Source: Hyphomicrobium methylovorum (GTDB taxonomy: Bacteria > Pseudomonadota > Alphaproteobacteria > Rhizobiales > Hyphomicrobiaceae). Taken from it: a stretch of 64,000 nt of DNA. Within the stretch, counting starts at the first letter, position 1. Each line of letters opens with the position of its first letter. The notes beneath the pieces are model-generated. The model made no database searches and was not told where the DNA came from. It saw only the letters and a list, made by a program, of their open reading frames with translations. Where the stretch lies: assembly GCF_013626205.1 (NCBI RefSeq), contig NZ_QHJE01000001.1, forward strand, positions 2,398,501 through 2,462,500, in the 5' to 3' direction. This document shows positions 1-64,000 of the stretch, in pieces. Both the position numbers and the translations under genes were made by a program.

Positions 1-826
1 CTCGCATCCAGGAGACGGCTTGCGACTGGCGACGCTCTTGAAACGTGCCGATGGCCGTCATCGTCTTGCGATGTTCGAGGATCTTCTCCCAGAGCTCCTT
101 GAGCCCCTGATTGTTGAGCCCGGAAATGGTGAGCACGGGAGGAAACCATGCGGCGCCCGCCGGGGTGAAGATCTGCAGCGCGTGCTTATAGTCACCAACG
201 GCGCGTTGGGCGCGGCGGACGTTATCGCCGTCGGCCTTGTTGATCGCGATCATGTCGGCGAGTTCGATGATGCCTTTCTTGATGCCTTGAAGGTCGTCGC
301 CTCCGCCCGCTAGCAGCAGAACGAGAAAAAAATCGACCATATCGGCAACTGAAACTTCCGATTGGCCGACGCCGACCGTTTCGACAATCACGACATCGAA
401 GCCTGCCGCTTCGACCAGCGCCATCGTCTCGCGCGTGCGCCGGGTGACGCCGCCGAGCGTGCCCGACGTTGGCGAGGGCCGAATGAAAGCGTTTCTCTCC
501 TGCGAGAGCGCGCTCATGCGGGTCTTGTCGCCGAGGATCGACCCGCCCGTGCGTTTCGATGTCGGGTCGATCGCGAGCACGGCGACCTTGTGGCCTGCCG
601 CGAGCAAGTTCATGCCGAGTTGATCGATGGTGGTCGACTTGCCAACCCCGGGGACGCCTGTGATGCCGAGCCGGACGGCATTGCCGGTGGTTGGCAGAAG
701 CTCCTGCAACACGGTCTGCGCCAAACGGCGATGCGCGGGATTTGTGCTTTCAACCAGAGTGATGGCGCGCGCCAGAACGGATCGATCCCCGGCGGCGATA
801 CCGGCGACGTAGTCAGGGACGGACAT
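1..826 (-). CDS. meaB: Methylmalonyl-CoA mutase-associated GTPase MeaB (3' end outside window)
   Basis: This G3E-family GTPase (ArgK/MeaB) loads and protects the B12 cofactor of methylmalonyl-CoA mutase. The reading frame stays open from the start to the window edge, giving 275 codons of a protein that usually has about 320-340. The P-loop GVPGVGKST is at residues 57-65, followed by the 'DPTS' segment and the conserved 'ETVGVGQSE' switch region. The mutase subunits it serves lie on the same strand at 8-15 kb. No clear Shine-Dalgarno precedes either possible start: the ATG used here gives an N-terminus beginning MSVPDYV, while an in-frame ATG 30 bases upstream (856) adds ten Ala/Pro-rich residues. 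Family assignment is firm; the start is uncertain. Confidence 0.93.
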   Translation of the reverse strand, partial: MSVPDYVAGIAAGDRSVLARAITLVESTNPAHRRLAQTVLQELLPTTGNAVRLGITGVPGVGKSTTIDQLGMNLLAAGHKVAVLAIDPTSKRTGGSILGDKTRMSALSQERNAFIRPSPTSGTLGGVTRRTRETMALVEAAGFDVVIVETVGVGQSEVSVADMVDFFLVLLLAGGGDDLQGIKKGIIELADMIAINKADGDNVRRAQRAVGDYKHALQIFTPAGAAWFPPVLTISGLNNQGLKELWEKILEHRKTMTAIGTFQERRQSQAVSWMR

Positions 827-1042
827 GCGGTGGGCAGGTGCGGCAGCGGCAGGCATCGGTCTTGGAGAAACCCCTTATCTTTCAATCGGACCATGGGCAG
901 GATTGATGGCCACTGCAAGCCGTGATTTCGCCGCTGTCCCCGCCACAATCACCCGTCATATCAGGCAGGCAAGTTGCCGGGCACGCGGCGTACCCTTAAG
1001 GTTTTTCCGGGGTTGGGCTCAAAACGAAGTGGGGAGGGGGCG

Positions 1043-2527
1043 ATGGGATCGCTTTCCGATGTGAAGTCACGTCTTGGGCACGGGCGCGCTCATTGGCGGC
1101 CGGTTGGGATTTTTGTTGCGGCTTTGATCGGTTGCGGTGCGCTCGCGGCCTGCACCGAGGCGCCGCAGCACGCGCACCGAGGTCAAGAGAAGAGCGCGAC
1201 GGCCGCTCCGGAACAGAACGATGACGTCATCGCCGAGGCAACGCCGCCGCGAAAGCAGTCAGCCCGGCCGAGTCCCGTCCCTCGGAATGAAGGCGCGGTT
1301 CCTGCTCCTGCTGCACCGCCGCCTCCTGCGCCGATAACCGAATATCGCGAGGAACGCTCCGGGCGTGCTGCCGCGCCCGTGCCGAAAGCAGAGATGGAAC
1401 TGCCGCCAGCGGGTGGCGGAGCGCCGGTACCTTCTTCCCTTCCGCCTGCAGCCTCGATTGGTGCGGCTGGAGGAGCTGCGACTGCTGAGTCTAAGACTTA
1501 CGATGTCGTGCCGGTTTTCTACGGCACGGACCGCGCCGTTGAAGCGGACCCGAAGCGTCTGCAATTCGGCTCAGAGCGTGGGCACAAGCTCCAGCTCGGG
1601 CGGGCGCTCGTAACGGTGCCGTTGATTCACAAGGTGCCGCACATTGAACGGCCGTGGGTGATCGAGATCCCGTATTTCAAGGTCAAGGTCTACGAGGAAG
1701 CTGAAGATCCGGCCAAGCATTTCACGCTGCAGGAAATCGCCAGTCTCACGGAAGAGCAGATGCTGGCGCTCGTGAAAGAGCGGTTGGCGAAGGCGACGGC
1801 ATACAAAGACCATGCGTTCGTTTTCGTGCATGGCTTCAACACGTCATTCGACAGCGCGCTCTATCGGACGGCGCAGATTGCGTATGATCTGAAGTTTGAC
1901 GGCGCTCCGTTTCTTTATAGCTGGCCGTCCGGCGGCAAGGTCGCGAGCTATACTTACGACCGCGGCAGCGTAGAGCAGGCAGAGCCGTCGCTTGCGGAAT
2001 TCCTGAAGCTCGTCATTCAGAAGAGCGGAGCAAAATCCATCAGCCTGATCGCGCACTCGATGGGCAATGAGCTTCTGCTGCGTGTGCTGGAGCGGCTTCG
2101 TCCTGAAGTGCCGAAGGGCGTCGTTATCAGCCAGGTCATTCTGGCGGCGCCGGATGTCGATCGTGACAAGTTCAACATCATTGCACGCGAGATTACGAGC
2201 TTTGCAAAGGGCGTTACGCTCTATGCGGCTTCGAACGATCGGGCGCTCGGGTATTCGGCTCGCTTCTGGGGCGGCGTTCCGCGCGCAGGCGATGTTCCGA
2301 AGTCGGGGCCGCTCATCATTCCGGGTGTCGATACCATCGACGTGACGGCGGTTTCGACAGATGCGCTGGGGCTGAACCATTCCGGATATGCGGAAAATCC
2401 GACGCTGCTCGATGACGTGAAGGCGCTGGTGGAATTTGGCATTCGCCCGCCAGACAAGCGCATCAAGAACGTGCTGACCGTGCAGTCGGAGAATGGAACA
2501 TTCTGGCGGTTCCAGCCGGAAAAATAA
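1043..2527 (+). CDS. Exported lipoprotein with DUF900-type alpha/beta hydrolase domain
   Basis: A 494-residue protein. A signal peptide ends in the lipobox LAAC, so it is probably anchored to a membrane by a lipid. A Pro/Ala-rich linker of roughly 100 residues follows, then an alpha/beta-hydrolase domain of the DUF900 family. That domain has 'FVHGFN' (oxyanion strand), 'YSWPSGG' and the nucleophile elbow AHSMGN. The family is widespread in Rhizobiales; substrates are unknown. I chose the ATG at 1043 because GGGGAGGGGG lies directly upstream and because the signal peptide then begins properly; the open frame extends 23 codons further up. It stands alone between meaB (divergent) and another exported protein. 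Confidence 0.85.
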   Translation: MGSLSDVKSRLGHGRAHWRPVGIFVAALIGCGALAACTEAPQHAHRGQEKSATAAPEQNDDVIAEATPPRKQSARPSPVPRNEGAVPAPAAPPPPAPITEYREERSGRAAAPVPKAEMELPPAGGGAPVPSSLPPAASIGAAGGAATAESKTYDVVPVFYGTDRAVEADPKRLQFGSERGHKLQLGRALVTVPLIHKVPHIERPWVIEIPYFKVKVYEEAEDPAKHFTLQEIASLTEEQMLALVKERLAKATAYKDHAFVFVHGFNTSFDSALYRTAQIAYDLKFDGAPFLYSWPSGGKVASYTYDRGSVEQAEPSLAEFLKLVIQKSGAKSISLIAHSMGNELLLRVLERLRPEVPKGVVISQVILAAPDVDRDKFNIIAREITSFAKGVTLYAASNDRALGYSARFWGGVPRAGDVPKSGPLIIPGVDTIDVTAVSTDALGLNHSGYAENPTLLDDVKALVEFGIRPPDKRIKNVLTVQSENGTFWRFQPEK

Positions 2528-2533
2528 TGCGTG

Positions 2534-2553
2534 GGGCGGATTTCGGTCCGCCC
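2534..2553 (+). terminator. Weak terminator-like hairpin after the DUF900 lipoprotein gene
   Basis: The inverted repeat GGGCGGA / TCCGCCC has seven perfect pairs and a six-base loop and begins seven bases after the stop codon. The T-run that follows is interrupted (TTACGTTCGTTTTT), so termination here is only plausible. Confidence 0.4.
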
Positions 2554-2656
2554 TTACGTTCGTTTTTGTGCGCGGGTGGCTCGGCGCGTAAGACTTCTTT
2601 TACTGGCATACGGCACAGTCCTTTGCAGTTTGTTCAGTATTGAGGGGCTTAGGTCC

Positions 2657-3169
2657 ATGCGTCGCTCACTCGGCTTTTCGTTGGCTGCGGCCGCTTCGGT
2701 TTTGGCATTTGCAGTTGCATCGGGCGGCGCGTTTTCCGAAGACGCCGAGTTTGATGACATGGACGGCTCGCAGATCGTCGCCGCCGGAGCGGGATCCGAT
2801 GATCAGGTGCCCAAAGGTCTCAATTCGGTTCCCATCGATGGGCTTGGATCGCGCGATAAGATCGGGGCGAACAATCGTCTCGTTCGTCAGTTGATGGCTG
2901 CGCGCCCTAACGAAGATCTCGTCATCTGTGTTGCCGGTTGCTTCAGCGATCGCGACCGTGTGGTCTACGCTCAGCCTATCGATCGGAAGATCAAGCTGAA
3001 GCCGACGGCGTTTGCCGACCCCTCGTCCGATCCGGTGAAGCCCGCCGAGAAAAGCGCCGTGCGTGTGGAAGTCGATAGCGCCGCTGCTCCGGTCTCTCAC
3101 GATCCCAGTTCGCCGACCATTCTGAATGGTGCGTCGGACGGCACGGGCGGATCTTCGGCGCACAACTAG
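2657..3169 (+). CDS. Exported protein of unknown function
   Basis: I do not recognise this 170-residue protein. It opens with a clear signal peptide (MRRSLGFSL, then an Ala-rich core, with cleavage likely near residue 28) and continues as an acidic, soluble, periplasmic-type chain. Two cysteines sit close together in 'CVAGCFSDRDRVV', which could form a disulfide. The C-terminal third is Pro/Ser/Ala-rich and looks disordered. The open frame extends upstream to 2531, but the ATG at 2657 gives the signal peptide its normal start. It lies between the DUF900 lipoprotein and a Spy-like protein on the same strand, in a short run of envelope genes. Confidence 0.65.
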   Translation: MRRSLGFSLAAAASVLAFAVASGGAFSEDAEFDDMDGSQIVAAGAGSDDQVPKGLNSVPIDGLGSRDKIGANNRLVRQLMAARPNEDLVICVAGCFSDRDRVVYAQPIDRKIKLKPTAFADPSSDPVKPAEKSAVRVEVDSAAAPVSHDPSSPTILNGASDGTGGSSAHN

Positions 3170-3266
3170 CCGCGTGCGCTTCCGGGCAAAAAAGCCCCGT
3201 TTGCAGATTTCAATTTGGTTATGTTTCCCGATTTCGGCGTTGGCTCACCGGAATCGGAGATTTTGT

Positions 3267-3286
3267 GCCGACGGAATTCCGTTGGC
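3267..3286. promoter_or_regulatory. Operator-like palindrome upstream of the Spy-like gene
   Basis: GCCGACGGAATTCCGTTGGC is a 20-base palindrome with one mismatched pair and a perfect 12-base core ACGGAATTCCGT. It lies about 70 bases before the ATG at 3357, where a repressor or activator of that gene could bind. No regulator is encoded nearby, so which protein binds it is unknown. Confidence 0.4.
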
Positions 3287-3356
3287 GTGCGCGTTCTTCA
3301 AAGCGACGGCCGGGCGATCCCCCCACGATCCGGCATGTTTCTGAAGGAGACTGTGT

Positions 3357-4019
3357 ATGAAAAATCTTTCACGCGGCGCTTGGCTGGCTCTTGCTGCTGT
3401 CGTTGCCGTTCCCACCACGGTGGCGATCGCCAAATCGACGGATGGCGGCTGGCGCTCAATGACGCCGGAAACGCGTTCGCGCCTGGAAGACGGCCGGATC
3501 GCGATGGCGAAGGCCGCTCTGCAGCTCAACGCCGATCAGGAAAAGCTGTGGCAGCCGGTCGAAGAGCAGGTCCGTGCGTCGTTCAAAGCGCGTGCTGACA
3601 AGCGTGCGGAGCGCGCAAAGAAGCGTGAAGAGCGACGCGCCGGAAAATCCGAGCAAGGTGAAGCTAAGCGCGGTGATCTTGCTGAGCGTTACGAGAAAAT
3701 GAGCCAGCGCTTGTCTGAGCGTGCGGACCGCATGAAGGCGTTCTCGACTGCGTTCACGCCGTTCTACGCTTCGTTGAATGACGAACAGAAGGATGTGTTG
3801 CGGCCGCTGATGCGGCAGCTTTCACCCGGTTTCGGCGATCACGGGCATCACGGTAAGCACTGGGCGTTCGGCGGTGGCTGGGGTCCTGGTGGTGGGCCGA
3901 AGCATGACGGCTGGCACAAGCATGGCGGACATGGCGATCATGACCATGGCGGCGCCACGAAGGACGCTCAGCCGGCGCCTGCGGACAATTCCCCGCCGAC
4001 GGAAACCGATAAGGATTAA
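3357..4019 (+). CDS. Spy/CpxP-like (LTxxQ) periplasmic protein with His-rich tail
   Basis: A 220-residue exported protein. After a signal peptide ending near 'VAIAKS' the body is helical and highly charged, with the LTxxQ-like segment 'LNADQEKLWQP' typical of the Spy/CpxP family of periplasmic chaperones and metal-stress sensors. The last 50 residues are dense in His and Gly (HGHHGKHW, HKHGGHGDHDHGG), which suggests metal binding. Start is fixed by a good AAGGAG seven bases before the ATG. An operator-like palindrome lies 70 bases upstream and a strong terminator follows, so it is probably a single-gene unit. The metal-binding role is inference. Confidence 0.8.
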   Translation: MKNLSRGAWLALAAVVAVPTTVAIAKSTDGGWRSMTPETRSRLEDGRIAMAKAALQLNADQEKLWQPVEEQVRASFKARADKRAERAKKREERRAGKSEQGEAKRGDLAERYEKMSQRLSERADRMKAFSTAFTPFYASLNDEQKDVLRPLMRQLSPGFGDHGHHGKHWAFGGGWGPGGGPKHDGWHKHGGHGDHDHGGATKDAQPAPADNSPPTETDKD

Positions 4020-4041
4020 GCGACACGCGCTGCTTGAAATG

Positions 4042-4070
4042 AAGGCCGGGCTTTTGAGCCCGGCCTTTTT
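4042..4070 (+). terminator. Rho-independent terminator after the Spy-like gene
   Basis: AAGGCCGGGCT / AGCCCGGCCTT forms a perfect 11-pair stem with a four-base loop, followed by TTTTTATTTT. It sits between the convergent Spy-like gene and the DEAD-box helicase; the T-run favours plus-strand transcripts. Confidence 0.85.
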
Positions 4071-4096
4071 ATTTTCAGACGATGCTTTCCAGCTTA

Positions 4097-5833
4097 TCAG
4101 GCGGGATTGCGATCGGCGCGGCCACGGCCGCGGTCGTCATTGCGGCGACGCATGAATTTAGGTGCGCCAGCAGCTGCCCAAGCGCCTTTGCCGCCTTCGT
4201 TTCCGTCACGATGCGGGCGATCGCTCGGCGAGCGAGCTGCATCTCTGCCACCCGTCTTACCGGCTGACGCGGAGGCGTCGGCGTGATCGCGATGGCGCTG
4301 TCCGTTGCCATCATTGCGCGGCTTGTCACGCTGGCTCGGATCAGCGAAGCGGATCGGGCGTTGTTCGCCAGATCGTTCACTGTTGCCGCGTTCGCCACGT
4401 GTGTGCTGTCCACGATGCGGGCGTTCGCCGCGATGATGCGGAGCACCCTGCGGACGATCACCACGATCCCGGCGCGGTTCGCGATGCGCTTGCGCAGGCT
4501 CGGATGCCGATCCGACACCGAAGATCGCCGCATCATCTTTGCGAGGCTGGTATTCCGGTCGAGCATGACGTTCCGGGCGGGCGCCGCCACCGTTGCGGTG
4601 TCCGGCTCCCTCACCATTGCGATGATCCGGCCGGCCGCGGTCAGGCCGCGGGCTGCGGCTGGCTTCGCGGGGCTTCCTTTCGAGCGGCGGCAACGAAGCG
4701 CCGCCGACGTCGTCGATGATTTCGAGCCTCTGCTTCATCATCCGCTCGATTGCGACAATCTCCTTACGTTCGGAGGGATCGCACAGCGAAATGGCAATGC
4801 CGCTCGTGCCTTTGCGGGCGGTGCGGCCGACGCGGTGCACGTATGTCTCGGGATCAACCGGCATGTCGAAATTGATGACGTGCGTGATGTTCGAAACGTC
4901 GATGCCGCGAGCGGCGATGTCGGTTGCGACGAGCACGCGGATATGGCCCTGCGTGAAGTCGTTCAGCGCGCGCTGACGCGCGTTCTGAGCCTTGTTGCCA
5001 TGGAACGCTGACGAGCTGATGCCAGCGGACTCGAGACGCTGCGAAACACGGTCGGCGCCGCGCTTGGTGCGGGTGAAGACGATGACGCGTTTGGCTTCCG
5101 GATCAGCAAGAAGCGTATGCAGGCGGCTTTGTTTTTCCGGTGTGCGCACGATCATGGCTTTCTGATCGATGCGGTCGACGACGACCGTTTTGGTAGACAG
5201 ATCGACTTTGTGCGGATCTTTCAGAACTTCGTACGCGAATTTGCGGATTTCGTCCGGCATCGTTGCCGAGAAAAGCGCAGTGCGGCGCGACGAGGGGATC
5301 AATGAAACGATCTTCCGGATGTCGCGGATGAAGCCCATGTCGAACATGCGGTCGGCTTCGTCGAGCACAAGAACGCGGACGTGCGAGAGATCGCATGTGC
5401 GCATGTTGACGTGATCGAGCAGGCGGCCGGGCGTAGCGACCAGAACGTGGACGCCGCGCTTCAGCGCGTTGATCTGCGGGCCTTTGCTGACACCACCGAG
5501 GACGACAGCGCGGCGGACGCGCATGTTGCGCGACAGGCTGGCGACTTCCTGATCGATCTGGATTGCGAGTTCACGCGTCGGCGCGAGCACGAGTGCGAAG
5601 ACCTGCTTCGGAAGCGGGTCTACCGGCTCGGCAGCGAGACGCTGAAGGATCGGCAGAATGAAGGTTGCTGTTTTGCCTGAGCCCGTTTCGGCCATGCCGA
5701 GAAGATCGCGGGATTCGAGTTGCGGCTTAAGGGCCAGCGCCTGGATAGGCGTCGGCTTCTCGTACCCGCATTGCGTAAGGGCACGTGCAAGAGGCTCAGC
5801 AAAGCCGAACGCCTCAAATGTCGGAGTATTCAA
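4097..5833 (-). CDS. DEAD-box ATP-dependent RNA helicase, RhlE-like, with long basic tail
   Basis: A 578-residue RNA helicase. Motifs in order are: Q motif 'KPTPIQ'; Walker A AETGSGKT (48-55); PTREL; DEAD (158-161); SAT (189-191); 'ATDIAARGID'; HRVGRTAR (333-340). After the RecA-like core about 190 residues form a disordered tail rich in Arg, Gly, Asp and His, as in RhlE-type helicases that act on rRNA or in mRNA decay. The start used is TTG, giving the family-like N-terminus LNTPTFEAFGF. In-frame ATGs at 5890 and 6085 would add 19 or 84 residues unlike the family. No start has a strong Shine-Dalgarno. Confidence 0.9.
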   Translation of the reverse strand: MNTPTFEAFGFAEPLARALTQCGYEKPTPIQALALKPQLESRDLLGMAETGSGKTATFILPILQRLAAEPVDPLPKQVFALVLAPTRELAIQIDQEVASLSRNMRVRRAVVLGGVSKGPQINALKRGVHVLVATPGRLLDHVNMRTCDLSHVRVLVLDEADRMFDMGFIRDIRKIVSLIPSSRRTALFSATMPDEIRKFAYEVLKDPHKVDLSTKTVVVDRIDQKAMIVRTPEKQSRLHTLLADPEAKRVIVFTRTKRGADRVSQRLESAGISSSAFHGNKAQNARQRALNDFTQGHIRVLVATDIAARGIDVSNITHVINFDMPVDPETYVHRVGRTARKGTSGIAISLCDPSERKEIVAIERMMKQRLEIIDDVGGASLPPLERKPREASRSPRPDRGRPDHRNGEGAGHRNGGGARPERHARPEYQPRKDDAAIFGVGSASEPAQAHREPRRDRGDRPQGAPHHRGERPHRGQHTRGERGNSERSGEQRPIRFADPSQRDKPRNDGNGQRHRDHADASASAGKTGGRDAARSPSDRPHRDGNEGGKGAWAAAGAPKFMRRRNDDRGRGRADRNPA

Positions 5834-6124
5834 GTTGGAGATTTCCCAAGGGCTTCGAGCCCGTCGCGATGCGCGTTCGGCTCGTCCCATGGCCCACACC
5901 GGCGCTTTCGGGGTGTGGCCTAGTCTGAAGGAATTGATCTCAAATGCAGGGTCGAGCGCGGTAGTGGAACCGCTTTGAGTGGCACGAAAACCCGAGCGCC
6001 ATTGAAGATCAATGAGCGGTGTATCGGTGTGTTTGCCTTGAAAGTCAAGGCGATCCGGCGATTCCAGCGACTCTGACGCGGGCAAACAGCACTCGGGGCA
6101 GCCGTTGGGAGATGGCTTAAAGCC

Positions 6125-7069
6125 TTACTTTCCGATTTCGTTGATGGCCTTACGTAGCGCGTCCATCACGCCGGGCTCGGTCATGTCGTGTCCGGCTGTG
6201 TCGATAAAATCCAGGCGCGCGTCCGGCCAGGCGGCGGCGAGCGCGCGGGCATTTTTCGGCGGGCAAAGAAGGTCATAACGGCCCTGGATAATGCGGCCGG
6301 GAATGTCCGTTAGCCGGTAGGCGTTTTTCAGAAGCTGGTTCGGCGCAAGAAAGAATTCATTGAGAATGTAGTGCGCTTCCATCAGCGGCGTCGGCGGCAA
6401 GCGCGCGTCGTCGGGTACGCTCGCCGGCAGTACGGCGTTGCCCGGCGCGATCTGAGAGAGGGCGCGTTCATACGCGGACCAGATTTGCGCGGCGAGCAGA
6501 CGGGCTTTGTCATCGGGGCCGGTCAGGCGCGCGATATAGGCAGCAAGTGGATCTTTGCGTTCCATCTCGGGGAGGCGGTCCACAAAGGCGGCGTAGAGTT
6601 CGGGTCGGAAAATTTGCGGACCCGTCACGAACGCCCATTCGACTTCGGCATCGGTGCCGAGAAAGATGGCGCGCAGAACGAGGCCTGTGACGCGGTCGGG
6701 GTAGGCCTCGGCGTAGGCGAGGGCCAGCGTCGAGCCCCAGGAACCGCCGACGAGAAGCCATTGTGAAATCCCGAAGTGCCGCCGCACGGTTTCGAGATCG
6801 TTGATGAGGTGGCCGGTCGTATTCGCTTCAAAGCGAAGATACGGATGACTGCGGCCCGCACCGCGTTGGTCGATCAGAAATACGTGATCGCGTTCCGGGT
6901 CGAACAGCGTGCGATGCAGGTGTTGCGAGCCGCTTCCCGGGCCGCCATGCAGAAACACGACCGGCCGGCCCCCCTTTCGGCCGACCTCTTCGACATAGAT
7001 CCAATGGCCGTCCCCGACGCTGAGCATGCGCGCGTCGAACGGCCGATATGCTTCGGAAATCGCGTTCAT
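6125..7069 (-). CDS. pip: Proline iminopeptidase (alpha/beta hydrolase, peptidase family S33)
   Basis: This enzyme removes N-terminal proline from peptides in the cytoplasm. The oxyanion-hole motif HGGPG lies about 40 residues from the N-terminus, 'DQRGAGRS' follows, and the nucleophile elbow is GGSWGS. 'GRYDLLCP' holds the likely catalytic Asp and 'AGHDM' the His. Total length of about 314 residues is normal for the family. An in-frame GTG at 7087 would add six residues; neither start has a well-placed ribosome binding site. It is transcribed alone, divergently from the exported protein at 7347. Confidence 0.9.
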   Translation of the reverse strand: MNAISEAYRPFDARMLSVGDGHWIYVEEVGRKGGRPVVFLHGGPGSGSQHLHRTLFDPERDHVFLIDQRGAGRSHPYLRFEANTTGHLINDLETVRRHFGISQWLLVGGSWGSTLALAYAEAYPDRVTGLVLRAIFLGTDAEVEWAFVTGPQIFRPELYAAFVDRLPEMERKDPLAAYIARLTGPDDKARLLAAQIWSAYERALSQIAPGNAVLPASVPDDARLPPTPLMEAHYILNEFFLAPNQLLKNAYRLTDIPGRIIQGRYDLLCPPKNARALAAAWPDARLDFIDTAGHDMTEPGVMDALRKAINEIGK

Positions 7070-7346
7070 CGTCCGATTGCTGAGCACACTTCCCAGGTCG
7101 GGACAAGTCGGGCAAGCCCCGCAAACAGGGGCGGGGCCGGGGGAGGTGCGCCACCCGTCGACCCAGTGGGGTGCGGCATGGGCGTTTCCGTTACGCGCGG
7201 GGTGGCGGATTCCAACAGGGTGAACTTTCAGTTCAGGCTAACAGCAATTGACGAAACGGCTTTTGCTTCCCACCTGCCGAGACGCTGCACTCTGGAGACG
7301 GTTGTAGTATATTTGGGTATAGGGGCTGATCTCACAGGAGATGATG

Positions 7347-7772
7347 ATGTCTGGAAGCGTTTATTCTCGTACTTCGCGCGTGCTCGTTGGCACCGCATTC
7401 GCGGCAGCTTTGAGTTTCAGCGCGGGGATTAGCGGGGCTGCTGCCGAGTCATCATCGCTTATCGGATCGTGGAGCGGCGGCGGTTCCATTTCGTTTTCGT
7501 CGGGTTCGAAGGAACGCGCGCGGTGCCGGGCGCACTTCGCGAAGACGGGCGCGACGAGCTATCGGATGTCGGCGACTTGCGCGACGCCGTCAGCGAAAGT
7601 CGATCAGACTGCGGAACTGACGCGCACCGGCGCGAACAGATACGCGGGCAGCTTCTTCAACCAGCAGTACAACACCGGCGGTTCGATCCGCATCACGGTA
7701 TCCGGCCGGAGCCAGAGCGTGCGCTTGTCGGGCGAGGCCGGTACGGCGGTATTCAGTTTAAAGAAGCTGTGA
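7347..7772 (+). CDS. Small exported protein of unknown function
   Basis: A 141-residue protein with a typical signal peptide (Ala-rich core, cleavage near 'GAAAES'). The mature part is rich in Ser, Gly and Thr with alternating hydrophobic residues, consistent with a small beta-sandwich, and carries two cysteines that may pair. I do not recognise the family with certainty. Three ATGs stand in tandem right after AGGAG at 7336-7340; the third (7347) has the best spacing of six bases, so it is chosen over 7341. It is followed by a pair of inverted dispersed repeats instead of a simple terminator. Confidence 0.65.
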   Translation: MSGSVYSRTSRVLVGTAFAAALSFSAGISGAAAESSSLIGSWSGGGSISFSSGSKERARCRAHFAKTGATSYRMSATCATPSAKVDQTAELTRTGANRYAGSFFNQQYNTGGSIRITVSGRSQSVRLSGEAGTAVFSLKKL

Positions 7773-7860
7773 GGCTGAGAAGCGATGCAGCCGCGATGCG
7801 TTCGCGGCGTGTAAGCGAAGCTGCGGGCAGGATCGGTAGGGCATTGGCTGTCTCGCGATC

Positions 7861-7912
7861 GTCATCCTCGGCCGAATGAGCGACGCGAGTGTCTGCCGAG
7901 GATCCAGCGCGA
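7861..7912 (-). repeat. Dispersed palindromic intergenic repeat, copy 1
   Basis: The element runs GTCATCCTCGG ... GAGGATCCAG and is itself an imperfect hairpin. It is an inverted copy of the elements at 7981-8040 and 54829-54881. Its middle (ATGAGCGA...) is closer to the 54.8 kb copy than to its neighbour. Confidence 0.7.
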
Positions 7913-7980
7913 GGCTCGGCGTAGCCGTCGATAATTATTCAGTGTGCTTCTGGCGGAGATGATGTTTTGCGCCTTCGGCG

Positions 7981-8040
7981 ACTCTTGCGCTGGATCCCCG
8001 GTCTTCGACGCGGCTCTGCCGCGCTCGACCGAGGATGACG
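7981..8040 (+). repeat. Dispersed palindromic intergenic repeat, copy 2
   Basis: CTGGATCCCCGG ... CCGAGGATGACG, with a GC-rich middle that folds on itself (GACGCGGC / GCCGCGCTC). With copy 1 it forms a long inverted pair between the convergent genes ending at 7772 and 8057, which could act as a transcription barrier for both. Confidence 0.7.
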
Positions 8041-8056
8041 GGTAGTCGCGATGGGC

Positions 8057-10228
8057 TTACTCCGCGGCTGCTTTTTCGGTGTAGCCGAGTTGGGCGTTGA
8101 GTTTTTCGATGAGGTCGGCTGCGGCTTCCGGGATGTTGGTGCCGGGGCCGAATACGGCCTTGGCGCCGGAGCGGAAAAGCTCATCGTAGTCTGATGGCGG
8201 AATGACGCCACCGACGACAATCATGATGTCGCCACGGCCTTCTTTGTCGAGTGCCGCTTTGAGCTCAGGCACCAGCGTCAAGTGACCGGCCGTAAGTGAT
8301 GAAACGCCGATGACGTGGACGTCGTTTTCGACGGCTTGACGCGCTGCTTCGTCGGACGTTGCGAACAGCGGCCCGATATCGACGTCGAAGCCAAGGTCGG
8401 CGAATGCGGACGCGATCACCTTCTGGCCGCGGTCATGGCCATCCTGACCTAGCTTTGCGATCAGGATACGCGGGCGGCGGCCGTCGTTCTTGTCGAAGGC
8501 TTCGACGAGTTTTTTGACGCGATCAACGCTCGGGTTCATCGCCGCTTCCTTCTTGTAGACGCCGGAAATGGCGCGGATCTCTGCCTTGTGGCGGGTGAAG
8601 ACTTTTTCGAGCGCGTAGGAAATTTCGCCAACCGTCGCTTTTTCGCGTGCGGCCTTGACGGCGAGATCGAGCAAGTTCGCATTGCCCTTTGCGCCTTCCG
8701 TCAGCGCATTGAGCGCGGCTTGGACGGAGGGCTCGTCGCGTTCAGCGCGGAGACGTTCGAGCTTTGCAAGCTGAGCTTCTCGCACGGCGCGGTTGTCGAC
8801 CTTCAGGAAGTTGATTTCCTTGTCGCCCTTGATCTGGAATTTGTTGACGCCGGTGATCGTCTGGCGGCCGGAGTCGATGCGTGCCTGCGTGCGCGCAGCA
8901 GCTTCTTCGATGCGCAGTTTGGGAATGCCGGCGGCGATTGCTTTCGCCATGCCGCCTTGTTCCTCAACCTCTTCGATGTGCGCCATTGCCCGCTTTGCAA
9001 GATCGTAGGTGAGGCGTTCGACGTAGTGGCTGCCGCCCCAGGGATCGATCGTGCGGCAGGTGCCTGATTCCTGCTGCAGCAGAAGCTGCGTGTTGCGCGC
9101 GATGCGGGCGGAGAAGTCTGTTGGAAGCGCGATGGCTTCGTCCAGTCCGTTCGTGTGCAGCGATTGCGTATGGCCTTGCGTTGCGGCCAAGGCTTCGAGG
9201 CAGGTTCGCGTGGCGTTGTTGAAGATGTCTTGCGCGGTGAGGCTCCAGCCGGACGTCTGCGAGTGCGTGCGCAGCGACAGCGAGCGTTCGTTCTTCGGAT
9301 TGAATTCTTCTTTGATGAGCTTCGCCCAGATCAGGCGGCCCGCCCGCATCTTCGCGATTTCCATGAAATAGTTCATGCCAATCGCCCAGAAGAACGACAG
9401 GCGCGGCGCGAAGGAATCGATGTCCATGCCCGCCGCGACGCCAGCGCGTGCGTATTCGATGCCGTCGGCGATCGTGTAGCCGAGTTCGAGGTCGGCCGTC
9501 GCTCCCGCTTCCTGCATGTGATAGCCGGAGATCGAGATCGAATTGAACTTCGGCATATTCGCGCTGGTATAGGCGAAGATGTCCGAGACGATGCGCATCG
9601 AAGGTCCGGGCGGATAAATGTAGGTGTTGCGCACCATGAACTCTTTCAGAATGTCGTTCTGAATGGTTCCGGCGAGTTTCTGCGGCGGCACACCTTGTTC
9701 TTCACCCGCGACGATGAAGAGCGCGAGGATGGGAAGGACGGCGCCGTTCATCGTCATCGAGACGGTCATGTCCTGCAGCGGAATGCTGTCGAACAGAACG
9801 CGCATGTCGTAGATTGAATCGATGGCGACGCCCGCCATGCCGACGTCACCCTTGACGCGCGGGTGATCGGAATCGTAGCCGCGATGGGTCGCGAGATCGA
9901 AAGCGATCGAAAGACCTTTCTGACCGGCGGCGATGTTGCGGCGGTAGAAGGCGTTCGAATCTTCGGCGGTCGAGAAGCCGGCGTATTGACGGACGGTCCA
10001 CGGCTGCAGCGCGTACATTGCCGGATAGGGTCCGCGAACGTACGGCGCGATGCCGGGAAGCGTGTCTACGAAATCGAGCCCGGCTGTGTCGGCGTCCGTA
10101 AACACGGGCTTCACCGGAATGCCTTCAGGCGTCTCCCACACCGGAGCATCAGGCGCTTTCGCCTTCGGGGCGGCAACCGGAACTTCCGGATCGAGAGGCA
10201 CTTTGGCGAAATTCGGGATCGAGGACAT
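8057..10228 (-). CDS. mutB: Methylmalonyl-CoA mutase large (B12-binding) subunit
   Basis: This is the catalytic subunit that interconverts (R)-methylmalonyl-CoA and succinyl-CoA using adenosylcobalamin. At 723 residues it has the normal length. The N-terminal TIM barrel contains 'VRGPYPAMY', '[10 protein letters not shown]' and '[10 protein letters not shown]'; the C-terminal cobalamin domain has the base-off motif GQDGHDRG near residue 595, where the His replaces the lower axial ligand of B12, and '[10 protein letters not shown]'. The small subunit is 3.4 kb upstream on the same strand and meaB is 7 kb downstream. The reaction is part of propionate use and, in many methylotrophs, of the ethylmalonyl-CoA pathway. 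Confidence 0.97.
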
Positions 10229-10431
10229 CGTCTAGGGGTGTTCCGGACCAAAGATTGAAATCTGCCGCGACGGTACGCGAAAACGGGGGGCGGCGACAAC
10301 ATTCCTTGACGCATGCGACGCCCGTTCGCGGGTCAATGCACCAGGATTTGGATTCTGGCTACCCCGAGAGGTTAACCGCGTTACCCGGAGGGGTTGGCTG
10401 GCGGATTTACGACGAAAGATGGGGCCGCGCG

Positions 10432-10833
10432 TCAACTCGGGAAGTGTTCGACGTGGGTTTCGGCGGTTCTGCCGATGTAAAGCGACCGGCGGCCCGAAAA
10501 CGAGACGATGTAACCGGCGCATCCGGCTTGTGCGACCTTCGTGCAGAAGCCCCTGTATGTATATCCCTCCACGAGCTGCTGCGCTTCGCGGATCGCCGCT
10601 TGAATGGTCGCTGCGTCGAATGCTCCTGCGACGGGGACGTCAAGGCGGTGAGTTGGAAGCTCGATGCTTTCGCCGTTCGTTGAATAATAGGTTGCGGTCG
10701 CCCGCCGGAAATCGATCGCGTAACTTTCAAATCCCGCCTGTGTCAGTGTTGCGACGATTTCTGGAAAGGTCATCGTGCCGTTATCGGCGGCGGAAAGACA
10801 GGTCTGGGCGATGGACTGCTGGGTGGCGTTCAT
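10432..10833 (-). CDS. DUF1398 (YbcV-like) protein
   Basis: A 133-residue cytoplasmic protein matching the DUF1398/YbcV family by its layout: a short helical N-terminus with 'TFPEIVATLTQAGFESY', then 'DFRRATATYY', a central 'AGAFDAATIQAAIREAQQ' and the end 'GCAGYIVSFSGRRSLYIGR'. The function of the family is unknown. The ATG at 10833 gives the family-like start MNATQQS; the frame extends 22 codons further without similarity. It is divergent from the DUF817 gene with about 110 bases between them. Confidence 0.8.
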   Translation of the reverse strand: MNATQQSIAQTCLSAADNGTMTFPEIVATLTQAGFESYAIDFRRATATYYSTNGESIELPTHRLDVPVAGAFDAATIQAAIREAQQLVEGYTYRGFCTKVAQAGCAGYIVSFSGRRSLYIGRTAETHVEHFPS

Positions 10834-10941
10834 CGGGGTTTCCGGTTGACTGTTCAGGGCACCGCGGATGAGCAGCGCGTGGCGGTGATTTAGCCACAAA
10901 CTCCGGCATGATGCGCGTCGTCAATGCGGGCCTAGTTATAT

Positions 10942-11841
10942 ATGCAACAAAAAGTGCGCCGATCGGAGGGAAGCGCGGCGCGGCTTTGGGCGCCGCTCGA
11001 CCGCTTCGTCGAGTGGGAGGCCGAGGTCGGGGCGGCGGCCGAAGCACACGGGCGGTTTGCGCATTTCGCATATGAGTTTGTGCGCTTCGGGCTGAAGCAG
11101 GCGTGGGCTTGTCTGTTCGGTGCGTTGCTTCTGGCGCTTTTGATCGGAACGTATCTCTTCTACCCGAAGGGCGCGGCGCTCGCGCGTTACGACTTTCTGG
11201 TGATCGCTGCGGTTGCGATTCAAATCGTGATGCTTGTCGCGAAGCTCGAAACGCTCGAAGAAGCGAAAGTCATTCTCGTCTTTCACGTCGTCGGCACGGC
11301 GATGGAAATCTTTAAGACGTCGGTCGGTTCGTGGGTTTATCCGGAGGCGAGCTTGCTGCGCATTGGCGGCGTGCCGCTGTTCACCGGCTTCATGTACGCA
11401 GCAATCGGCTCATATATCGCGCGCTGCTGGCGGTTGTTTGATTTTCGCTTTACCCGGCATCCGCCAGTATGGGCGCTCGGGATATTGAGCGCGGCGATCT
11501 ACTGCAACTTTTTCGCGCACCATTACGTCTGGGATTTTCGGCCCGTTCTGTTCGTTGCTGCGTTCGTGCTGCTCGGGCCGACGACGATCTATTACAAGAT
11601 CTGGAAGACGCACCGACATATGCCGCTGCTTCTCGGTCTGGCGCTTGTCGCGTTTTTCATCTGGCTGGCGGAAAACATCGGGACGTTTACGGCGGCCTGG
11701 ACGTATCCCAATCAGAGGCACGGATGGGAGTTGGTCAGCCTTGGGAAGGCTGGCTCATGGTTCCTGCTGATGCTGATTTCCTATACGCTCGTCGCGGCGC
11801 TCAATGGCGTCGATAAGATGAAAATTAACCGCGAGGCTTGA
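10942..11841 (+). CDS. DUF817 integral membrane protein
   Basis: A 299-residue membrane protein with about seven or eight hydrophobic segments, preceded by a 45-residue cytoplasmic N-terminus. Sequence features of the DUF817 family include 'FGLKQAWACLFG', 'HVVGTAMEIFKTSVGSW.YPE' and 'WLAENIGTFTAAWTYPNQ'. Acidic and aromatic residues inside helices (MEIFK, WLAEN) hint at a binding site within the membrane, but no function is established. It is probably a single-gene unit. Confidence 0.85.
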   Translation: MQQKVRRSEGSAARLWAPLDRFVEWEAEVGAAAEAHGRFAHFAYEFVRFGLKQAWACLFGALLLALLIGTYLFYPKGAALARYDFLVIAAVAIQIVMLVAKLETLEEAKVILVFHVVGTAMEIFKTSVGSWVYPEASLLRIGGVPLFTGFMYAAIGSYIARCWRLFDFRFTRHPPVWALGILSAAIYCNFFAHHYVWDFRPVLFVAAFVLLGPTTIYYKIWKTHRHMPLLLGLALVAFFIWLAENIGTFTAAWTYPNQRHGWELVSLGKAGSWFLLMLISYTLVAALNGVDKMKINREA

Positions 11842-11925
11842 GCGTTTCTTTACCGCCTGCGAGCTTCCCGCGTGCGAGCCAGTCATTTTTCCATATGGTT
11901 GAATCTCTCGGATATGGAGAGTGTC

Positions 11926-12216
11926 ATGCGACATGACTTGAAGGCGGCGGTGCCGGCTTTAGTGCTGGCTCTTGGTGTTGACATGTGGACGCCATTCGGC
12001 GTTTCCGGTGCCTGGGCCGATGAGGCGGGTACGAATGCGCTTGCGGCTGAGCTTCGCGCCCAGGGTTTCTCCTGCGCGAAAGCAGAACATGCCGTTCGGA
12101 ATGCGAAGCTTTCGGTGCCGAATGAAACGGTCTGGGAAATCACATGCGATAACGGCGTGTATCGCATGACGGTCGTTCCGGACATGGCCGCGAAGATCGA
12201 ACGCCTGAAGAAGTAA
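11926..12216 (+). CDS. Small exported protein of unknown function
   Basis: A 96-residue protein. The first 35 residues form a signal peptide (MRHDLKAA, hydrophobic core, cleavage near 'AWADE'). The mature 60 residues contain a cysteine pair (FSCAKAE and EITCDNG) likely bridged in the periplasm, and 'VYRMTVVPDMAAKIERLKK' at the end, resembling the PepSY-like or 'YRM.V' small exported proteins common in Rhizobiales. The ATG at 11926 follows GGAGA by six bases and is preferred to in-frame starts at 11872 and 11914. Confidence 0.65.
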   Translation: MRHDLKAAVPALVLALGVDMWTPFGVSGAWADEAGTNALAAELRAQGFSCAKAEHAVRNAKLSVPNETVWEITCDNGVYRMTVVPDMAAKIERLKK

Positions 12217-12288
12217 ACCGGCGGGATTTTATCGGCGTTTGCGCCGTGTCACCGGTGGAACAGCGGTTTCAGCAGCAGCACGGCATTC

Positions 12289-12336
12289 TCTCCTCGACAC
12301 AGATGAGACGCACATCAGCGCTCATGATCGAGGAGA
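12289..12336 (+). promoter_or_regulatory. Long hairpin that pairs the ribosome binding site of the next gene
   Basis: TCTCCTCGA (12289-12297) is the exact complement of TCGAGGAGA (12328-12336), which holds the Shine-Dalgarno of the gene at 12343. Between them a second stem ATGAG(A)CGC / GCGCTCAT closes on the loop ACATCA, with one bulged A. The folded RNA would hide the ribosome binding site. This could be an RNA thermometer or another translational switch; that role is inference. Confidence 0.6.
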
Positions 12337-12342
12337 ACAGCT

Positions 12343-12543
12343 ATGTCAGGAATCGTGGTCGGCACTGCTTCGGCGATCGTGGCGCTCGGTACCGTTCTGA
12401 TCGCAACCATTCCCGATGCTCATGCGCTGATGGCCCCGCTTGTCGAGCCGGGTAACGAATACGCCCTCGTCTCCGTATCCATTCTTGCTTCGCTTCCCGT
12501 GCTCTCGGTTCTGAGCGTTCTCGCTCTTTCCGGCCGCGAGTAG
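12343..12543 (+). CDS. 66-residue hydrophobic membrane protein of unknown function
   Basis: A short protein with two hydrophobic stretches: residues 3-22 (VVGTASAIVALGTVLIA) and residues 42-62 (VSVSILASLPVLSVLSVLAL), joined by a polar segment with 'LVEPGNEYA'. It may span the membrane twice or carry a signal peptide plus one segment. I do not recognise a family. A strong GAGGAG lies seven bases before the ATG, inside the right arm of a long hairpin, and a good terminator follows at 12593, so it is a self-contained transcription unit with likely translational control. Confidence 0.6.
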   Translation: MSGIVVGTASAIVALGTVLIATIPDAHALMAPLVEPGNEYALVSVSILASLPVLSVLSVLALSGRE

Positions 12544-12592
12544 CACGCGCCTTCGATCCTTCTGCCTCGTTTCCTTCTCATCCCCTCCCTGG

Positions 12593-12623
12593 CCGGCTCA
12601 TTCTCATGGGCCGGTCTTTTTTT
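12593..12623 (+). terminator. Rho-independent terminator after the 66-residue membrane protein
   Basis: CCGGCTCA / TGGGCCGG pairs over eight bases (one G-T wobble) with the loop TTCTCA and is followed by TCTTTTTTT. Confidence 0.8.
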
Positions 12624-12861
12624 GTCTTCGCTGTGGGGCGCGGGGACTCGTGCTGTAGTTGCAATTGTCATCGTCCCGAGACAAACGAGATTGTTTTTCA
12701 AGGCCTTGCTGTTGCCTTGGTTGCGCGGTGAGGTCGTTCTCGGGCAAGGGGCGAAAGACAATTCTTCAGCCGATTGCTTTGTGAGTTTGCTCCAGTAGCG
12801 CGCGACCTGTTGTGTCGCGCGGGAGCTCGATCCCAGTTTGTTGTGCGTGGGGACCGGACCA

Positions 12862-13575
12862 TTGAGACTAAATGCATTCACGCTTTTATTCGGCGCGTTG
12901 CTCGCGACCGGCTTTCCGATGCGCGCCGAGCGCAAGCTCGAAGCTCATCCTGCGACGGCCTCGGCGGCGGTGATTGCCGTCTCGCAAAACGCGACGCGGC
13001 TCCCGGACTTCGTGCCGGTCATCAATTTCGATCAGTTTCTTCTGGCCGCGCAGCAAAGCGATGTCGGCCAGCGTGACGACGCATCGCCCGCCGCGCGTCT
13101 CGCTGCGGTGGCTTTGAGCACCAAATTCTCCGTGCAAGCGCCCGCGGATCCTGACCGCACTTTCCTGAGCGCTATCGTGCAGCAGGATCCTGTCGCGAGA
13201 GAGTTCGTCGAGAAGCCGGAAGATCCGAAGAAGCTCGTGCAGATGGCGGCTCTCGAAGCTCAGCAGGACGATCAGTCGGACGCGGAGCAAAAGGATTCGG
13301 GCGCGGATATCAGCGAACCGGCGAGGTTGCCCCGTGCTGACAAATCTGAAGAGCACCGCTCATCGCGGCGGGTAACGGTGTCTCGTTCCGGTTCCAAGTC
13401 TAGCGTTGTGCGGCGTGCGCGTCAGAAGCGGCATCACGGCCAGCATCGCGTTGCGGCGGCTCAGACGCAGGAGCAATCCGGCTCATCATACAGCGGCATC
13501 ACGTCGTATCTCGCCCCTATCATCGGGTTCAAGTCGCTGTCGCCCGACAGGCGACTGACGACAAAGACGAGGTAA
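12862..13575 (+). CDS. Exported protein of unknown function with basic C-terminus
   Basis: A protein of about 237 residues that I do not recognise. An N-terminal hydrophobic stretch (LNAFTLLFGALLATGF) looks like a signal peptide. The middle is rich in Asp, Gln and Ala. The region around residues 160-215 is rich in Arg, Ser and His (SRSGSKSSVVRRARQKRHHGQH) and looks disordered. No ATG is available near the start: TTG at 12862 follows GGGGA with good spacing, while GTG at 12847 and TTG at 12838 are alternatives. The stop lies 16 bases from the end of the convergent mutA. Confidence 0.5.
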   Translation: MRLNAFTLLFGALLATGFPMRAERKLEAHPATASAAVIAVSQNATRLPDFVPVINFDQFLLAAQQSDVGQRDDASPAARLAAVALSTKFSVQAPADPDRTFLSAIVQQDPVAREFVEKPEDPKKLVQMAALEAQQDDQSDAEQKDSGADISEPARLPRADKSEEHRSSRRVTVSRSGSKSSVVRRARQKRHHGQHRVAAAQTQEQSGSSYSGITSYLAPIIGFKSLSPDRRLTTKTR

Positions 13576-13591
13576 CGACGGCGCTGGGCGA

Positions 13592-15472
13592 CTATCGCAG
13601 AGCGTCTTGCAGGCCCCGCAATGTTGCGACGGCATCAGCTCCGGCGGACAGGAACTGGTCGACACCCGCGGTCTTGAGCGCCGCTTCCTTCTCGCCGGGC
13701 TTGCCAGCCATCAGAACACGCTTTGCGCCCGCTGCCTTCAGGGCTGCGGCCGTCGGCTCGGCTAGCGTCGCGTTGACGGCATCGGACGAACAGATGCACG
13801 CAACCGTCGCGCCGGATGCCTTGAATGCAGCCGCGGCGTCTTCAGGCGTCTTGTAACCTTCGCTGATGAGCGAGGAGATGCCGCCTGCCGCGAGATAGTT
13901 CCTGATCCAAGTCGTGCGGATGTTGTGATCCGCGATCTGTCCGAGGCTCGCGAGGAAGATCTGAAAACCGCCGTGTGCGTCTGCCTCGTCTCGCAACGCT
14001 TCGAACGCCTCGCCCAAGCGGTGCGGGCGCATGGGTTTCACTTCGATGGCAGCTTTAGCCGATGGCTTAGCTGGCGCGGGCCATGGCTCGGCTTGAACGC
14101 CGTCGTCGCCCAGAAGGGGAAATGCGCTGACGCCGGTCAATTCCTGGCGCAGGGTGGCGATGCTTTTGGTTCGCGTTTCGGCCGTTGCCGCGATGGTGTC
14201 TTGCAAATAGCCCGATGTCAGACATTTGAGCATGCCGCCGCGCGCTTCGATGTCCTGGAAGATTTCCCAGGCCTTCTTGGCGAGGTCGTCCGTCAAGTTT
14301 TCGACATACCACGAGCCGCCGGCCGGATCGGTGACGCGGCCAAGGTGGCTTTCTTCCTGGCACACGATCTGAATGTTGCGAGCGACGCGGCGTGCGAACG
14401 AGTCCGGTTTTCCGAGCGCGAACGTGAATGGCAGGACAACGATGGCGTCTGCGCCGCCGAGTGCTGCGCCTGTGCAAGCGATCGTCGTGCGAAGGATGTT
14501 GGTCCAAGGATCGCGCTTGGCCATCATGCGGTAGGACGTCGGGCAATTGAGTTTGACGCTTTCTGCCGCATCTCCGGATCCGGAGGCGTCGGCGACACGC
14601 CAGATCAAATGACGAGCGGCGCGCAGTTTCGCGATGGTGGAGAACTCATCGATGTCGGCCGCGAGGGCAACATTGATCTTTGGAAGTGCTTTGGCGGGCT
14701 TGATGCCGCCAGCTTCGGCTGCCCGCAGGTAAGCGACGAGAGACGCCAGCATCCAAGCCAGTTCTTGCGCTTCGCTGGCGCCTGCAACGTGCGCGACGAC
14801 GCCGTCGGCCGTCATCACCTGTACGCCGGGGCTTGCTTCTACCGTTTTCATCAGCGCCACGGCGCGGGCGAGTGCGGTGTCTACCGGTTCGGATAGCCTG
14901 CCCTGCATTGCGAGCGCGCCAAGCGGATCGGCGCCGAACGATCCTTGGCGGTCCGCAGGTTTGACGCCCTTGGCATCCCAGAGCGCGTTGAGCGCGAGTG
15001 CGCCTTCAAAAAAAGCCTCGCCGGAAACGAGCACGATCGGGCAGACGTCCAGCATGACGTCCTTGAGGGCGATGGCGAGCGCTTCGCGCGTCGGCGGCAG
15101 TGCGTTCGCGAGCTGGAGGCCGATCGACGTCACACCGCCTTCAAGGTCTTCGAGGATCGCGGCGTTGGCGGCCTTCGGATCGGATTCGACGTGGAAGGAG
15201 CGGATGTCCCAGCCGAGGCCGTCGCGTAAGGCTTTCTGGCCGCGCGTGTAGGGGCGTTCGCCAGGAAGCATGCCGACGGTCTTCGCCAGTTCGTCCGCGC
15301 GGGTGTACAGCGGACGGATCTTCAAGCCGTCAGCCGTCTTGCTGACGAGGCGCTTTTCGAAATCCGCACCCTTCAGCGCCTTCTCGACCAGGCCGCGCCA
15401 TTCATCTATTCCGGCGGCCGGAAAGTCATCCCCAAGGAGGGATTCGGTCTGGTCCGGGGTCGGGCTTGTCAT
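13592..15472 (-). CDS. mutA: Methylmalonyl-CoA mutase small (non-catalytic) subunit
   Basis: The partner of MutB in the heterodimeric mutase. At 626 residues it has the family's usual length. It keeps the barrel fold ('FGADPLGALA', 'CPTSYRMMAKRDPWTNILRTTIAC', 'TDPAGGSWYVE'), but where MutB has GQDGHDRG this chain reads 'LGQIADHNIRTTWIRN', so the B12 ligand motif is degenerate, as expected of the structural subunit. Start: ATG at 15472, beginning MTSPTPDQTES. The frame stays open for another 208 codons upstream, but that stretch overlaps the 5' end of the opposite gene and has no similarity. Upstream on the other strand is a HerA-like ATPase. Confidence 0.95.
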   Translation of the reverse strand: MTSPTPDQTESLLGDDFPAAGIDEWRGLVEKALKGADFEKRLVSKTADGLKIRPLYTRADELAKTVGMLPGERPYTRGQKALRDGLGWDIRSFHVESDPKAANAAILEDLEGGVTSIGLQLANALPPTREALAIALKDVMLDVCPIVLVSGEAFFEGALALNALWDAKGVKPADRQGSFGADPLGALAMQGRLSEPVDTALARAVALMKTVEASPGVQVMTADGVVAHVAGASEAQELAWMLASLVAYLRAAEAGGIKPAKALPKINVALAADIDEFSTIAKLRAARHLIWRVADASGSGDAAESVKLNCPTSYRMMAKRDPWTNILRTTIACTGAALGGADAIVVLPFTFALGKPDSFARRVARNIQIVCQEESHLGRVTDPAGGSWYVENLTDDLAKKAWEIFQDIEARGGMLKCLTSGYLQDTIAATAETRTKSIATLRQELTGVSAFPLLGDDGVQAEPWPAPAKPSAKAAIEVKPMRPHRLGEAFEALRDEADAHGGFQIFLASLGQIADHNIRTTWIRNYLAAGGISSLISEGYKTPEDAAAAFKASGATVACICSSDAVNATLAEPTAAALKAAGAKRVLMAGKPGEKEAALKTAGVDQFLSAGADAVATLRGLQDALR

Positions 15473-15703
15473 TCTGACGGGCTCCTGGGCGTGTCGTGCG
15501 TAAATGTTTGGCCCGGTATACCCGCTCATCGGCGGTGCGCGAGCGTGAAATCGGGCGCTGGCGGTGGCCGAATTGCCGCGCGCGGGCGTAGGGTAAATAC
15601 ACGGAGCGCCCGGCTCAAGTCCGACCATTTGCGTCGCATGGTGCGCCGTGCGATCAGGGGGCGAGCTGAGGCGAGTCGACGTTCGGCGGTGCGAGGAGGT
15701 CAA

Positions 15704-17140
15704 ATGACAGGAACTCCGGGTGTTTCGGGGCAAGACCAACCGGTCGCAGATCCGCGCGATTACGTCGAAGGCGGTCTGATTCTTATTGGCTGCAGCCAAT
15801 CGGGCCGCGAACTCGCACCCGAATGCATTGAGCTTGCGCTCGCCAATCGGCACGGTCTCGTCACAGGCGCAACGGGCACCGGAAAAACGGTGACGCTGCA
15901 AGTGTTGGCGGAAGGGTTCTCCGCCGCAGGTGTTCCGGTTTTTGCCGCCGACATTAAAGGTGACCTTTCCGGAATTGCGGAAAAGGGATCGCCGCTGCCG
16001 AAGCTTGTGGCGCGTGCGCAGGAAATCGGTCTGACCCGCTACGGCAACACGAGTTTTCCAGTCGCGTTCTGGGACGTCTTCGGCAACGACGGCCATCCGG
16101 TGCGCGCAACCGTGCAGGAGATGGGGCCGCTTCTGCTGTCGCGCCTGCTCGAACTGACGGAGCCGCAGGAGGGTGTTTTGAACATCGCCTTCCGTTGGGC
16201 TGCGGATGAGCGCGAAGCGGGCGACGATCAGATGGTGATCCGGGATCTCAAGGATCTCCGCTCGATCATCGACGAGATGGGGAAGCGCGCCTCAAGTCTC
16301 AGAAGCAAATATGGTCATATCGCACCGGCGACCGTTGGCGTTATTCAGCGGCGTTTGCTGGTGCTCGAAGAGCAGGGGGCTGACCGCTTTTTCGGCGAGC
16401 CGGCACTCGACATCATGGACTTTCTGAAGACTGCGCCGGACGGGCGCGGTGTGGTCAACATTCTTGCGGCCGACAAGCTGATGAATACGCCGCGTCTTTA
16501 CGCGACGTTCCTGCTGTGGCTGCTGACGGAACTCTTCGAGCGGTTGCCGGAAGTTGGCGATCTGGAAAAGCCGAAGCTCGTCTTCTTGTTTGACGAAGCG
16601 CATATCCTGTTCAACGACGCGCCGAAATCTGTGCTCGAACAGGTCGAGCGTGTGACGCGCCTGATCCGCTCCAAGGGTGTGGGCGTCTACTACGTTACGC
16701 AAAGTCCGAACGACGTGCCGGATCGGGTTTCGGCCCAGTTGGGTAACCGCATTCAGCACGCGCTGCGCGCGTTCACGCCGCGGGAGCAAAAGGCGATCCG
16801 CGCAGCGGCTCAGACGTTTCGTCCGAATCCCGAACTCGATACCGAGCGAGTTATTCAGGAACTGACGGTGGGCGAAGCGCTCGTTTCGTTGCTGCATGGA
16901 AAGGGTGAACCTTCGATGGTGCAGCGGACGCTGATCCGGCCGCCCATGTCGCGGGTTGGCCCCCTGACGCCAGAAGAGCGGAAACGGATTATCGAAGCGG
17001 ATGCCGATAATCGCCGGAAATACGCTCAAACGCTCGACCGCGAATCGGCGTTTGAACGTTTGCAATCCCGCAATACGACTGTCGGGCAGCTCAAGGAACG
17101 GTTGTCGCGGTTCTCGAACCTCATTCGTGGCAAGGGATGA
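15704..17140 (+). CDS. HerA-like ATPase of the DUF853 family
   Basis: A 478-residue P-loop ATPase of the HerA/FtsK superfamily (DUF853 type). Walker A is GATGTGKT (55-62), followed by 'FAADIKGDLSG'; Walker B is 'LVFLFDEAH' near residue 290; 'VTQSPNDVPD' carries the sensor-like region and 'LRAFTPREQKAI' follows. Family members are hexameric DNA-translocase-like ATPases of uncertain role. Unlike archaeal HerA, no NurA nuclease is encoded beside it. The ATG at 15704 has a strong GAGGAGGT seven bases upstream; the longer open frame back to 15491 lies in the mutA promoter region. Confidence 0.85.
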   Translation: MTGTPGVSGQDQPVADPRDYVEGGLILIGCSQSGRELAPECIELALANRHGLVTGATGTGKTVTLQVLAEGFSAAGVPVFAADIKGDLSGIAEKGSPLPKLVARAQEIGLTRYGNTSFPVAFWDVFGNDGHPVRATVQEMGPLLLSRLLELTEPQEGVLNIAFRWAADEREAGDDQMVIRDLKDLRSIIDEMGKRASSLRSKYGHIAPATVGVIQRRLLVLEEQGADRFFGEPALDIMDFLKTAPDGRGVVNILAADKLMNTPRLYATFLLWLLTELFERLPEVGDLEKPKLVFLFDEAHILFNDAPKSVLEQVERVTRLIRSKGVGVYYVTQSPNDVPDRVSAQLGNRIQHALRAFTPREQKAIRAAAQTFRPNPELDTERVIQELTVGEALVSLLHGKGEPSMVQRTLIRPPMSRVGPLTPEERKRIIEADADNRRKYAQTLDRESAFERLQSRNTTVGQLKERLSRFSNLIRGKG

Positions 17141-17266
17141 ACCGGTAGGTGGCGTTGAAAGTCGGCTGAAGAGCTACTAGCTTTTGCGAAGATTCGCGGA
17201 GCCGATGCCGCGTGAGTTGTCTTTATATCGTGATCGGACACCGGCTGAATCGCCGAGGAGAGAGAT

Positions 17267-17563
17267 ATGGGCCATTTCCGTTTTCGCAAAACGTTCAGTA
17301 TTTTTCCGGGCGTGCGCATCAATCTCAGCAAGACGGGCGTCAGTTCGAGCATCGGCGGCAACGGCGCGACAGTGAACGTCGGCAAGAACGGTCCGATGGT
17401 GACACTCGGCGTGCCCGGCACGGGATTGAGCTATCGCACGCCGCTCAGCATCGCGGTGATCGGAATTCTGCTGCTGCTGATCGTCGCCGCGGGTCTTGCG
17501 TATTTGATTGCGCCGGAGTCGGTGCGCATGCTGCTGCACTGGTGGCAGCCGCGCTGGTTCTAA
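17267..17563 (+). CDS. DUF4236 membrane protein
   Basis: A 98-residue protein. The N-terminal 55 residues match the DUF4236 domain (FRFRKTFSIFPGVRINLSKTG, SSSIGGNGATVNVG, 'GVPGTGLSYRT'), found at the N-terminus of many small bacterial proteins of unknown role. A single hydrophobic helix follows (VIGILLLLIVAAGLAYLIA) and the chain ends with Trp and Arg residues. GAGGAGAGAG stands just before the ATG. Its last four bases overlap the convergent patatin gene. Confidence 0.85.
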   Translation: MGHFRFRKTFSIFPGVRINLSKTGVSSSIGGNGATVNVGKNGPMVTLGVPGTGLSYRTPLSIAVIGILLLLIVAAGLAYLIAPESVRMLLHWWQPRWF

Positions 17564-18900
17564 TCGATCGCGGAGTGATCTTCAGCGATCGTTGCGACCT
17601 TCTTTGATTTCGCCGGTAGCTGTTTGGCTTGCGGCGTGTCGGGTTTGGGCATCGGCATCGGCTTTACGGCCGGTGCCATTTTCTTTTGGGGCGCTGCCGC
17701 GTTGATCGGAGTTTGGCCTGGCGGCGATTTCAGCCAAATTCCCTTGCGCCCCTCAGCGACGCCTTCGGCATAGAGCGCTGCTTGATACTGCGGATCGTAG
17801 ATTTCTTTGGTCGTATAATTGAACGACGCAGGCACCGACATGAAGTTGAAATCGGCACCACCGTCACGCGTGATGCGGTAGATGCGATAGAGTTCGCTCT
17901 GGTTCTGGCTCTTGATAAGCGTCGAAATGGAGCGGGATGCGATCTGTAATGTTGTCGGTTGGACGACGGACTGCTCAGGCGATGCCTTGCCATTTTTGAT
18001 GACGTAGAAACGGCGAATGGGCGGCTCGGGATAGAGCGCATCGAACGCCTTTAGCGGTGCGTGCACCGGCAAAATGAAGACTTCATTCGTCGTGCCGCCA
18101 TCGACGTGCAGTTCGTCGTAGATTTTGCCGCCCGCAACGACCTCGATCTTGACCGGCGGGAAGGCGGCCGGAATGGCGGCGGACGCAAGGATCACTTTGC
18201 GGAAAAGTTCGATCGCGCGATCTGATCGATCGAGTGCGATTTCGCCCATGTTCCAGACGACGGGACGCTGCGCATCAAGATTCGTCGTCAGCACCATGAG
18301 AATGCGGCCGCGCTTGTATTCACGCGCGATGCGATCAACGAACGGGCGGTCGACGTATTGAGCGATGAGCGCTTCGAGCGGCGCGGTGTCGGCAAGGGCC
18401 GGTCCTCCGAACAGCGCGGGCAAGAACTGAGTGGTGATAACCTCGTTCTGCTTATACTGCGTCCAGATGGTGTGCAGCTTTTGATCTTCGGACGGACCGA
18501 GGAATGCAAATGGCGCGATGATGGCGCCGGCGCTGACGCCGGTAACGACTTCAAATTCCGGCCGGTCGCCGCGCTTCGTCCAGCCCGCGAGAACGCCGGC
18601 ACCGAACGCGCCGTCCGACCCGCCTCCGGAGAGCGCAAGTGTTTCGATGATTTTGCGGCCGCCGACGCTACGGGCGTCACGCGCGATTGGTGGGAGATGG
18701 CTGGTTCTGCGCCGGATCTCGGCAATCGGATCCTTCGGGACTTCGTCCGCCCAGAAGCGAACGCCGGACATATCGGGAATTTCGGCCGTCGCTGCGAGAC
18801 TGGCGTCGGAGATGCCATTGCGCGGGATCGTTGCCGCACAGCCAGCAAGGCATAGCGTTGCAACCATCAAAAGGCTGACGCAGAGCTTCGCCCGCAACAC
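17560..18900 (-). CDS. Patatin-like phospholipase lipoprotein
   Basis: A 446-residue exported lipid hydrolase. The signal peptide ends in the lipobox LAGC (18-21). The patatin domain has the Gly-rich oxyanion loop SGGGSDGAFG (91-100), the nucleophile elbow GVSAG with Ser123, and the catalytic Asp in DGG (267-269), so the Ser-Asp dyad is intact. The last 50 residues are Pro/Lys/Ala-rich. It starts with GTG. A second, different patatin gene lies 144 bases upstream on the same strand. Lipid substrate unknown; envelope phospholipid is plausible. Confidence 0.88.
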   Translation of the reverse strand: MLRAKLCVSLLMVATLCLAGCAATIPRNGISDASLAATAEIPDMSGVRFWADEVPKDPIAEIRRRTSHLPPIARDARSVGGRKIIETLALSGGGSDGAFGAGVLAGWTKRGDRPEFEVVTGVSAGAIIAPFAFLGPSEDQKLHTIWTQYKQNEVITTQFLPALFGGPALADTAPLEALIAQYVDRPFVDRIAREYKRGRILMVLTTNLDAQRPVVWNMGEIALDRSDRAIELFRKVILASAAIPAAFPPVKIEVVAGGKIYDELHVDGGTTNEVFILPVHAPLKAFDALYPEPPIRRFYVIKNGKASPEQSVVQPTTLQIASRSISTLIKSQNQSELYRIYRITRDGGADFNFMSVPASFNYTTKEIYDPQYQAALYAEGVAEGRKGIWLKSPPGQTPINAAAPQKKMAPAVKPMPMPKPDTPQAKQLPAKSKKVATIAEDHSAID

Positions 18901-19044
18901 GCCCCAAAACCCCTCGTTGACTAAACACCCCAGAAACGCTGCCCTTTGCGGCGCGCTTATGGCGCAGATATATCAGCGCGCTATCGCAGCGTCGAGCAAC
19001 CCGAAGACACCATGGCGTCGCTCATGACATCTTGGGCACACTGA

Positions 19045-20856
19045 CTAGGCGGGGCGTTGCGCCAGTTCCGACCGCGCGTATTGGTAGGCCATTTCCATAA
19101 CCTCGGAGTGCCGCCGCCAGTCCAAAGCGCCCATATTTTCAGGCGTTGGCGGGACGAGGAGCCAGTCTTCCGGGCCAATATGACGTTCGAAACCGCCGCG
19201 ATTGGACATCATGCTCCGAACGAGCACAGTGGCGGCCGAGGGCGCCCGCGGCAGTGGATTGGCCGCCATGGGATTGAACATCCGCCAGAGAAGTTCGCGG
19301 CGGCGGGGCAGGGTGGCGTAATCCACGGGTGCCGACTCCCGCGCGCAATTCTGAAAGCTGGTCACGATATTGGGGCCGCGCTTCAGCGCGTGCATGGCTT
19401 CGATCGGTACGTTGGCGATCACCGAGCCGTCGACCAGTGTTCGACCATCGGCAGTGTAAAATGGCGGGAGCAGGCCGGGAATTGCTGCGCTGGCGCGGAT
19501 CGCCTGCCAGAGGCTGCCTTGGCGGTGGATGACGACCTCGGACGCGGAGAGGTCTGTCGAGACGGCGAAATACGGTATCCAAAGGTCCTCGATGCGGGTC
19601 GTGCCATACTCATTTTCGAGGCGCATGTCGAAATGTGCATGATCGAGCAGGCTATAGCGGGGGAGCGTGTAGCGGCTCATCGCGCGCCCTTCGATGAACA
19701 TGCGATGGATGCGTTTATCGATCGTGTTTGGATCGAGCTGTTGGGCAAACGCTGCACCCATCGCCGCGCCGCCTGACGTTCCGCCGATGATGTCGAAAGG
19801 CGTGCCCGCTTCGCGGAAGGCGCGATAGATACCAACGTGCGCTGAGCAGTATGCACCTCCACCGCAGGCGACGTATCCGAGTGCGCGTCCGGTGAGAAAA
19901 CGCCAGAGACTGTCGACCCCTGCCGGATCGCCCAACGCGACGTGGTGGTGCATTGCCGGTTCGCGCAGTGCCAGCCAGTGACGCGTGCCTTGGACGATGC
20001 CCTTTCTGTCATGAATGATGACGAGGCGTCGCGATGCTGGCCGATGCAGCGATAACGCGAATGCTTCGAGGGGGCCAAACTCGACTGCCGAGCCAACGGG
20101 GTCGCCGAGTGGTGCGGCAACGAGCAAGAGTTCATCTGCCTGGCGGACGGCCTTCTCGCTCCAAGGGGTGCGTTCGGCATCAGCTATGAAAATGATACGC
20201 GGATAACGGCGTTCCAGGTCATTGAGCGCATCGGTGAGATCGTAGTCGTCGCGCGGCGTGCGGCCGAGGGCTTCGGCGAGTGTGCTGCTGGTGACAACGA
20301 GGGTGCCTGGCGTCGTCGCCGCGACTTGAATAAGGCTCGCGAGGAATGCTGGGGGAATGACGCCGGAGCGAGTTCCGACAACTGCAATCGTGCGGGGAGT
20401 GGGTCGGTTCTCGGCTGGGGTTGCGGTCGCGCCCGGTCGATGCATGCGCTGGGTCGCGGCGGAGAGACGTTCAGCCAGTGCGGCGGATATCGTGCTCCAG
20501 ATCGCGGGGGACATTTCGGAAATGGCGAGGAAATCGTCTCGCGTCAGGCGCACGAGCACGCCGTCTCTTATCGCGCGCACGGTGGCCGTGCGGGTGCCAC
20601 CCGCAAAGAAGGCGATCTCTCCGATGGTGGCGCCGTGGGAGATCTCAGTAATCGGTTCGCGGTGCGATGCTATTTCGACGGCGAAGCGGCCGGAGATAAC
20701 GACATACAACGCGTCTGCCGTTTCGCCTTCGCGCACGACATAGTCACCGCGCCGGACGAGAATGGGTTCTAGCTGCTGCTCGAGCCGCAGCAGGGCATTT
20801 GGGTCCAGCCCGTTGAAGGTCGATACGCTCGCGAGTGAAAACGGCTGAGACGACAT
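19045..20856 (-). CDS. Patatin-like phospholipase with N-terminal cyclic-nucleotide-binding domain (NTE/RssA type)
   Basis: A 603-residue protein. Residues 15-130 form a Crp-like cyclic-nucleotide-binding domain (LVRRGDYVVREGETAD, GEIAFFAGGTRTATVRA). A Rossmann-like middle segment (150-310) follows, as in neuropathy target esterase relatives. The patatin domain has the oxyanion loop GGGAYCSAHVG (332-342), the nucleophile GTSGG (Ser361) and DGS (476-478). The family hydrolyses lysophospholipids at the inner membrane. No signal peptide is present, so it acts in the cytoplasm, unlike its neighbour. Whether cNMP controls its activity is inference. Confidence 0.9.
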   Translation of the reverse strand: MSSQPFSLASVSTFNGLDPNALLRLEQQLEPILVRRGDYVVREGETADALYVVISGRFAVEIASHREPITEISHGATIGEIAFFAGGTRTATVRAIRDGVLVRLTRDDFLAISEMSPAIWSTISAALAERLSAATQRMHRPGATATPAENRPTPRTIAVVGTRSGVIPPAFLASLIQVAATTPGTLVVTSSTLAEALGRTPRDDYDLTDALNDLERRYPRIIFIADAERTPWSEKAVRQADELLLVAAPLGDPVGSAVEFGPLEAFALSLHRPASRRLVIIHDRKGIVQGTRHWLALREPAMHHHVALGDPAGVDSLWRFLTGRALGYVACGGGAYCSAHVGIYRAFREAGTPFDIIGGTSGGAAMGAAFAQQLDPNTIDKRIHRMFIEGRAMSRYTLPRYSLLDHAHFDMRLENEYGTTRIEDLWIPYFAVSTDLSASEVVIHRQGSLWQAIRASAAIPGLLPPFYTADGRTLVDGSVIANVPIEAMHALKRGPNIVTSFQNCARESAPVDYATLPRRRELLWRMFNPMAANPLPRAPSAATVLVRSMMSNRGGFERHIGPEDWLLVPPTPENMGALDWRRHSEVMEMAYQYARSELAQRPA

Positions 20857-20947
20857 CGGGGCGCCGCGTGTGGCAGGCTGTTGTCAGGCCTTATACCACA
20901 AGCGCAGGCGCCCCGATAAAACGTGTTCGTGGGATCAATAACGCGCG

Positions 20948-21538
20948 TTAGCCGGCGAGCTCTTCGACGTGTTCCCAGTTCACAAGGTTATCGAACCAGG
21001 CTTCGAGGTATTTCGGCCGAGCATTGCGATAGTCGATGTAATAGCTGTGTTCCCACACATCGACGCCGAGGATCGGCTTTGATCCGTGCATGAGGGGGTT
21101 TTCGCCGTTCGGCGTTTTCTGAACTTCGAGCTTGCCGTCCTTGATCGCGAGCCAAGCCCAACCCGAGCCGAACTGGCCTTTGCCAGCCTCAATGAAATCG
21201 GTGCGAACTTTGTCGAATCCGCCGTAGCCGTCGACGAGTTTCTGGATGCTGCCCGGAAGCTTCTTGCCGCCGCCGCCCTTTTTCATCCATTGCCAGAAAT
21301 GCAGATGGTTCCAGTGCTGGCCGACATTATTGATCAGGCCTGCGTTCTTATCGGCATAAGCATTTTTGACGATATCTTCGAGGGATTGGCCTTCGTATTT
21401 CGAACCGGCAAGCAGCTTGTTGCCGTTGTCGACGTACGCCAAGTGGTGCTTGTCATGGTGGAATTCGAGCGTTTCTGCAGACATGAACGGCGCCAAGGCG
21501 TCATATGAATAGGGCAGGTCGGGAAGTTTCAACGTCAT
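20948..21538 (-). CDS. sodB: Superoxide dismutase, Fe/Mn family
   Basis: A 196-residue enzyme that converts superoxide to hydrogen peroxide and oxygen in the cytoplasm. Metal ligands are visible: the first His of 'FHHDKHH' (His27), the His in 'NNVGQHWNHLHFW', and Asp and His of 'DVWEHSYY'. The active-site Tyr-His region 'DKHHLAYV' is intact. The family can use Fe or Mn; the metal cannot be decided safely by eye. I use the ATG at 21538 (MTLKLPDLPYSYDAL aligns with family starts); GTG at 21547 would add three residues. The catalase at 48.7 kb would remove its product. Confidence 0.95.
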   Translation of the reverse strand: MTLKLPDLPYSYDALAPFMSAETLEFHHDKHHLAYVDNGNKLLAGSKYEGQSLEDIVKNAYADKNAGLINNVGQHWNHLHFWQWMKKGGGGKKLPGSIQKLVDGYGGFDKVRTDFIEAGKGQFGSGWAWLAIKDGKLEVQKTPNGENPLMHGSKPILGVDVWEHSYYIDYRNARPKYLEAWFDNLVNWEHVEELAG

Positions 21539-22149
21539 TGGTGCCACTCATCCAGTAGTTTGTTGGGATTCTCTGAACTTAGCTTTTGGAGCCAGATGTT
21601 ACAAGCAACGCTTGGCCGCATGAAACGTTCACATCGCTCCTCAAATACAACGACTTCGCGGGTAAATCCCTTTCCAAAGCAGCGGTAGAGGTCGTGGCTC
21701 GCAAAAAAATATTTTTTGTGACGCGGAGCGATTGTTGATCAGGTCGGTATTGGATACAGCCGGTCTTTGGCTTGGTTTATACCGACTATTTTGGAATTAT
21801 TCTCTGGTGACGGCACTTTTTGCGCGTCAAGCCCGATAAACAGCAATGGCAACAGTGATCAGCCTACGGAATTTAATCGAAGGCGGGCGCCAATTGGTCG
21901 CGGACTTCTCTATATATGTTCGCAACTTATAACGGCATATCGGGACTAGGGATTGATTGAATTAAATTCGTAGTGTGTGGATTTCGGTGTCCCAATTACG
22001 ACAATTTCGATTTCCCGAAAATTCATGAGTCTCTCTTAGGACGTATTGACATCCAAGGGGATATCGGAGTTTTTGTTTTCCGGGTTTCCGGGCTTGGCCC
22101 CGTAGTAGATTATCAGAGGTTTCTCGTTCCGATGCGAAATGTAAAGAAA
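21539..22149. other. Long intergenic region between sodB and the H-NS-like gene, AT-rich for this genome
   Basis: About 610 bases without a credible gene. It carries the divergent promoters of sodB and the H-NS-like gene. It is clearly more AT-rich than its surroundings and includes the perfect palindrome AAAAAATATTTTTT (21704-21717), a GAATTAAATTC palindrome near 21959-21969 and TATATAT near 21911. An open frame starting at 21973 runs into the H-NS-like gene but its first 59 codons show no protein-like features. Confidence 0.6.
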
Positions 22150-22479
22150 ATGGCTGGGATCAATGTCGACAAGATGTCTCTCAAGGAGCTCGTCGATCTT
22201 GAAGCGAAAGTAAAAAAAGCAATTGCTTCGGCGCGTGACCGCGAGCGGTCCGATCTCAAGAAGAAAATGGCCGATTTGGCTGAAACGCACGGATTCTCGG
22301 TATCGGAATTGTTCGGCGCGCCGCGTGGTAAATCCGCTGGCCGTACGAAGTCGGTCGGTGTCGCGAAATACGCCAATCCGGAAAATCGCGCAGATACCTG
22401 GACGGGTCGCGGCCGCAAGCCGAATTGGCTTGTCGAGCGCTTGAGGAAGGGCGCCAAGCTCAACGATTTCGCGATCTGA
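22150..22479 (+). CDS. H-NS family (HvrA/Spb-type) nucleoid-associated protein
   Basis: A 109-residue DNA-binding protein. The N-terminal half is a coiled coil for dimerisation (MSLKELVDLEAKVKKAIASARDRE), and the C-terminus has the H-NS DNA-binding core 'KYANPENRADTWTGRGRKPNWL', where the TWxGRGRxP loop inserts into the minor groove of AT-rich DNA. Alphaproteobacterial members such as HvrA control light-, sulfur- or nitrogen-related genes. The ATG at 22150 gives a start like the family's (M-x-x-I-x-x-DKMSLKEL); an in-frame ATG at 22132 adds six residues. A strong terminator follows. Confidence 0.9.
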   Translation: MAGINVDKMSLKELVDLEAKVKKAIASARDRERSDLKKKMADLAETHGFSVSELFGAPRGKSAGRTKSVGVAKYANPENRADTWTGRGRKPNWLVERLRKGAKLNDFAI

Positions 22480-22551
22480 GCGAAATTAGTGTCGGCGCAA
22501 ACTCTTGAACTCGGGTTGAGTTCATCTTGAGCTGAGCGCTTCTAGAAATGA

Positions 22552-22593
22552 AACGGGATCGTTGGCGGCTGTCGGCGGTCCCGTTTTTTTTTT
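22552..22593 (+). terminator. Rho-independent terminator after the H-NS-like gene
   Basis: AACGGGA / TCCCGTT forms the main stem around a GC-rich loop (TCGTTGGCGGCTGTCGGCGG) and is followed by nine or ten T residues. Confidence 0.85.
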
Positions 22594-22800
22594 GAATTCC
22601 ATCGATCGTCAAAAAAGACGTCGCGGCTTCCTCTTCTTTTGGGCAGGGGCTGGGCGACGCTTCCAAATCACTTATATACGGACACAGACACCCGTCGCCG
22701 CGTGGCGAACGCCGCCCCATTAAGCAGTCATAAACGTCTGCTTCTTATCTGCACTTAGCAGGAGCAGGCCCGGCGGGGATTTTAATCCAGCCCGACATCT

Positions 22801-22827
22801 TTAGCACTCGCTCCTTGACAGTGCTAG
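22801..22827 (+). promoter_or_regulatory. CIRCE operator (HrcA-binding site)
   Basis: TTAGCACTC, nine bases, CAGTGCTAG. The consensus is TTAGCACTC-N9-GAGTGCTAA: the left arm is perfect and the right arm has two changes at its ends. It lies over the -35 box of the groES promoter, so HrcA binding would block RNA polymerase at normal temperature. Confidence 0.9.
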
Positions 22828-22843
22828 CAGCCCCGCTCATATG
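22815..22843 (+). promoter_or_regulatory. groESL promoter, -35 TTGACA / -10 CATATG
   Basis: A perfect TTGACA (22815-22820) is separated by 17 bases from CATATG (22838-22843), a good housekeeping-sigma layout. The -35 overlaps the spacer and right arm of the CIRCE element. The predicted transcript start is near 22850. Confidence 0.75.
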
Positions 22844-22881
22844 TCTCGCGCGCCCAGGATTTGACTTGGCTGGTGATGCAA

Positions 22882-22902
22882 ATGCGGCTCTCGGAGCCGC
22901 AT
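22882..22902 (+). other. Perfect hairpin in the groES 5' leader
   Basis: ATGCGGCTC / GAGCCGCAT is a nine-pair perfect stem with the three-base loop TCG, about 75 bases before the groES ATG. It could stabilise the heat-induced mRNA or modulate its translation; it does not reach the ribosome binding site. Confidence 0.55.
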
Positions 22903-22975
22903 GAGTAGCTCCGCCGCCATCTTGCACTTGGGTGTTGCAACGTAATTTTCTCATCAAATTCATGAGGTTATACCC

Positions 22976-24984
<2,009 letters not shown>

Positions 24985-24998
24985 GAAGTTCTTTGTCT

Positions 24999-25039
24999 GC
25001 GCCGGGCGACTCCCCTTCTGGGAGCCGGCCGCCCGGCGC
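24999..25039 (+). terminator. GC-rich hairpin just after groEL
   Basis: GCGCCGGGCG / CGCCCGGCGC is a perfect ten-pair stem with an inner ACTCCC / GGGAGC pairing. No T-run follows, so it may protect the groEL mRNA 3' end instead of ending transcription by itself. Confidence 0.5.
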
Positions 25040-25162
25040 GGGTGTTCTTGCTGGGTGCAAGAGGCAGAAGCACTTTCCGATTCCCCGCCGGGCAACCGGC
25101 CGGATGGTGCAGAAACTTCGAAGGCCAGGTCCAAGCCCAAGCTTAGACGAGCTCAGATATCG

Positions 25163-25191
25163 AAAAGCCCCGCATCGCTGCGGGGCTTTTT
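25163..25191. terminator. Bidirectional terminator between groEL and the first DUF7282-like gene
   Basis: AAAGCCCCGC / GCGGGGCTTT with a six-base loop, T-rich on both strands. The core of about 27 bases is repeated almost exactly at 25795, after the neighbouring paralogue. Confidence 0.85.
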
Positions 25192-25201
25192 GTTTGTCAT
25201 G

Positions 25202-25633
25202 TCACTGGATGATGAAGCTGTTCGCCTTGGGCAGATTTTTGCCGGCCCAATACGAGACGTCGTGCGCGCGGTTGAATTGCGTGTCGCCGTTCTGCACCTG
25301 ATAGAGGGACACCCACAGCTTGTCGCCGGGTTTCACGCCTGAGAGCGGGATGTCGACGTTGCGATGATCGCCGGCATTCAGTTCAACCGTGCCGAGCGGC
25401 TTTCCGGCGGTCTTCCCGCCCTCATCGCTTCGGAAGACGACGGCGAAGCTCTTCTCTGGAGCATACGCGTAGGTGAGCTTTACCTTTGAATCCTTGAGCT
25501 TCTGATTCATGACGATGATCGAAGCCTGCGTACCTGCAGTGTCACCGGTATTTTGAAGCGCGAGAGCCGGTTGCGCGAATGCAGCGGCCGCGAATGCAAG
25601 TGCGATCACCGAAGCGTTCATTCGTATTGTCAT
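25202..25633 (-). CDS. Small exported protein, DUF7282-like, tandem paralogue 1
   Basis: A 143-residue exported protein. A signal peptide (cleavage near 'ALALQ') leads to one beta-sandwich-like domain with the pattern 'ASIIVMNQKLKDSKVKLTY', 'SFAVVFRSD', 'LNAGDHRNVDIPL' and 'KPGDKLWVSLY', resembling DUF7282 domains (resemblance by eye only). It is clearly homologous to the next gene on the same strand. AGGAGG lies nine bases before the ATG, inside or beside a 15-base palindrome. Function unknown. Confidence 0.75.
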   Translation of the reverse strand: MTIRMNASVIALAFAAAAFAQPALALQNTGDTAGTQASIIVMNQKLKDSKVKLTYAYAPEKSFAVVFRSDEGGKTAGKPLGTVELNAGDHRNVDIPLSGVKPGDKLWVSLYQVQNGDTQFNRAHDVSYWAGKNLPKANSFIIQ

Positions 25634-25644
25634 GAGATGATCCT

Positions 25645-25659
25645 CCTATCGTCGATAGG
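25645..25659 (-). promoter_or_regulatory. Palindrome touching the ribosome binding site of paralogue 1
   Basis: CCTATCG-T-CGATAGG has seven perfect pairs. In the minus-strand mRNA the downstream arm ends in UAGG and runs directly into the AGGAGG of the gene starting at 25633, so a hairpin or a bound protein could limit translation or transcription. Confidence 0.4.
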
Positions 25660-25794
25660 GGCGTTCGGAACGAGCGTCCTGTTCTCGATTTGGGATGAGC
25701 TTGACGCGACGGCAATCGAGTCTGTTCGAGATTTAATCTCACGATGCTGCGATTGATTGGCCGGAAACCCATTCTTTTGGACGACCGAAAGTCG

Positions 25795-25821
25795 AAAAGC
25801 CCCGCATCGCTGCGGGGCTTT
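25795..25821 (-). terminator. Terminator of the second DUF7282-like gene, copy of the one at 25163
   Basis: AAAGCCCCGC-ATCGCT-GCGGGGCTTT, the same sequence and loop as at 25163-25189, ending in TTTTCG on the minus strand. It lies 11 bases after the stop of the gene ending at 25832. Confidence 0.85.
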
Positions 25822-25831
25822 CCTGTCGGTG

Positions 25832-26260
25832 TTAGCGAACGACGAAGCCGTTTGTCGAAGGCAAGTTTTCTGCCGTCCAGTATGGCGTTGCGCTCTCTCG
25901 ATCGAACGTCTTGCTGTCGTCCTTGGCGCGATAGACCGAGATCCAGAGTTCGTCTCCGGCTTTGGCATTTTCCGAGATTGGAATTTTCACGTCGCGATGA
26001 TCGCCCGCTGCGACGGCGATTGAGCCGAGCACGCTCTTGGCATTGTCGCCCTTTCCGTAGACGACGGCGAAGGCGTTTTCGGGAGCGAAGACATAGCTGA
26101 CGTTGACTTCAGGGCGATCCAACTTCTGATCCATCACGATCACAGAGGCTGGCGTCTTGGCTGCGTCGACGGCGGATTCCTGCATTGCGGATGCGGGTTG
26201 CGTGAATGACGATGCAGTCACTGCAAGCGCGAAAACGGAAACAATCAAACGGGCCGGCAT
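25832..26260 (-). CDS. Small exported protein, DUF7282-like, tandem paralogue 2
   Basis: A 142-residue exported protein with a signal peptide (cleavage near 'ASAMQ'). It aligns along its length with the gene at 25202: 'ASVIVMDQKLDRPEVNVSYVFAPENAFAVVY' against 'ASIIVMNQKLKDSKVKLTYAYAPEKSFAVVF', and both share 'AGDHR.V.IP' and 'GD.LW.S.Y'. By eye roughly 40-45 percent of positions agree, so the duplication is old although the terminators remain nearly identical. GAGGAG precedes the ATG. Function unknown. Confidence 0.75.
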   Translation of the reverse strand: MPARLIVSVFALAVTASSFTQPASAMQESAVDAAKTPASVIVMDQKLDRPEVNVSYVFAPENAFAVVYGKGDNAKSVLGSIAVAAGDHRDVKIPISENAKAGDELWISVYRAKDDSKTFDRESATPYWTAENLPSTNGFVVR

Positions 26261-26594
26261 GGGGAACTCCTCTATCCTCGTTGTCGGCGGCTGATACCGC
26301 TCCTATCGACTTGGAGGCCCGGTACCGAGGGTTCAATCTCGCGGTTACTTGAACTTCTCTCACAAAAACGCGAGCCCGCGTGAGGTGATGGAGCGGCGTC
26401 GGTCGATTTCGAAAACGGATCCGGGCAATTTATTGCTGTGTACAGTTTGCCGCAGGGGTTCGCGTTCGAGAGAATTCCTGTACATTTATTCTTGCGCATT
26501 ACTGCAAAATTCGAGGTTGAGCATCGGCATGATTAGTCATGCGTCGGTGATGGGCGGGTTTTTCTCTAAATCACAAAGATGAGAGGAAGAATAA
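26261..26594. other. Intergenic region between paralogue 2 and the Ala/Glu-rich gene
   Basis: About 330 bases holding two divergent promoters. No gene is credible here. The inverted repeat GCATGA-TTAG-TCATGC (26527-26542) lies about 50 bases before the gene at 26595 and might be an operator. AT-rich stretches near 26420-26515 are probable promoter elements, but I cannot assign boxes. Confidence 0.5.
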
Positions 26595-27380
26595 ATGTCA
26601 GAAGATATTCTATCCAAGCTCAAGGCGTTACACGGGGACGTTCGCACGCGTGTTGAGGCAACATCTGACTTTAAGGCGATGAAAGCGGTCGAGCGGGCCA
26701 TCGACGAACTCGCAGCAGCGTTGGCTCCTGTGGCGGCGAACGACGACGTGACTCACGACAGTGCCGGACAAGATGAGGGGGCCGCTTCGGTTGCCGATGG
26801 CGCCGGGGAAACCGCCGATGCCGACGGGGGTACGGCGTCGGCGGTTGACGACGCTGTTGCTGCTGACGTGGTGGCAGAGGCGGAGCCAGCGGCTGAGGCC
26901 GCAGACGGCGCTGCAGATGCGGCTCCGGCTGAAGCTACGGCGGAGGTTTCAGCAGAGGCGGAAGCTGCTGCAGAGCCTGCGGCTGAGGCCAGTTCTGAGG
27001 TAGCTGGTGAAGTAGATGCTGCGGAGGCACCTGCGGCTGAAGCGCAACCGGAGGCGACGGCTGAAGCGGCACCTGCCGAAGCACCTGCAGAAGAAGCGGC
27101 TCCAGCGGCAGAAGCTGCACCGGCCGCTGAGGAGGCACCTGCGGAAGCCGCGGCAACGGCAAGTGAGCCCGCTGCTACGGAGGCTGCTGAAGAACCTCAA
27201 GCAGATGCTGCGGCCGCAGCCGAAGCACCGGCCGAGGCACCTGCGGCAGAGGCCCCGGCAGAGGTTGCTGTCGAGCCCGAAGCTCTTGCTGAAGCGCCAG
27301 CCGCTGCAGCGTTTCCTAACGGAGCAGCACATCCAACGCCTGCACCGGCTGCTGCGCCACCTGCAGGCGCTCCGGCCTAA
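26595..27380 (+). CDS. Acidic Ala/Glu/Pro-rich protein with short conserved N-terminus
   Basis: A 261-residue protein. Residues 1-50 are an ordinary helical segment (LSKLKALHGDVRTRVEATSDFKAMKAVERAIDELAAAL). The remaining 210 residues are low-complexity, made mostly of Ala, Glu, Pro and Asp in AEAPAEA-type units, with no Cys, Lys or Arg in the bulk of the tail, so it is strongly negative and disordered. It ends with a Pro/Ala/His-containing tip. No signal peptide. GAGAGGAAGAAT precedes the ATG and a strong terminator follows. Such tails occur in phasins, envelope and nucleoid proteins; none can be chosen here. Confidence 0.7.
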   Translation: MSEDILSKLKALHGDVRTRVEATSDFKAMKAVERAIDELAAALAPVAANDDVTHDSAGQDEGAASVADGAGETADADGGTASAVDDAVAADVVAEAEPAAEAADGAADAAPAEATAEVSAEAEAAAEPAAEASSEVAGEVDAAEAPAAEAQPEATAEAAPAEAPAEEAAPAAEAAPAAEEAPAEAAATASEPAATEAAEEPQADAAAAAEAPAEAPAAEAPAEVAVEPEALAEAPAAAAFPNGAAHPTPAPAAAPPAGAPA

Positions 27381-27410
27381 CGCCGAATGCTTCAGAGCAT
27401 CGCAACAAAG

Positions 27411-27440
27411 AAAGCCCCGGTTTCCGGGGCTTTCACTTTT
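27411..27440 (+). terminator. Rho-independent terminator after the Ala/Glu-rich gene
   Basis: AAAGCCCCGG-TTT-CCGGGGCTTT, ten perfect pairs and a three-base loop, followed by CACTTTT. Confidence 0.85.
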
Positions 27441-27542
27441 CTGGGAAACGTTTTCAGCGCGATCACATTTCTCTTCGCGAGACTTTGCTTTCCGCGTTGC
27501 TGGACTAAACTGTTGCCATCAAGGCGCGAACAGGAGGCGACT

Positions 27543-27725
27543 ATGAATGCGGTAGAAATTCAAGCGCACGCGCGGCAACTGTTTGAAGCCCACGGCGCGA
27601 AGGCGCTGGCTGAAGCGGCTCAAATGGTTCGCAAAGTCGAAGAGAGCGGCGATAAGCGGCTTGTTGATGACTGGCGCCGTATCCAGGTGGCGCTTACGCA
27701 ATTGCGCGGGCCCGGCGTCAGCTAA
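27543..27725 (+). CDS. 60-residue helical protein of unknown function
   Basis: A short cytoplasmic protein, almost wholly alpha-helical in character (EIQAHARQLFEAHGAKALAEAAQMVRKVEE, then DDWRRIQVALTQLRGP). A good CAGGAGG lies seven bases before the ATG. The frame extends upstream to 27387 across the terminator of the preceding gene, so the longer version is rejected. Its last eight bases overlap the 3' end of the convergent btaB. No function is known to me. Confidence 0.65.
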   Translation: MNAVEIQAHARQLFEAHGAKALAEAAQMVRKVEESGDKRLVDDWRRIQVALTQLRGPGVS

Positions 27726-28434
27726 GCCAAGCTGCTAGTCGATCCGGCAGCGGCGTCGAAAGGCCATCCGGTTGGTGCTGGCCAATTCGGACATGCGCCG
27801 CGTATCCGAGTTTGCCTTCGCTGAATCTGGTATCGCGGCCATGCCGTGACGCGATCTTCGTTGCAACGTCTGAAAGATCGAGACGCGGCGTTACGCTGAA
27901 GTGGCGCAACCACGCGCGAAGGGCGCGTCGCGGAACGGGGTGCAATCCGTTCATGCTGCCGAAATCGACGATGTGCAGTTCGCCGCGCGGGGCAAGCTGC
28001 GTAAGTGCGTTGTCGAGAACCTTCTCCCATGCGGGGATCATCGACAACGCATATGAGATTACGATGCGGTCTGCCGCATAGAGGCCGAACAGGTTGCGGG
28101 CGGAGAACGTCGCCGCGTCGGCTTCGGCGAGCTGGATGGTGTCGCGAAACGGGCTTCTCGCCACGGCGGCGCGTGCCGTCTTCAGCATTTCACCCGAAAG
28201 GTCGATGCCGAAAAAGTCCGCGTCGGGATAGAGGCGTGCGGCACGCAGCAGGTTGCGCGCCGTTCCGCAGCCGATTTCCAGAACCGAACCGCATGGTGGC
28301 GGCTCGACCGCCGCCAGCATCCTGTCGCGCCCGAAAAGGTAGGGGCGACGGGTCACGTCATAGATGAAACGCTGATGGCGGTAGATGGCATTCATCGTAT
28401 CGGCGTGGTTGGTCATCTGCCGTCCGTTGATCAA
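27718..28434 (-). CDS. btaB: Diacylglyceryl-homoserine N-methyltransferase BtaB
   Basis: A 238-residue SAM-dependent methyltransferase. Motif I is 'VLEIGCGTARN' (51-61), followed by 'DFFGIDLSGEML', 'EADAATF' and 'ISYALSMIPAW'. In the DGTS betaine-lipid pathway BtaB adds three methyl groups to diacylglycerylhomoserine. Its start overlaps the stop of btaA by four bases (ATGA-type), and this coupling to a clear BtaA supports the specific call over a generic methyltransferase. It is the last gene of the plcP-btaA-btaB unit. Confidence 0.9.
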   Translation of the reverse strand: MINGRQMTNHADTMNAIYRHQRFIYDVTRRPYLFGRDRMLAAVEPPPCGSVLEIGCGTARNLLRAARLYPDADFFGIDLSGEMLKTARAAVARSPFRDTIQLAEADAATFSARNLFGLYAADRIVISYALSMIPAWEKVLDNALTQLAPRGELHIVDFGSMNGLHPVPRRALRAWLRHFSVTPRLDLSDVATKIASRHGRDTRFSEGKLGYAAHVRIGQHQPDGLSTPLPDRLAAWLS

Positions 28435-29678
28435 GCGGTTTTGATGTACAGGTGGAAGCCGCCGTAGATGGCGGAGCGATCCTTTGCGTGAATTTCCGCG
28501 GAGCGCGCTTCGTCATAGCGCCAACGGTCGAGCAGTGCCGCAGGAACACGGCCGGGCAGAATGGTTTTTTCGCCGGCTGTGCGGAAGATGACACGGGCGC
28601 CAGGGCGTGCCGTGCGCGTGATTTCGCGCCAGAGCTTGGTGAGGGTTTTGTCGTCCATCCAATCCTGGGCGTCGAGCAGAACGTATCGGTCAAGGCTGGA
28701 TGCGGGCTCGTTCTCAAGGAAGTGAATGAAGTTGTCGTGGATCGCGCTGACGCATCCGGTGCGCGTCTTGATCGCGAGGAAGTTTGCTTTTTCGAGGTAG
28801 GGCGGGCACGGGCCTTGGCCTTCGGCTGCGTAGCGGCGGCCGAATGCCTGCCAGGCGAAGTAGTTGTCCTTCAGATCGAATGCGGTTGCGAGCCGCTCCG
28901 TGCGCGCTTTCAGAACGGAGGCCATCGGCTGAGCGCCGTGTTCGGACAGGGCCTCATATTGCGCCGGAGGAATTCCGAGCCCGAACAGCGATGCTCGATT
29001 TGCCGTCAGCCATCGCAGGAGCGGGCGCTCGAAGGCTGGCGCGAACTCGCGATCGAAGATCTCGCGCTGCTCGCTCAGCGATTTTGCTTCCAGCAAGCGC
29101 TTTGGGTTTACGCCCAGCACGCGTGCAAGGATGTGTCCTGTCGAGATGAAGCGGCCGAGAAGTCCGTGGCGATAGAAATTGCGAGCGAAGCGCGAAATCC
29201 GTTGGCGGCCGGTTGCGTCGCGGCCTTCCCAATAAGCGCGGCTCGACGCATCGAGGTGAGGGGCGATGAGATCGCGATAGAGGTAGACGTTGCGGCGATC
29301 GTCAGCAGCGCCGAAGAAGCGGAAGAACGCCAAGTGGGTTGGAAGGTGGCGTGCCGCTGCCAGCTTCAAGTTTAGAAGGGCAATGTGAGTCCGGTTGAGA
29401 TCAACCGCGTAGATGCGCGCTGGATTTGCCGTGAGGTAGCTCATCACGTTGCAGCCGCCGGAGGCGATCGTGACGATGCGGCTTTGCGAGTCGAGTTCCA
29501 GCGCTTCCATGTCGGCGCGGGGATCTTCCCAGATTTGCGGATAGACAAGCGAGCGGAACGCGAACGTGAAAACGCGTTCGAGAACACCGGTGCTGCTGAG
29601 CGCCCTGTTGCGATGTACGGCCTCGCTCAGGAGGTCCGCACTGTCGGGTGTCATCAGTCGTGCCGTGGCATCCATCAA
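28431..29678 (-). CDS. btaA: S-adenosylmethionine:diacylglycerol 3-amino-3-carboxypropyltransferase BtaA
   Basis: A 415-residue enzyme that transfers the aminocarboxypropyl group of SAM to diacylglycerol, making diacylglycerylhomoserine. Hallmarks: 'FAFRSLVYPQIWEDP' near residue 45, 'IASGGCNVMSYL' (SAM site), 'AVDLNRTHIALLNLKLAA', 'VLLDAQDWM' and 'ARVIFRTAGE' near the end. Length is as in known BtaA proteins. It lies 78 bases after plcP and overlaps btaB. In Sinorhizobium and Rhodobacter the pathway is induced by phosphate starvation. Confidence 0.95.
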   Translation of the reverse strand: MMDATARLMTPDSADLLSEAVHRNRALSSTGVLERVFTFAFRSLVYPQIWEDPRADMEALELDSQSRIVTIASGGCNVMSYLTANPARIYAVDLNRTHIALLNLKLAAARHLPTHLAFFRFFGAADDRRNVYLYRDLIAPHLDASSRAYWEGRDATGRQRISRFARNFYRHGLLGRFISTGHILARVLGVNPKRLLEAKSLSEQREIFDREFAPAFERPLLRWLTANRASLFGLGIPPAQYEALSEHGAQPMASVLKARTERLATAFDLKDNYFAWQAFGRRYAAEGQGPCPPYLEKANFLAIKTRTGCVSAIHDNFIHFLENEPASSLDRYVLLDAQDWMDDKTLTKLWREITRTARPGARVIFRTAGEKTILPGRVPAALLDRWRYDEARSAEIHAKDRSAIYGGFHLYIKTA

Positions 29679-29756
29679 GGGATCTCCAAACGAACTCTGG
29701 TTTCGGGTTGCTGTGTGGTTGAATGAGATTTCGTGGTGTGTTGGCGTAAGTGGCTT

Positions 29757-30569
29757 TCAAGCCGCTTCAACCAGGCCTCCGCGCCGGGTTCCGCGCTGGG
29801 CCCGCTTCTGCATGACGCTTTTCCAGTCGATGATTTCGAATGTGCCGTCGAAGCGCTCGGCGATCGCGGTGCAGCTTTCGACCCAGTCGCCGCAATTCAG
29901 GTAATGGATACCGGCGATCATCCGATCGTTGGCGTGGTGGATGTGACCGCAGATGAGACCGGAGGCGCCGCGCCTGCGCGCTTCGCTTGCGAGCGCTTCT
30001 TCAAATTCGCCGATGTAGCTGACAGCGGTTTTAACTTTCCGCTTCAAGAATGCCGACAATGACCAGTGGCCCAGCCCGAATATGCGGCGTGCGAAATTCA
30101 GCGGAACGTTGAGCGCGAGCGCCGCGTCGTAGGAGCGGTCTCCCAGGAAGGCGAGCCAGCGTGCGTAACGAACGACGACGTCGAATTCATCGCCATGCAG
30201 AACGAGGTATTTTTTGCCGTCCGCGCTTTCGTGGATCGCGTCGCGATGCAATTCAACGCCGCCGAAATGCATGCCGGTATATTCGCGCAATCCGTCGTCG
30301 TGATTGCCGGGAATGAAGATGATGCGCGTGCCTTTGCGGGCTTTGCGCAGAAGTTTCTGAAGAACGTCGTTGTGGCTCTGCGGCCAATGCGGGCCGCGGC
30401 GCACCTTCCAGAAATCGACGATGTCGCCGACGAGATAGAGAACCTCGCATTCGACGTCTTTCAGAAAGTCGAGCAGGGCTGCAGTTTGGGAACTGCGCAT
30501 GCCCAAATGGACATCGGAAATGAATACGGCGCGATAATTGAACTCGCCCGTGGCGGTGGATGCGCTCAC
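29757..30569 (-). CDS. plcP: PlcP-type phospholipase C (metallophosphoesterase) of phosphate-starvation lipid remodelling
   Basis: A 270-residue calcineurin-like phosphoesterase with all metal motifs: SDVHLG (Asp19, His21), GDIVD (Asp49), GNHDD (Asn89-Asp91), HGDEFD (125-130) and GHIHH (208-212). By sequence alone it would be called an LpxH-like UDP-diacylglucosamine diphosphatase. Its place directly before btaA-btaB and a PHO box upstream point instead to PlcP, which in Sinorhizobium meliloti cuts phosphatidylcholine to diacylglycerol, the substrate of BtaA. Start: ATG at 30569. The family is certain; the PlcP role is strong inference from context. Confidence 0.88.
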   Translation of the reverse strand: MSASTATGEFNYRAVFISDVHLGMRSSQTAALLDFLKDVECEVLYLVGDIVDFWKVRRGPHWPQSHNDVLQKLLRKARKGTRIIFIPGNHDDGLREYTGMHFGGVELHRDAIHESADGKKYLVLHGDEFDVVVRYARWLAFLGDRSYDAALALNVPLNFARRIFGLGHWSLSAFLKRKVKTAVSYIGEFEEALASEARRRGASGLICGHIHHANDRMIAGIHYLNCGDWVESCTAIAERFDGTFEIIDWKSVMQKRAQRGTRRGGLVEAA

Positions 30570-30710
30570 CGTCGCCCCCTCATCGCAATGCTAGCAGCTC
30601 GTTTTTGTCGAGGCGGCCGCCAGCGCGGTATCGTGCTCAGTTGAGGAAAGCGGTGCGCGTTTTCTGGACGCGCTCTAAGCTCTCCATGGCACGCGATGAG
30701 CCGGATTCAT

Positions 30711-30728
30711 GTAACAGGCGTATGACAG
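30711..30728 (-). promoter_or_regulatory. PHO box upstream of plcP-btaA-btaB
   Basis: Read on the minus strand, CTGTCAT-ACGC-CTGTTAC is two seven-base repeats spaced by four, against the PhoB consensus CTGTCAT-N4-CTGTCAT. Only the last two bases of the second repeat differ. It lies about 140 bases upstream of the plcP ATG and points toward it. Confidence 0.75.
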
Positions 30729-30783
30729 AATCAGTCCGCGCGACGACTCGGCGCGAATTCAGGGTTCGATACTGGTGACCGGA

Positions 30784-31017
30784 TCAGTATTCGATGCGCT
30801 GGAAGATCCGTTCCCAGACGAACAGCAACACCGTGTCGATGGCACCGACGAGTAAGAAGGCCATTGCGATCGGAACGGTGGAGGATTCCGGAAGCCCTAA
30901 GTCTGAGCCGCGCGTCGATACCGCGAGAGCGGCTGCGAGGCTGATGAGGGCGAGGATGGCGAAGAAGACTTGGACGAACTTGAGCGAGCGCTCACGCTCA
31001 CGGCGGATGGTGCTCAT
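30784..31017 (-). CDS. 77-residue membrane protein of unknown function
   Basis: A small protein with a basic N-terminus (STIRRERERSLK) and two membrane helices (VQVFFAILALISLAAALAV and VPIAMAFLLVGAIDTVLLFVW) joined by a polar loop, ending in 'ERIFQRIEY'. Both ends should face the cytoplasm by the positive-inside rule. The family is not known to me. A CtrA-type motif lies about 80 bases upstream. It follows the cca operon on the same strand but with a 90-base gap, so it may have its own promoter. Confidence 0.65.
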   Translation of the reverse strand: MSTIRRERERSLKFVQVFFAILALISLAAALAVSTRGSDLGLPESSTVPIAMAFLLVGAIDTVLLFVWERIFQRIEY

Positions 31018-31095
31018 CGGGTGTCCCTGACGCGTTACAAATAGAAAACCCCGGAGAGCATCTTAACTTTGCTCGGGCCGAACACAAAGACATAT

Positions 31096-31111
31096 TTAAC
31101 GGTTCGTTAAC
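31096..31111. promoter_or_regulatory. CtrA-type binding motif TTAA-N7-TTAAC
   Basis: TTAA-CGGTTCG-TTAAC fits the CtrA consensus exactly. It lies 80 bases before the 77-residue membrane protein gene and overlaps the stop codon of cca. The core TTAACG-GTT-CGTTAA is also an inverted repeat, so a dimeric repressor is an alternative. Confidence 0.45.
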
Positions 31112-32363
31112 CAAGTTGCTCCGCAGTCAACGCAGCGAGCTTTGCACGCAACGTCGTTTTGCATTGCGGAAAATCGGCGGCCATCCACCATCGTTCGAAG
31201 GCATCGAGGATGCGTCCGACGGCGGGGCCGGGTGCTGTGCCGAGGGCGAGAACGTCGGCGCCGGAGAACGGCATCTGTGGTGCCTTCCAGCGGTCCGCCA
31301 GAAGGGCGCGGCGTCGCCATGCGTTATCCGTCACCGAGGCTTCGGAACGCGCCCAGGCGGCAATTACGGCGCGGGAAAAGGCTTCCGGTCCAAGCTTGTA
31401 CAGTTGGGCGCGTGCGGTGGCGTCTGGCGCTGCCGGATCGATTTCCGGCACGGCGATTGCGATGACTTCCAGGGCGTCGGTTTCGGCGTTCGAAAGGCGC
31501 AAGTCACGGCCAAGGATTGCGGCATCCTCGGGGGTGGAAACAGCAAGTGCGGCTAGGCGAGTGATCGGATCGGCGCGGCGGCCAAGGGCCGTTTCGATGC
31601 TGGCTAGTCGGGTCAGCCGTTGCGGAGCGATGTTGGTTCGCACAAGGAGCGGGAGGATGCCCGCCTCGTTCATTGCGGCGACGACTTCCGGAGCGTGCCG
31701 CGCCGTGAGCAATTTCATCAATTCACTGCGGATGCGCTCAGCGGCGAGTCCGGAAAGGCCGTCCTTCAAAGCCGTAACAGCGGCAAGTCCTGTGGGATCG
31801 AGCTGTCCCTCGCTGTAGCCAGCGCTGAAGCGAAAGAAGCGGAGGATGCGGAGATAATCTTCGCGAATGCGCGTTTTGGCGTCGCCAATGAAACGCACGC
31901 GGCGGTGACGAATGTCGTCGACGCCGCCGACGGTGTCGAATAGCGTGCCGTTCTCGGAGCAGGAGAGCGCGTTGATCGTGAAATCGCGCCGGTCTGCGTC
32001 TTCGCTCCACGATGTCGTGAAGGCGACGACGGCGTGGCGGCCGTCCGTTTCAACGTCCCGGCGCAGTGTCGTGACTTCAAACGTGTGGCCATTCGAGACG
32101 AGCGTGACGGTGCCGTGCGCGAGGCCGGTTGGATGCGTGCCCAGTCCGGCCGCTCGTGCAAGGCGGATCACTTCGTCGGGTATGGCGGTTGTTGCCAGGT
32201 CGACCTCGCGGACAGGCCGACCGTAGAGCGCGTCGCGTACGGCACCGCCGATGACGCGCGTTTCGGCCTTTCCAGCCGTAAGCGCGGCGAATACACGGCG
32301 AAGCGGTTCCGCGTTCAGCCAGTCTCCGCGGATGCGGATATGTTGCGCGTGCGGTTCCGTCAT
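31107..32363 (-). CDS. cca: CCA tRNA nucleotidyltransferase / poly(A) polymerase family protein
   Basis: A 418-residue enzyme that adds or repairs the 3' CCA of tRNAs. The nucleotidyltransferase core shows 'RVIGGAVRDALYGRPVREVDLATTA' (Gly loop and the catalytic D-x-D region), 'HGTVTL', 'RRDFTINAL' and the motif 'IREDYLRILRFFRF'. The C-terminal helical part carries the tRNA-binding neck and body. The ATG at 32363 lies after the stop of the preceding DUF6111 gene; the longer frame overlaps that gene. It is the last gene of a three-gene operon with the Nudix hydrolase and DUF6111. Confidence 0.95.
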   Translation of the reverse strand: MTEPHAQHIRIRGDWLNAEPLRRVFAALTAGKAETRVIGGAVRDALYGRPVREVDLATTAIPDEVIRLARAAGLGTHPTGLAHGTVTLVSNGHTFEVTTLRRDVETDGRHAVVAFTTSWSEDADRRDFTINALSCSENGTLFDTVGGVDDIRHRRVRFIGDAKTRIREDYLRILRFFRFSAGYSEGQLDPTGLAAVTALKDGLSGLAAERIRSELMKLLTARHAPEVVAAMNEAGILPLLVRTNIAPQRLTRLASIETALGRRADPITRLAALAVSTPEDAAILGRDLRLSNAETDALEVIAIAVPEIDPAAPDATARAQLYKLGPEAFSRAVIAAWARSEASVTDNAWRRRALLADRWKAPQMPFSGADVLALGTAPGPAVGRILDAFERWWMAADFPQCKTTLRAKLAALTAEQLG

Positions 32364-32367
32364 GGCG

Positions 32368-32664
32368 TCAGTTGTCTTGCGCCTTGGCTGGCGGCTCATG
32401 GATGGTGTGACCGGGCGTAAGCTTTCCGTCTTGAACCGACGGGGGCACGTAAACGTCCTGCGGGTTGTTGTGCGAGCGCGATGAGAAAGTGACCAGCGTT
32501 GCCAGCATCAGCGCGGCACCGGCAACGAACAGGCGCAGCAGCGGGGCCCGGCGCAACACGGCGCCAATGCCCGCCCATTCATCGTCCTTGAATGCGACCC
32601 AGGCGATGTAAGCGACCGTTGGGAGCATGAAGAAGAAAATATTCTCGATAACGATGCGGCTCAT
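32368..32664 (-). CDS. DUF6111 membrane protein
   Basis: A 98-residue protein with two membrane helices (IENIFFFMLPTVAYIAWVAF and LLRLFVAGAALMLATLVTF) and a Pro-rich polar end (DVYVPPSVQDGKLTPGHTI). Proteins of this type (DUF6111) are regularly found between a Nudix hydrolase and cca in Rhizobiales; function unknown. Its start overlaps the Nudix stop by four bases and its stop is four bases before the cca start, so the three genes are translationally coupled. Confidence 0.8.
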   Translation of the reverse strand: MSRIVIENIFFFMLPTVAYIAWVAFKDDEWAGIGAVLRRAPLLRLFVAGAALMLATLVTFSSRSHNNPQDVYVPPSVQDGKLTPGHTIHEPPAKAQDN

Positions 32665-33314
32665 GCGCTGACCAGTCTCCGATAGAGCGAGCGGATGATC
32701 CCCGCAGTCGCTCCCCATATATAGTGTTCGCCGTAGGGCATCGCATAGAAGCGTCGTTCACCGCTGCTCCACAATCTGCTTTCGATCCTATGGTTGGCTT
32801 CGTTCATCAAAAATGCGAGCGGCACCTCGAACACGCGAGCGACTTCGGTGGGCTCCGCCTCAAGGGTAAAGCCGGGGCGGACGAGCGCCACGGCCGGGGT
32901 GACGATGTAGCCGGTGCCGGTGCGGTAGGCCGGGAGGTACCCCAGCAGGTCGAGAAACTCCGAACCAAGGGCGACTTCCTCTCTCGCCTCGCGGGCCGCC
33001 GCGGCGAAGGGTGTTTCGTCGAAGGTTTCGACCTTGCCGCCCGGAAAGGCGATCTGTCCCGCGTGGGCGGAGAGATGCGCCGTCCGCTCTGTCAGAATGA
33101 CGGTCAAGGGATCGCGAGCCACGACGGGGACCAGGACGGCGGCATGGCGCGGGGTGGCCGCGTACCTGTTCGCGCCGGGGTTAAGATCGTCGTCGCCCGG
33201 GCCTTGGGCGTCGTGGAGATCTGGCGGGATATTCAGCAATCGCGACCGGGCAAGCCGCGCAAAGTTGGCGGCATCAAGCTCGATGGCCACATTGGAGGCA
33301 GAAAGTGGGCTCAT
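32661..33314 (-). CDS. Nudix hydrolase, CoA pyrophosphatase type (NudL-like)
   Basis: A 217-residue hydrolase. The motif 'ILTERTAHLSAHAGQIAFPGGKVE' is the UPF0035/CoA-pyrophosphatase signature, followed by the Nudix box 'GGKVETFDETPFAAAAREAREEV', with the metal-binding REAREE glutamates intact. Known relatives split CoA or oxidised CoA to 3'-phosphoadenosine 5'-phosphate and phosphopantetheine. The ATG at 33314 starts with MSPLSASN; the frame extends 40 codons further up without family similarity. First gene of the coupled operon with DUF6111 and cca. Confidence 0.9.
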   Translation of the reverse strand: MSPLSASNVAIELDAANFARLARSRLLNIPPDLHDAQGPGDDDLNPGANRYAATPRHAAVLVPVVARDPLTVILTERTAHLSAHAGQIAFPGGKVETFDETPFAAAAREAREEVALGSEFLDLLGYLPAYRTGTGYIVTPAVALVRPGFTLEAEPTEVARVFEVPLAFLMNEANHRIESRLWSSGERRFYAMPYGEHYIWGATAGIIRSLYRRLVSA

Positions 33315-33422
33315 TTCACAATCATAACTGATCTGGGCGTGCGGCACGAGCGGGTGGCCGAGTCGCGCTGAATCACGATAGGATTGAATGGTAGCGCACA
33401 CTCGTGCTGGCCTGACAGGATA

Positions 33423-34667
33423 ATGAGACCGCACGTGGCGAACACCGGAACGAAGACCTTCCTCTGTGCGCTGTTGGCCGTTTTGACGTTTGCGTGCGGG
33501 CTTTCGGTCATTGCGCCGCGGACCGCCTTGGCCGCCTCGTCGACCGCCGAGTTTTTATCTTCCCTTTCTGACGCCGAGATTGGCCAGTTTCGCGAGTGGC
33601 GGCAGCAGCGTGCCGTCTTCAACGATCAGGTCGACAGCTATTGGGATAGCGTCGAAGCAAAGCGGCAGGGCCGGCGGAAAAAGCGCGCCCGCAAGCTGCC
33701 GTTCGAGCGCAGCGACTATGAGATGAGCTTGCCGCCGCAATACAAAGGTCCATCGCTCGCGCCGTCGTTGGCGAAAAAATACAATTCATTTTTGGAGCAG
33801 CAAAAGACGACGAGCCCGACGCCGCCGAAGGAGCTCTCAACGGTCAGTGATTATCTGGCAGCGGCCAAGCGCGTGTATAACTTTACGCCCGAGCGTGTGA
33901 GCGAGCGCGAGTTCAAGCTTCGCTACGCGGAAGAGGCAACGGCGCTCGGGCTTTCCAAAGATCAGGTCGTGCGGGTCTATGCTCTCGAAACGGGCGGCAT
34001 CGGCACTTACGACATGCAGGCCGGAATTCACCCGGCGCGCAAGACGGGCCGCGCGATTTCGAGCGCGCTTGGGTATGCGCAGCTTCTGGACGCCAACTCG
34101 ATCAACGAGTTGGCGCGCAGCGGTGCAACGTTCATCGCGCGGCTAAACCAGCGTCTGCATAATCCCAACAATACGCCGGAGCGTACGGCCTCACTGAAGC
34201 GCAAGCTGGCGGTGTTGAAGCGGATGTATGCGAACGTCAAGAAACTCAAGTTCGAGTGGCATGTTCAGCAGGCTTACGCGAAGACCGAAGTCGGCATGGG
34301 GATCCATACGCTCAACATCGATGGCGACATCGGGCCAATGCTGCAGGCGATGAAACTCAGAACGCTGAAGGACACGGCCGCTCAGCAGGGACGGCATTCG
34401 CTGACGGGCGCGGAACTCGAGCTGATGAATCTTGCTGGTCCGCTTACCGGACTCGAGATGCTGGATGAGCCTGGCGCATCAGCTCCGACGGCGAACTTTT
34501 TCGCGCGGCGCGCTTACTACGTGAACAAGATGGTGATCGGGCTAACTGGATCGCAGCTTAAGGCCGAACTGGACCGGCGTATGACGCAGGCCGTCACGAC
34601 CGCCGGTTCGAAGGAATTTGCATCCGCATTCGATGAAGTGTTGAGCCGACGCGCATCCAATCGCTGA
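33423..34667 (+). CDS. Exported protein with possible lysozyme-like (transglycosylase-type) domain
   Basis: A 414-residue exported protein. The signal peptide is followed by a polar region and a second part from about residue 140. There 'VVRVYALETGGIGTYDMQAGI' with Glu189, then 'AISSALGYAQLL', recalls lytic transglycosylases, in which a catalytic Glu in 'ES(G)G' precedes a 'S..GA.GLMQ.' segment. The resemblance is partial and by eye. Start: ATG at 33423 after CAGGA. It is divergent from the Nudix operon and convergent with the old yellow enzyme gene. If active it would act on peptidoglycan. Confidence 0.6.
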   Translation: MRPHVANTGTKTFLCALLAVLTFACGLSVIAPRTALAASSTAEFLSSLSDAEIGQFREWRQQRAVFNDQVDSYWDSVEAKRQGRRKKRARKLPFERSDYEMSLPPQYKGPSLAPSLAKKYNSFLEQQKTTSPTPPKELSTVSDYLAAAKRVYNFTPERVSEREFKLRYAEEATALGLSKDQVVRVYALETGGIGTYDMQAGIHPARKTGRAISSALGYAQLLDANSINELARSGATFIARLNQRLHNPNNTPERTASLKRKLAVLKRMYANVKKLKFEWHVQQAYAKTEVGMGIHTLNIDGDIGPMLQAMKLRTLKDTAAQQGRHSLTGAELELMNLAGPLTGLEMLDEPGASAPTANFFARRAYYVNKMVIGLTGSQLKAELDRRMTQAVTTAGSKEFASAFDEVLSRRASNR

Positions 34668-34700
34668 GTGTGATGCTGTGCGCGTCGGCTCGATGATGCT

Positions 34701-35774
34701 TCAAGCGTGTTCGGTTTCCCGGCCGGAGAGCATCGGATAATCGGTATAGCCTTCCGGCCCCTGAGCGTAGAATGTCGTGGGGTCCGGCGCATTCAACTCG
34801 GCACCGATCTTGAAACGCTTGGGCAGATCCGGGTTGGCAATGAAGAGCTGACCAAAGGCAACGGCGTCCGCATCGCCCGATGCAAGGACGGCTTCCGCAG
34901 TCTCCTTCGTGAACTTTTCGTTGGCGATCGTGACGCCGCCGAAGCGCTTCTTCAGATCAGCGGTGATTGATCCTGGGCCCTGTTTCTCTCGCGTGCAGAT
35001 GAAAGCGAGACCGCGGCGGCCAACCTGCTCGGCAACGTATCCGAACGTCGCGAGCGGATCGTTGTCGCCCATGTCGTGAGTGTCGCCGCGCGGCGCGAGA
35101 TGGAGCCCGACGCGATCCGCGCCCCAGACCGCGATTGCAGCGTCAACGGCTTCAAGCATCAGTCGCGCGCGATTTTCGATCGGTCCACCGTAAGCGTCGG
35201 TGCGTTTGTTGGTGCTGTCCTGAAGGAATTGATCGAGCAGGTAGCCATTGGCGCCGTGGACTTCGACGCCGTCAAAACCTGCGCGTTTGGCGTTCTCTGC
35301 GCCGCGCCGATACTCCGCGATGATGCCTGGGAGTTCGTCGATCTCAAGTGCGCGCGGAACGACAAACTCGCGCTTTGGGCGCACGAGGCTGATGTGTCCT
35401 TTCGGTGCGATTGCGCTTGGCGCAAACGGTAGCGCGCCGTCGAGATAAATCGGATCAGAGATGCGGCCGACATGCCAAAGCTGCAGCAGGATCGTGCCGC
35501 CCTTGGCGTGTACTGCATCGGTGATGCGCTTCCAGCCCGCGACCTGCTCATCCGACCAGATGCCCGGCGTATCGGGATAGCCGACACCCATCGGCGAAAT
35601 GGAGGTCGCTTCTGTCAGCATCAATCCGGCGGAGGCGCGCTGACTATAATACTCGCGCATCAAATCGTTTGGGACGCGGCCTTCGCTTGAACGGCATCGG
35701 GTGAGGGGAGCGAGAACGATGCGATTTTTAAGCGTGAAAGCGCCAGCCTTTAGGGGATCAAACAGCGATGTCAT
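34701..35774 (-). CDS. Old yellow enzyme family alkene reductase (NemA-like)
   Basis: A 357-residue FMN-dependent ene-reductase that uses NAD(P)H to reduce activated double bonds, nitro compounds or nitrate esters. Family features: 'NRIVLAPLTRCRS' near the start, 'LQLWHVGR' (FMN/substrate His region), 'GFDGVEVHGANGYLLDQFLQDSTNKRTDAYGG', and 'VAFGQLFIANPDLP' near the end. Length is normal. The start is an ATG with a purine-rich GGAAAGAAAA upstream. It is a single-gene unit with no NemR-type regulator beside it. Confidence 0.93.
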   Translation of the reverse strand: MTSLFDPLKAGAFTLKNRIVLAPLTRCRSSEGRVPNDLMREYYSQRASAGLMLTEATSISPMGVGYPDTPGIWSDEQVAGWKRITDAVHAKGGTILLQLWHVGRISDPIYLDGALPFAPSAIAPKGHISLVRPKREFVVPRALEIDELPGIIAEYRRGAENAKRAGFDGVEVHGANGYLLDQFLQDSTNKRTDAYGGPIENRARLMLEAVDAAIAVWGADRVGLHLAPRGDTHDMGDNDPLATFGYVAEQVGRRGLAFICTREKQGPGSITADLKKRFGGVTIANEKFTKETAEAVLASGDADAVAFGQLFIANPDLPKRFKIGAELNAPDPTTFYAQGPEGYTDYPMLSGRETEHA

Positions 35775-35879
35775 ATTTTCTTTCCGTCGTTGATTAGGAG
35801 GAATGTGGCGCTAGGCGTCCCGCCGCGCAACTGCGGCCACGCATCGCGATCCATGTGGCTTAAGGCCTCTGAGGGCTGT

Positions 35880-37025
35880 TCAGGTTTCCGGCATCCGGTC
35901 TGTTTCCATGGCTGCCGCGAGGCTGCGGGGCTCATAGATAATTTTCCGGGGACGCTTCTTGTGCATCTCGATAACCGTTTCGCCAAAGCGGCGGCGGGCG
36001 CTTTCGTGAATGGCTTCATTCAGAGAGAGAAAGCCGCTTTCGGTCTTGCTGCTGCGCCAGGATCGGAACCAGCGTCGGCGCGCGGGTGAGATCGCTTCGT
36101 CGTTTTGGCGAACGAGGCGGATGAATGGAAATGCGCGGCTGAACGCATAAACCCAGCCCGTGGCCGACGCGTGCTGCGCGCCGAAGCAGTCAGGATTTGC
36201 AATCGCACTCAACTGATCGAAATCGATGTCGAGATCCGTGGTGGCGGAGACGCGATCGGCCATCCACAGCAGTGGCGCATCCGACAGGGCGGTTTCCGGC
36301 CAGCCGCCGCCGATGTCCGCGTGCGTTCCGGGGAACCACACTTGCTCCACATGCTGATGAGAGCCGAGAGACGTTTCTGCGGGAAGCGTGAAGAGCGACG
36401 GGCGGAAGGGGCCGCGAATTTCGTCAACGGAAAGCGCGTGCAGCGCGACGTCGATCGTGTCATGTAGGCGCATGTCATGGAAGGCGAGACGGCGGCTGCT
36501 CCATGTGCCGCCTGTTAGGGGATTGCCGATATTGCCGACCGTATCCCAAACGCCGATGCAACGTATGCGGACCGGATAATGGCACGACGCGCTGAGTTCC
36601 GCCACCGCATCGATATTGCGCTCGTGATCGCTGCGTCGATAGAGATCCCAGGCGTTGCCGATTGAAAATTCGCTGTCGGGTCGCGCAATGCCGAATAGGG
36701 AAATGAAGCTTGCGAGGCTGCGTGCTTCAAAGGCGCCGCGTGAAAACCCGAATAGATAGATTTCGTCGCCGGGTTCATAGACGTCCATCAAATAGCTGTA
36801 AGCCAGCTTGATGCGCGCGCCGACTTCCAGGCCGATTGCGCCTTTGACGAATGCGAAGCGCATACCCTCGTCGCTGGCGATGCCAGCGAGGTAGCGGACA
36901 TACTGGCGGATACCTTTGCGGTCTCGCGGGCGGATGGCGCGGTGAAGCTTCGCCACGTTGGTAGGGGGCGCTTTAGGATCCTGGTCGTTCCAGGTGCCGT
37001 CGAAAGAACAGACAATACGTTTCAT
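35880..37025 (-). CDS. DUF2235 hydrolase (Tle1-like catalytic domain)
   Basis: A 381-residue alpha/beta hydrolase-like protein of DUF2235. Visible features: 'CSFDGTWND' at the N-terminus, 'YLFGFSRGAFEARSL' (the GFSRGA nucleophile motif), 'CIGVWDTVG', and 'WFPGTHADIGGGW' with the catalytic Asp and His region. The same domain occurs in Tle1 phospholipase effectors of type VI secretion, but no secretion or immunity gene is present here and there is no signal peptide. GGGGGAAGG precedes the ATG at 37025. It is more likely a housekeeping or stress hydrolase of unknown substrate. Confidence 0.88.
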   Translation of the reverse strand: MKRIVCSFDGTWNDQDPKAPPTNVAKLHRAIRPRDRKGIRQYVRYLAGIASDEGMRFAFVKGAIGLEVGARIKLAYSYLMDVYEPGDEIYLFGFSRGAFEARSLASFISLFGIARPDSEFSIGNAWDLYRRSDHERNIDAVAELSASCHYPVRIRCIGVWDTVGNIGNPLTGGTWSSRRLAFHDMRLHDTIDVALHALSVDEIRGPFRPSLFTLPAETSLGSHQHVEQVWFPGTHADIGGGWPETALSDAPLLWMADRVSATTDLDIDFDQLSAIANPDCFGAQHASATGWVYAFSRAFPFIRLVRQNDEAISPARRRWFRSWRSSKTESGFLSLNEAIHESARRRFGETVIEMHKKRPRKIIYEPRSLAAAMETDRMPET

Positions 37026-37220
37026 GCTGCCTTCCCCCGAAGGCCGTTTCCGGCGCACGCAATACAAGGGGTGCGCATTGTCATCCGAGCGACGTTATAC
37101 GGCCCGCGCCTTCAGGGACCAAGGCGAGGGCTGGATTTGAAGGTGCCGCGCCCGCCGATGCTGGCCGATTGGCCACAACGAGCGCGATGAACCGGCGATG
37201 TTCTCGACGTAATTGCCCGG

Positions 37221-38120
37221 TTACGGCCATTTCACGACGGGCGGCATGGAGGAGAGAATGCTGGCGACGTTGCCGCCGGTCTTGAGGCCGAACGTTGTTC
37301 CGCGGTCGTAGAGCAGATTGTATTCGACGTAGCGTCCGCGGCGAATGAGCTGCTCTTCGCGGTCTGCATCGGTGTAGGGCATCGTGTAGTTGCCGCGAAC
37401 CAGCATCGGATAGACGCTGAGGAATGCCTTGCCGACGTCTTTGGTAAACGCAAAGGCTGCGTCCCAGCCTCCGGCATCTTCATCAGGAGTCAGGTAATCG
37501 TAGAAGATGCCGCCGATCCCGCGCATTTCGTTGCGGTGGGGCAGGAAGAAGTATTCATCGCACCAGGTTTTATATTTCGGATAATCGGCGATCGCGTGTG
37601 CTGCACATGCGCCGTACATCGCCGCGTGAAATGCGAGCGTATCGGCGTCGGACTGCACGCGGCGCTTGTCCAGCACGGGTGTCAGGTCTGCGCCGCCGCC
37701 GAACCACCATTTGCTGGTGACGATCATGCGCGTGTTCATATGCACGGCTGGCACGTTCGGGTTGAGCGGATGGGCGATGAGCGAGATGCCGGACGCCCAG
37801 AACCTTGGATCTTCTGCGGCTCCTGGAATTTGCGCGCGGAACTCAGGAGAGAATTCACCCTGGACCGTCGAGGTGTGAACGCCTGCCTTCTCGAAGACGC
37901 GGCCGTGCACCATGCTCATCAGGCCGCCACCGCCTTGCTCGCTCTCGCGGGTCCAGGGCGTTTGAACGAATTGACCCGGCGCGTCCGTTCCGTGGGGCGC
38001 CGTCTCGGGAAGGCCCGTTTCGAGTTTCCCGAATGCTGCGACGATGTCGTCGCGCAGGGATTCGAACCAGGCGCGGGCGGCAGCCTTGCGTTCTTCGAGC
38101 TTCGATTGGGCGTCTTCCAT
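37221..38120 (-). CDS. hemF: Oxygen-dependent coproporphyrinogen III oxidase
   Basis: A 299-residue enzyme that converts coproporphyrinogen III to protoporphyrinogen IX with O2, in heme synthesis. Family blocks are complete: '[18 protein letters not shown]', '[18 protein letters not shown]', '[11 protein letters not shown]', '[22 protein letters not shown]' and '[34 protein letters not shown]'. It is typical of aerobic bacteria and fits the nearby bc1 complex, which needs heme. I see no FNR box in its upstream region. Confidence 0.97.
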
Positions 38121-38260
38121 GGAAAGTATTGTGCCTTGTCTTGTTTTTGTCTGAAATAACCCTTAGCCATACCCCACATCCATGATCAACACCCGGTCGC
38201 TGTCGCCAGTCGGAACCACCGTCTTGCGATTTAGCGCCGCTTTTTGTGTCTGTTAGGCAA

Positions 38261-40138
38261 ATGCTTCGCGCGATTGCAAAATGGTTCGAGACCCGGATTG
38301 ACCCGTTCGAGGCGAGTGAGATCACGCGCCCGCCCGATACGCTATGGGCATTTTACCGGCATTTCATGATGCCGCTTTGGCCGTTTTTCCTTCTGCTTTT
38401 GATTGCGGGCTTCCTTGGCTCGTCAATTGAAGTGGCGCTGATGGCGTTCGTCGGCACGATTGTCGATCGCATGAAGGCGAGCACCGATCCGGCAACGTTC
38501 ATCTCTGACCACGGCTGGATGCTGCTGGGGATGGCGGCGGTTGCGCTTGTGTTGCGGCCGATCGTTTCGACGGCGCACGACCTCATTAAGAACCAGATGA
38601 TGACTCCGGTCGTGACGACGGGCATCCGCTGGAAGACACATCGTTATGTGTTGCGGCAGAGCCTTGGCTTTTTCCAGAACGACTTTGCGGGACGGATCGC
38701 CAACAAGATCATTCAGACTGGGTCGGCGCTTCGTGAAAGCGTCATTCAGCTCATCGATGCGCTTTGGTATGCAAGCGTGCAGTTCATCGGAGCGGCGGTG
38801 CTGTTTGCGGCGGCTGACTGGCGGTTGACTGTTCCGCTGCTGATCTGGGTCGTCGCCTATACGTTTGCGCTTAGCTATTTCGTGCCGCGCATCAAGCAGC
38901 GTTCCACGGAGGCGTCCGAGGCGCGGTCGATGCTCGTTGGGCGTATCGTCGATAGTTACACGAATATCATGACGGTGAAGCTTTTCGCGCATGCTTCGCG
39001 AGAAGACGAATACGCACGCGCGGCATTGCAAGATCAAATGGCGAAGTGGCAGGCGTCGCTGCGCCTGATCACCGGCATGGAGGTGACGCTCTATCTGCTG
39101 AACGGCAGCTTGCTGGTTTCAGCTTGCGGCATGGCGATCTGGCTGTGGACGCAGCATTACGTCAGCGTGGGCGATATCGCCGTTGTCAGTGGCCTCGTCA
39201 TCCGCATCGTCGCGATGTCTGGCTGGGTCATGTGGACGATTGCAGACGTGTTCGAAAACATCGGTATCGTGCACGAGGGCATGGAGACGATCGCGCGCCC
39301 GAACCTGCTGGCCGACTCTTCTGATGCGAAGCCGCTTGTGGTTTCCCGCGGTGAGATCACCTTTGACCACATCCGCTTTCACTATGGTTCGGGACGGTCC
39401 GCGTCTGTCGATGCGCCGCCGCGTGTCATCGAAGGATTGTCGTTGCACGTTCGCCCGGGTGAGAAGGTGGGACTTGTCGGTCGTTCGGGCGCCGGGAAGT
39501 CGACACTCGTCAATCTGCTGCTGCGCTTCTACGACCTGGAAGGCGGCCGCATCTTGATCGACGGGCAGGATATTGCGCACGTCACGCAGGACAGTCTCCG
39601 GGCCGAAATCGGAATGGTGACGCAGGATACGTCTTTGCTGCACCGCTCCGTGCGCGACAACATCCGCTACGGCCGTCCGAGTGCGGACGACGCTGACATC
39701 ATCGCCGCTGCGCGGCAGGCGGAAGCGGGCGGTTTTATCGCGGACCTGGAAGATATGAAGGGCCGCAAAGCCTATGACGCGCACGTTGGCGAGCGCGGCG
39801 TGAAGCTTTCGGGCGGACAGCGTCAGCGGATTGCGATTGCGCGTGTGCTTCTGAAGAACGCGCCGATCCTGGTTCTCGACGAAGCGACGAGTGCGCTCGA
39901 TTCCGAGGTCGAGGCCGAGATCCAAGCGAGCCTTGAACGGCTGATGCATGGCAAGACGGTTATCGCCATTGCGCATCGGCTTTCGACGATCGCGGCGATG
40001 GACCGGCTGGTCGTGATGGACGATGGGCGGATCGTAGAGGAAGGTACGCACGAAGACTTGCTGAAGCGTGGCGAGCTTTATGCGCAGCTTTGGCAGCGGC
40101 AGTCTGGCGGCTTCCTCGCGCGCGAGGCGGCCGAGTAG
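38261..40138 (+). CDS. ABC exporter, fused permease and ATPase
   Basis: A 625-residue half-transporter that should work as a dimer in the inner membrane. About six membrane helices occupy residues 30-340. The ATPase has Walker A GRSGAGKST (about 407-415), the signature LSGGQRQR (about 516), Walker B 'ILVLDEATSALDSE' and the switch 'IAIAHRLST'. Substrate is unknown; this MsbA/MDR-like type exports lipids or small hydrophobic compounds. I use the ATG at 38261; GTG at 38246 would add five residues. It is divergent from hemF and shares a 140-base promoter region with it. Confidence 0.93.
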   Translation: MLRAIAKWFETRIDPFEASEITRPPDTLWAFYRHFMMPLWPFFLLLLIAGFLGSSIEVALMAFVGTIVDRMKASTDPATFISDHGWMLLGMAAVALVLRPIVSTAHDLIKNQMMTPVVTTGIRWKTHRYVLRQSLGFFQNDFAGRIANKIIQTGSALRESVIQLIDALWYASVQFIGAAVLFAAADWRLTVPLLIWVVAYTFALSYFVPRIKQRSTEASEARSMLVGRIVDSYTNIMTVKLFAHASREDEYARAALQDQMAKWQASLRLITGMEVTLYLLNGSLLVSACGMAIWLWTQHYVSVGDIAVVSGLVIRIVAMSGWVMWTIADVFENIGIVHEGMETIARPNLLADSSDAKPLVVSRGEITFDHIRFHYGSGRSASVDAPPRVIEGLSLHVRPGEKVGLVGRSGAGKSTLVNLLLRFYDLEGGRILIDGQDIAHVTQDSLRAEIGMVTQDTSLLHRSVRDNIRYGRPSADDADIIAAARQAEAGGFIADLEDMKGRKAYDAHVGERGVKLSGGQRQRIAIARVLLKNAPILVLDEATSALDSEVEAEIQASLERLMHGKTVIAIAHRLSTIAAMDRLVVMDDGRIVEEGTHEDLLKRGELYAQLWQRQSGGFLAREAAE

Positions 40139-40188
40139 GGCCGTCGGCGATCTAGCTCAAAAAAACTGAACGGTTGAGTCAGGCGGGT

Positions 40189-40659
40189 TTAGGCTTCTGG
40201 AAAGCCGCCCGTCTGGCGCAACGCTTCGCCGAGGACCATTGCCGTCGCGACGGCAATATTGAGCGACCTCAGTCCCGGCCGCATCGGAATTGTAATTCTC
40301 GCATCCGCAATGTTGTGCACCGCGTCAGGGGCGCCAGCGCTTTCGCGGCCGAGCAATAGCGTATCCGTCTTTTCGAATGTGAAATGATGGTAAGGCGTGT
40401 CTCCGTGTGACGTCAGCAATATGAGCCGGCCATTCGAGGGCATTGTTGCAGCGCGAGCGTCAGTGAACGCTGCAAAGCTCATGTGCCGTGTGAGATCGAC
40501 GTGGGGGAGATAATCGAGTGCTGCACGCTTAAGTGCGCGGTCGCTGATGTCGAAGCCTGCCGGTTCGATGATGTCGACGGCGATTCCGAGACAGGCGCAA
40601 AGGCGAAGGATCGTGCCTGTATTTTGCGCTATGTCGGGTTGATAAAGCGCAATACGCAT
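40189..40659 (-). CDS. trmL: tRNA (cytidine/uridine(34)-2'-O)-methyltransferase TrmL
   Basis: A 156-residue SPOUT-fold methyltransferase that modifies the wobble ribose of tRNA-Leu. Diagnostic blocks are 'ALYQPDIAQNTGTILRLCACLG', 'PAGFDISDRALKRAALDYL', 'FEKTDTLLLGRESAGAP' and 'SLNIAVATAMVLGEALRQ', which include the SAM-binding knot. Length is normal for TrmL. ATG at 40659 is preferred over the in-frame TTG two codons upstream. It ends 50 bases from the convergent ABC exporter. Confidence 0.93.
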   Translation of the reverse strand: MRIALYQPDIAQNTGTILRLCACLGIAVDIIEPAGFDISDRALKRAALDYLPHVDLTRHMSFAAFTDARAATMPSNGRLILLTSHGDTPYHHFTFEKTDTLLLGRESAGAPDAVHNIADARITIPMRPGLRSLNIAVATAMVLGEALRQTGGFPEA

Positions 40660-40909
40660 GATCAATAATTTTCTCTAATATATAAAATGGGCCAGTCCAG
40701 CCCGATGTTTTGACGATGCGCCAAATTGCCTCTTGGCCGTTGGCTTTGCCGAGCTTGAGAGCAAAGTCAAACGCTGTCAGAACGGCTCTAATGAAATGAT
40801 GCGCAGAAGCGCACGGTTATAGAGCGTCCTCGGCAAGAGCACCGAACTTTCTCGTCGTCCGGCGCCGTTATGTGTAACAGCTCGCCAGAATTTCCAACCG
40901 GAGGCACCC

Positions 40910-41482
40910 GTGACCACTGACGCTACTGAGGCGAATCGCCGGGACTTCCTGGTGGTTGTCGGCAACGCGTTTGCTGCCGTCGGGGCGGCCTCGCTCCTTT
41001 GGCCCTTCATTCAGCAGATGAATCCTGACGCGAGCACGATGGCGCTTTCGTCGATCGACGTCGATCTTGCTCCCGTTAAGGAAGGGCAAGCGATCACGGT
41101 GATGTGGCGCGGCAAGCCGGTGTTCATCCGCAACCGCACGAAGAAGGAGCTCGACGAGGCTCTGGACGTCGATGTGCAGAAGCTGCCGGATACCTTCGCA
41201 CGCAACGACGCTCTTCCGGCTACCGATCTTGCGACGGACCAGAACCGCACGATCAAGGGCCACGAGAACTGGATCGTGCTCATCGGTATCTGCACGCACC
41301 TTGGCTGCATTCCGAAGGGGCAGGCCATGGGCGACGAACGCGGATCCTATGGCGGATGGTTCTGCCCGTGTCACGGTTCGGTCTACGACACGTCCGGGCG
41401 CATTCGTGGCGGCCCGGCGCCGCGCAATCTCGAGGTGCCGCCCTACGCGTTCGCATCTGACACCAAAATCAAGATCGGCTAA
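40910..41482 (+). CDS. petA: Ubiquinol-cytochrome c reductase iron-sulfur (Rieske) subunit
   Basis: A 190-residue Rieske protein of the bc1 complex. The N-terminus has a twin-arginine-type sequence (NRRDFL) and one membrane anchor. The cluster ligands are in CTHLGC (Cys128, His130) and CPCHGS (Cys152, His155), with the disulfide cysteines Cys133 and Cys154 present. It starts with GTG, fixed by CGGAGG eight bases upstream. First gene of petABC, 14 bases before petB. Confidence 0.97.
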
Positions 41483-41496
41483 GGGGCAAGAGCAAT

Positions 41497-42810
41497 ATGA
41501 GCGGTCATTCCTCGACCTATGAGCCGACCACCCGCTGGGGCAAATGGTGGGACGAGCGCCTACCGATCTATCGGTTGATGCACGGGTCGTTTGTCGATTT
41601 TCCGACACCCCGTAACCTGAACTACCTCTGGACGTTCGGCGGTATTCTCACGTTCTGCCTCGTCGCGCAGATCGTGACGGGTGTGATTCTGGCGATGCAC
41701 TACAATCCGAGCGCTGCGGGCGCGTTCGATTCTATCGAACATATCCGCCGCGACGTGAACTATGGCTGGGTGATCCGCAACTTCCATGCGGTCGGCGCGT
41801 CGATGTTCTTCGTCGCCGTTTACATTCATATTTTCCGCGGCTTGTACTACGGCTCATATAAAGCGCCGCGCGAAGTGCTGTGGGTTTTGGGCGTCATCAT
41901 CCTGTTGCTGATGATGGCCACGGCGTTCATGGGCTACTCGCTGCCGTGGGGCCAAATGAGCTTCTGGGGCGTGACGGTTATTACGAACCTGTTCTCGGCT
42001 CTCGATAGCATTATCAACGGTCTCGGCACCGCAATCGTGGAATGGCTGTGGGGCGGGTATGCGGTTTCGGGCGCGACCCTCAACCGGTTTTTCTCGCTGC
42101 ACTATCTGCTGCCGTTTGTGCTGACGGGCGTTGTCGGCTTGCACATTTGGGCGCTGCACACGGCCGGACAGAACAATCCGACGGGTCTCGACCTGAAGCA
42201 GCCGAGCGACTCCGTGCCGATGCATCCCTATGCAACGTCAAAGGATGCTGTCGGGCTGTTTGCCTTCTTGATGCTCTTCGCGTGGTTTGTGTTCTTCATG
42301 CCGGACTACCTCGGGCATGCTGACAACTACAACGAAGCCAATCCGCTGGTGACGCCGCCGCACATCGTTCCGGAATGGTACTTCCTGCCGTTCTACGCGA
42401 TCCTGCGCGCCTTCACGAGCTCGTTCCTGGGTATTCCGCTCGGCGAGTACGCAAAGCTGTGCGGCGTCGTGGCGATGTTCGCGGCGATAGCCATCGTTGC
42501 GTTCGCTCCGTGGCTCGACACGTCGCGCGTGCGGTCGGCGAAGTATCGTCCGATCTTCAAATGGTTCTTCTGGTACTTCGCATTCACGTGCGTTGCGCTG
42601 GGGTATCTCGGGTCGAGGCCGGCTGAAGGCGTCTACATCTTTTGGGCGCAGATCTTCACGCTCTCGTATTTTCTGTTCTTCCTGGTCGTGATGCCGGTCG
42701 TCGGCCTCATCGAAACGCCGAAGAAGCTGCCGCGCTCGATCACGGACGCGGTGCTTGGAACGGACGGGGAAACAGCCAAGGGCGCAACTGCTGCGTCGGA
42801 AGTGCGCTGA
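41497..42810 (+). CDS. petB: Cytochrome b subunit of the bc1 complex
   Basis: A 437-residue integral membrane protein with eight helices that binds two b hemes and both quinone sites. Seen in order: '[11 protein letters not shown]', '[16 protein letters not shown]' (heme His), '[26 protein letters not shown]' (Qo site), '[27 protein letters not shown]' (heme His), and '[18 protein letters not shown]', which holds the Qo-site PEWY. It lies between petA and petC with 13-14 base gaps. Confidence 0.98.
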
Positions 42811-42823
42811 GAGGAAACAACAA

Positions 42824-43693
42824 ATGAAAAGCCGTTTCCCTAAGCTTCTTGCCGGCGCCGTTGCGGTGCTCTCGATGGGTTCGCTCGCTGCGCTTGCTGA
42901 AGAGGGCGGCCATCATGGGCCGGAGATTCCGCGTGAGACTTGGTCATTTGGCGGTTTCACTGGCCAGTTTGACCGGGCGCAATTGCAGCGCGGTTTCCAG
43001 GTCTACAAAGATGTCTGCTCAAGCTGCCACGCTCTGCATCGCATTGCGTTCCGCAACCTTGTCCAACCGGGTGGACCTGAGTTTCCTGAAGCCTCTGTGA
43101 GGGCGCTTGCCGCCGCGTGGCCGAACCAGATCACTGACGGTCCGAACGACGAAGGCAAGATGTTCGAGCGTCCGCCGTTGCTGTCCGACCCGATCCGCGG
43201 TCCGTATCACAACGAGCAGGAAGCGCGTGCGGCCCAGAACGGCGCATATCCGCCGGACCTCAGCCTCATGGCGAAGGCACGTGGCGTTGAGCGCAATCCA
43301 AGCTGGTGGGTTCATCCGTTCCTGATGATCGGTGACATCATCAAGACATACTCGGAAGGCGGCGCCGATTATCTGCACGCGCTGTTGATCGGCTATACCG
43401 ACCCGCCGGCCGGCGTCGAACTGGTTGACGGCAAGTTCTACAACAATGCCTTCCCGGGCCATCAGATCGCGATGCCGCCGCCGTTGTCGGAAGGTGTCGT
43501 GACCTATCAGGACGGCACGCCGGGCACCGTCGAGAACTATTCGCGTGACGTTGCTGCGTTTCTCTCGTGGGCGGGCGATCCTTCGCTTAACCAGAGAAAG
43601 CGTATCGGCTGGCAGGTGATGCTGTATCTGCTTGTTACGACGGTCCTGCTCTACATCGGCAAGAAGCGCATCTGGTCTGCGATGAAGCATTGA
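42824..43693 (+). CDS. petC: Cytochrome c1 of the bc1 complex
   Basis: A 289-residue exported c-type cytochrome. The signal peptide ends near 'LAALAEEGG', the heme attachment site is CSSCH (65-69), the axial Met is likely in 'QIAMPPPLSEGVV', and a C-terminal membrane anchor (WQVMLYLLVTTVLLYIGKKRIW) holds the domain on the periplasmic side. GAGAGGAAAC lies before the ATG at 42824; the frame extends 23 codons upstream only as overlap with petB. It ends the petABC operon before a strong terminator. Confidence 0.97.
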   Translation: MKSRFPKLLAGAVAVLSMGSLAALAEEGGHHGPEIPRETWSFGGFTGQFDRAQLQRGFQVYKDVCSSCHALHRIAFRNLVQPGGPEFPEASVRALAAAWPNQITDGPNDEGKMFERPPLLSDPIRGPYHNEQEARAAQNGAYPPDLSLMAKARGVERNPSWWVHPFLMIGDIIKTYSEGGADYLHALLIGYTDPPAGVELVDGKFYNNAFPGHQIAMPPPLSEGVVTYQDGTPGTVENYSRDVAAFLSWAGDPSLNQRKRIGWQVMLYLLVTTVLLYIGKKRIWSAMKH

Positions 43694-43736
43694 TGCCGCG
43701 CGGCCTCGCGGTCGCGTTTCAAATCATCGAAATTGC

Positions 43737-43770
43737 AAAAGGCCTCGCTTGCGGGGCCTTTTTATTTTTA
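43737..43770 (+). terminator. Rho-independent terminator after petABC
   Basis: AAAAGGCC(T)CGC-TTG-CG(G)GGCCTTTTT forms a strong stem with one internal mismatch, followed by ATTTTTA. It separates petABC from mtnP. Confidence 0.85.
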
Positions 43771-43806
43771 ACTGCGGCGCGAGAATTCCGGGGAAGGAAA
43801 ATAAGT

Positions 43807-44694
43807 ATGACGCAGTCGGTACTCGGCATCGTGGGTGGCAGCGGGTTCTACAACCTTCCGGGCCTCATGAATGCAGAATGGCGATCGGTGACGAGCCCGT
43901 GGGGCGAGCCATCGGACGACATCATGTTCGCGGAGCTTGATGGTCTGCCGGTGCGGTTTCTCCCGCGTCATGGACGAGGGCACAAGCTGGCGCCGAGTGA
44001 CATCAATTACAGGGCCAACATTGACGTGCTGAAGCGCGCTGGCGTGACCGATCTCATTTCGGTCTCGGCCTGTGGCTCGTTGAAGAAGAAGTACCGGCCC
44101 GGAGATTTCGTTCTGCCGGATCAGTACATCGACCGCACATTCGCTCGGGCGAAATCATTCTTCGGCAAGGGTTGCGTTGCGCATGTCGCGATGGGCGATC
44201 CCGTCAGTCCTCTGCTGTTCAAGGCGCTTGAGCGCGCGGCCAAGCAGGAGAAGATCAAGGTGCATCGCGGCGGCATCTATCTCGCGATGGAGGGGCCGCA
44301 ATTCTCGACGCGCGCCGAAAGCAATCTCTATCGCTCCTGGGGTGCGGACGTGATCGGCATGACGAACATGCCGGAAGCGAAACTCGCGCGCGAAGCGGAG
44401 ATTTGTTACGCGAGCGTCTCCATGGTGACCGACTACGATTGCTGGCACTCGGATCACGCGGATGTCGACGTGGCGGCGATTATCGAAGTCATGAAGGAGA
44501 ACACGTTCAAGGCTCAGCGGCTTGTGGCTCGCCTTGGGCGCGATTTTCCGCGGGAGCATCCGGCGTGTCCGATCGGCTCGGATCGCGCGCTCGAAGTTGC
44601 GATCATTACGCCACCGGAAGCGCGCGATGCGGAGTTGATGAAGAAGCTCGACGCCGTTGCGGGCCGCGTGCTGTTTCCTAATTCGGAAAGCTGA
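43807..44694 (+). CDS. mtnP: S-methyl-5'-thioadenosine phosphorylase
   Basis: A 295-residue enzyme that splits methylthioadenosine with phosphate into methylthioribose 1-phosphate and adenine. Family blocks: 'IVGGSGFYNLPG' (phosphate site), 'PRHGRGHKLAPSDINYRANI', 'SACGSLKKKYRPGDFVLPDQYIDRT', 'YLAMEGPQFSTRAES' and 'GMTNMPEAKLAREAEICY'. The reading 'SACGS.K' and 'YLAMEGPQFST' fit MtnP more than ordinary purine nucleoside phosphorylases. ATG at 43807 is used. mtnA, apt and an aldolase follow within 4 kb on the same strand. Confidence 0.93.
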   Translation: MTQSVLGIVGGSGFYNLPGLMNAEWRSVTSPWGEPSDDIMFAELDGLPVRFLPRHGRGHKLAPSDINYRANIDVLKRAGVTDLISVSACGSLKKKYRPGDFVLPDQYIDRTFARAKSFFGKGCVAHVAMGDPVSPLLFKALERAAKQEKIKVHRGGIYLAMEGPQFSTRAESNLYRSWGADVIGMTNMPEAKLAREAEICYASVSMVTDYDCWHSDHADVDVAAIIEVMKENTFKAQRLVARLGRDFPREHPACPIGSDRALEVAIITPPEARDAELMKKLDAVAGRVLFPNSES

Positions 44695-45124
44695 TCAGGA
44701 TTTTCATCTTGATGAGCTGCGGGAAGATTGCTTCGAGCGCCCAACCAGCGAACCAAAGAATGACGCCGAGAAGAATGAGAGCCGGTATGCTGGCGAGGAC
44801 CGCTTTCAAGAAGAATAAGGTGAGGTCACGGAACGGGATGTCGAGGCGCGTGACGGTTGCGGCGGGTGGCCGCTCGTCGCGCGCGGGTGCAAACTCTGCG
44901 GCGCGGAAAATTTGCGGGCGAGGGCGCTCATAGTCATCGTCTGCGCTTGCGCTTGAGAGGCCCGATAGGCTGGGTGCAGCGGCGCGCTCTGCCGCGGCGC
45001 GTTCTCGCGCGGCTCTCGCGCGTGCTTCCTTTTCGCGCCTTAGGGTCCGTGGAAGATCATCGGATTCATCCGTCAACGGTCCAAAGTCGGGGGTGGCCGT
45101 TGCGGCCGGACTAAACGCTGACAT
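44678..45124 (-). CDS. Membrane protein of unknown function with charged N-terminal domain
   Basis: A 148-residue protein. The first 95 residues are polar, rich in Arg, Ala and Glu (RREKEARARAARERAAAERAAA) and predicted coiled or disordered. One or two hydrophobic segments lie near the end (LTLFFLKAVLASIPALILLGVILWFAGWAL). I do not recognise the family. Its last 17 bases overlap the 3' end of convergent mtnP, and its start faces apt with a 130-base gap. Confidence 0.65.
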   Translation of the reverse strand: MSAFSPAATATPDFGPLTDESDDLPRTLRREKEARARAARERAAAERAAAPSLSGLSSASADDDYERPRPQIFRAAEFAPARDERPPAATVTRLDIPFRDLTLFFLKAVLASIPALILLGVILWFAGWALEAIFPQLIKMKILISFPN

Positions 45125-45253
45125 CTCAAATGGCCCTCAAACAACGATTTCACCTCGCAGCGAAATCAAACGCTACGCCGTGCCCCCAACACGGCTACCT
45201 GTAAGCTTCGGATATTGCTATTTTGCGCCGTCAATTGGGCGGGAGTGCAGCAG

Positions 45254-45793
45254 GTGCAAGACCTTAAAGATCTACGAGACCTCATTCGAACGATACCAGA
45301 TTACCCCAAACCCGGGATCCAGTTTCGCGATATCACGACGCTTCTTGCGGATCCCAAAGGTTTGAAAAGGGCGATCAGGGAAATGGCGGCGCCTTTCGAA
45401 AATCTCAAAGTCGACGCAGTTGCGGGAATTGAGGCGCGGGGGTTCATCCTCGGTGGCGCAATCGCCGACCGGCTCGAATGTGGCTTCATTCCGATCCGAA
45501 AGAAGGGCAAGCTGCCGTGGAAGACCATTGGGCAGGAATACACGCTTGAATACGGCGTCGACGTCATCGAGATTCATGAAGACGCCATCGTGTCAGGATC
45601 GCGGGTGCTGGTGGTTGATGATTTGATCGCGACCGGCGGTACGGCGGAAGCGGCGATCAAACTGCTGCAGCGGTCAGGCGGGACGATTGTCGGCGCGACG
45701 TTTATCGTCAATCTTCCTGATCTCGGCGGTGTCGATCGCGTCACGAGCCTCGGCGTTACCAGCCATTCGCTTGTTGCGTTCGAGGGAGATTAA
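45254..45793 (+). CDS. apt: Adenine phosphoribosyltransferase
   Basis: A 179-residue enzyme that makes AMP from adenine and PRPP. Family features: 'IPDYPKPGIQFRDITTLL', 'VDAVAGIEARGFILGGAIA', 'IPIRKKGKLPWKT' and the PRPP-binding loop 'RVLVVDDLIATGGTAEA'. The start is taken as GTG at 45254, eight bases after GGGAG; GTG at 45245 or TTG at 45215 are possible. Lying among mtnP, mtnA and the aldolase, it would salvage the adenine released by MtnP. Confidence 0.96.
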   Translation: MQDLKDLRDLIRTIPDYPKPGIQFRDITTLLADPKGLKRAIREMAAPFENLKVDAVAGIEARGFILGGAIADRLECGFIPIRKKGKLPWKTIGQEYTLEYGVDVIEIHEDAIVSGSRVLVVDDLIATGGTAEAAIKLLQRSGGTIVGATFIVNLPDLGGVDRVTSLGVTSHSLVAFEGD

Positions 45794-45810
45794 CAGCAAG
45801 GGGCGAAGGC

Positions 45811-46029
45811 GTGGAATTGCCCGGCAACCGCGTGAAGGATGCGTTTGATTGCGTCATGGCGTGGCGTACCGATCGGCTGACGCCGCGTCGCTGTCCCGTC
45901 TGTGGTGCGGATGGTCTTGAGATCAGCGATCACTCGGCGCGGCCATACGTCGAGTGGTACATTCTAGCTTGCGGCGCGTGCGGGCTTGAGGCTCGCCTGT
46001 CTCTTCCGCTCGCTGGGCCGGACCATTGA
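45811..46029 (+). CDS. 72-residue zinc-ribbon protein of unknown function
   Basis: A short protein with two CxxC knuckles, CPVCG (28-32) and CGACG (54-58), arranged as a single zinc ribbon. It starts with GTG after AAGGGGCGAAGG. It begins 17 bases after apt and stops directly before the next gene, so it is inside the apt-mtnA operon. No catalytic motif is seen; nucleic-acid or protein binding is the usual role of such ribbons. Function is unknown. Confidence 0.7.
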   Translation: MELPGNRVKDAFDCVMAWRTDRLTPRRCPVCGADGLEISDHSARPYVEWYILACGACGLEARLSLPLAGPDH

Positions 46030-46032
46030 GTG

Positions 46033-46746
46033 ATGGCTGACGACGCGAAGACGGAGATCGTTCTGTTGCCAGGTCTTGATGGCACAGGACAACTGTTTGA
46101 CCGTCTTGAGCGCGATCTCTCGCCCCGGCTTACCGTCACAGCCGTGTCTTATCCGAATGACGCGAGTCTCGGTTATGCTGGTTATTCGAAGCTCGTATGC
46201 GAGCTGATCGGGAAGCGAAACGTCATCTTGCTTGGAGAATCGTTTTCCGGGCCTGTTGCGGTTCGGGTGGCGGCTCAGCTCGGCCAGCAAATCGAAAGCG
46301 TTGTTCTGGCGGCGACGTTCCTCAAATATCCGTATCCCGGCTGGCTGCTACGGCGGGCAGCGCGCGTCGATCCGGAAACGACGCCGGTGCGGCTTCGCAA
46401 TCGGGTGCTGATGGGTTCGTATGGGGATCCCGAATTGGAGGCGAAGGTCGATGGTATTGTGCGGAACCTGTCGCGTCCGGTGCGCGCGGCGCGGCTTTGC
46501 GCGATAGCAGATATTGATGTGCGAGATGACTTTACCGCGCTCAAAGTTCCTGTTCTGGCGCTTCACGGGCGGCAAGACTTGCTTATTCGCAGGACGCCTA
46601 TTCAGCGCGCCGTAAGCCGCAAGGGCGGGGCGCGCATGATTGTCTTGCCTGCGGCGCACATGCTGCTGCAAACACGCGCCAGAGAATGTGCGGCTGAAAT
46701 TCTTTCGTTCGTGTCCTCGTACACGGCGGCCAAGGAGAAAAGATGA
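46033..46746 (+). CDS. Alpha/beta hydrolase
   Basis: A 237-residue soluble hydrolase. '[13 protein letters not shown]' is the oxyanion strand, '[15 protein letters not shown]' the nucleophile elbow (Ser in GESFSG), '[10 protein letters not shown]' the acid, and '[10 protein letters not shown]' the His. This pattern resembles small esterases and acyl-thioesterase-like hydrolases. The ATG at 46033 is preferred to GTG at 46030, which abuts the previous stop. Its stop overlaps the mtnA start by four bases, so it is coupled to mtnA, but no role in methionine salvage is known for it. Confidence 0.85.
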
Positions 46747-47846
46747 AAATCGACGGCGTTCCGTCCCGGACGATTTGGCTGGAAAGCGACGGCCAGACGG
46801 TCGGCATCCTGGATCAGACACGGTTGCCGCACGAGATCGTGCGCGTGACGCTGCGAACCGTTGACGATGCGGCGCGTGCGATCAAATCGATGCAGGTGCG
46901 TGGGGCGCCGCTGATCGGTGTCGCTGCGGCGTATGGTGTGGCGCTCGCGATGCAAGCCGATGCGTCTGATGCCGCGCTTCGGCGTGCCGTTGCATATCTT
47001 GCCGAGCAACGGCCGACAGCGATCAATTTGCGCTGGGCGCTCGATGATCTGGCGCAGCGGCTTGGCCCGCTTGCAGAGGGTGAGCGACGCGACGCTGCAT
47101 TCGCGCGTGCCGGTGAGATCGCGGAAGAAGATGTCGAGTCGTGTCGTCGCATCGGCGTCAACGGGTTGGAAATCATCCGCGCAGCATCTGCGAAAAAGAA
47201 ACCTGGCGAGCCGGTCAATATCCTTACGCATTGCAATGCTGGATGGCTTGCCTGCGTTGACTGGGGAACCGCGACGTCGCCGATCTACCACGCACACGAC
47301 GCTGGTATTCCTGTGCATGTCTGGGTCGATGAAACGCGGCCGCGCAGTCAGGGTGCGGCTCTAACGGCGTTCGAGCTACTGCATCATGGTGTGCCGCACA
47401 GTCTGATCGTCGATAACGCAGGTGGGCACTTCATGCAGCGTGGCGACGTTGATCTTGTGATCGTCGGTACGGACCGGGTGACGGCGCATGGAGATGTGGC
47501 AAACAAGATCGGGACGTATTTGAAGGCTCTGGCGGCGTACGACAACGGCGTGCCTTTCTATGTCGCGCTGCCCTATTCCACGATCGACTGGAGCATCAAG
47601 AACGGCGTCGATATTCCGATTGAAGAACGCGGATCGGAAGAAGTGTTGTCCGTCTATGGACGCAACTCTGCTGGCGAAGTTCAGGCCGTTTCGATTTCGG
47701 CAGAGGGGACGCCTGCACGTAACCCGGCGTTCGATGTCACGCCGTCGCGTCTTGTCAGCGGATTGATTACGGAGCGGGGCGTGTGTGCGTCTTCGCACGA
47801 CGGGCTTCTATCGCTTTATCCAGAAAAGAGAAGCGCCGCAGAATGA
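46743..47846 (+). CDS. mtnA: Methylthioribose-1-phosphate isomerase
   Basis: A 367-residue enzyme that turns methylthioribose 1-phosphate into methylthioribulose 1-phosphate. It is related to eIF2B subunits. Visible: '[16 protein letters not shown]', '[12 protein letters not shown]', the catalytic Cys in '[11 protein letters not shown]', '[16 protein letters not shown]', the catalytic Asp in '[20 protein letters not shown]' and 'PYSTIDWSI'. It is overlapped by four bases on both sides, with the hydrolase before it and the aldolase after it, so it shares their operon. Confidence 0.97.
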
Positions 47847-48505
47847 CCAAAGCAAAGCAACCGAGCGAGAAAGCCCTGCGGCGCGCCATCGTCGAGACGG
47901 CGTTGGAGATGAGCCAATCCGGGCTTTCGCCTGGCCGCTCCGGCAACGTCTCGGCGCGCTGGAAAGACGGCATGCTGATTACGCCGTCTGGGCGACGCTA
48001 TGAAGATACCGCGCCGGAAGACATCGCGTTCGTTGCTGGTGATGGGTCTGTCGCGGGCGGTAAGTTCAAGCCTTCGACGGAATGGCATTTTCATTTGGCG
48101 GCTTATCGTGCGCGGCCCGACCGACACGCCGTCATTCATACCCATTCGATGCACGCTACGGTCTTGGCGTGTGCGCACCAGCCTATTCCGGCGTTTCACT
48201 ACATGGTGGCGGCGGCAGGTGGTTCGGATATTCCATGTGTTCCCTACGCGACGTTTGGAACGGAGGCGCTTGCGCAGCATGTGGCTGCTGGCTTGAAGGC
48301 GCGGGACGCTTGCCTGATGGCGAACCATGGGCAAATCGCGATCGGCGTTTCTCTTTCTCACGCGCTCGAACTGGCGTTCGAGGTCGAGGCGCTTTCCGAG
48401 CAGTATTACAAAGTTCTGACGCTCGGGAAGGCTCAGCTTCTCTCGGAAAGCGAAATGGATGATGTGCTCAATCGCTTCAAAAGCTACGGACGGAACGCAG
48501 AGTAG
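47843..48505 (+). CDS. Class II aldolase, probable methylthioribulose-1-phosphate aldolase (FucA/Ald2-like)
   Basis: A 220-residue zinc aldolase. Zinc His residues are in '[13 protein letters not shown]' and '[12 protein letters not shown]'; the catalytic Glu is in '[13 protein letters not shown]'. The segment '[26 protein letters not shown]' matches L-fuculose-phosphate aldolase very closely, which argues against MtnB dehydratase of the same fold. Coupled to mtnA by a four-base overlap, it is best explained as Ald2 of the DHAP shunt, giving dihydroxyacetone phosphate and 2-methylthioacetaldehyde. That substrate is inferred from context; a related 5-deoxyribulose 1-phosphate activity is also possible. 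Confidence 0.85.
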
Positions 48506-48688
48506 GTTCTGAGGGCGGCGGTTTTGAGCAAGTAAAGCCCGTAAAATAAGGACGAAGCTGGAAATAGGGGCGTGTAGGGATCATATTTTCTTATGGTCAG
48601 ATTTTTAAATTCAATTAGCCTCGGCAATTCGATCCGGGCTTAGCTGGCCGTCTTCCTCCTTCTTCCTTCTTCCAGGGTAGGGTTAACG

Positions 48689-50200
48689 ATGGTGACCAAG
48701 ACAACCAAACTGACAACTTCGGCCGGCGCGCCGGTTTCAGACAATCAGAATTCTCTCTCCGCCGGAGCGCGGGGCCCGCTTCTTCTCGAAGACTATCAAC
48801 TGATCGAGAAGCTGGCGCATCAGAACCGCGAGCGTATTCCAGAGCGCACGGTGCATGCGAAAGGCTGGGGTGCTTACGGCACGCTGACGATTACCGGCGA
48901 CATTTCGAAGTATACGAAAGCCTCGGTTTTTCAGCCGGGCGCGAAGACAGAGATGCTCGCACGCTTCTCGACCGTTGCCGGTGAACTTGGCGCGGCAGAC
49001 GCTGAGCGCGACGTGCGTGGGTTTGCTCTCAAATTCTACACCAACGAGGGCAACTGGGATCTCGTCGGCAATAACACGCCGGTGTTCTTCGTTCGTGATC
49101 CGCTGAAGTTCCCGGACTTCATTCACACGCAGAAGCGGCACCCGAAGACGAACATGCGTTCGCCAACGGCGATGTGGGATTTCTGGTCGCTTTCGCCGGA
49201 AAGCCTGCATCAGGTAACGATCCTGATGTCGGATCGCGGTCTGCCGGTCGGCGTTCGCAACATGAACGGCTATGGCTCGCACACGTTTGCTTTCATCAAC
49301 GCTGCGAACGAGCGGTTCTGGGTGAAGTTCCACTTCAAGACCCTGCAAGGCCATAAGCACTGGACGAACAAGAAGGCTGCCGAGATCGTCGGCCATACGC
49401 GTGAATCCACGCAGGAAGACCTGTTCACCGCGATCGAAAAGGGCGACTTCCCGAAGTGGAAGGTTCAGGTCCAGATCATGCCGGAAGCCGAAGCCGACAA
49501 GCATTGGTACAATCCATTCGACCTGACCAAGGTTTGGCCGCACGCGGATTATCCGCCGATCGATGTTGGTGTTCTGGAACTCAATCGTAATCCTGAGAAC
49601 TATTTCGCTGAGATCGAGCAGGCAGCGTTTTCGCCGTCAAACATCGTGCCGGGCATCGGCTTCTCGCCCGACAAGATGTTGCAGGCCCGCATATTCTCGT
49701 ATGCCGATGCGCATCGTTATCGCCTCGGAACGCATTACGAGCATCTGCCGGTGAACGCTGCGCGGTGCCCGGTGCACAACTATCATAAAGACGGTCCGAT
49801 GCGGTTCTTCCCGCAAGAGACCGGTAACGTCGACGCGTATTACGAGCCGAATTCGTTCAACGGTGCGGCTGAAGACAAGTCGGTTGCCGAGCCGCCGCTC
49901 AAGCTCTCGGGCGATGCTGCGCGCTACAACCATCGTGATGGCAACGACGACTACCGGCAGGTGACGGCGCTTTTCAATCTGTTCGATAAGGATCAGAAAG
50001 CGCGCCTGTTCAACAACGTTGCTGAAGCGATGTGGGGCATTCCGGACTTCATTGCCGAGCGTCAGCTTGGGCACTTCAAGAAGGTGCATCCGGAGTATGA
50101 AGCAGGCGTCAGGGCGGCGCTTGAGCATATGACGAGGCAGAAGGCGTCTGAGACGGCGCAGCAGCAGAAGATGCCGCAAGCCAGCGAAGCTGCGGAGTAA
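48689..50200 (+). CDS. katA: Monofunctional heme catalase, small-subunit clade
   Basis: A 503-residue catalase that breaks hydrogen peroxide down to water and oxygen. The distal His is in '[14 protein letters not shown]', the distal Asn in '[16 protein letters not shown]', and the heme-ligand Tyr in '[14 protein letters not shown]'. Length and lack of a C-terminal flavodoxin-like domain fit the small-subunit type. The start is ATG; a GGTAGGGTTAAC precedes it. It is monocistronic: a 180-base upstream region with a CT-rich stretch lies before it and a strong terminator after. An OxyR site was not recognisable by eye. Confidence 0.97.
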
Positions 50201-50223
50201 ATCCGCGCGCCTACAGGCATAGC

Positions 50224-50256
50224 AAAAAGGCCCCGCGGGAATGCGGGGCCTTTTTT
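50224..50256 (+). terminator. Rho-independent terminator after katA
   Basis: AAAAAGGCCCCGC / GCGGGGCCTTTTTT, 13 perfect pairs with a six-base loop, T-rich on both strands; it serves katA and possibly the convergent DUF3297 gene. Confidence 0.9.
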
Positions 50257-50293
50257 GTTGGCTATCAGGGCTAAGGAAGCGCAGCGTCTCTGT

Positions 50294-50536
50294 TCAAGCC
50301 GTGACGCGGATATAGGGCTCCACCTGGCCCTTGAGCTTCAGCGTCATCGGGCGACCGTTGCGATCTTTGGCGTTGCCTGCGGAAACGCGGATCCAACCTT
50401 CGCTGATGCAATATTCTTCGACGTTCGTCTTCTCGACGCCGTTGAAGCGAATGCCGATGTCGCGCTTCAGAATTTCTTCGTCGAAGTGCGGGCTTCGGGG
50501 GTCGTTGCTGAGGCGGTCAGGAAGTTGGTCGGCCAT
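50294..50536 (-). CDS. DUF3297 protein
   Basis: An 80-residue protein matching DUF3297 along its whole length: 'LPDRLSNDPRSPHFDEEILKRDIGIRFNG', 'EEYCISEGWIRV' and 'DRNGRPMTLKLKGQVEPY'. It was once labelled glutathione peroxidase in databases without support; function is unknown. It lies 12 bases after ychF on the same strand and may be cotranscribed with it. Confidence 0.9.
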   Translation of the reverse strand: MADQLPDRLSNDPRSPHFDEEILKRDIGIRFNGVEKTNVEEYCISEGWIRVSAGNAKDRNGRPMTLKLKGQVEPYIRVTA

Positions 50537-50548
50537 AGCTCGTCCCTC

Positions 50549-51646
50549 TTAGTTTGCAAATCGGAAGTGCATCACGTCGCCATCCTGGACGACGTATTCC
50601 TTCCCTTCCAGGCGCATCTTGCCTGCTTCCTTTGCGCCTGTCTCGCCTTTGCCGGTCACATAATCCGGATAGGCGATGGTTTCAGCGCGAATGAAGCCTT
50701 TCTCGAAATCGGAATGAATTACGCCCGCGGCCTGCGGTGCTTTGGTGCCGCGCGTGATCGTCCAGGCGCGCGCCTCTTTCGGACCGACTGTAAAGTACGT
50801 CACGAGGTCGAGAAGCGCATAACCTGCGCGGATCAGACGGTTCAGCCCAGCTTCGGCGAGACCCATTTCAGACAGGAACGCGTCGCGGTCTTCCGGTGCA
50901 AGACCTGCGAACTCGCTTTCGATCTTGGCCGAGATGATGACGACGGCCGCGCCTTCGGCTTTCGCGCGCTCTTCGACCATCTTTGAAAACGCATTGCCTT
51001 CAGCTGCTGCCGTTTCCTCAACGTTGCAGACGTAGACGATGGGCTTCGACGTCAACAACTGAAGGGCGCGGAAGGCCGGCATTTCTTCAGGCGTGATGCT
51101 GGCGAGCCGGGCAGGCTTGCCTTCGCGAAGGAGATGCAGCGGCTTCTCCATGACGGCGAGTTGCGCCTTGGCGTCTTTGTCTCCGGTCTTGGCTTTCTTC
51201 TCGATCTGGGAAACGCGCTTCTCGAGGCTTTCGAGATCGGCAAGCATCAGTTCGGTTTCGACGACGTCGGCGTCAGCCAGCGGATCAATCCGGTTTTCGA
51301 CATGCGTGATGTCGTCATCTACGAAGCAGCGCAGCACATAAGCGACGGCATCGACTTCGCGGATGTGTGAGAGGAATTTGTTGCCGAGTCCTTCGCCCTT
51401 CGACGCGCCGCGCACCAGCCCGGCGATATCGACGAACGTCAGCCGTGTTGGGATGATCTCTTTGCTGCCCGCGATCTTCGCAAGCATTTCCAAGCGATCA
51501 TCAGGCACGCCAACTTCGCCGACGTTCGGCTCGATGGTGCAGAACGGATAGTTGGCCGCTTCGGCCGCGGCCGTTTCGGTCAGCGCGTTGAAGAGTGTCG
51601 ACTTGCCGACATTCGGCAGACCGACGATTCCGCATTTAAAGCCCAT
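50549..51646 (-). CDS. ychF: Redox-regulated ATPase YchF (OLA1)
   Basis: A 365-residue universally conserved P-loop NTPase of the Obg family that prefers ATP. The P-loop GLPNVGKST is at residues 8-16, 'FVDIAGLVRGASKGEGLGNKFL' is switch II, and the usual NKxD is replaced by 'NVEE', the hallmark of ATP preference. The C-terminal TGS-like domain ends with 'VQDGDVMHFRFAN'. It binds ribosomes and responds to oxidative stress. It follows the pth-rplY cluster order common in Rhizobiales. Confidence 0.97.
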   Translation of the reverse strand: MGFKCGIVGLPNVGKSTLFNALTETAAAEAANYPFCTIEPNVGEVGVPDDRLEMLAKIAGSKEIIPTRLTFVDIAGLVRGASKGEGLGNKFLSHIREVDAVAYVLRCFVDDDITHVENRIDPLADADVVETELMLADLESLEKRVSQIEKKAKTGDKDAKAQLAVMEKPLHLLREGKPARLASITPEEMPAFRALQLLTSKPIVYVCNVEETAAAEGNAFSKMVEERAKAEGAAVVIISAKIESEFAGLAPEDRDAFLSEMGLAEAGLNRLIRAGYALLDLVTYFTVGPKEARAWTITRGTKAPQAAGVIHSDFEKGFIRAETIAYPDYVTGKGETGAKEAGKMRLEGKEYVVQDGDVMHFRFAN

Positions 51647-51741
51647 GTGTGTGGGGTATCCGTTTGAAGTTGCTGTCCGTGGGGTTAAGCGAGACGTTGC
51701 GGCTTGTGAAGCCGCATGAGGCCATTATGCGGCCCTTTGGC

Positions 51742-52476
51742 TCACTTCACGAACTTGGCGAAGGCGAATGCCGAGTAGCGATCGGGGCTCGGCAGGTTGG
51801 ACGTGTTGGACATGGCGTCCGCGAGTGCCTCGGAAATCAATGCGCCTGCGTCCGCCTGTCGGATCGCAATGACGATGAATGGGCGCTGCCAGCTCGTGTC
51901 GGCATCCTCGCACTCGGCGCAGGGTTCGAGGTAGCGGCCGAGATTGAGCGTCCACATCGGAATGCGGTCACCGAGCGCGTCGCGGACCCAGTGCGCTGTC
52001 CGTGCCGCGCGCAATCCGCCCCGCTGTTCCTCGCGCTCGACGTCGCCCTCTTGGCTGGCAAGGCCGACCGCGATCAGTCCACGTGCCGAGCCCAGTCCTT
52101 CGCGAAGCTGCGGCGCCAAGACTTCGTCTCGGATGTCTGCCGGTGAAAGGCGCTGTTCGGATCTTTCGAGGTCCGTTGTCGAGCCGCGAACCCAGCCGTA
52201 ATTTTTGGTGAGCACGACCACGTCGAAGAAAACACGCTTGCCGTGGCGGTCAGCGCCTTCGATCGGGAAGGCCAGCGTGCGGTCGTTCCAGCGCTTGGCG
52301 ATAATGTGTCTGACGCCGCTCTTGTCTTTGTTGTGCGCGACGAGCGCGTCTTTGATGACGAAGCCGAACACGCCGACGGTGAAGAGAAGGATCAGCAAGC
52401 CAAGGACGACTTCGCGGCGATCGCCGAAAAAGCGTGACCAACCGCCTTCACGCCGCTCGATTTGATAATCCGACAT
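51742..52476 (-). CDS. Single-pass membrane protein of unknown function
   Basis: A 244-residue protein. One membrane helix near the N-terminus (VVLGLLILLFTVGVFGFVIK) follows a short charged cytoplasmic stretch. The 195-residue soluble part contains 'VFFDVVVLTKNYGWVRGS', 'RGLIAVGLASQEGDVEREEQRG' and 'WTLNLGRYLEPCAECEDADTSWQRPFIVI' with a Cys-x-x-Cys. I do not recognise a family. Its location between pth and ychF, 39 bases after pth, suggests cotranscription, but no functional link is visible. Confidence 0.7.
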   Translation of the reverse strand: MSDYQIERREGGWSRFFGDRREVVLGLLILLFTVGVFGFVIKDALVAHNKDKSGVRHIIAKRWNDRTLAFPIEGADRHGKRVFFDVVVLTKNYGWVRGSTTDLERSEQRLSPADIRDEVLAPQLREGLGSARGLIAVGLASQEGDVEREEQRGGLRAARTAHWVRDALGDRIPMWTLNLGRYLEPCAECEDADTSWQRPFIVIAIRQADAGALISEALADAMSNTSNLPSPDRYSAFAFAKFVK

Positions 52477-52515
52477 CGGTGCCCTCGACGCTAAACGAAT
52501 CCCCTCCGGCGGCTT

Positions 52516-53256
52516 TTACGAGCCGTCGCCACCCGATTTTCTGGCACCGAGCCATTTTTTCAGGTTCTCGGCAAGGGCGGATTGGCGTTTGGAGGCGCGT
52601 TCACCAGCAGGGTGTGACGCAGTTGCAGGCTTTTTCACGTCTTCGCGTTCGGCTGGCGCAGATTGCTTTGCAGCGGGCGGTTCGTCGTCTTCGATCGTGG
52701 CGCGCGCGACATCGTTCAGAAAGCGTGCGTCGTCACCTTTGGCGAGATGGGGCGCGGCGTTGGCAATCGCGTCGATCAGGTTCGTGAGCCATGCGCGCTC
52801 AGATTTCGCGAAATCGTTCAGTACGTAATGCGCGACGACATCTCTGGAGCCCGGATGGCCGATGCCGAGCCGCACGCGCTTGTAGTCATTTTCGATATGA
52901 GCGGAGATCGAACGCAGGCCGTTGTGTCCGGCGTTGCCGCCGCCTGCCTTCAGCTTGATCTTGCCTGGAACGAGATCAAGCTCATCGTGGAAAACGTAGA
53001 TGTCCGATTGCGAGATCTTGAGGAAGCGCGCGGCCTCACCGACGGCGCGGCCGCTATCGTTCATGTACGTTTCGGGCTTCAGAAGAACGATGCGTTCAGA
53101 GCCGATACTGCCTTCGGTCACCAGGCCTTGAAACTTTTTGCGCCAGGGGCCGAAGCCGTGACGTTCGGCGATGCGCTCGACAGCCATGAAACCGATGTTG
53201 TGCCGGTTGCCGCTGTACTTTTCTCCGGGATTGCCGAGGCCGACGAAGAGCTTCAT
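52516..53256 (-). CDS. pth: Peptidyl-tRNA hydrolase with C-terminal extension
   Basis: An esterase that releases peptides from stalled peptidyl-tRNA. The N-terminal 190 residues hold all family sites: '[19 protein letters not shown]' (catalytic His, Asn), '[10 protein letters not shown]' and '[28 protein letters not shown]' (catalytic Asp). A 50-residue tail, rich in Ala, Glu and Lys, extends beyond the usual 190-200 residues, as in many Rhizobiales. It lies 100 bases downstream of rplY, the standard alphaproteobacterial order. Confidence 0.96.
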
Positions 53257-53356
53257 GTCGCGTAGCGCCTTCAGTCTCGCCTACGGCGAGCTGGCCGGGA
53301 GGCGCAGGAGAACATTCAACCCGGCGCGATTTCCATCACGCCGGGTTGGTAATTGC

Positions 53357-54082
53357 TTATTTCTTTGCCGCAGGCTTTGCAGCAGGTGCTGCCTTAGCAG
53401 CCGGCGCCTTACCGGCCGGAGCTGCTGCTGCCTTGCCAGCTGCCGGAGCGGCGGCCTTCGCGTCACCCGCAGGTGCTGCAGCGGCATCCGTCGTCGATGC
53501 GGAATCATCGTCGCCCTTCAGTGCGCCAGCAATGGTCGCGATCGTGAAGTCGCGGTTCTTGATGACGGTCGAGATGCCTTCCGGAAGGTTCAATGCGGAA
53601 GCATGGATCGAGCGGCCGATCTCAAGGCCTTCGAGGTTGATTTCGAAGAAGCTCGGGATCTTGTCATAAGGGCAGAAGATTTCGACGTCGTGGCGGACGA
53701 TGTTCAAAACGCCGCCGCGCTTCAGGCCGGGAGACGCTGCTTCGTTGACGAAGCGAACCGGGACCGACACGCGGATGACGCCATCCTTGCCGACGCGCTG
53801 AAAATCAACGTGGAGCGGCGTGTCGCGGATGGGGTCGACCTGCACGTCACGAGCGAGCACAATGTGCTTCTTGCCTTCGACGTCGATTTCGATCGCGGTC
53901 GAAGTGAAGCGGCCCTTCAGAACCTGCTTCCAAAGCTCGTTGTATTCGAGATTGATCGTTTCAGGGGTTTCCTGATTGCCGTAAATGACGGCAGGCACAT
54001 TTCCATCGCGGCGTGCTTGTCGTGCGGCCCCCTTGCCTGCACGAGCGCGCGCCGTAGCCTTGAGCGAAATCAGCTCAGCCAT
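53357..54082 (-). CDS. rplY: 50S ribosomal protein L25 / general stress protein Ctc
   Basis: A 241-residue, long-form L25 (Ctc type) that binds 5S rRNA. The N-terminal beta-barrel is recognisable from 'GKGAARQARRDGNVPAVIYG' and 'HIVLARDVQVDPIRDTPLHVDFQRV'; the C-terminal domain includes 'VCPYDKIPSFFEINLEGLEIGRSIHASALNLPEG'-type sequence. The last 50 residues are an Ala/Pro/Lys tail (KAAAPAAGKAAAAPAGK). First gene of the rplY-pth block; the palindrome at 54175 is about 95 bases upstream of it. Confidence 0.95.
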   Translation of the reverse strand: MAELISLKATARARAGKGAARQARRDGNVPAVIYGNQETPETINLEYNELWKQVLKGRFTSTAIEIDVEGKKHIVLARDVQVDPIRDTPLHVDFQRVGKDGVIRVSVPVRFVNEAASPGLKRGGVLNIVRHDVEIFCPYDKIPSFFEINLEGLEIGRSIHASALNLPEGISTVIKNRDFTIATIAGALKGDDDSASTTDAAAAPAGDAKAAAPAAGKAAAAPAGKAPAAKAAPAAKPAAKK

Positions 54083-54174
54083 GGCATCGTCTCCGTGTTT
54101 CAGGTCTTTCGCCTATCGAAAGACCAAAAGCCGCTCATCGGCCTCCAAGGGTGCCGTGCGGCGTCTCAGGATTA

Positions 54175-54186
54175 ATCTCATGAGAT
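54175..54186. promoter_or_regulatory. Perfect 12-base palindrome between rplY and the Fur-family gene
   Basis: ATCTCATGAGAT lies 90 bases upstream of rplY and 170 bases upstream of the divergent Fur/Zur-type regulator. It is operator-like but does not resemble a known alphaproteobacterial Zur or Fur box. Confidence 0.35.
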
Positions 54187-54357
54187 GTGCGGTCTATACC
54201 CGGGGTTTGCAGCGGGCGCAATGCGGTCCGCTGGTCAATTCGGGCACCCGACGGCCCGGTTAGGCTGGAAAAACGGGCCGAATATCAGCATATAGGGCCT
54301 GGATGGCCGGTCGTGCCACGGAAATGCCGACCTGCCGCAGAGGAGACGCTGCAACTC

Positions 54358-54771
54358 ATGGCTCGCAAGCCCACAAAGCGCCGAAGCGCGGCCGATCAGG
54401 ACAGGATTATCGTCGAGGCGCTCCGGGGCGTGGGCCGTCCTGTCAGTGCTTACGAACTGATCGAGGAAGTGCGCGGCAAAGGGGTCAGCGCGCCGCCGAC
54501 CGTTTACCGGGCACTGCAGCGGCTCATCGAAGACGGGTTGGCGCACCGGCTGGAAAGCCTCAATGCGTTCGTCGCCTGCGAGCATCCGCATCATGAGGGC
54601 AAGGCCGTGTTTGCCATCTGCGACGCGTGCGGTTCCGTCAAAGAGTTCGACAGTCCTGCGGCGGTCAAAAGTCTGCAGGGATGGGCGAGCAAGAACGACT
54701 TCATCGTTCGTGCGATGACGATGGAACTCAGGGGGCGATGCGCTCAATGCGCGGCCGCTCCGGCGGGCTGA
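54358..54771 (+). CDS. Fur-family transcriptional regulator, probably Zur-like
   Basis: A 137-residue metal-dependent repressor. The winged-helix part includes 'ALRGVGRPVSAYELIEEVRGKGVSAPPTVYRALQRLIEDGLAHRLESLNAFVAC'. Metal sites: 'CEHPHHEGKAVFAICDACGSVKEF' with CxxC, and a second CxxC (CAQC) at the end, the structural zinc site typical of Zur and Fur. His-rich 'EHPHHEG' favours zinc. The ATG at 54358 is preceded by AGAGGAGACG at a slightly long spacing; upstream codons lack similarity. No zinc transporter is encoded nearby. Confidence 0.85.
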   Translation: MARKPTKRRSAADQDRIIVEALRGVGRPVSAYELIEEVRGKGVSAPPTVYRALQRLIEDGLAHRLESLNAFVACEHPHHEGKAVFAICDACGSVKEFDSPAAVKSLQGWASKNDFIVRAMTMELRGRCAQCAAAPAG

Positions 54772-54828
54772 GTGAATTTCTTGCCGTTAGCCCAGGCCAA
54801 AGAGATTAACGACGGCTTTGCCGAGTCT

Positions 54829-54881
54829 CACTCTGGATCCCCGGCCCACATTCGCTTTCGCTCATTAGGCCGAGGATGACG
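54829..54881 (+). repeat. Dispersed palindromic intergenic repeat, copy 3
   Basis: CTCTGGATCCCCGG ... GGCCGAGGATGACG, the same element as at 7861 and 7981. It lies between the Fur-family gene and the convergent alcohol dehydrogenase gene. The rest of that 230-base gap shows nothing I can name. Confidence 0.7.
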
Positions 54882-55005
54882 GTTGTGGGGCAGGCATCGC
54901 GTGGAGTTGGGAGAGTTTTCTGTGGCGCCGTCGACTCTCCTTCGTCGAGCCGGCCGACGGCGTGGTCGTGGGGCGGGCACCGAGGGCCTGTTGCTAGTCC
55001 CGTGG

Positions 55006-56010
55006 TTACGCGTCTAGGACGATGCGATAGCGTGCCTTGCCATCGAGCAGATGTTGGATCGCCTTGTTTACGTCTGCCATCGGGAAGTGCTCGGTTTGCG
55101 GCTCGATGTTGTGCCGCGCGGCGAAGTTCAACATTTGGGCGCTAGTGATCGGGGCGCCGTTCGGTGAGCCGGATACGCTTTTTTGCCCCATGATGAGGTC
55201 GAACGCTTCTACGGGCATGGGTTCGAGCACAGCGCCGACGACGTGCAGGCGGCCTTTTGGGCGAAGCGTTGCCAGCATCGCTTTCCAGTCGAGCGGAACG
55301 TTCACCGTCACGATGAGGAGATCGAGCGAGGACGCTGCTTTCTTGATCGCGTCGGCATTGCGCGAGTTGATGACATTGTGTGCGCCGAAACCGCGTGCTT
55401 CGTCAGCCTTGTTGTCTGATGAGGTGAAGGCCGTCACTTCGCAGCCCCAGGCCTTCGCAAACTTGAGGGCCATATGACCGAGGCCGCCGATCCCGACGAC
55501 GCCGACGCGATCTGTTGGCCGGATATCGAACACGCGCAGCGGCGTGAATACCGTGACGCCGCCACAAAGAAGCGGTCCGGCAGTCTTCGGGTTGACGCCT
55601 TCCGGCACCGGGATTGCCCAGGGCCACTGGACGCGAACGCGATCAGCGAAACCGCCGTGGCGGCCGACGATCGTCGCGACGCCTTCAGCACAGAGATTGC
55701 CTTCTCCGCCAATGCACTGTTCGCAATGCATGCAGCTTCCGGCACCCCAGCCCACGCCGACGCGCTGCCCAACTTTCAGACCCTTTGCGTTCGAGCCGAG
55801 GGCGACAACTTTGCCGATGACCTCGTGTCCGAGGATGGTGGGATATTTTGTCAGGCCCCATTCGTTTTTCAGGACCGAGACATCCGAATGGCAAATACCG
55901 CAGTGCTCGACTGCGATTTCAACATCGTCAGCACCGAGTGGACCTGGATCGTATTCAATCAGTTCGAGAGGCTTGTTCGGGGCAGTCGCGGCCCAACCTT
56001 TGAATTTCAT
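55006..56010 (-). CDS. Zinc-dependent NAD(P) alcohol dehydrogenase, CAD/YahK-like
   Basis: A 334-residue medium-chain dehydrogenase of the cinnamyl-alcohol type. Catalytic zinc ligands are in 'HCGICHSDVS' and 'PTILGHEVIGKV'; the four structural cysteines are in 'CMHCEQCIGGEGNLC'; the Rossmann loop is 'VGVVGIGGLGHMALKFAKAWG'. Such enzymes reduce a broad range of aldehydes, usually with NADPH. The ATG at 56010 follows GGAGGATCAGCG; the longer frame adds seven codons. Single-gene unit. Confidence 0.92.
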   Translation of the reverse strand: MKFKGWAATAPNKPLELIEYDPGPLGADDVEIAVEHCGICHSDVSVLKNEWGLTKYPTILGHEVIGKVVALGSNAKGLKVGQRVGVGWGAGSCMHCEQCIGGEGNLCAEGVATIVGRHGGFADRVRVQWPWAIPVPEGVNPKTAGPLLCGGVTVFTPLRVFDIRPTDRVGVVGIGGLGHMALKFAKAWGCEVTAFTSSDNKADEARGFGAHNVINSRNADAIKKAASSLDLLIVTVNVPLDWKAMLATLRPKGRLHVVGAVLEPMPVEAFDLIMGQKSVSGSPNGAPITSAQMLNFAARHNIEPQTEHFPMADVNKAIQHLLDGKARYRIVLDA

Positions 56011-56150
56011 CGCTGATCCTCCATTGGTCACACTTGATCCGTCTCATCGCTCCGTCCACGCATATGCTGACGGACGGCGCGGTGTGTCTCAAGCCGCTTC
56101 TTGTGGTGGAATCCAAATTCGCACCAGTGCGCTAAACGCACGGCTGTGCT

Positions 56151-57146
56151 TCAGTAAAAGAGGCTTGAAACACTCTCTTCGCGGCTGGTGCGCAATATCG
56201 CTTCGCCAATCAGCGGAGCGATCGAGATGACGCGAATATTTCTCGCCGCGCGCACCGCTTCCGTTGGCATGATCGAGTCGGTGATGACGAGCGAGTTCAG
56301 CCGGGAGTTCTGAATGCGGCTGACGGCGCCTCCCGAAAGAACCGCGTGCGTAATATATGCGCTCACTTCGGTCGCGCCCATTTTGAGCAGCGCTTCGGCG
56401 GCATTCACCAGCGTGCCGCCAGAGTCGACGATGTCGTCGATCAGGATGCAGCGTTTGCCATCGACTTCGCCGATGACGTTCATCACTTCGCTTTCGCCCG
56501 GACGGTCGCGGCGCTTGTCGCAGATCGCGATGGGTGCGCCGATGCGCTTTGCGAGGGCGCGCGCGCGAACCACGCCGCCAACGTCTGGCGATACGACGAC
56601 GATGTCATCCGTTTTGCCGAACTGCTCTTCGATGTCGCGCGTCATGACCGGCGCGGCGAAGAGGTTGTCCGTCGGAATGTCGAAGAAGCCCTGAATTTGA
56701 CCGGCGTGTAGGTCGAGCGTCAGCACGCGGTCGGCGCCTGCGCGCTCGATCAGGTTGGCGACGAGCTTGGCGGAGATTGGGGTGCGCGGGCCGGGTTTGC
56801 GATCCTGGCGGGCGTAACCGAAATAGGGGAGGACGGCCGTGATGCGACGTGCTGACGAGCGTTTCAGCGCATCGATCAGGATCAGCAGCTCCATCATGTT
56901 GTCGTTGGCGGGGAACGACGTCGACTGAATCACGAAGACATCCTGACCGCGGACGTTCTCCTGGATTTCGACGAACACTTCCATGTCGGCAAAGCGCTTC
57001 ACCTGGCCCTTGGCCATGGGAAGTTTCAGGTACGAACAGATGGCTTCGACGAGGGGCCGATTGCTATTTCCTGCAACAATTTTCACGCCGAGTTTTCCTC
57101 GCGCGTCGAGATTTCGGATTTCGTCACCTTTGGCGTCGAAAGGCAT
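56151..57146 (-). CDS. prs: Ribose-phosphate pyrophosphokinase
   Basis: A 331-residue enzyme that makes PRPP from ribose 5-phosphate and ATP, the donor used by Apt in this window and by nucleotide, His and Trp synthesis. Blocks: '[15 protein letters not shown]', '[23 protein letters not shown]', '[13 protein letters not shown]', '[15 protein letters not shown]' and the PRPP loop '[18 protein letters not shown]'. The ATG at 57146 has CGGAG upstream and gives an N-terminal extension of about 20 residues before the usual start. Confidence 0.97.
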
Positions 57147-57185
57147 ATGCGCTCCGAATTGAGGAATATGCGCGGCTTGTAGCAA

Positions 57186-57218
57186 GAGGGCCCGGACTGT
57201 TCAACTGTCCGGGCCCTC
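57186..57218 (-). terminator. Perfect GC-rich inverted repeat between the lipoprotein gene and prs
   Basis: GAGGGCCCGGAC / GTCCGGGCCCTC, 12 perfect pairs with a nine-base loop. On the minus strand it follows the two-lobed lipoprotein gene by 36 bases and ends in TTGCT, a weak T-run. It probably ends that transcript and stands before prs. Confidence 0.65.
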
Positions 57219-57253
57219 ATTTGCTGTCGCAGCATATGTAAGCAGTGATTTGC

Positions 57254-58330
57254 TTAATTTACGCTCTTCGCCGGAATCAATTTGATAATTCCAGCAGCGG
57301 CAGCGGCGGCGGCTGCATCCGCCGTCTTGCCCCAGGCCCCGTCAAGCGAGCCCTGCGGAACTTCGTTCTTCTGCGAAACGGTTCCGAGTTTCTTGCCCGT
57401 CGGGTCGAGAACGTTCCAGTCGATCTGGATCGGCTGCTTTCCGTCCTTGCCCGCGCCCAACGCGACCTTGCCCTCAACCTTGTAAGACTGCGGGTTTGGT
57501 GCAGTGGCCAGAGCCAAGCCGTTCTTCGACAGCTCACGCTGGATGGCAGACGTCAGCGAAACGCCGCCATCGCCCGGCGCGCCGGTCACGTTCGGCACGA
57601 TCGCCGTAATAGGGCCTGCCGTCGCGATGCTGCCAGTCGTCGCCGCTTGAGTGGAGGGCGCGGTGGAAGCTGCAGCGTAGGTGTTGTTCGATGCAGCCGG
57701 GGCTGCATGCGGTGCGGCGCTAGCCGTAGACCCTGCCGCCGTATTCGACGCCATGATGGTGCTGCTGGTCGGTAGCCAAGTGGAAAGCTGTTTCGCTGTC
57801 TTCTCGGCGATGCGCTGAACGACCTGCTGGTCCACTGCCGACCACGGATCCTTGTTGCCGCCCGGCGCGATTTCTTCGCCCGTGATGCGGTGGACACGTT
57901 TGCCCGTTCGGTCAGTGACGTCCCAGATGTAGGAAATCTTGGCCTTCGTCTTCTCACGTGCGGCGACGATGTAGCCGCGCAGCGTATATTCGCTCGGTGC
58001 GTTTGCAGACGTCGCCACCGTCAAGCCGTTGCGGCCGATTGCGGATGCGAGTTCTGTCTGAAGGCTGTGCGCGACAGTGTCCGGCGAACCGATGACCGGC
58101 GCGATCTGAATTTTGGCAGTCTGTGCCGATACCGGCGTTGCCGACGAGTCCGTCAAACTTGCTTGAGGACCGCTGCCGTCAGGCGTGAGCATACCCGGGC
58201 CTGCCGATGAGCAAGCTCCAAGTGACAGAGCCATGAGCGACGCCAGGAACGCCGACCCAAGATTACCGAAAAGCGTGCTGCCCGCACGCGTTTGCTTAAA
58301 GCGTAAGGTCGCCACGTGACGTCCCCCCAT
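57254..58330 (-). CDS. Lipoprotein of unknown function with two similar domains
   Basis: A 358-residue lipoprotein. The signal peptide ends in LGAC, giving the lipidated Cys. Two domains separated by a Ser/Thr/Ala linker share a pattern: 'LQTELASAIGRNGLTVATSANAPSEYTLRGYIVA' with 'KISYIWDVTDRTGKRVHRITGEE', and 'IQRELSKNGLALATAPNPQSYKVEGKVALG' with 'QIDWNVLDPTGKKLGTVSQKNE'. Each is followed by a 'P.G..D.W' turn, suggesting an internal duplication. The fold looks like a small alpha/beta envelope domain. I know no function. ATG at 58330 is used; TTG at 58336 is in frame. Confidence 0.75.
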   Translation of the reverse strand: MGGRHVATLRFKQTRAGSTLFGNLGSAFLASLMALSLGACSSAGPGMLTPDGSGPQASLTDSSATPVSAQTAKIQIAPVIGSPDTVAHSLQTELASAIGRNGLTVATSANAPSEYTLRGYIVAAREKTKAKISYIWDVTDRTGKRVHRITGEEIAPGGNKDPWSAVDQQVVQRIAEKTAKQLSTWLPTSSTIMASNTAAGSTASAAPHAAPAASNNTYAAASTAPSTQAATTGSIATAGPITAIVPNVTGAPGDGGVSLTSAIQRELSKNGLALATAPNPQSYKVEGKVALGAGKDGKQPIQIDWNVLDPTGKKLGTVSQKNEVPQGSLDGAWGKTADAAAAAAAAGIIKLIPAKSVN

Positions 58331-58521
58331 ATCCAACCGCTACTTTCCCGGCGGCCGGCATACTTACCCCGCGGCCAATACTCCCTCACACAACAACTAC
58401 CGGAACTGATCCTCGTTCTGTAGATCAGCGTAGCTCGACACGTCCAGACACAGGCCCGCGTAAAGTGTGTTCAGCTTCCCATATGTCCCTCAGTGGAGGG
58501 ACTTCTCTGTGGATTAAGCGG

Positions 58522-59298
58522 TTAGGCCACGACGATGGCAGAGATTTGACGCCCGTAATCGGGCTCCAGCAAGTGGGTTTTGCGCCGGTAACTATAGAAA
58601 AGCGATTCGTTCTCACAGGTGCAGACGTCGAGACGGGCGACATTGGCGATGCGCGCCTCAGCGAGGCGGTGCATCACGAAGCCCTGGAGATCGAAGTGCG
58701 GCCGTGCATTCGCATCGCTTCGCACAAAGAATGAGGCAGCACCCGGCGCGGCTGTCAGAAATTGCGCTTCGAACTCAGGGCCGACTTCGTACGCACGCTG
58801 ACTGATGCAGGGGCCGACGGCGGCTGCGATATGCTCACGGCGAGCGCCGAGGCGTTCCATTTCGCGGACTGCACTTTCAACAATGCCACCGAGCGCGCCG
58901 CGCCAGCCTGCGTGTGCAGCAGCAACGACTCGCGCCTCTGCATCCGCGAAAAGGACCGGAGCGCAGTCTGCTGTCAGGATGCCGATGGCCAGACCCGGTG
59001 TCGCGGATACAACGGCGTCAGCATGAGGAAGTTCGGCGGTTGTCAGCGGAAGGTCTGTGACCGTGCGCGCTGTTGCGCCGTGCTCCTGATAGAGTGTCAC
59101 GACGTTTCCGCCGGAGCCACCGAGATGGTCTGCGATACGACGGCGATTTTCCAGCACGCGCTCGCGATCGTCGTTGGAGCCCGCGCCGCAATTCAGACTG
59201 GCGTAGATGCCTTCTGACACGCCGCCTTGACGGGTGAAGAAGCCGTGACGAATTCCGGAAAGACTTTGGAGATTAGGTGCGAGGAGCGGTGCGAGCAT
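58522..59298 (-). CDS. pgeF: Peptidoglycan editing factor PgeF / laccase-domain purine nucleoside phosphorylase (YfiH)
   Basis: A 258-residue protein of the multicopper-polyphenol-oxidase-like family. Metal and active-site blocks: 'GIRHGFFTRQGGVSEGIYASLNCG', 'LYQEHGATARTV', 'ADAVVSATPGLAIGILTADCAPVLFAD', 'VAAAHAGWRGAL' and 'GPCISQRAYEVGPEF'. Relatives edit peptidoglycan precursors (PgeF) or phosphorolyse nucleosides. The ATG at 59298 lies eight bases after the stop of the NDUFAF7-type gene, so the two are coupled; longer frames overlap that gene. Confidence 0.93.
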   Translation of the reverse strand: MLAPLLAPNLQSLSGIRHGFFTRQGGVSEGIYASLNCGAGSNDDRERVLENRRRIADHLGGSGGNVVTLYQEHGATARTVTDLPLTTAELPHADAVVSATPGLAIGILTADCAPVLFADAEARVVAAAHAGWRGALGGIVESAVREMERLGARREHIAAAVGPCISQRAYEVGPEFEAQFLTAAPGAASFFVRSDANARPHFDLQGFVMHRLAEARIANVARLDVCTCENESLFYSYRRKTHLLEPDYGRQISAIVVA

Positions 59299-59305
59299 GG
59301 AACCG

Positions 59306-60457
59306 TTATCGGCCTGCGTCTCGAGCCTGTCCAGGCGGTTCATCTGCGGCTGGATCGCGGAAGCCGGGTAGCGACGGCAACCCGCGGCTGCGCGCTGCGA
59401 GCACCTTGAAGCGGCCGCCCATTCCATTTGGAGCGAGAAGCCGAGCGACGCCTGCTTCGATCTCGGCGGCGCGCTGGGGATTGGCAGACATCAAGCGCGA
59501 TGCGCGTTCGATGATGCCGACAGCTCCTAGAAACTCGGCTTGCGTAACTGGTCCGTCGAGGTCGAGGCCTGCACGATGGAGGGCCGAAGCGAGATCGTAG
59601 AAATTGACGTGTACGGTAAGATCGGCTTCGCCGGGCGATGCCAGCGGAGACTCGTAAACGTGATTGCGAACCGCCTGCAGCGTGTCGCCTGCAGCGGCGG
59701 CAGTGTAGCCATAGTCGATCAGCAGCAGCACGACCGGACCGCGCTCGCTCAGGCGTTTGAGGGTCGAGGCCAATTGATCGAGGCGCTGGGCTTCGATGAC
59801 TGCGCCGAGTTGCGCGTCAGGCAGCAGCGCTTCGAACGCGTCGCGGGGGCAGTCGCCGTCGAGATCGGTGAATTGGAGTTCGCCGGTGATATCGAGGCCG
59901 ACGCCACGGATGCGCCAGCCTTCGTCCGTCTTGACCCATTGGGCGGCAGGCCATGCGTCGAGAAATTCATTAGCGAAAATGATTGCGGGAGGGTCGAAGC
60001 CGTCGAGGTCTGCGCCCCAGGTGACCCGGTCGGAGAAATCGCTCAGCGTTGCGCGTTGTGCTTCGATAAGGGTTTCGCTCGCTTCTACGAGATGCACGCG
60101 AGCAGCATCTGCAAATCCGGGGACGACGCGTGAAGCGCGGAGCGCGTCTCGCATCATCGTTCCGCGGCCTGGGCCGTATTCAGCGAGCGTTACCGTTTTT
60201 GGTGCGCCGAGCACGTTCCGCCAGATGACGCCAGCCCAGACTCCAATCAACTCGCCGAAGACCTGGCTGATCTCAGCGGAGGTGATGAAGTCACCTTGCG
60301 CGCCGAACACGCGCTGGCTGCGGTAATAACCGTGGCGCGGATCCCAGAGGCAGCGGCCCATATAGGATTGGACCGTCATCGGACCATCTTGGCGAATGCT
60401 CTCTTTGAGCTCCATCGCCAGCGGCGTGTTGCGGTTTGGCGCGTGGATGTTGCTCAC
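59306..60457 (-). CDS. SAM-dependent methyltransferase, NDUFAF7/MidA (DUF185) family
   Basis: A 383-residue methyltransferase. 'MGRCLWDPRHGYY' near residue 30, 'FITSAEISQVFGELIGVW', the SAM-binding 'LAEYGPGRGTMMRDALR', 'IFANEFLDAWP' and 'LLIDYGY' are hallmarks. The mitochondrial homologue methylates an Arg of a complex I subunit, so an assembly role in NADH dehydrogenase is plausible. It starts with GTG at 60457, overlapping the lgt stop (GTGA), and ends eight bases before pgeF, forming one tightly packed operon. Confidence 0.93.
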   Translation of the reverse strand: MSNIHAPNRNTPLAMELKESIRQDGPMTVQSYMGRCLWDPRHGYYRSQRVFGAQGDFITSAEISQVFGELIGVWAGVIWRNVLGAPKTVTLAEYGPGRGTMMRDALRASRVVPGFADAARVHLVEASETLIEAQRATLSDFSDRVTWGADLDGFDPPAIIFANEFLDAWPAAQWVKTDEGWRIRGVGLDITGELQFTDLDGDCPRDAFEALLPDAQLGAVIEAQRLDQLASTLKRLSERGPVVLLLIDYGYTAAAAGDTLQAVRNHVYESPLASPGEADLTVHVNFYDLASALHRAGLDLDGPVTQAEFLGAVGIIERASRLMSANPQRAAEIEAGVARLLAPNGMGGRFKVLAARSRGLPSLPGFRDPAADEPPGQARDAGR

Positions 60458-61293
60458 GGGACGGCCTTTCCGCTCGCCTCCGGTTGCCGGGCATTCCAGA
60501 TCAAATAGCAACCGAGCAGTAGCATCGGCACGCAATAGACCTGTCCGGCCGTGAATGGTCCGATGTTGAGAAAGTGACCGACTTCGGGTTCGCGGAAGAA
60601 CTCGCAGATGCCGCGGGCAATGGCGTACCAGACCATCCAGATACCAGTGACCAAGCCCGGGCGTTTCAAGCCGAAAAGATGATGCGTGGCGATGCGCATG
60701 ATGACGAGCATCACCAGACCTTCCAGCACTGCTTCATAGAGCTGGCTCGGGTGGCGGGGTTCGGGTCCGCCATTCGGAAACACCATGCCCATCGCGCTAT
60801 CGGTGACGCGGCCCCAGTGTTCGGAATTGATGAAGTTCGCGACGCGGCCGAAGAAGAGGCCGAAGGGCGAGGCGGTGCAGACGAGGTCTGCTACGGAGAG
60901 CAGCGAAACTTTGTAGACCTTCGCGAACAGAACCAGCAGCAGCGCGATGGCAATCACTGCACCGTGGAAGCTCATGCCGCCCTTCCAGACCTGAAAGATC
61001 TCGACGGGGTTCGCGTAGTAGTATTCGGGATCGTAGAGGAAGACCTGCCCGAGGCGGCCGCCGACGATGATACCGATCGTCATGTAGATCAGCAGGTCGT
61101 CGATGCGTTCGAGTGTCAGAGGCGGCTTGTCGCCGTACCAGAGCTTCGGCGTCGTGATCAGGCGGCGGATATACAGCCAGCCGAGCATCAGGCCGGCGAG
61201 ATAGGCGATCCCGTACCATTTGATCGAAATCGGCCCCCACTCGAACGCTATGGGATCGATGTTCGGGTACGTCAGTACAGCCAGATAAGTCAT
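60454..61293 (-). CDS. lgt: Prolipoprotein diacylglyceryl transferase
   Basis: A 279-residue integral membrane enzyme that attaches diacylglycerol to the lipobox Cys of prolipoproteins, the first step in lipoprotein maturation. Seven or so helices; signatures: 'IKWYGIAYLAGLMLGW', 'GGRLGQVFLYDP', 'GGMSFHGAVIAIALLL', 'GRVANFINSEHWGRVTD' (the Lgt signature) and 'PRHPSQLYEAVLEG'. AGGGA lies eight bases before the ATG at 61293, chosen over the open frame to 61308. The lipoproteins in this window are substrates. Confidence 0.97.
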   Translation of the reverse strand: MTYLAVLTYPNIDPIAFEWGPISIKWYGIAYLAGLMLGWLYIRRLITTPKLWYGDKPPLTLERIDDLLIYMTIGIIVGGRLGQVFLYDPEYYYANPVEIFQVWKGGMSFHGAVIAIALLLVLFAKVYKVSLLSVADLVCTASPFGLFFGRVANFINSEHWGRVTDSAMGMVFPNGGPEPRHPSQLYEAVLEGLVMLVIMRIATHHLFGLKRPGLVTGIWMVWYAIARGICEFFREPEVGHFLNIGPFTAGQVYCVPMLLLGCYLIWNARQPEASGKAVP

Positions 61294-61474
61294 CGATGTT
61301 CCCTGCAAACTGCCGTCATCGTCGTTAATGCCGCCCGGGCGAGGTTGTTTGGGATGGCCCCTCAGATGTCAAGGCGACCCGGGCGCCATCAAGGCGTCGC
61401 ACTCGCAGGGCAGGCTTGCGATCCTTTTCATCAATCGCCATAGTCAGTTGCGACCCCTCGAGACTGGTATTCCA

Positions 61475-61738
61475 ATGACGCAAACGACAAACAAGTTCTT
61501 CGACGACTTTGCCAAGCTGATGACCGATGCGGCCGGGGCGGCAGAAGGCGTCAAGCGGGAGACGGAGTCCCTCTTTCGCTCTCAGGCGGAGAAGTTCTTG
61601 CGCGACATGAACGTCGTGGCTCGGGAAGATTTCGAAGCGGTTCGTGAGATGGCGCAGAAGGCGCGTCAGGAGAACGAGGCGCTGGCGGCACGTCTCAGTG
61701 CGCTTGAAGCAGAGATCGAGACGTTGAAACGCCGCTGA
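61475..61738 (+). CDS. ubiK: UbiK/YqiC-type ubiquinone accessory factor (BMFP domain)
   Basis: An 87-residue protein of the membrane fusogenic BMFP/UbiK family. An N-terminal amphipathic helix (TTNKFFDDFAKLMTDAAGAA) is followed by a C-terminal coiled coil (ALAARLSALEAEIETLKRR) that forms trimers. In E. coli UbiK helps the Ubi complex under aerobic conditions. ATG at 61475; the upstream frame overlaps the promoter region shared with divergent lgt. Confidence 0.88.
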   Translation: MTQTTNKFFDDFAKLMTDAAGAAEGVKRETESLFRSQAEKFLRDMNVVAREDFEAVREMAQKARQENEALAARLSALEAEIETLKRR

Positions 61739-62027
61739 GGCGAATCCCCTTCACATTTCGACGCTGGTGTGGCGCTATCTGCGCCTCGATCCACAGCTAC
61801 AATCAGATTTTCTACAGTTCGTGACTCCCGCTGTGCGCGAGGGTCGCAAATGCCCGGTGTTTGCCACTTTCACCGTGGACAAGCTCCCGCAGCCAGAGGC
61901 GTCGCCTTGCGACTCGTCGGGCCGTCTGGTTTTGTCCGCCGCAGCACAAAACGATGCGTTTCGATTTGTTTTGATAGCGTCTTTTGGCGACAAACTTTGC
62001 CTAGCGGCAGACTGGAGATCGATAGAA

Positions 62028-62525
62028 ATGGCAGCTGCGGAACAGGCTCCCGCCCGCATCCTTAATCCAATCGATCTCATTGAGCAGCTCGCTCATGGTC
62101 ACGACTGGCCACACGAGCGAGCAAGTGATGAAGAGATGACCCTGATCGTCGCCGGGACTTGGGCGGACTATCACATCTCGATCAACTGGCGCGACGATCT
62201 CGAAGCACTCCACCTCGCGTGCGCATTTGACTTCCGGGTGCCGGATAGCCGGTTGACGGAAATGTACAAGCTGATCGCACAGATCAACGAGCAGCTCTGG
62301 CTCGGTCACTTCGACCTCTGGACGCAAGAGGGCTTGGTAATGTTCCGGCATGCCCTGTTGCTGAACGGGGCGGTGGCAACGGTCGCGCAGTGCGAGGCGA
62401 TGCTCAAGGCAGCTCTCGAAGGCTGCGAGCGCTACTACCAAGCCTTCCAGTTCGTCGTTTGGGCGGGTAAGGAAAGCCGGGAAGCCTTGGTTTCCACGAT
62501 GTTCGAGACGCAGGGACAGGCCTAG
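62028..62525 (+). CDS. YbjN-domain protein
   Basis: A 165-residue protein of the YbjN family, which has a type III secretion chaperone-like fold and acts in stress or sensory adaptation; biochemical role unclear. Typical segments are 'TLIVAGTWADYHISINWRDDLEALHLACAFDFRVP', 'LTEMYKLIAQINEQLWLGHFDLW' and 'LMFRHALLLNG'-type 'LVMFRHALLLNG'. The ATG at 62028 follows GGAGATCGATAGAA. The open frame extends upstream to GTG at 61767, but those 87 codons do not match the family and are left out. Confidence 0.88.
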   Translation: MAAAEQAPARILNPIDLIEQLAHGHDWPHERASDEEMTLIVAGTWADYHISINWRDDLEALHLACAFDFRVPDSRLTEMYKLIAQINEQLWLGHFDLWTQEGLVMFRHALLLNGAVATVAQCEAMLKAALEGCERYYQAFQFVVWAGKESREALVSTMFETQGQA

Positions 62526-62545
62526 CGAGGCGAATTTGGTCTAAC

Positions 62546-62578
62546 GCCTTTCCGGATTTGGCTAAATTGCGGAAAGGC
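62546..62578 (+). terminator. Hairpin between the YbjN gene and proC
   Basis: GCCTTTCCG / CGGAAAGGC, nine perfect pairs with a 15-base loop; followed by TTTAGCT. It may slow or end transcripts of the YbjN gene. Confidence 0.5.
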
Positions 62579-62656
62579 TTTAGCTCTCGTATTGTCGTGT
62601 TTCCTATCGGAAAACCGTCGCCCGCTTTTCCGGAAGTCCTCTAGGTGTTTCGCGTC

Positions 62657-63484
62657 ATGTCTTTCGCATTTGATGGTCCGGTCGTCCTGGCAGGCGCCGG
62701 TAAGATGGGCGGAGCCTTATTGTCGGGCTGGCTCGCGGGCGGTTTGAAGCCCAGCGACATTCTCATTCAAGAACCGAACATTTCAGGTGAGGCAGCGGCG
62801 CTTGCTGCCGCGCATGGGCTGACGGTCGTCTCCGAGTTGCCGTCGCTCGATCGTGTGCCTGCGGCGATCGTCGTCGCGGTGAAGCCGCAAGTGCTTGATG
62901 CGGTTTTTCCGCCGTTGGCGCGCCTTGCGGGTGTCGATACGGTCATCATGTCGATCGCTGCTGGTAAATCGATAGCCAGTTTCGAGCGCCATCTGCCATC
63001 CGGTGCGGCGGTGGTGCGTGCCATGCCGAATACGCCTGCTGCTATTGGGCGGGGCATATCCGGCGCGGTTGCAAATGCGAACACGAGCGCTTCGCAAAGG
63101 GCGGTCTGCCAATCGCTGCTTGCCGCCGTCGGCGATGTCGTCTGGCTCGATCAGGAAGCGTTGATCGACGCGGTAACGGCGGTATCAGGTTCGGGCCCGG
63201 CGTATGTGTTTGCGCTTGTCGAAGCGATGACGTCTGCCGGGGTAGACGCAGGTCTCGATCAAGAGACGGCGCAGCGCCTTGCGCGCGCGACCGTTTCAGG
63301 CGCGGGCGAACTTTTGGCACGTTCGAAGGATGATGCGGCGACGCTTCGGCAAAACGTAACGTCGCCCGGCGGCACCACGGCGGCTGGTCTCGCGGTGCTG
63401 ATGCGCGAAGGAAGCGGGCTCAAGGAACTCGTTTCGGAGACGGTGCTGGCCGCACAAAAACGTGGCCGCGAGCTTGGCAGCTAA
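62657..63484 (+). CDS. proC: Pyrroline-5-carboxylate reductase
   Basis: A 275-residue enzyme that makes the last step of proline synthesis, reducing pyrroline-5-carboxylate with NAD(P)H. The Rossmann loop is 'VLAGAGKMGGALLSGWLAGG', followed by 'IVVAVKPQVLDAVFPPL', 'VVRAMPNTPAAIGRGISG' and the proC signature region 'VTAVSGSGPAYVFALVEAMTSAGVDAGLDQETA'. 'RQNVTSPGGTTAAGLAVL' near the end is the substrate site. ATG at 62657 is used; GTG at 62645 is in frame four codons up. Confidence 0.97.
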   Translation: MSFAFDGPVVLAGAGKMGGALLSGWLAGGLKPSDILIQEPNISGEAAALAAAHGLTVVSELPSLDRVPAAIVVAVKPQVLDAVFPPLARLAGVDTVIMSIAAGKSIASFERHLPSGAAVVRAMPNTPAAIGRGISGAVANANTSASQRAVCQSLLAAVGDVVWLDQEALIDAVTAVSGSGPAYVFALVEAMTSAGVDAGLDQETAQRLARATVSGAGELLARSKDDAATLRQNVTSPGGTTAAGLAVLMREGSGLKELVSETVLAAQKRGRELGS

Positions 63485-63529
63485 CCGGGCTGGGTTCCGA
63501 TTACAGCTAAATCCCGCGGCCTGTTTTTC

Positions 63530-63640
63530 TCTTCCCGAATGGACTTTCGTCCACGGCGCTCGGGTTATCTGCGGTTCCGAAATCAGGTCTGGAGGACACC
63601 TAAACCTAGTCGAAGCCCGGAACCCGTCCCGAAGGTGTAA
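63530..63640 (-). ncRNA. Candidate structured RNA between proC and the sensor kinase
   Basis: On the minus strand a stem GGGTTCCG / CGGAACC encloses an inner AGGT / ACCT stem. Outside it, CGGG can pair with CCCGAG, while a second CGGG competes for the same partner. Further on, TGGAC-GAAA-GTCCA is a perfect hairpin with a GNRA tetraloop, present only on this strand. TATGAT about seven bases before the 5' end is a possible -10. No protein frame here is credible. This is a prediction from pairing only; an identity such as 6S RNA is not claimed. Confidence 0.4.
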
Positions 63641-63755
63641 TATCATAACGTTACAGTCAATTCACAAGGCTGTGTAATTTGCAGTCCCTTGAATTGCCAC
63701 GTTAATTTCTTGGATCAGCGAGTGAGGGCTGGGCGAGGAGTTCGGCTTGGAATCG

Positions 63756-64000
63756 CTACTGAGGCAGCGAGATGATGGCGCGAAGCCCGCCCATCGAGCT
63801 TTCGCCGAGCGCAATCTCGCCGCCGTGGCTCTTGGCGATGTCGCGGGCGATGGCGAGGCCTAGGCCGCTGTTGCCGTCGTCCTGGTTGCGGGCATGGTCG
63901 AGGCGATAGAACGGCCGGAAGACGTTCTCACGTTCTGAAGCTGGAATACCCGGCCCGTTGTCGTCCACTTCGATGCGGACCCAAGCGCCTTCCGGCGCAA
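63756..64000 (-). CDS. Sensor histidine kinase, C-terminal ATPase part (5' end outside window)
   Basis: The visible 81 codons are the end of a two-component sensor kinase. They contain the N2-type box 'VDDNGPGIP', 'RENVFRPFYRLDHARNQ' (F box) and 'GNSGLGLAIARDIAKSHGGEIALG' (G2 box and end of the HATPase domain). The frame is open to the window edge, so sensor and dimerisation parts are not seen and the signal cannot be named. Confidence 0.93.
   Translation of the reverse strand, partial: APEGAWVRIEVDDNGPGIPASERENVFRPFYRLDHARNQDDGNSGLGLAIARDIAKSHGGEIALGESSMGGLRAIISLPQ

What the first reader, a model, noticed from the sequence alone, without database searches (positions are those of the whole stretch)
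27718..30728. plcP-btaA-btaB behind a PHO box: phosphate-starvation lipid remodelling in one operon
Three adjacent minus-strand genes form a complete route: a metallophosphoesterase with PlcP context releases diacylglycerol from phospholipid, BtaA adds the homoserine part, and BtaB methylates it to the betaine lipid DGTS. CTGTCAT-N4-CTGTTAC lies 140 bases upstream. In Sinorhizobium meliloti plcP and btaAB are separate PhoB targets; here they appear as one unit. The metallophosphoesterase would be called LpxH-like without this context.
Basis: partly seen in the sequence, partly recalled or inferred. Interest (0 to 1): 0.6.

Follow-up and report, generated by a model that had tools for sequence, protein, structure and literature searches.

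The report
Phosphate-saving membrane lipid operon, Hyphomicrobium
This Hyphomicrobium genome carries, in one probable operon behind a phosphate-starvation switch site, the three enzymes that swap phospholipids for a phosphorus-free betaine lipid; the gene arrangement is already published in marine bacteria, so this is a well-supported but ordinary find.

Summary
Three minus-strand genes (29757-30569, 28431-29678, 27718-28434) encode a PlcP-type metallophosphoesterase, BtaA and BtaB, and a PHO-box-like site (30711-30728) lies 141 bases upstream of the first. The window is from a Hyphomicrobium-type genome. The first protein is PlcP, not LpxH: it is 56% identical to the S. meliloti PlcP ortholog, lies in a fully supported clade apart from true LpxH, has the GNHD motif where LpxH has GNRD, and the genome has its own LpxI. 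The operon is present in all 17 same-genus BtaA loci examined. The box is found at the matching upstream position in nearly all orthologs, within a conserved promoter block. PhoB and a pst-phoU cluster are in the genome. The likely working is the known one: low phosphate activates PhoB, PlcP releases diacylglycerol from phospholipid, and BtaA and BtaB convert it to DGTS. The implied novelty does not hold: plcP followed by btaA and btaB, with Pho boxes, is the 'type 1' arrangement of Sebastian et al. (PMC4796936), with knock-out and lipid data in Phaeobacter. This is a new member of a known kind; interest is low. Expression, PhoB binding and DGTS production here remain inferred.

The parts
30711..30728 (-). 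PHO-box-like PhoB site CTGTCAT-ACGC-CTGTTAC (12 of 14 fixed positions of the published consensus CTGTCATNNNNCTGTCAT)
   Evidence: consensus quoted in PMC8528852
30697..30726 (-). promoter block conserved across Hyphomicrobium orthologs: GTCAYACGCSTGTWACATGAATCCSGTCCTA in most (GTCATACGCCTGTTACATGAATCCGGCTCA here); includes most of the PHO box and a presumed -10 region
   Evidence: alignment of plcP upstream regions; -10 assignment is inference
29757..30569 (-). plcP: calcineurin-like phosphoesterase, predicted intracellular phospholipase C (270 aa)
   Evidence: Pfam PF00149; far below LpxH cut-offs; 56% identity to S. meliloti PlcP ortholog; tree and motif
28431..29678 (-). btaA: predicted S-adenosylmethionine:diacylglycerol 3-amino-3-carboxypropyl transferase (ATG at 29675 likely start)
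   Evidence: PF11899 387.6 bits; 54.7% identity to the S. meliloti homolog
27718..28434 (-). btaB: predicted diacylglycerylhomoserine N-methyltransferase (ATG at 28416 likely start)
   Evidence: class I methyltransferase Pfam hits; 51% identity to the methyltransferase next to BtaA in S. meliloti

Best explanation
A PhoB-controlled operon plcP-btaA-btaB for lipid remodelling under phosphate starvation. When phosphate is low, PhoR activates PhoB, which binds the PHO box at 30711-30728 and switches on the three genes. PlcP cleaves phospholipids to diacylglycerol and a phospho-alcohol. BtaA adds the homoserine part to diacylglycerol, and BtaB methylates it three times to DGTS, a phosphorus-free zwitterionic lipid that replaces phosphatidylcholine and phosphatidylethanolamine while phosphate is recovered. 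Shown here: the genes, their family identities, operon layout, conservation, the conserved PHO-box-like promoter element, and presence of PhoB and pst genes. Inferred from work in S. meliloti and Phaeobacter: the enzyme activities, the PhoB response and the lipid change.
For: Gene calls and families. PlcP 56% and BtaB 51% identical to S. meliloti homologs, BtaA 54.7%. Tree: LpxH, including LpxH from three genomes that also hold a PlcP relative, is a separate 100/100 clade; window protein and S. meliloti PlcP lie on the other side. GNHD in every PlcP-side row, GNRD in all four LpxH rows. LpxI in the own genome next to ORFs that read as LpxA and LpxB. plcP directly upstream of btaA-btaB in 17 of 17 same-genus BtaA loci fetched. 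PHO box conserved at the matching upstream place and far above background. PhoB over its curated cut-off, PstS, and a histidine kinase, pst, phoU and phoB in one cluster. In Phaeobacter sp. MED193 the same gene order exists and a plcP deletion abolishes DGTS (PMC4796936).
Against: No transcript, PhoB-binding or lipid data for this organism. Many genus relatives have CCG or TCG instead of CTG at the start of the first half-site. The site upstream of this genome's own pstS is weak (11.9 bits), so the motif is not independently validated within this genome. The window's plcP leader is about 75 bases longer than in relatives.
Confidence: 0.93

Rival explanations
1. The metallophosphoesterase is the lipid A enzyme LpxH (UDP-2,3-diacylglucosamine diphosphatase), next to btaAB by accident, as automatic annotation would name it.
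For: Best NCBIfam hits are LpxH models, PDB hits are LpxH, and PlcP relatives in public plasmid records are named UDP-2,3-diacylglucosamine diphosphatase.
Against: Scores 47.5-52.5 bits against cut-offs of 190 and 134; separate clade; GNHD not GNRD; LpxI present in the same genome; genomes with a PlcP relative also hold a separate true LpxH over the cut-off.
Confidence: 0.02
2. The three genes make DGTS but the upstream site is not a PhoB site; expression is constitutive or under another regulator.
For: Half-site variation in relatives, weak site at this genome's pstS, no laboratory data.
Against: Strong conservation at a matching place in orthologs, PhoB present, match to the published consensus, Pho-box control of the same genes in S. 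meliloti and marine bacteria; in L022 plcP with a box is followed by phosphonate uptake genes.
Confidence: 0.05

Closest known systems
Type 1 plcP-btaA-btaB cluster of marine heterotrophs (Phaeobacter sp. MED193; Sebastian et al., PMC4796936)
   Same: Same three genes with btaA and btaB downstream of plcP; Pho boxes in plcP clusters; plcP needed for DGTS in low phosphate
   Different: Different organism (Hyphomicrobium, not a marine roseobacter); no lipid or mutant data here
S. meliloti plcP (SMc00171) and btaAB
   Same: Homologous enzymes at 51-56% identity; PhoB regulation reported there
   Different: plcP and btaAB are about 390 kb apart in the S. meliloti record examined
P. aeruginosa plcP-agt1 (PA3219-PA3218)
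   Same: plcP first in an operon behind a Pho box, with a diacylglycerol-using enzyme next
   Different: The second gene is a glycosyltransferase and the product is a glycolipid, not DGTS

Membership tests
PlcP phospholipase C | Groups with the S. meliloti PlcP ortholog and not with LpxH in a tree | tested here: met
   56% identity
PlcP phospholipase C | Cleaves phosphatidylcholine/phosphatidylethanolamine to diacylglycerol | not testable with these tools
   needs enzyme assay
LpxH | Reaches curated LpxH score cut-off and has the GNRD motif shared by the LpxH rows | tested here: not met
   47.5 bits against 190.35; GNHD
BtaA | DUF3419/BtaA domain over full length, close to the S. meliloti homolog | tested here: met
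   PF11899, 387.6 bits; 54.7% over 95% of the protein
BtaB | Class I methyltransferase homologous to the gene next to btaA in S. meliloti, adjacent to btaA | tested here: met
Type 1 plcP-btaA-btaB cluster | btaA and btaB immediately downstream of plcP, same strand | tested here: met
PhoB (Pho) regulon member | PHO box CTGTCATN4CTGTCAT-like upstream, conserved in orthologs | tested here: met
   12 of 14 positions here
PhoB (Pho) regulon member | Induced in low phosphate, dependent on phoB | not testable with these tools
   needs expression data

The most novel reading that the evidence does not exclude
The conserved block that runs on past the PHO box (ATGAATCC[GC]GTCCTA) and the relaxed first half-site (CCG/TCG) mark a genus-specific PhoB promoter type or a second regulator, so that Hyphomicrobium runs the operon under an additional signal besides phosphate.
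Probability: 0.07. Interest if true: 0.25.

Novelty: new member of a known kind. Interest (0 to 1): 0.15.

Why it matters
It predicts that Hyphomicrobium, widespread methylotrophs, can replace phospholipids by DGTS when phosphate is scarce, extending a strategy described in marine bacteria and rhizobia. It also shows again that LpxH-like names in automatic annotation often hide PlcP. It does not open a new question.

Tried and rejected
LpxH identity: rejected by score, motif, tree and presence of LpxI. Chance origin of the PHO box: rejected. A sigma-70 consensus promoter was looked for in 27300-31150; none found, which is expected for a PhoB-type promoter and says little. Rfam: no RNA families in the window. 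Validation of the PHO box through pstS promoters gave only moderate sites in this genome and mixed ones in relatives. Papers on betaine lipids that mention Hyphomicrobium and phosphorus: none in the library. The primary S. meliloti papers (PMC1464414, PMC2806695) are not held. A search with a wrong frame failed and was repeated.

Full report
Observation. The three minus-strand ORFs are present at the stated places. A perfect CTGTCAT-N4-CTGTTAC lies at 30711-30728, 141 bases upstream of the GTG of the first gene. Likely starts of btaA and btaB are ATG 29675 and ATG 28416; the gaps are then about 80 and 15 bases, with no PHO-like site of 12 or more matches inside the operon.

Where it is. The closest PlcP relatives (75-83% identity) are from Hyphomicrobium, including H. 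facile DSM 1565, and from MAGs of that genus or placed with it. The genome is 3.45 Mb and rated 100% complete. It holds a PhoB over the curated cut-off and PstS. These lie in a cluster of a histidine kinase (presumed PhoR), pst, phoU and phoB (some assignments read from the sequences).

PlcP or LpxH. NCBIfam LpxH models hit weakly, 47.5 and 52.5 bits against cut-offs of 190 and 134. The protein is 56% identical over nearly its full length to the S. meliloti gene next to a LuxR-type regulator and an acyl-homoserine-lactone synthase. From my own knowledge that is the locus of SMc00171, the plcP reported from S. meliloti; PMC3596328 names SMc00171 a phospholipase C. In a 44-row tree the four LpxH sequences form a 100/100 clade apart from all PlcP-type rows. 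Three of those LpxH come from genomes that also hold a PlcP relative. Some deep rows on the PlcP side have long branches and uncertain places, but the window protein and the S. meliloti protein are not among them. All PlcP-side rows have GNHD; all LpxH rows have GNRD. The genome has LpxI, next to ORFs whose sequences read as LpxA and LpxB (read by eye).

BtaA and BtaB. BtaA matches PF11899 over its length at 387.6 bits and the S. meliloti homolog at 54.7%. BtaB is 51% identical to the methyltransferase directly downstream of that homolog.

Conservation. In all 17 same-genus BtaA loci fetched (window genome included), plcP lies directly upstream of btaA and btaB on the same strand. The same holds in 3 of 8 loci from other genera of the family and in none of 5 from other families of the order, counting only the roughly 1.5 kb of flank held. 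Of 28 named relatives found by PlcP, 22 have btaA-btaB next to it. In L022 (Hyphomicrobium sp. CS1BSMeth3) plcP is instead followed by a phosphonate-type ABC transporter, itself a typical phosphate-starvation neighbour.

PHO box. The upstream alignment shows a conserved block GTCAYACGCSTGTWACATGAATCCSGTCCTA in Hyphomicrobium; more distant relatives keep a box close to CTGTCAYN4CTGNWAY, mostly at -58 to -103. A matrix built from 11 of those more distant boxes scores the window site 21.0 of 23.7; next best in the window is 13.0, shuffled maximum 18.5. The published consensus is CTGTCATNNNNCTGTCAT (PMC8528852), matched here at 12 of 14 fixed positions. Caveats: the pattern used was relaxed with the window site in view; two genus members (L013, L054) gave their best pattern hit elsewhere, though L013 keeps the block in the alignment; and the site near this genome's pstS is weak.

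Known or new. Sebastian et al. (PMC4796936) describe plcP with btaA and btaB downstream as type 1 of six plcP contexts, with predicted Pho boxes in plcP clusters. They show that deletion of plcP in Phaeobacter abolishes DGTS in low phosphate. PhoB control of btaAB and plcP in S. meliloti is reviewed in PMC3972451. The present operon is a new member of this kind in Hyphomicrobium; no paper on betaine lipids in that genus was found in the library, which does not prove there is none.

Mechanism and what is inferred. Established here: gene identities by homology, operon layout, conservation, a conserved PHO-box-like promoter element, and the presence of the regulator. Inferred: PhoB binding, induction, co-transcription, enzyme activities and DGTS production.

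Noticed in passing
25202-25633 and 25832-26260, minus strand: Two adjacent related secreted-looking proteins of family DUF7282, apparently a tandem duplication, beside groEL.
   Followed up: no
24980-25330, 25640-25830, 27390-27460: Similar short sequences recur between genes: ORF translations with RKAPHRCGAF, RKAPQRCGAF and KKAPVSGAF, one with a strong hairpin at 27410-27434; possibly a dispersed intergenic repeat or terminator family.
   Followed up: no
26595-27380, plus strand: Protein of 261 aa made largely of Ala, Glu and Pro repeats, with no Pfam or NCBIfam hit.
   Followed up: no
30570-30710: The plcP leader is about 75 bases longer here than in other Hyphomicrobium, by one extra stretch between the PHO box and the start codon.
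   Followed up: partly
L022 4959-9684: In Hyphomicrobium sp. CS1BSMeth3 plcP with a PHO box is followed by a phosphonate-type ABC transporter rather than btaAB.
   Followed up: partly
L011 7-642, minus strand: A second, distant calcineurin-like phosphoesterase (31% identity to PlcP, GNHD) about 4.4 kb from plcP.
   Followed up: no
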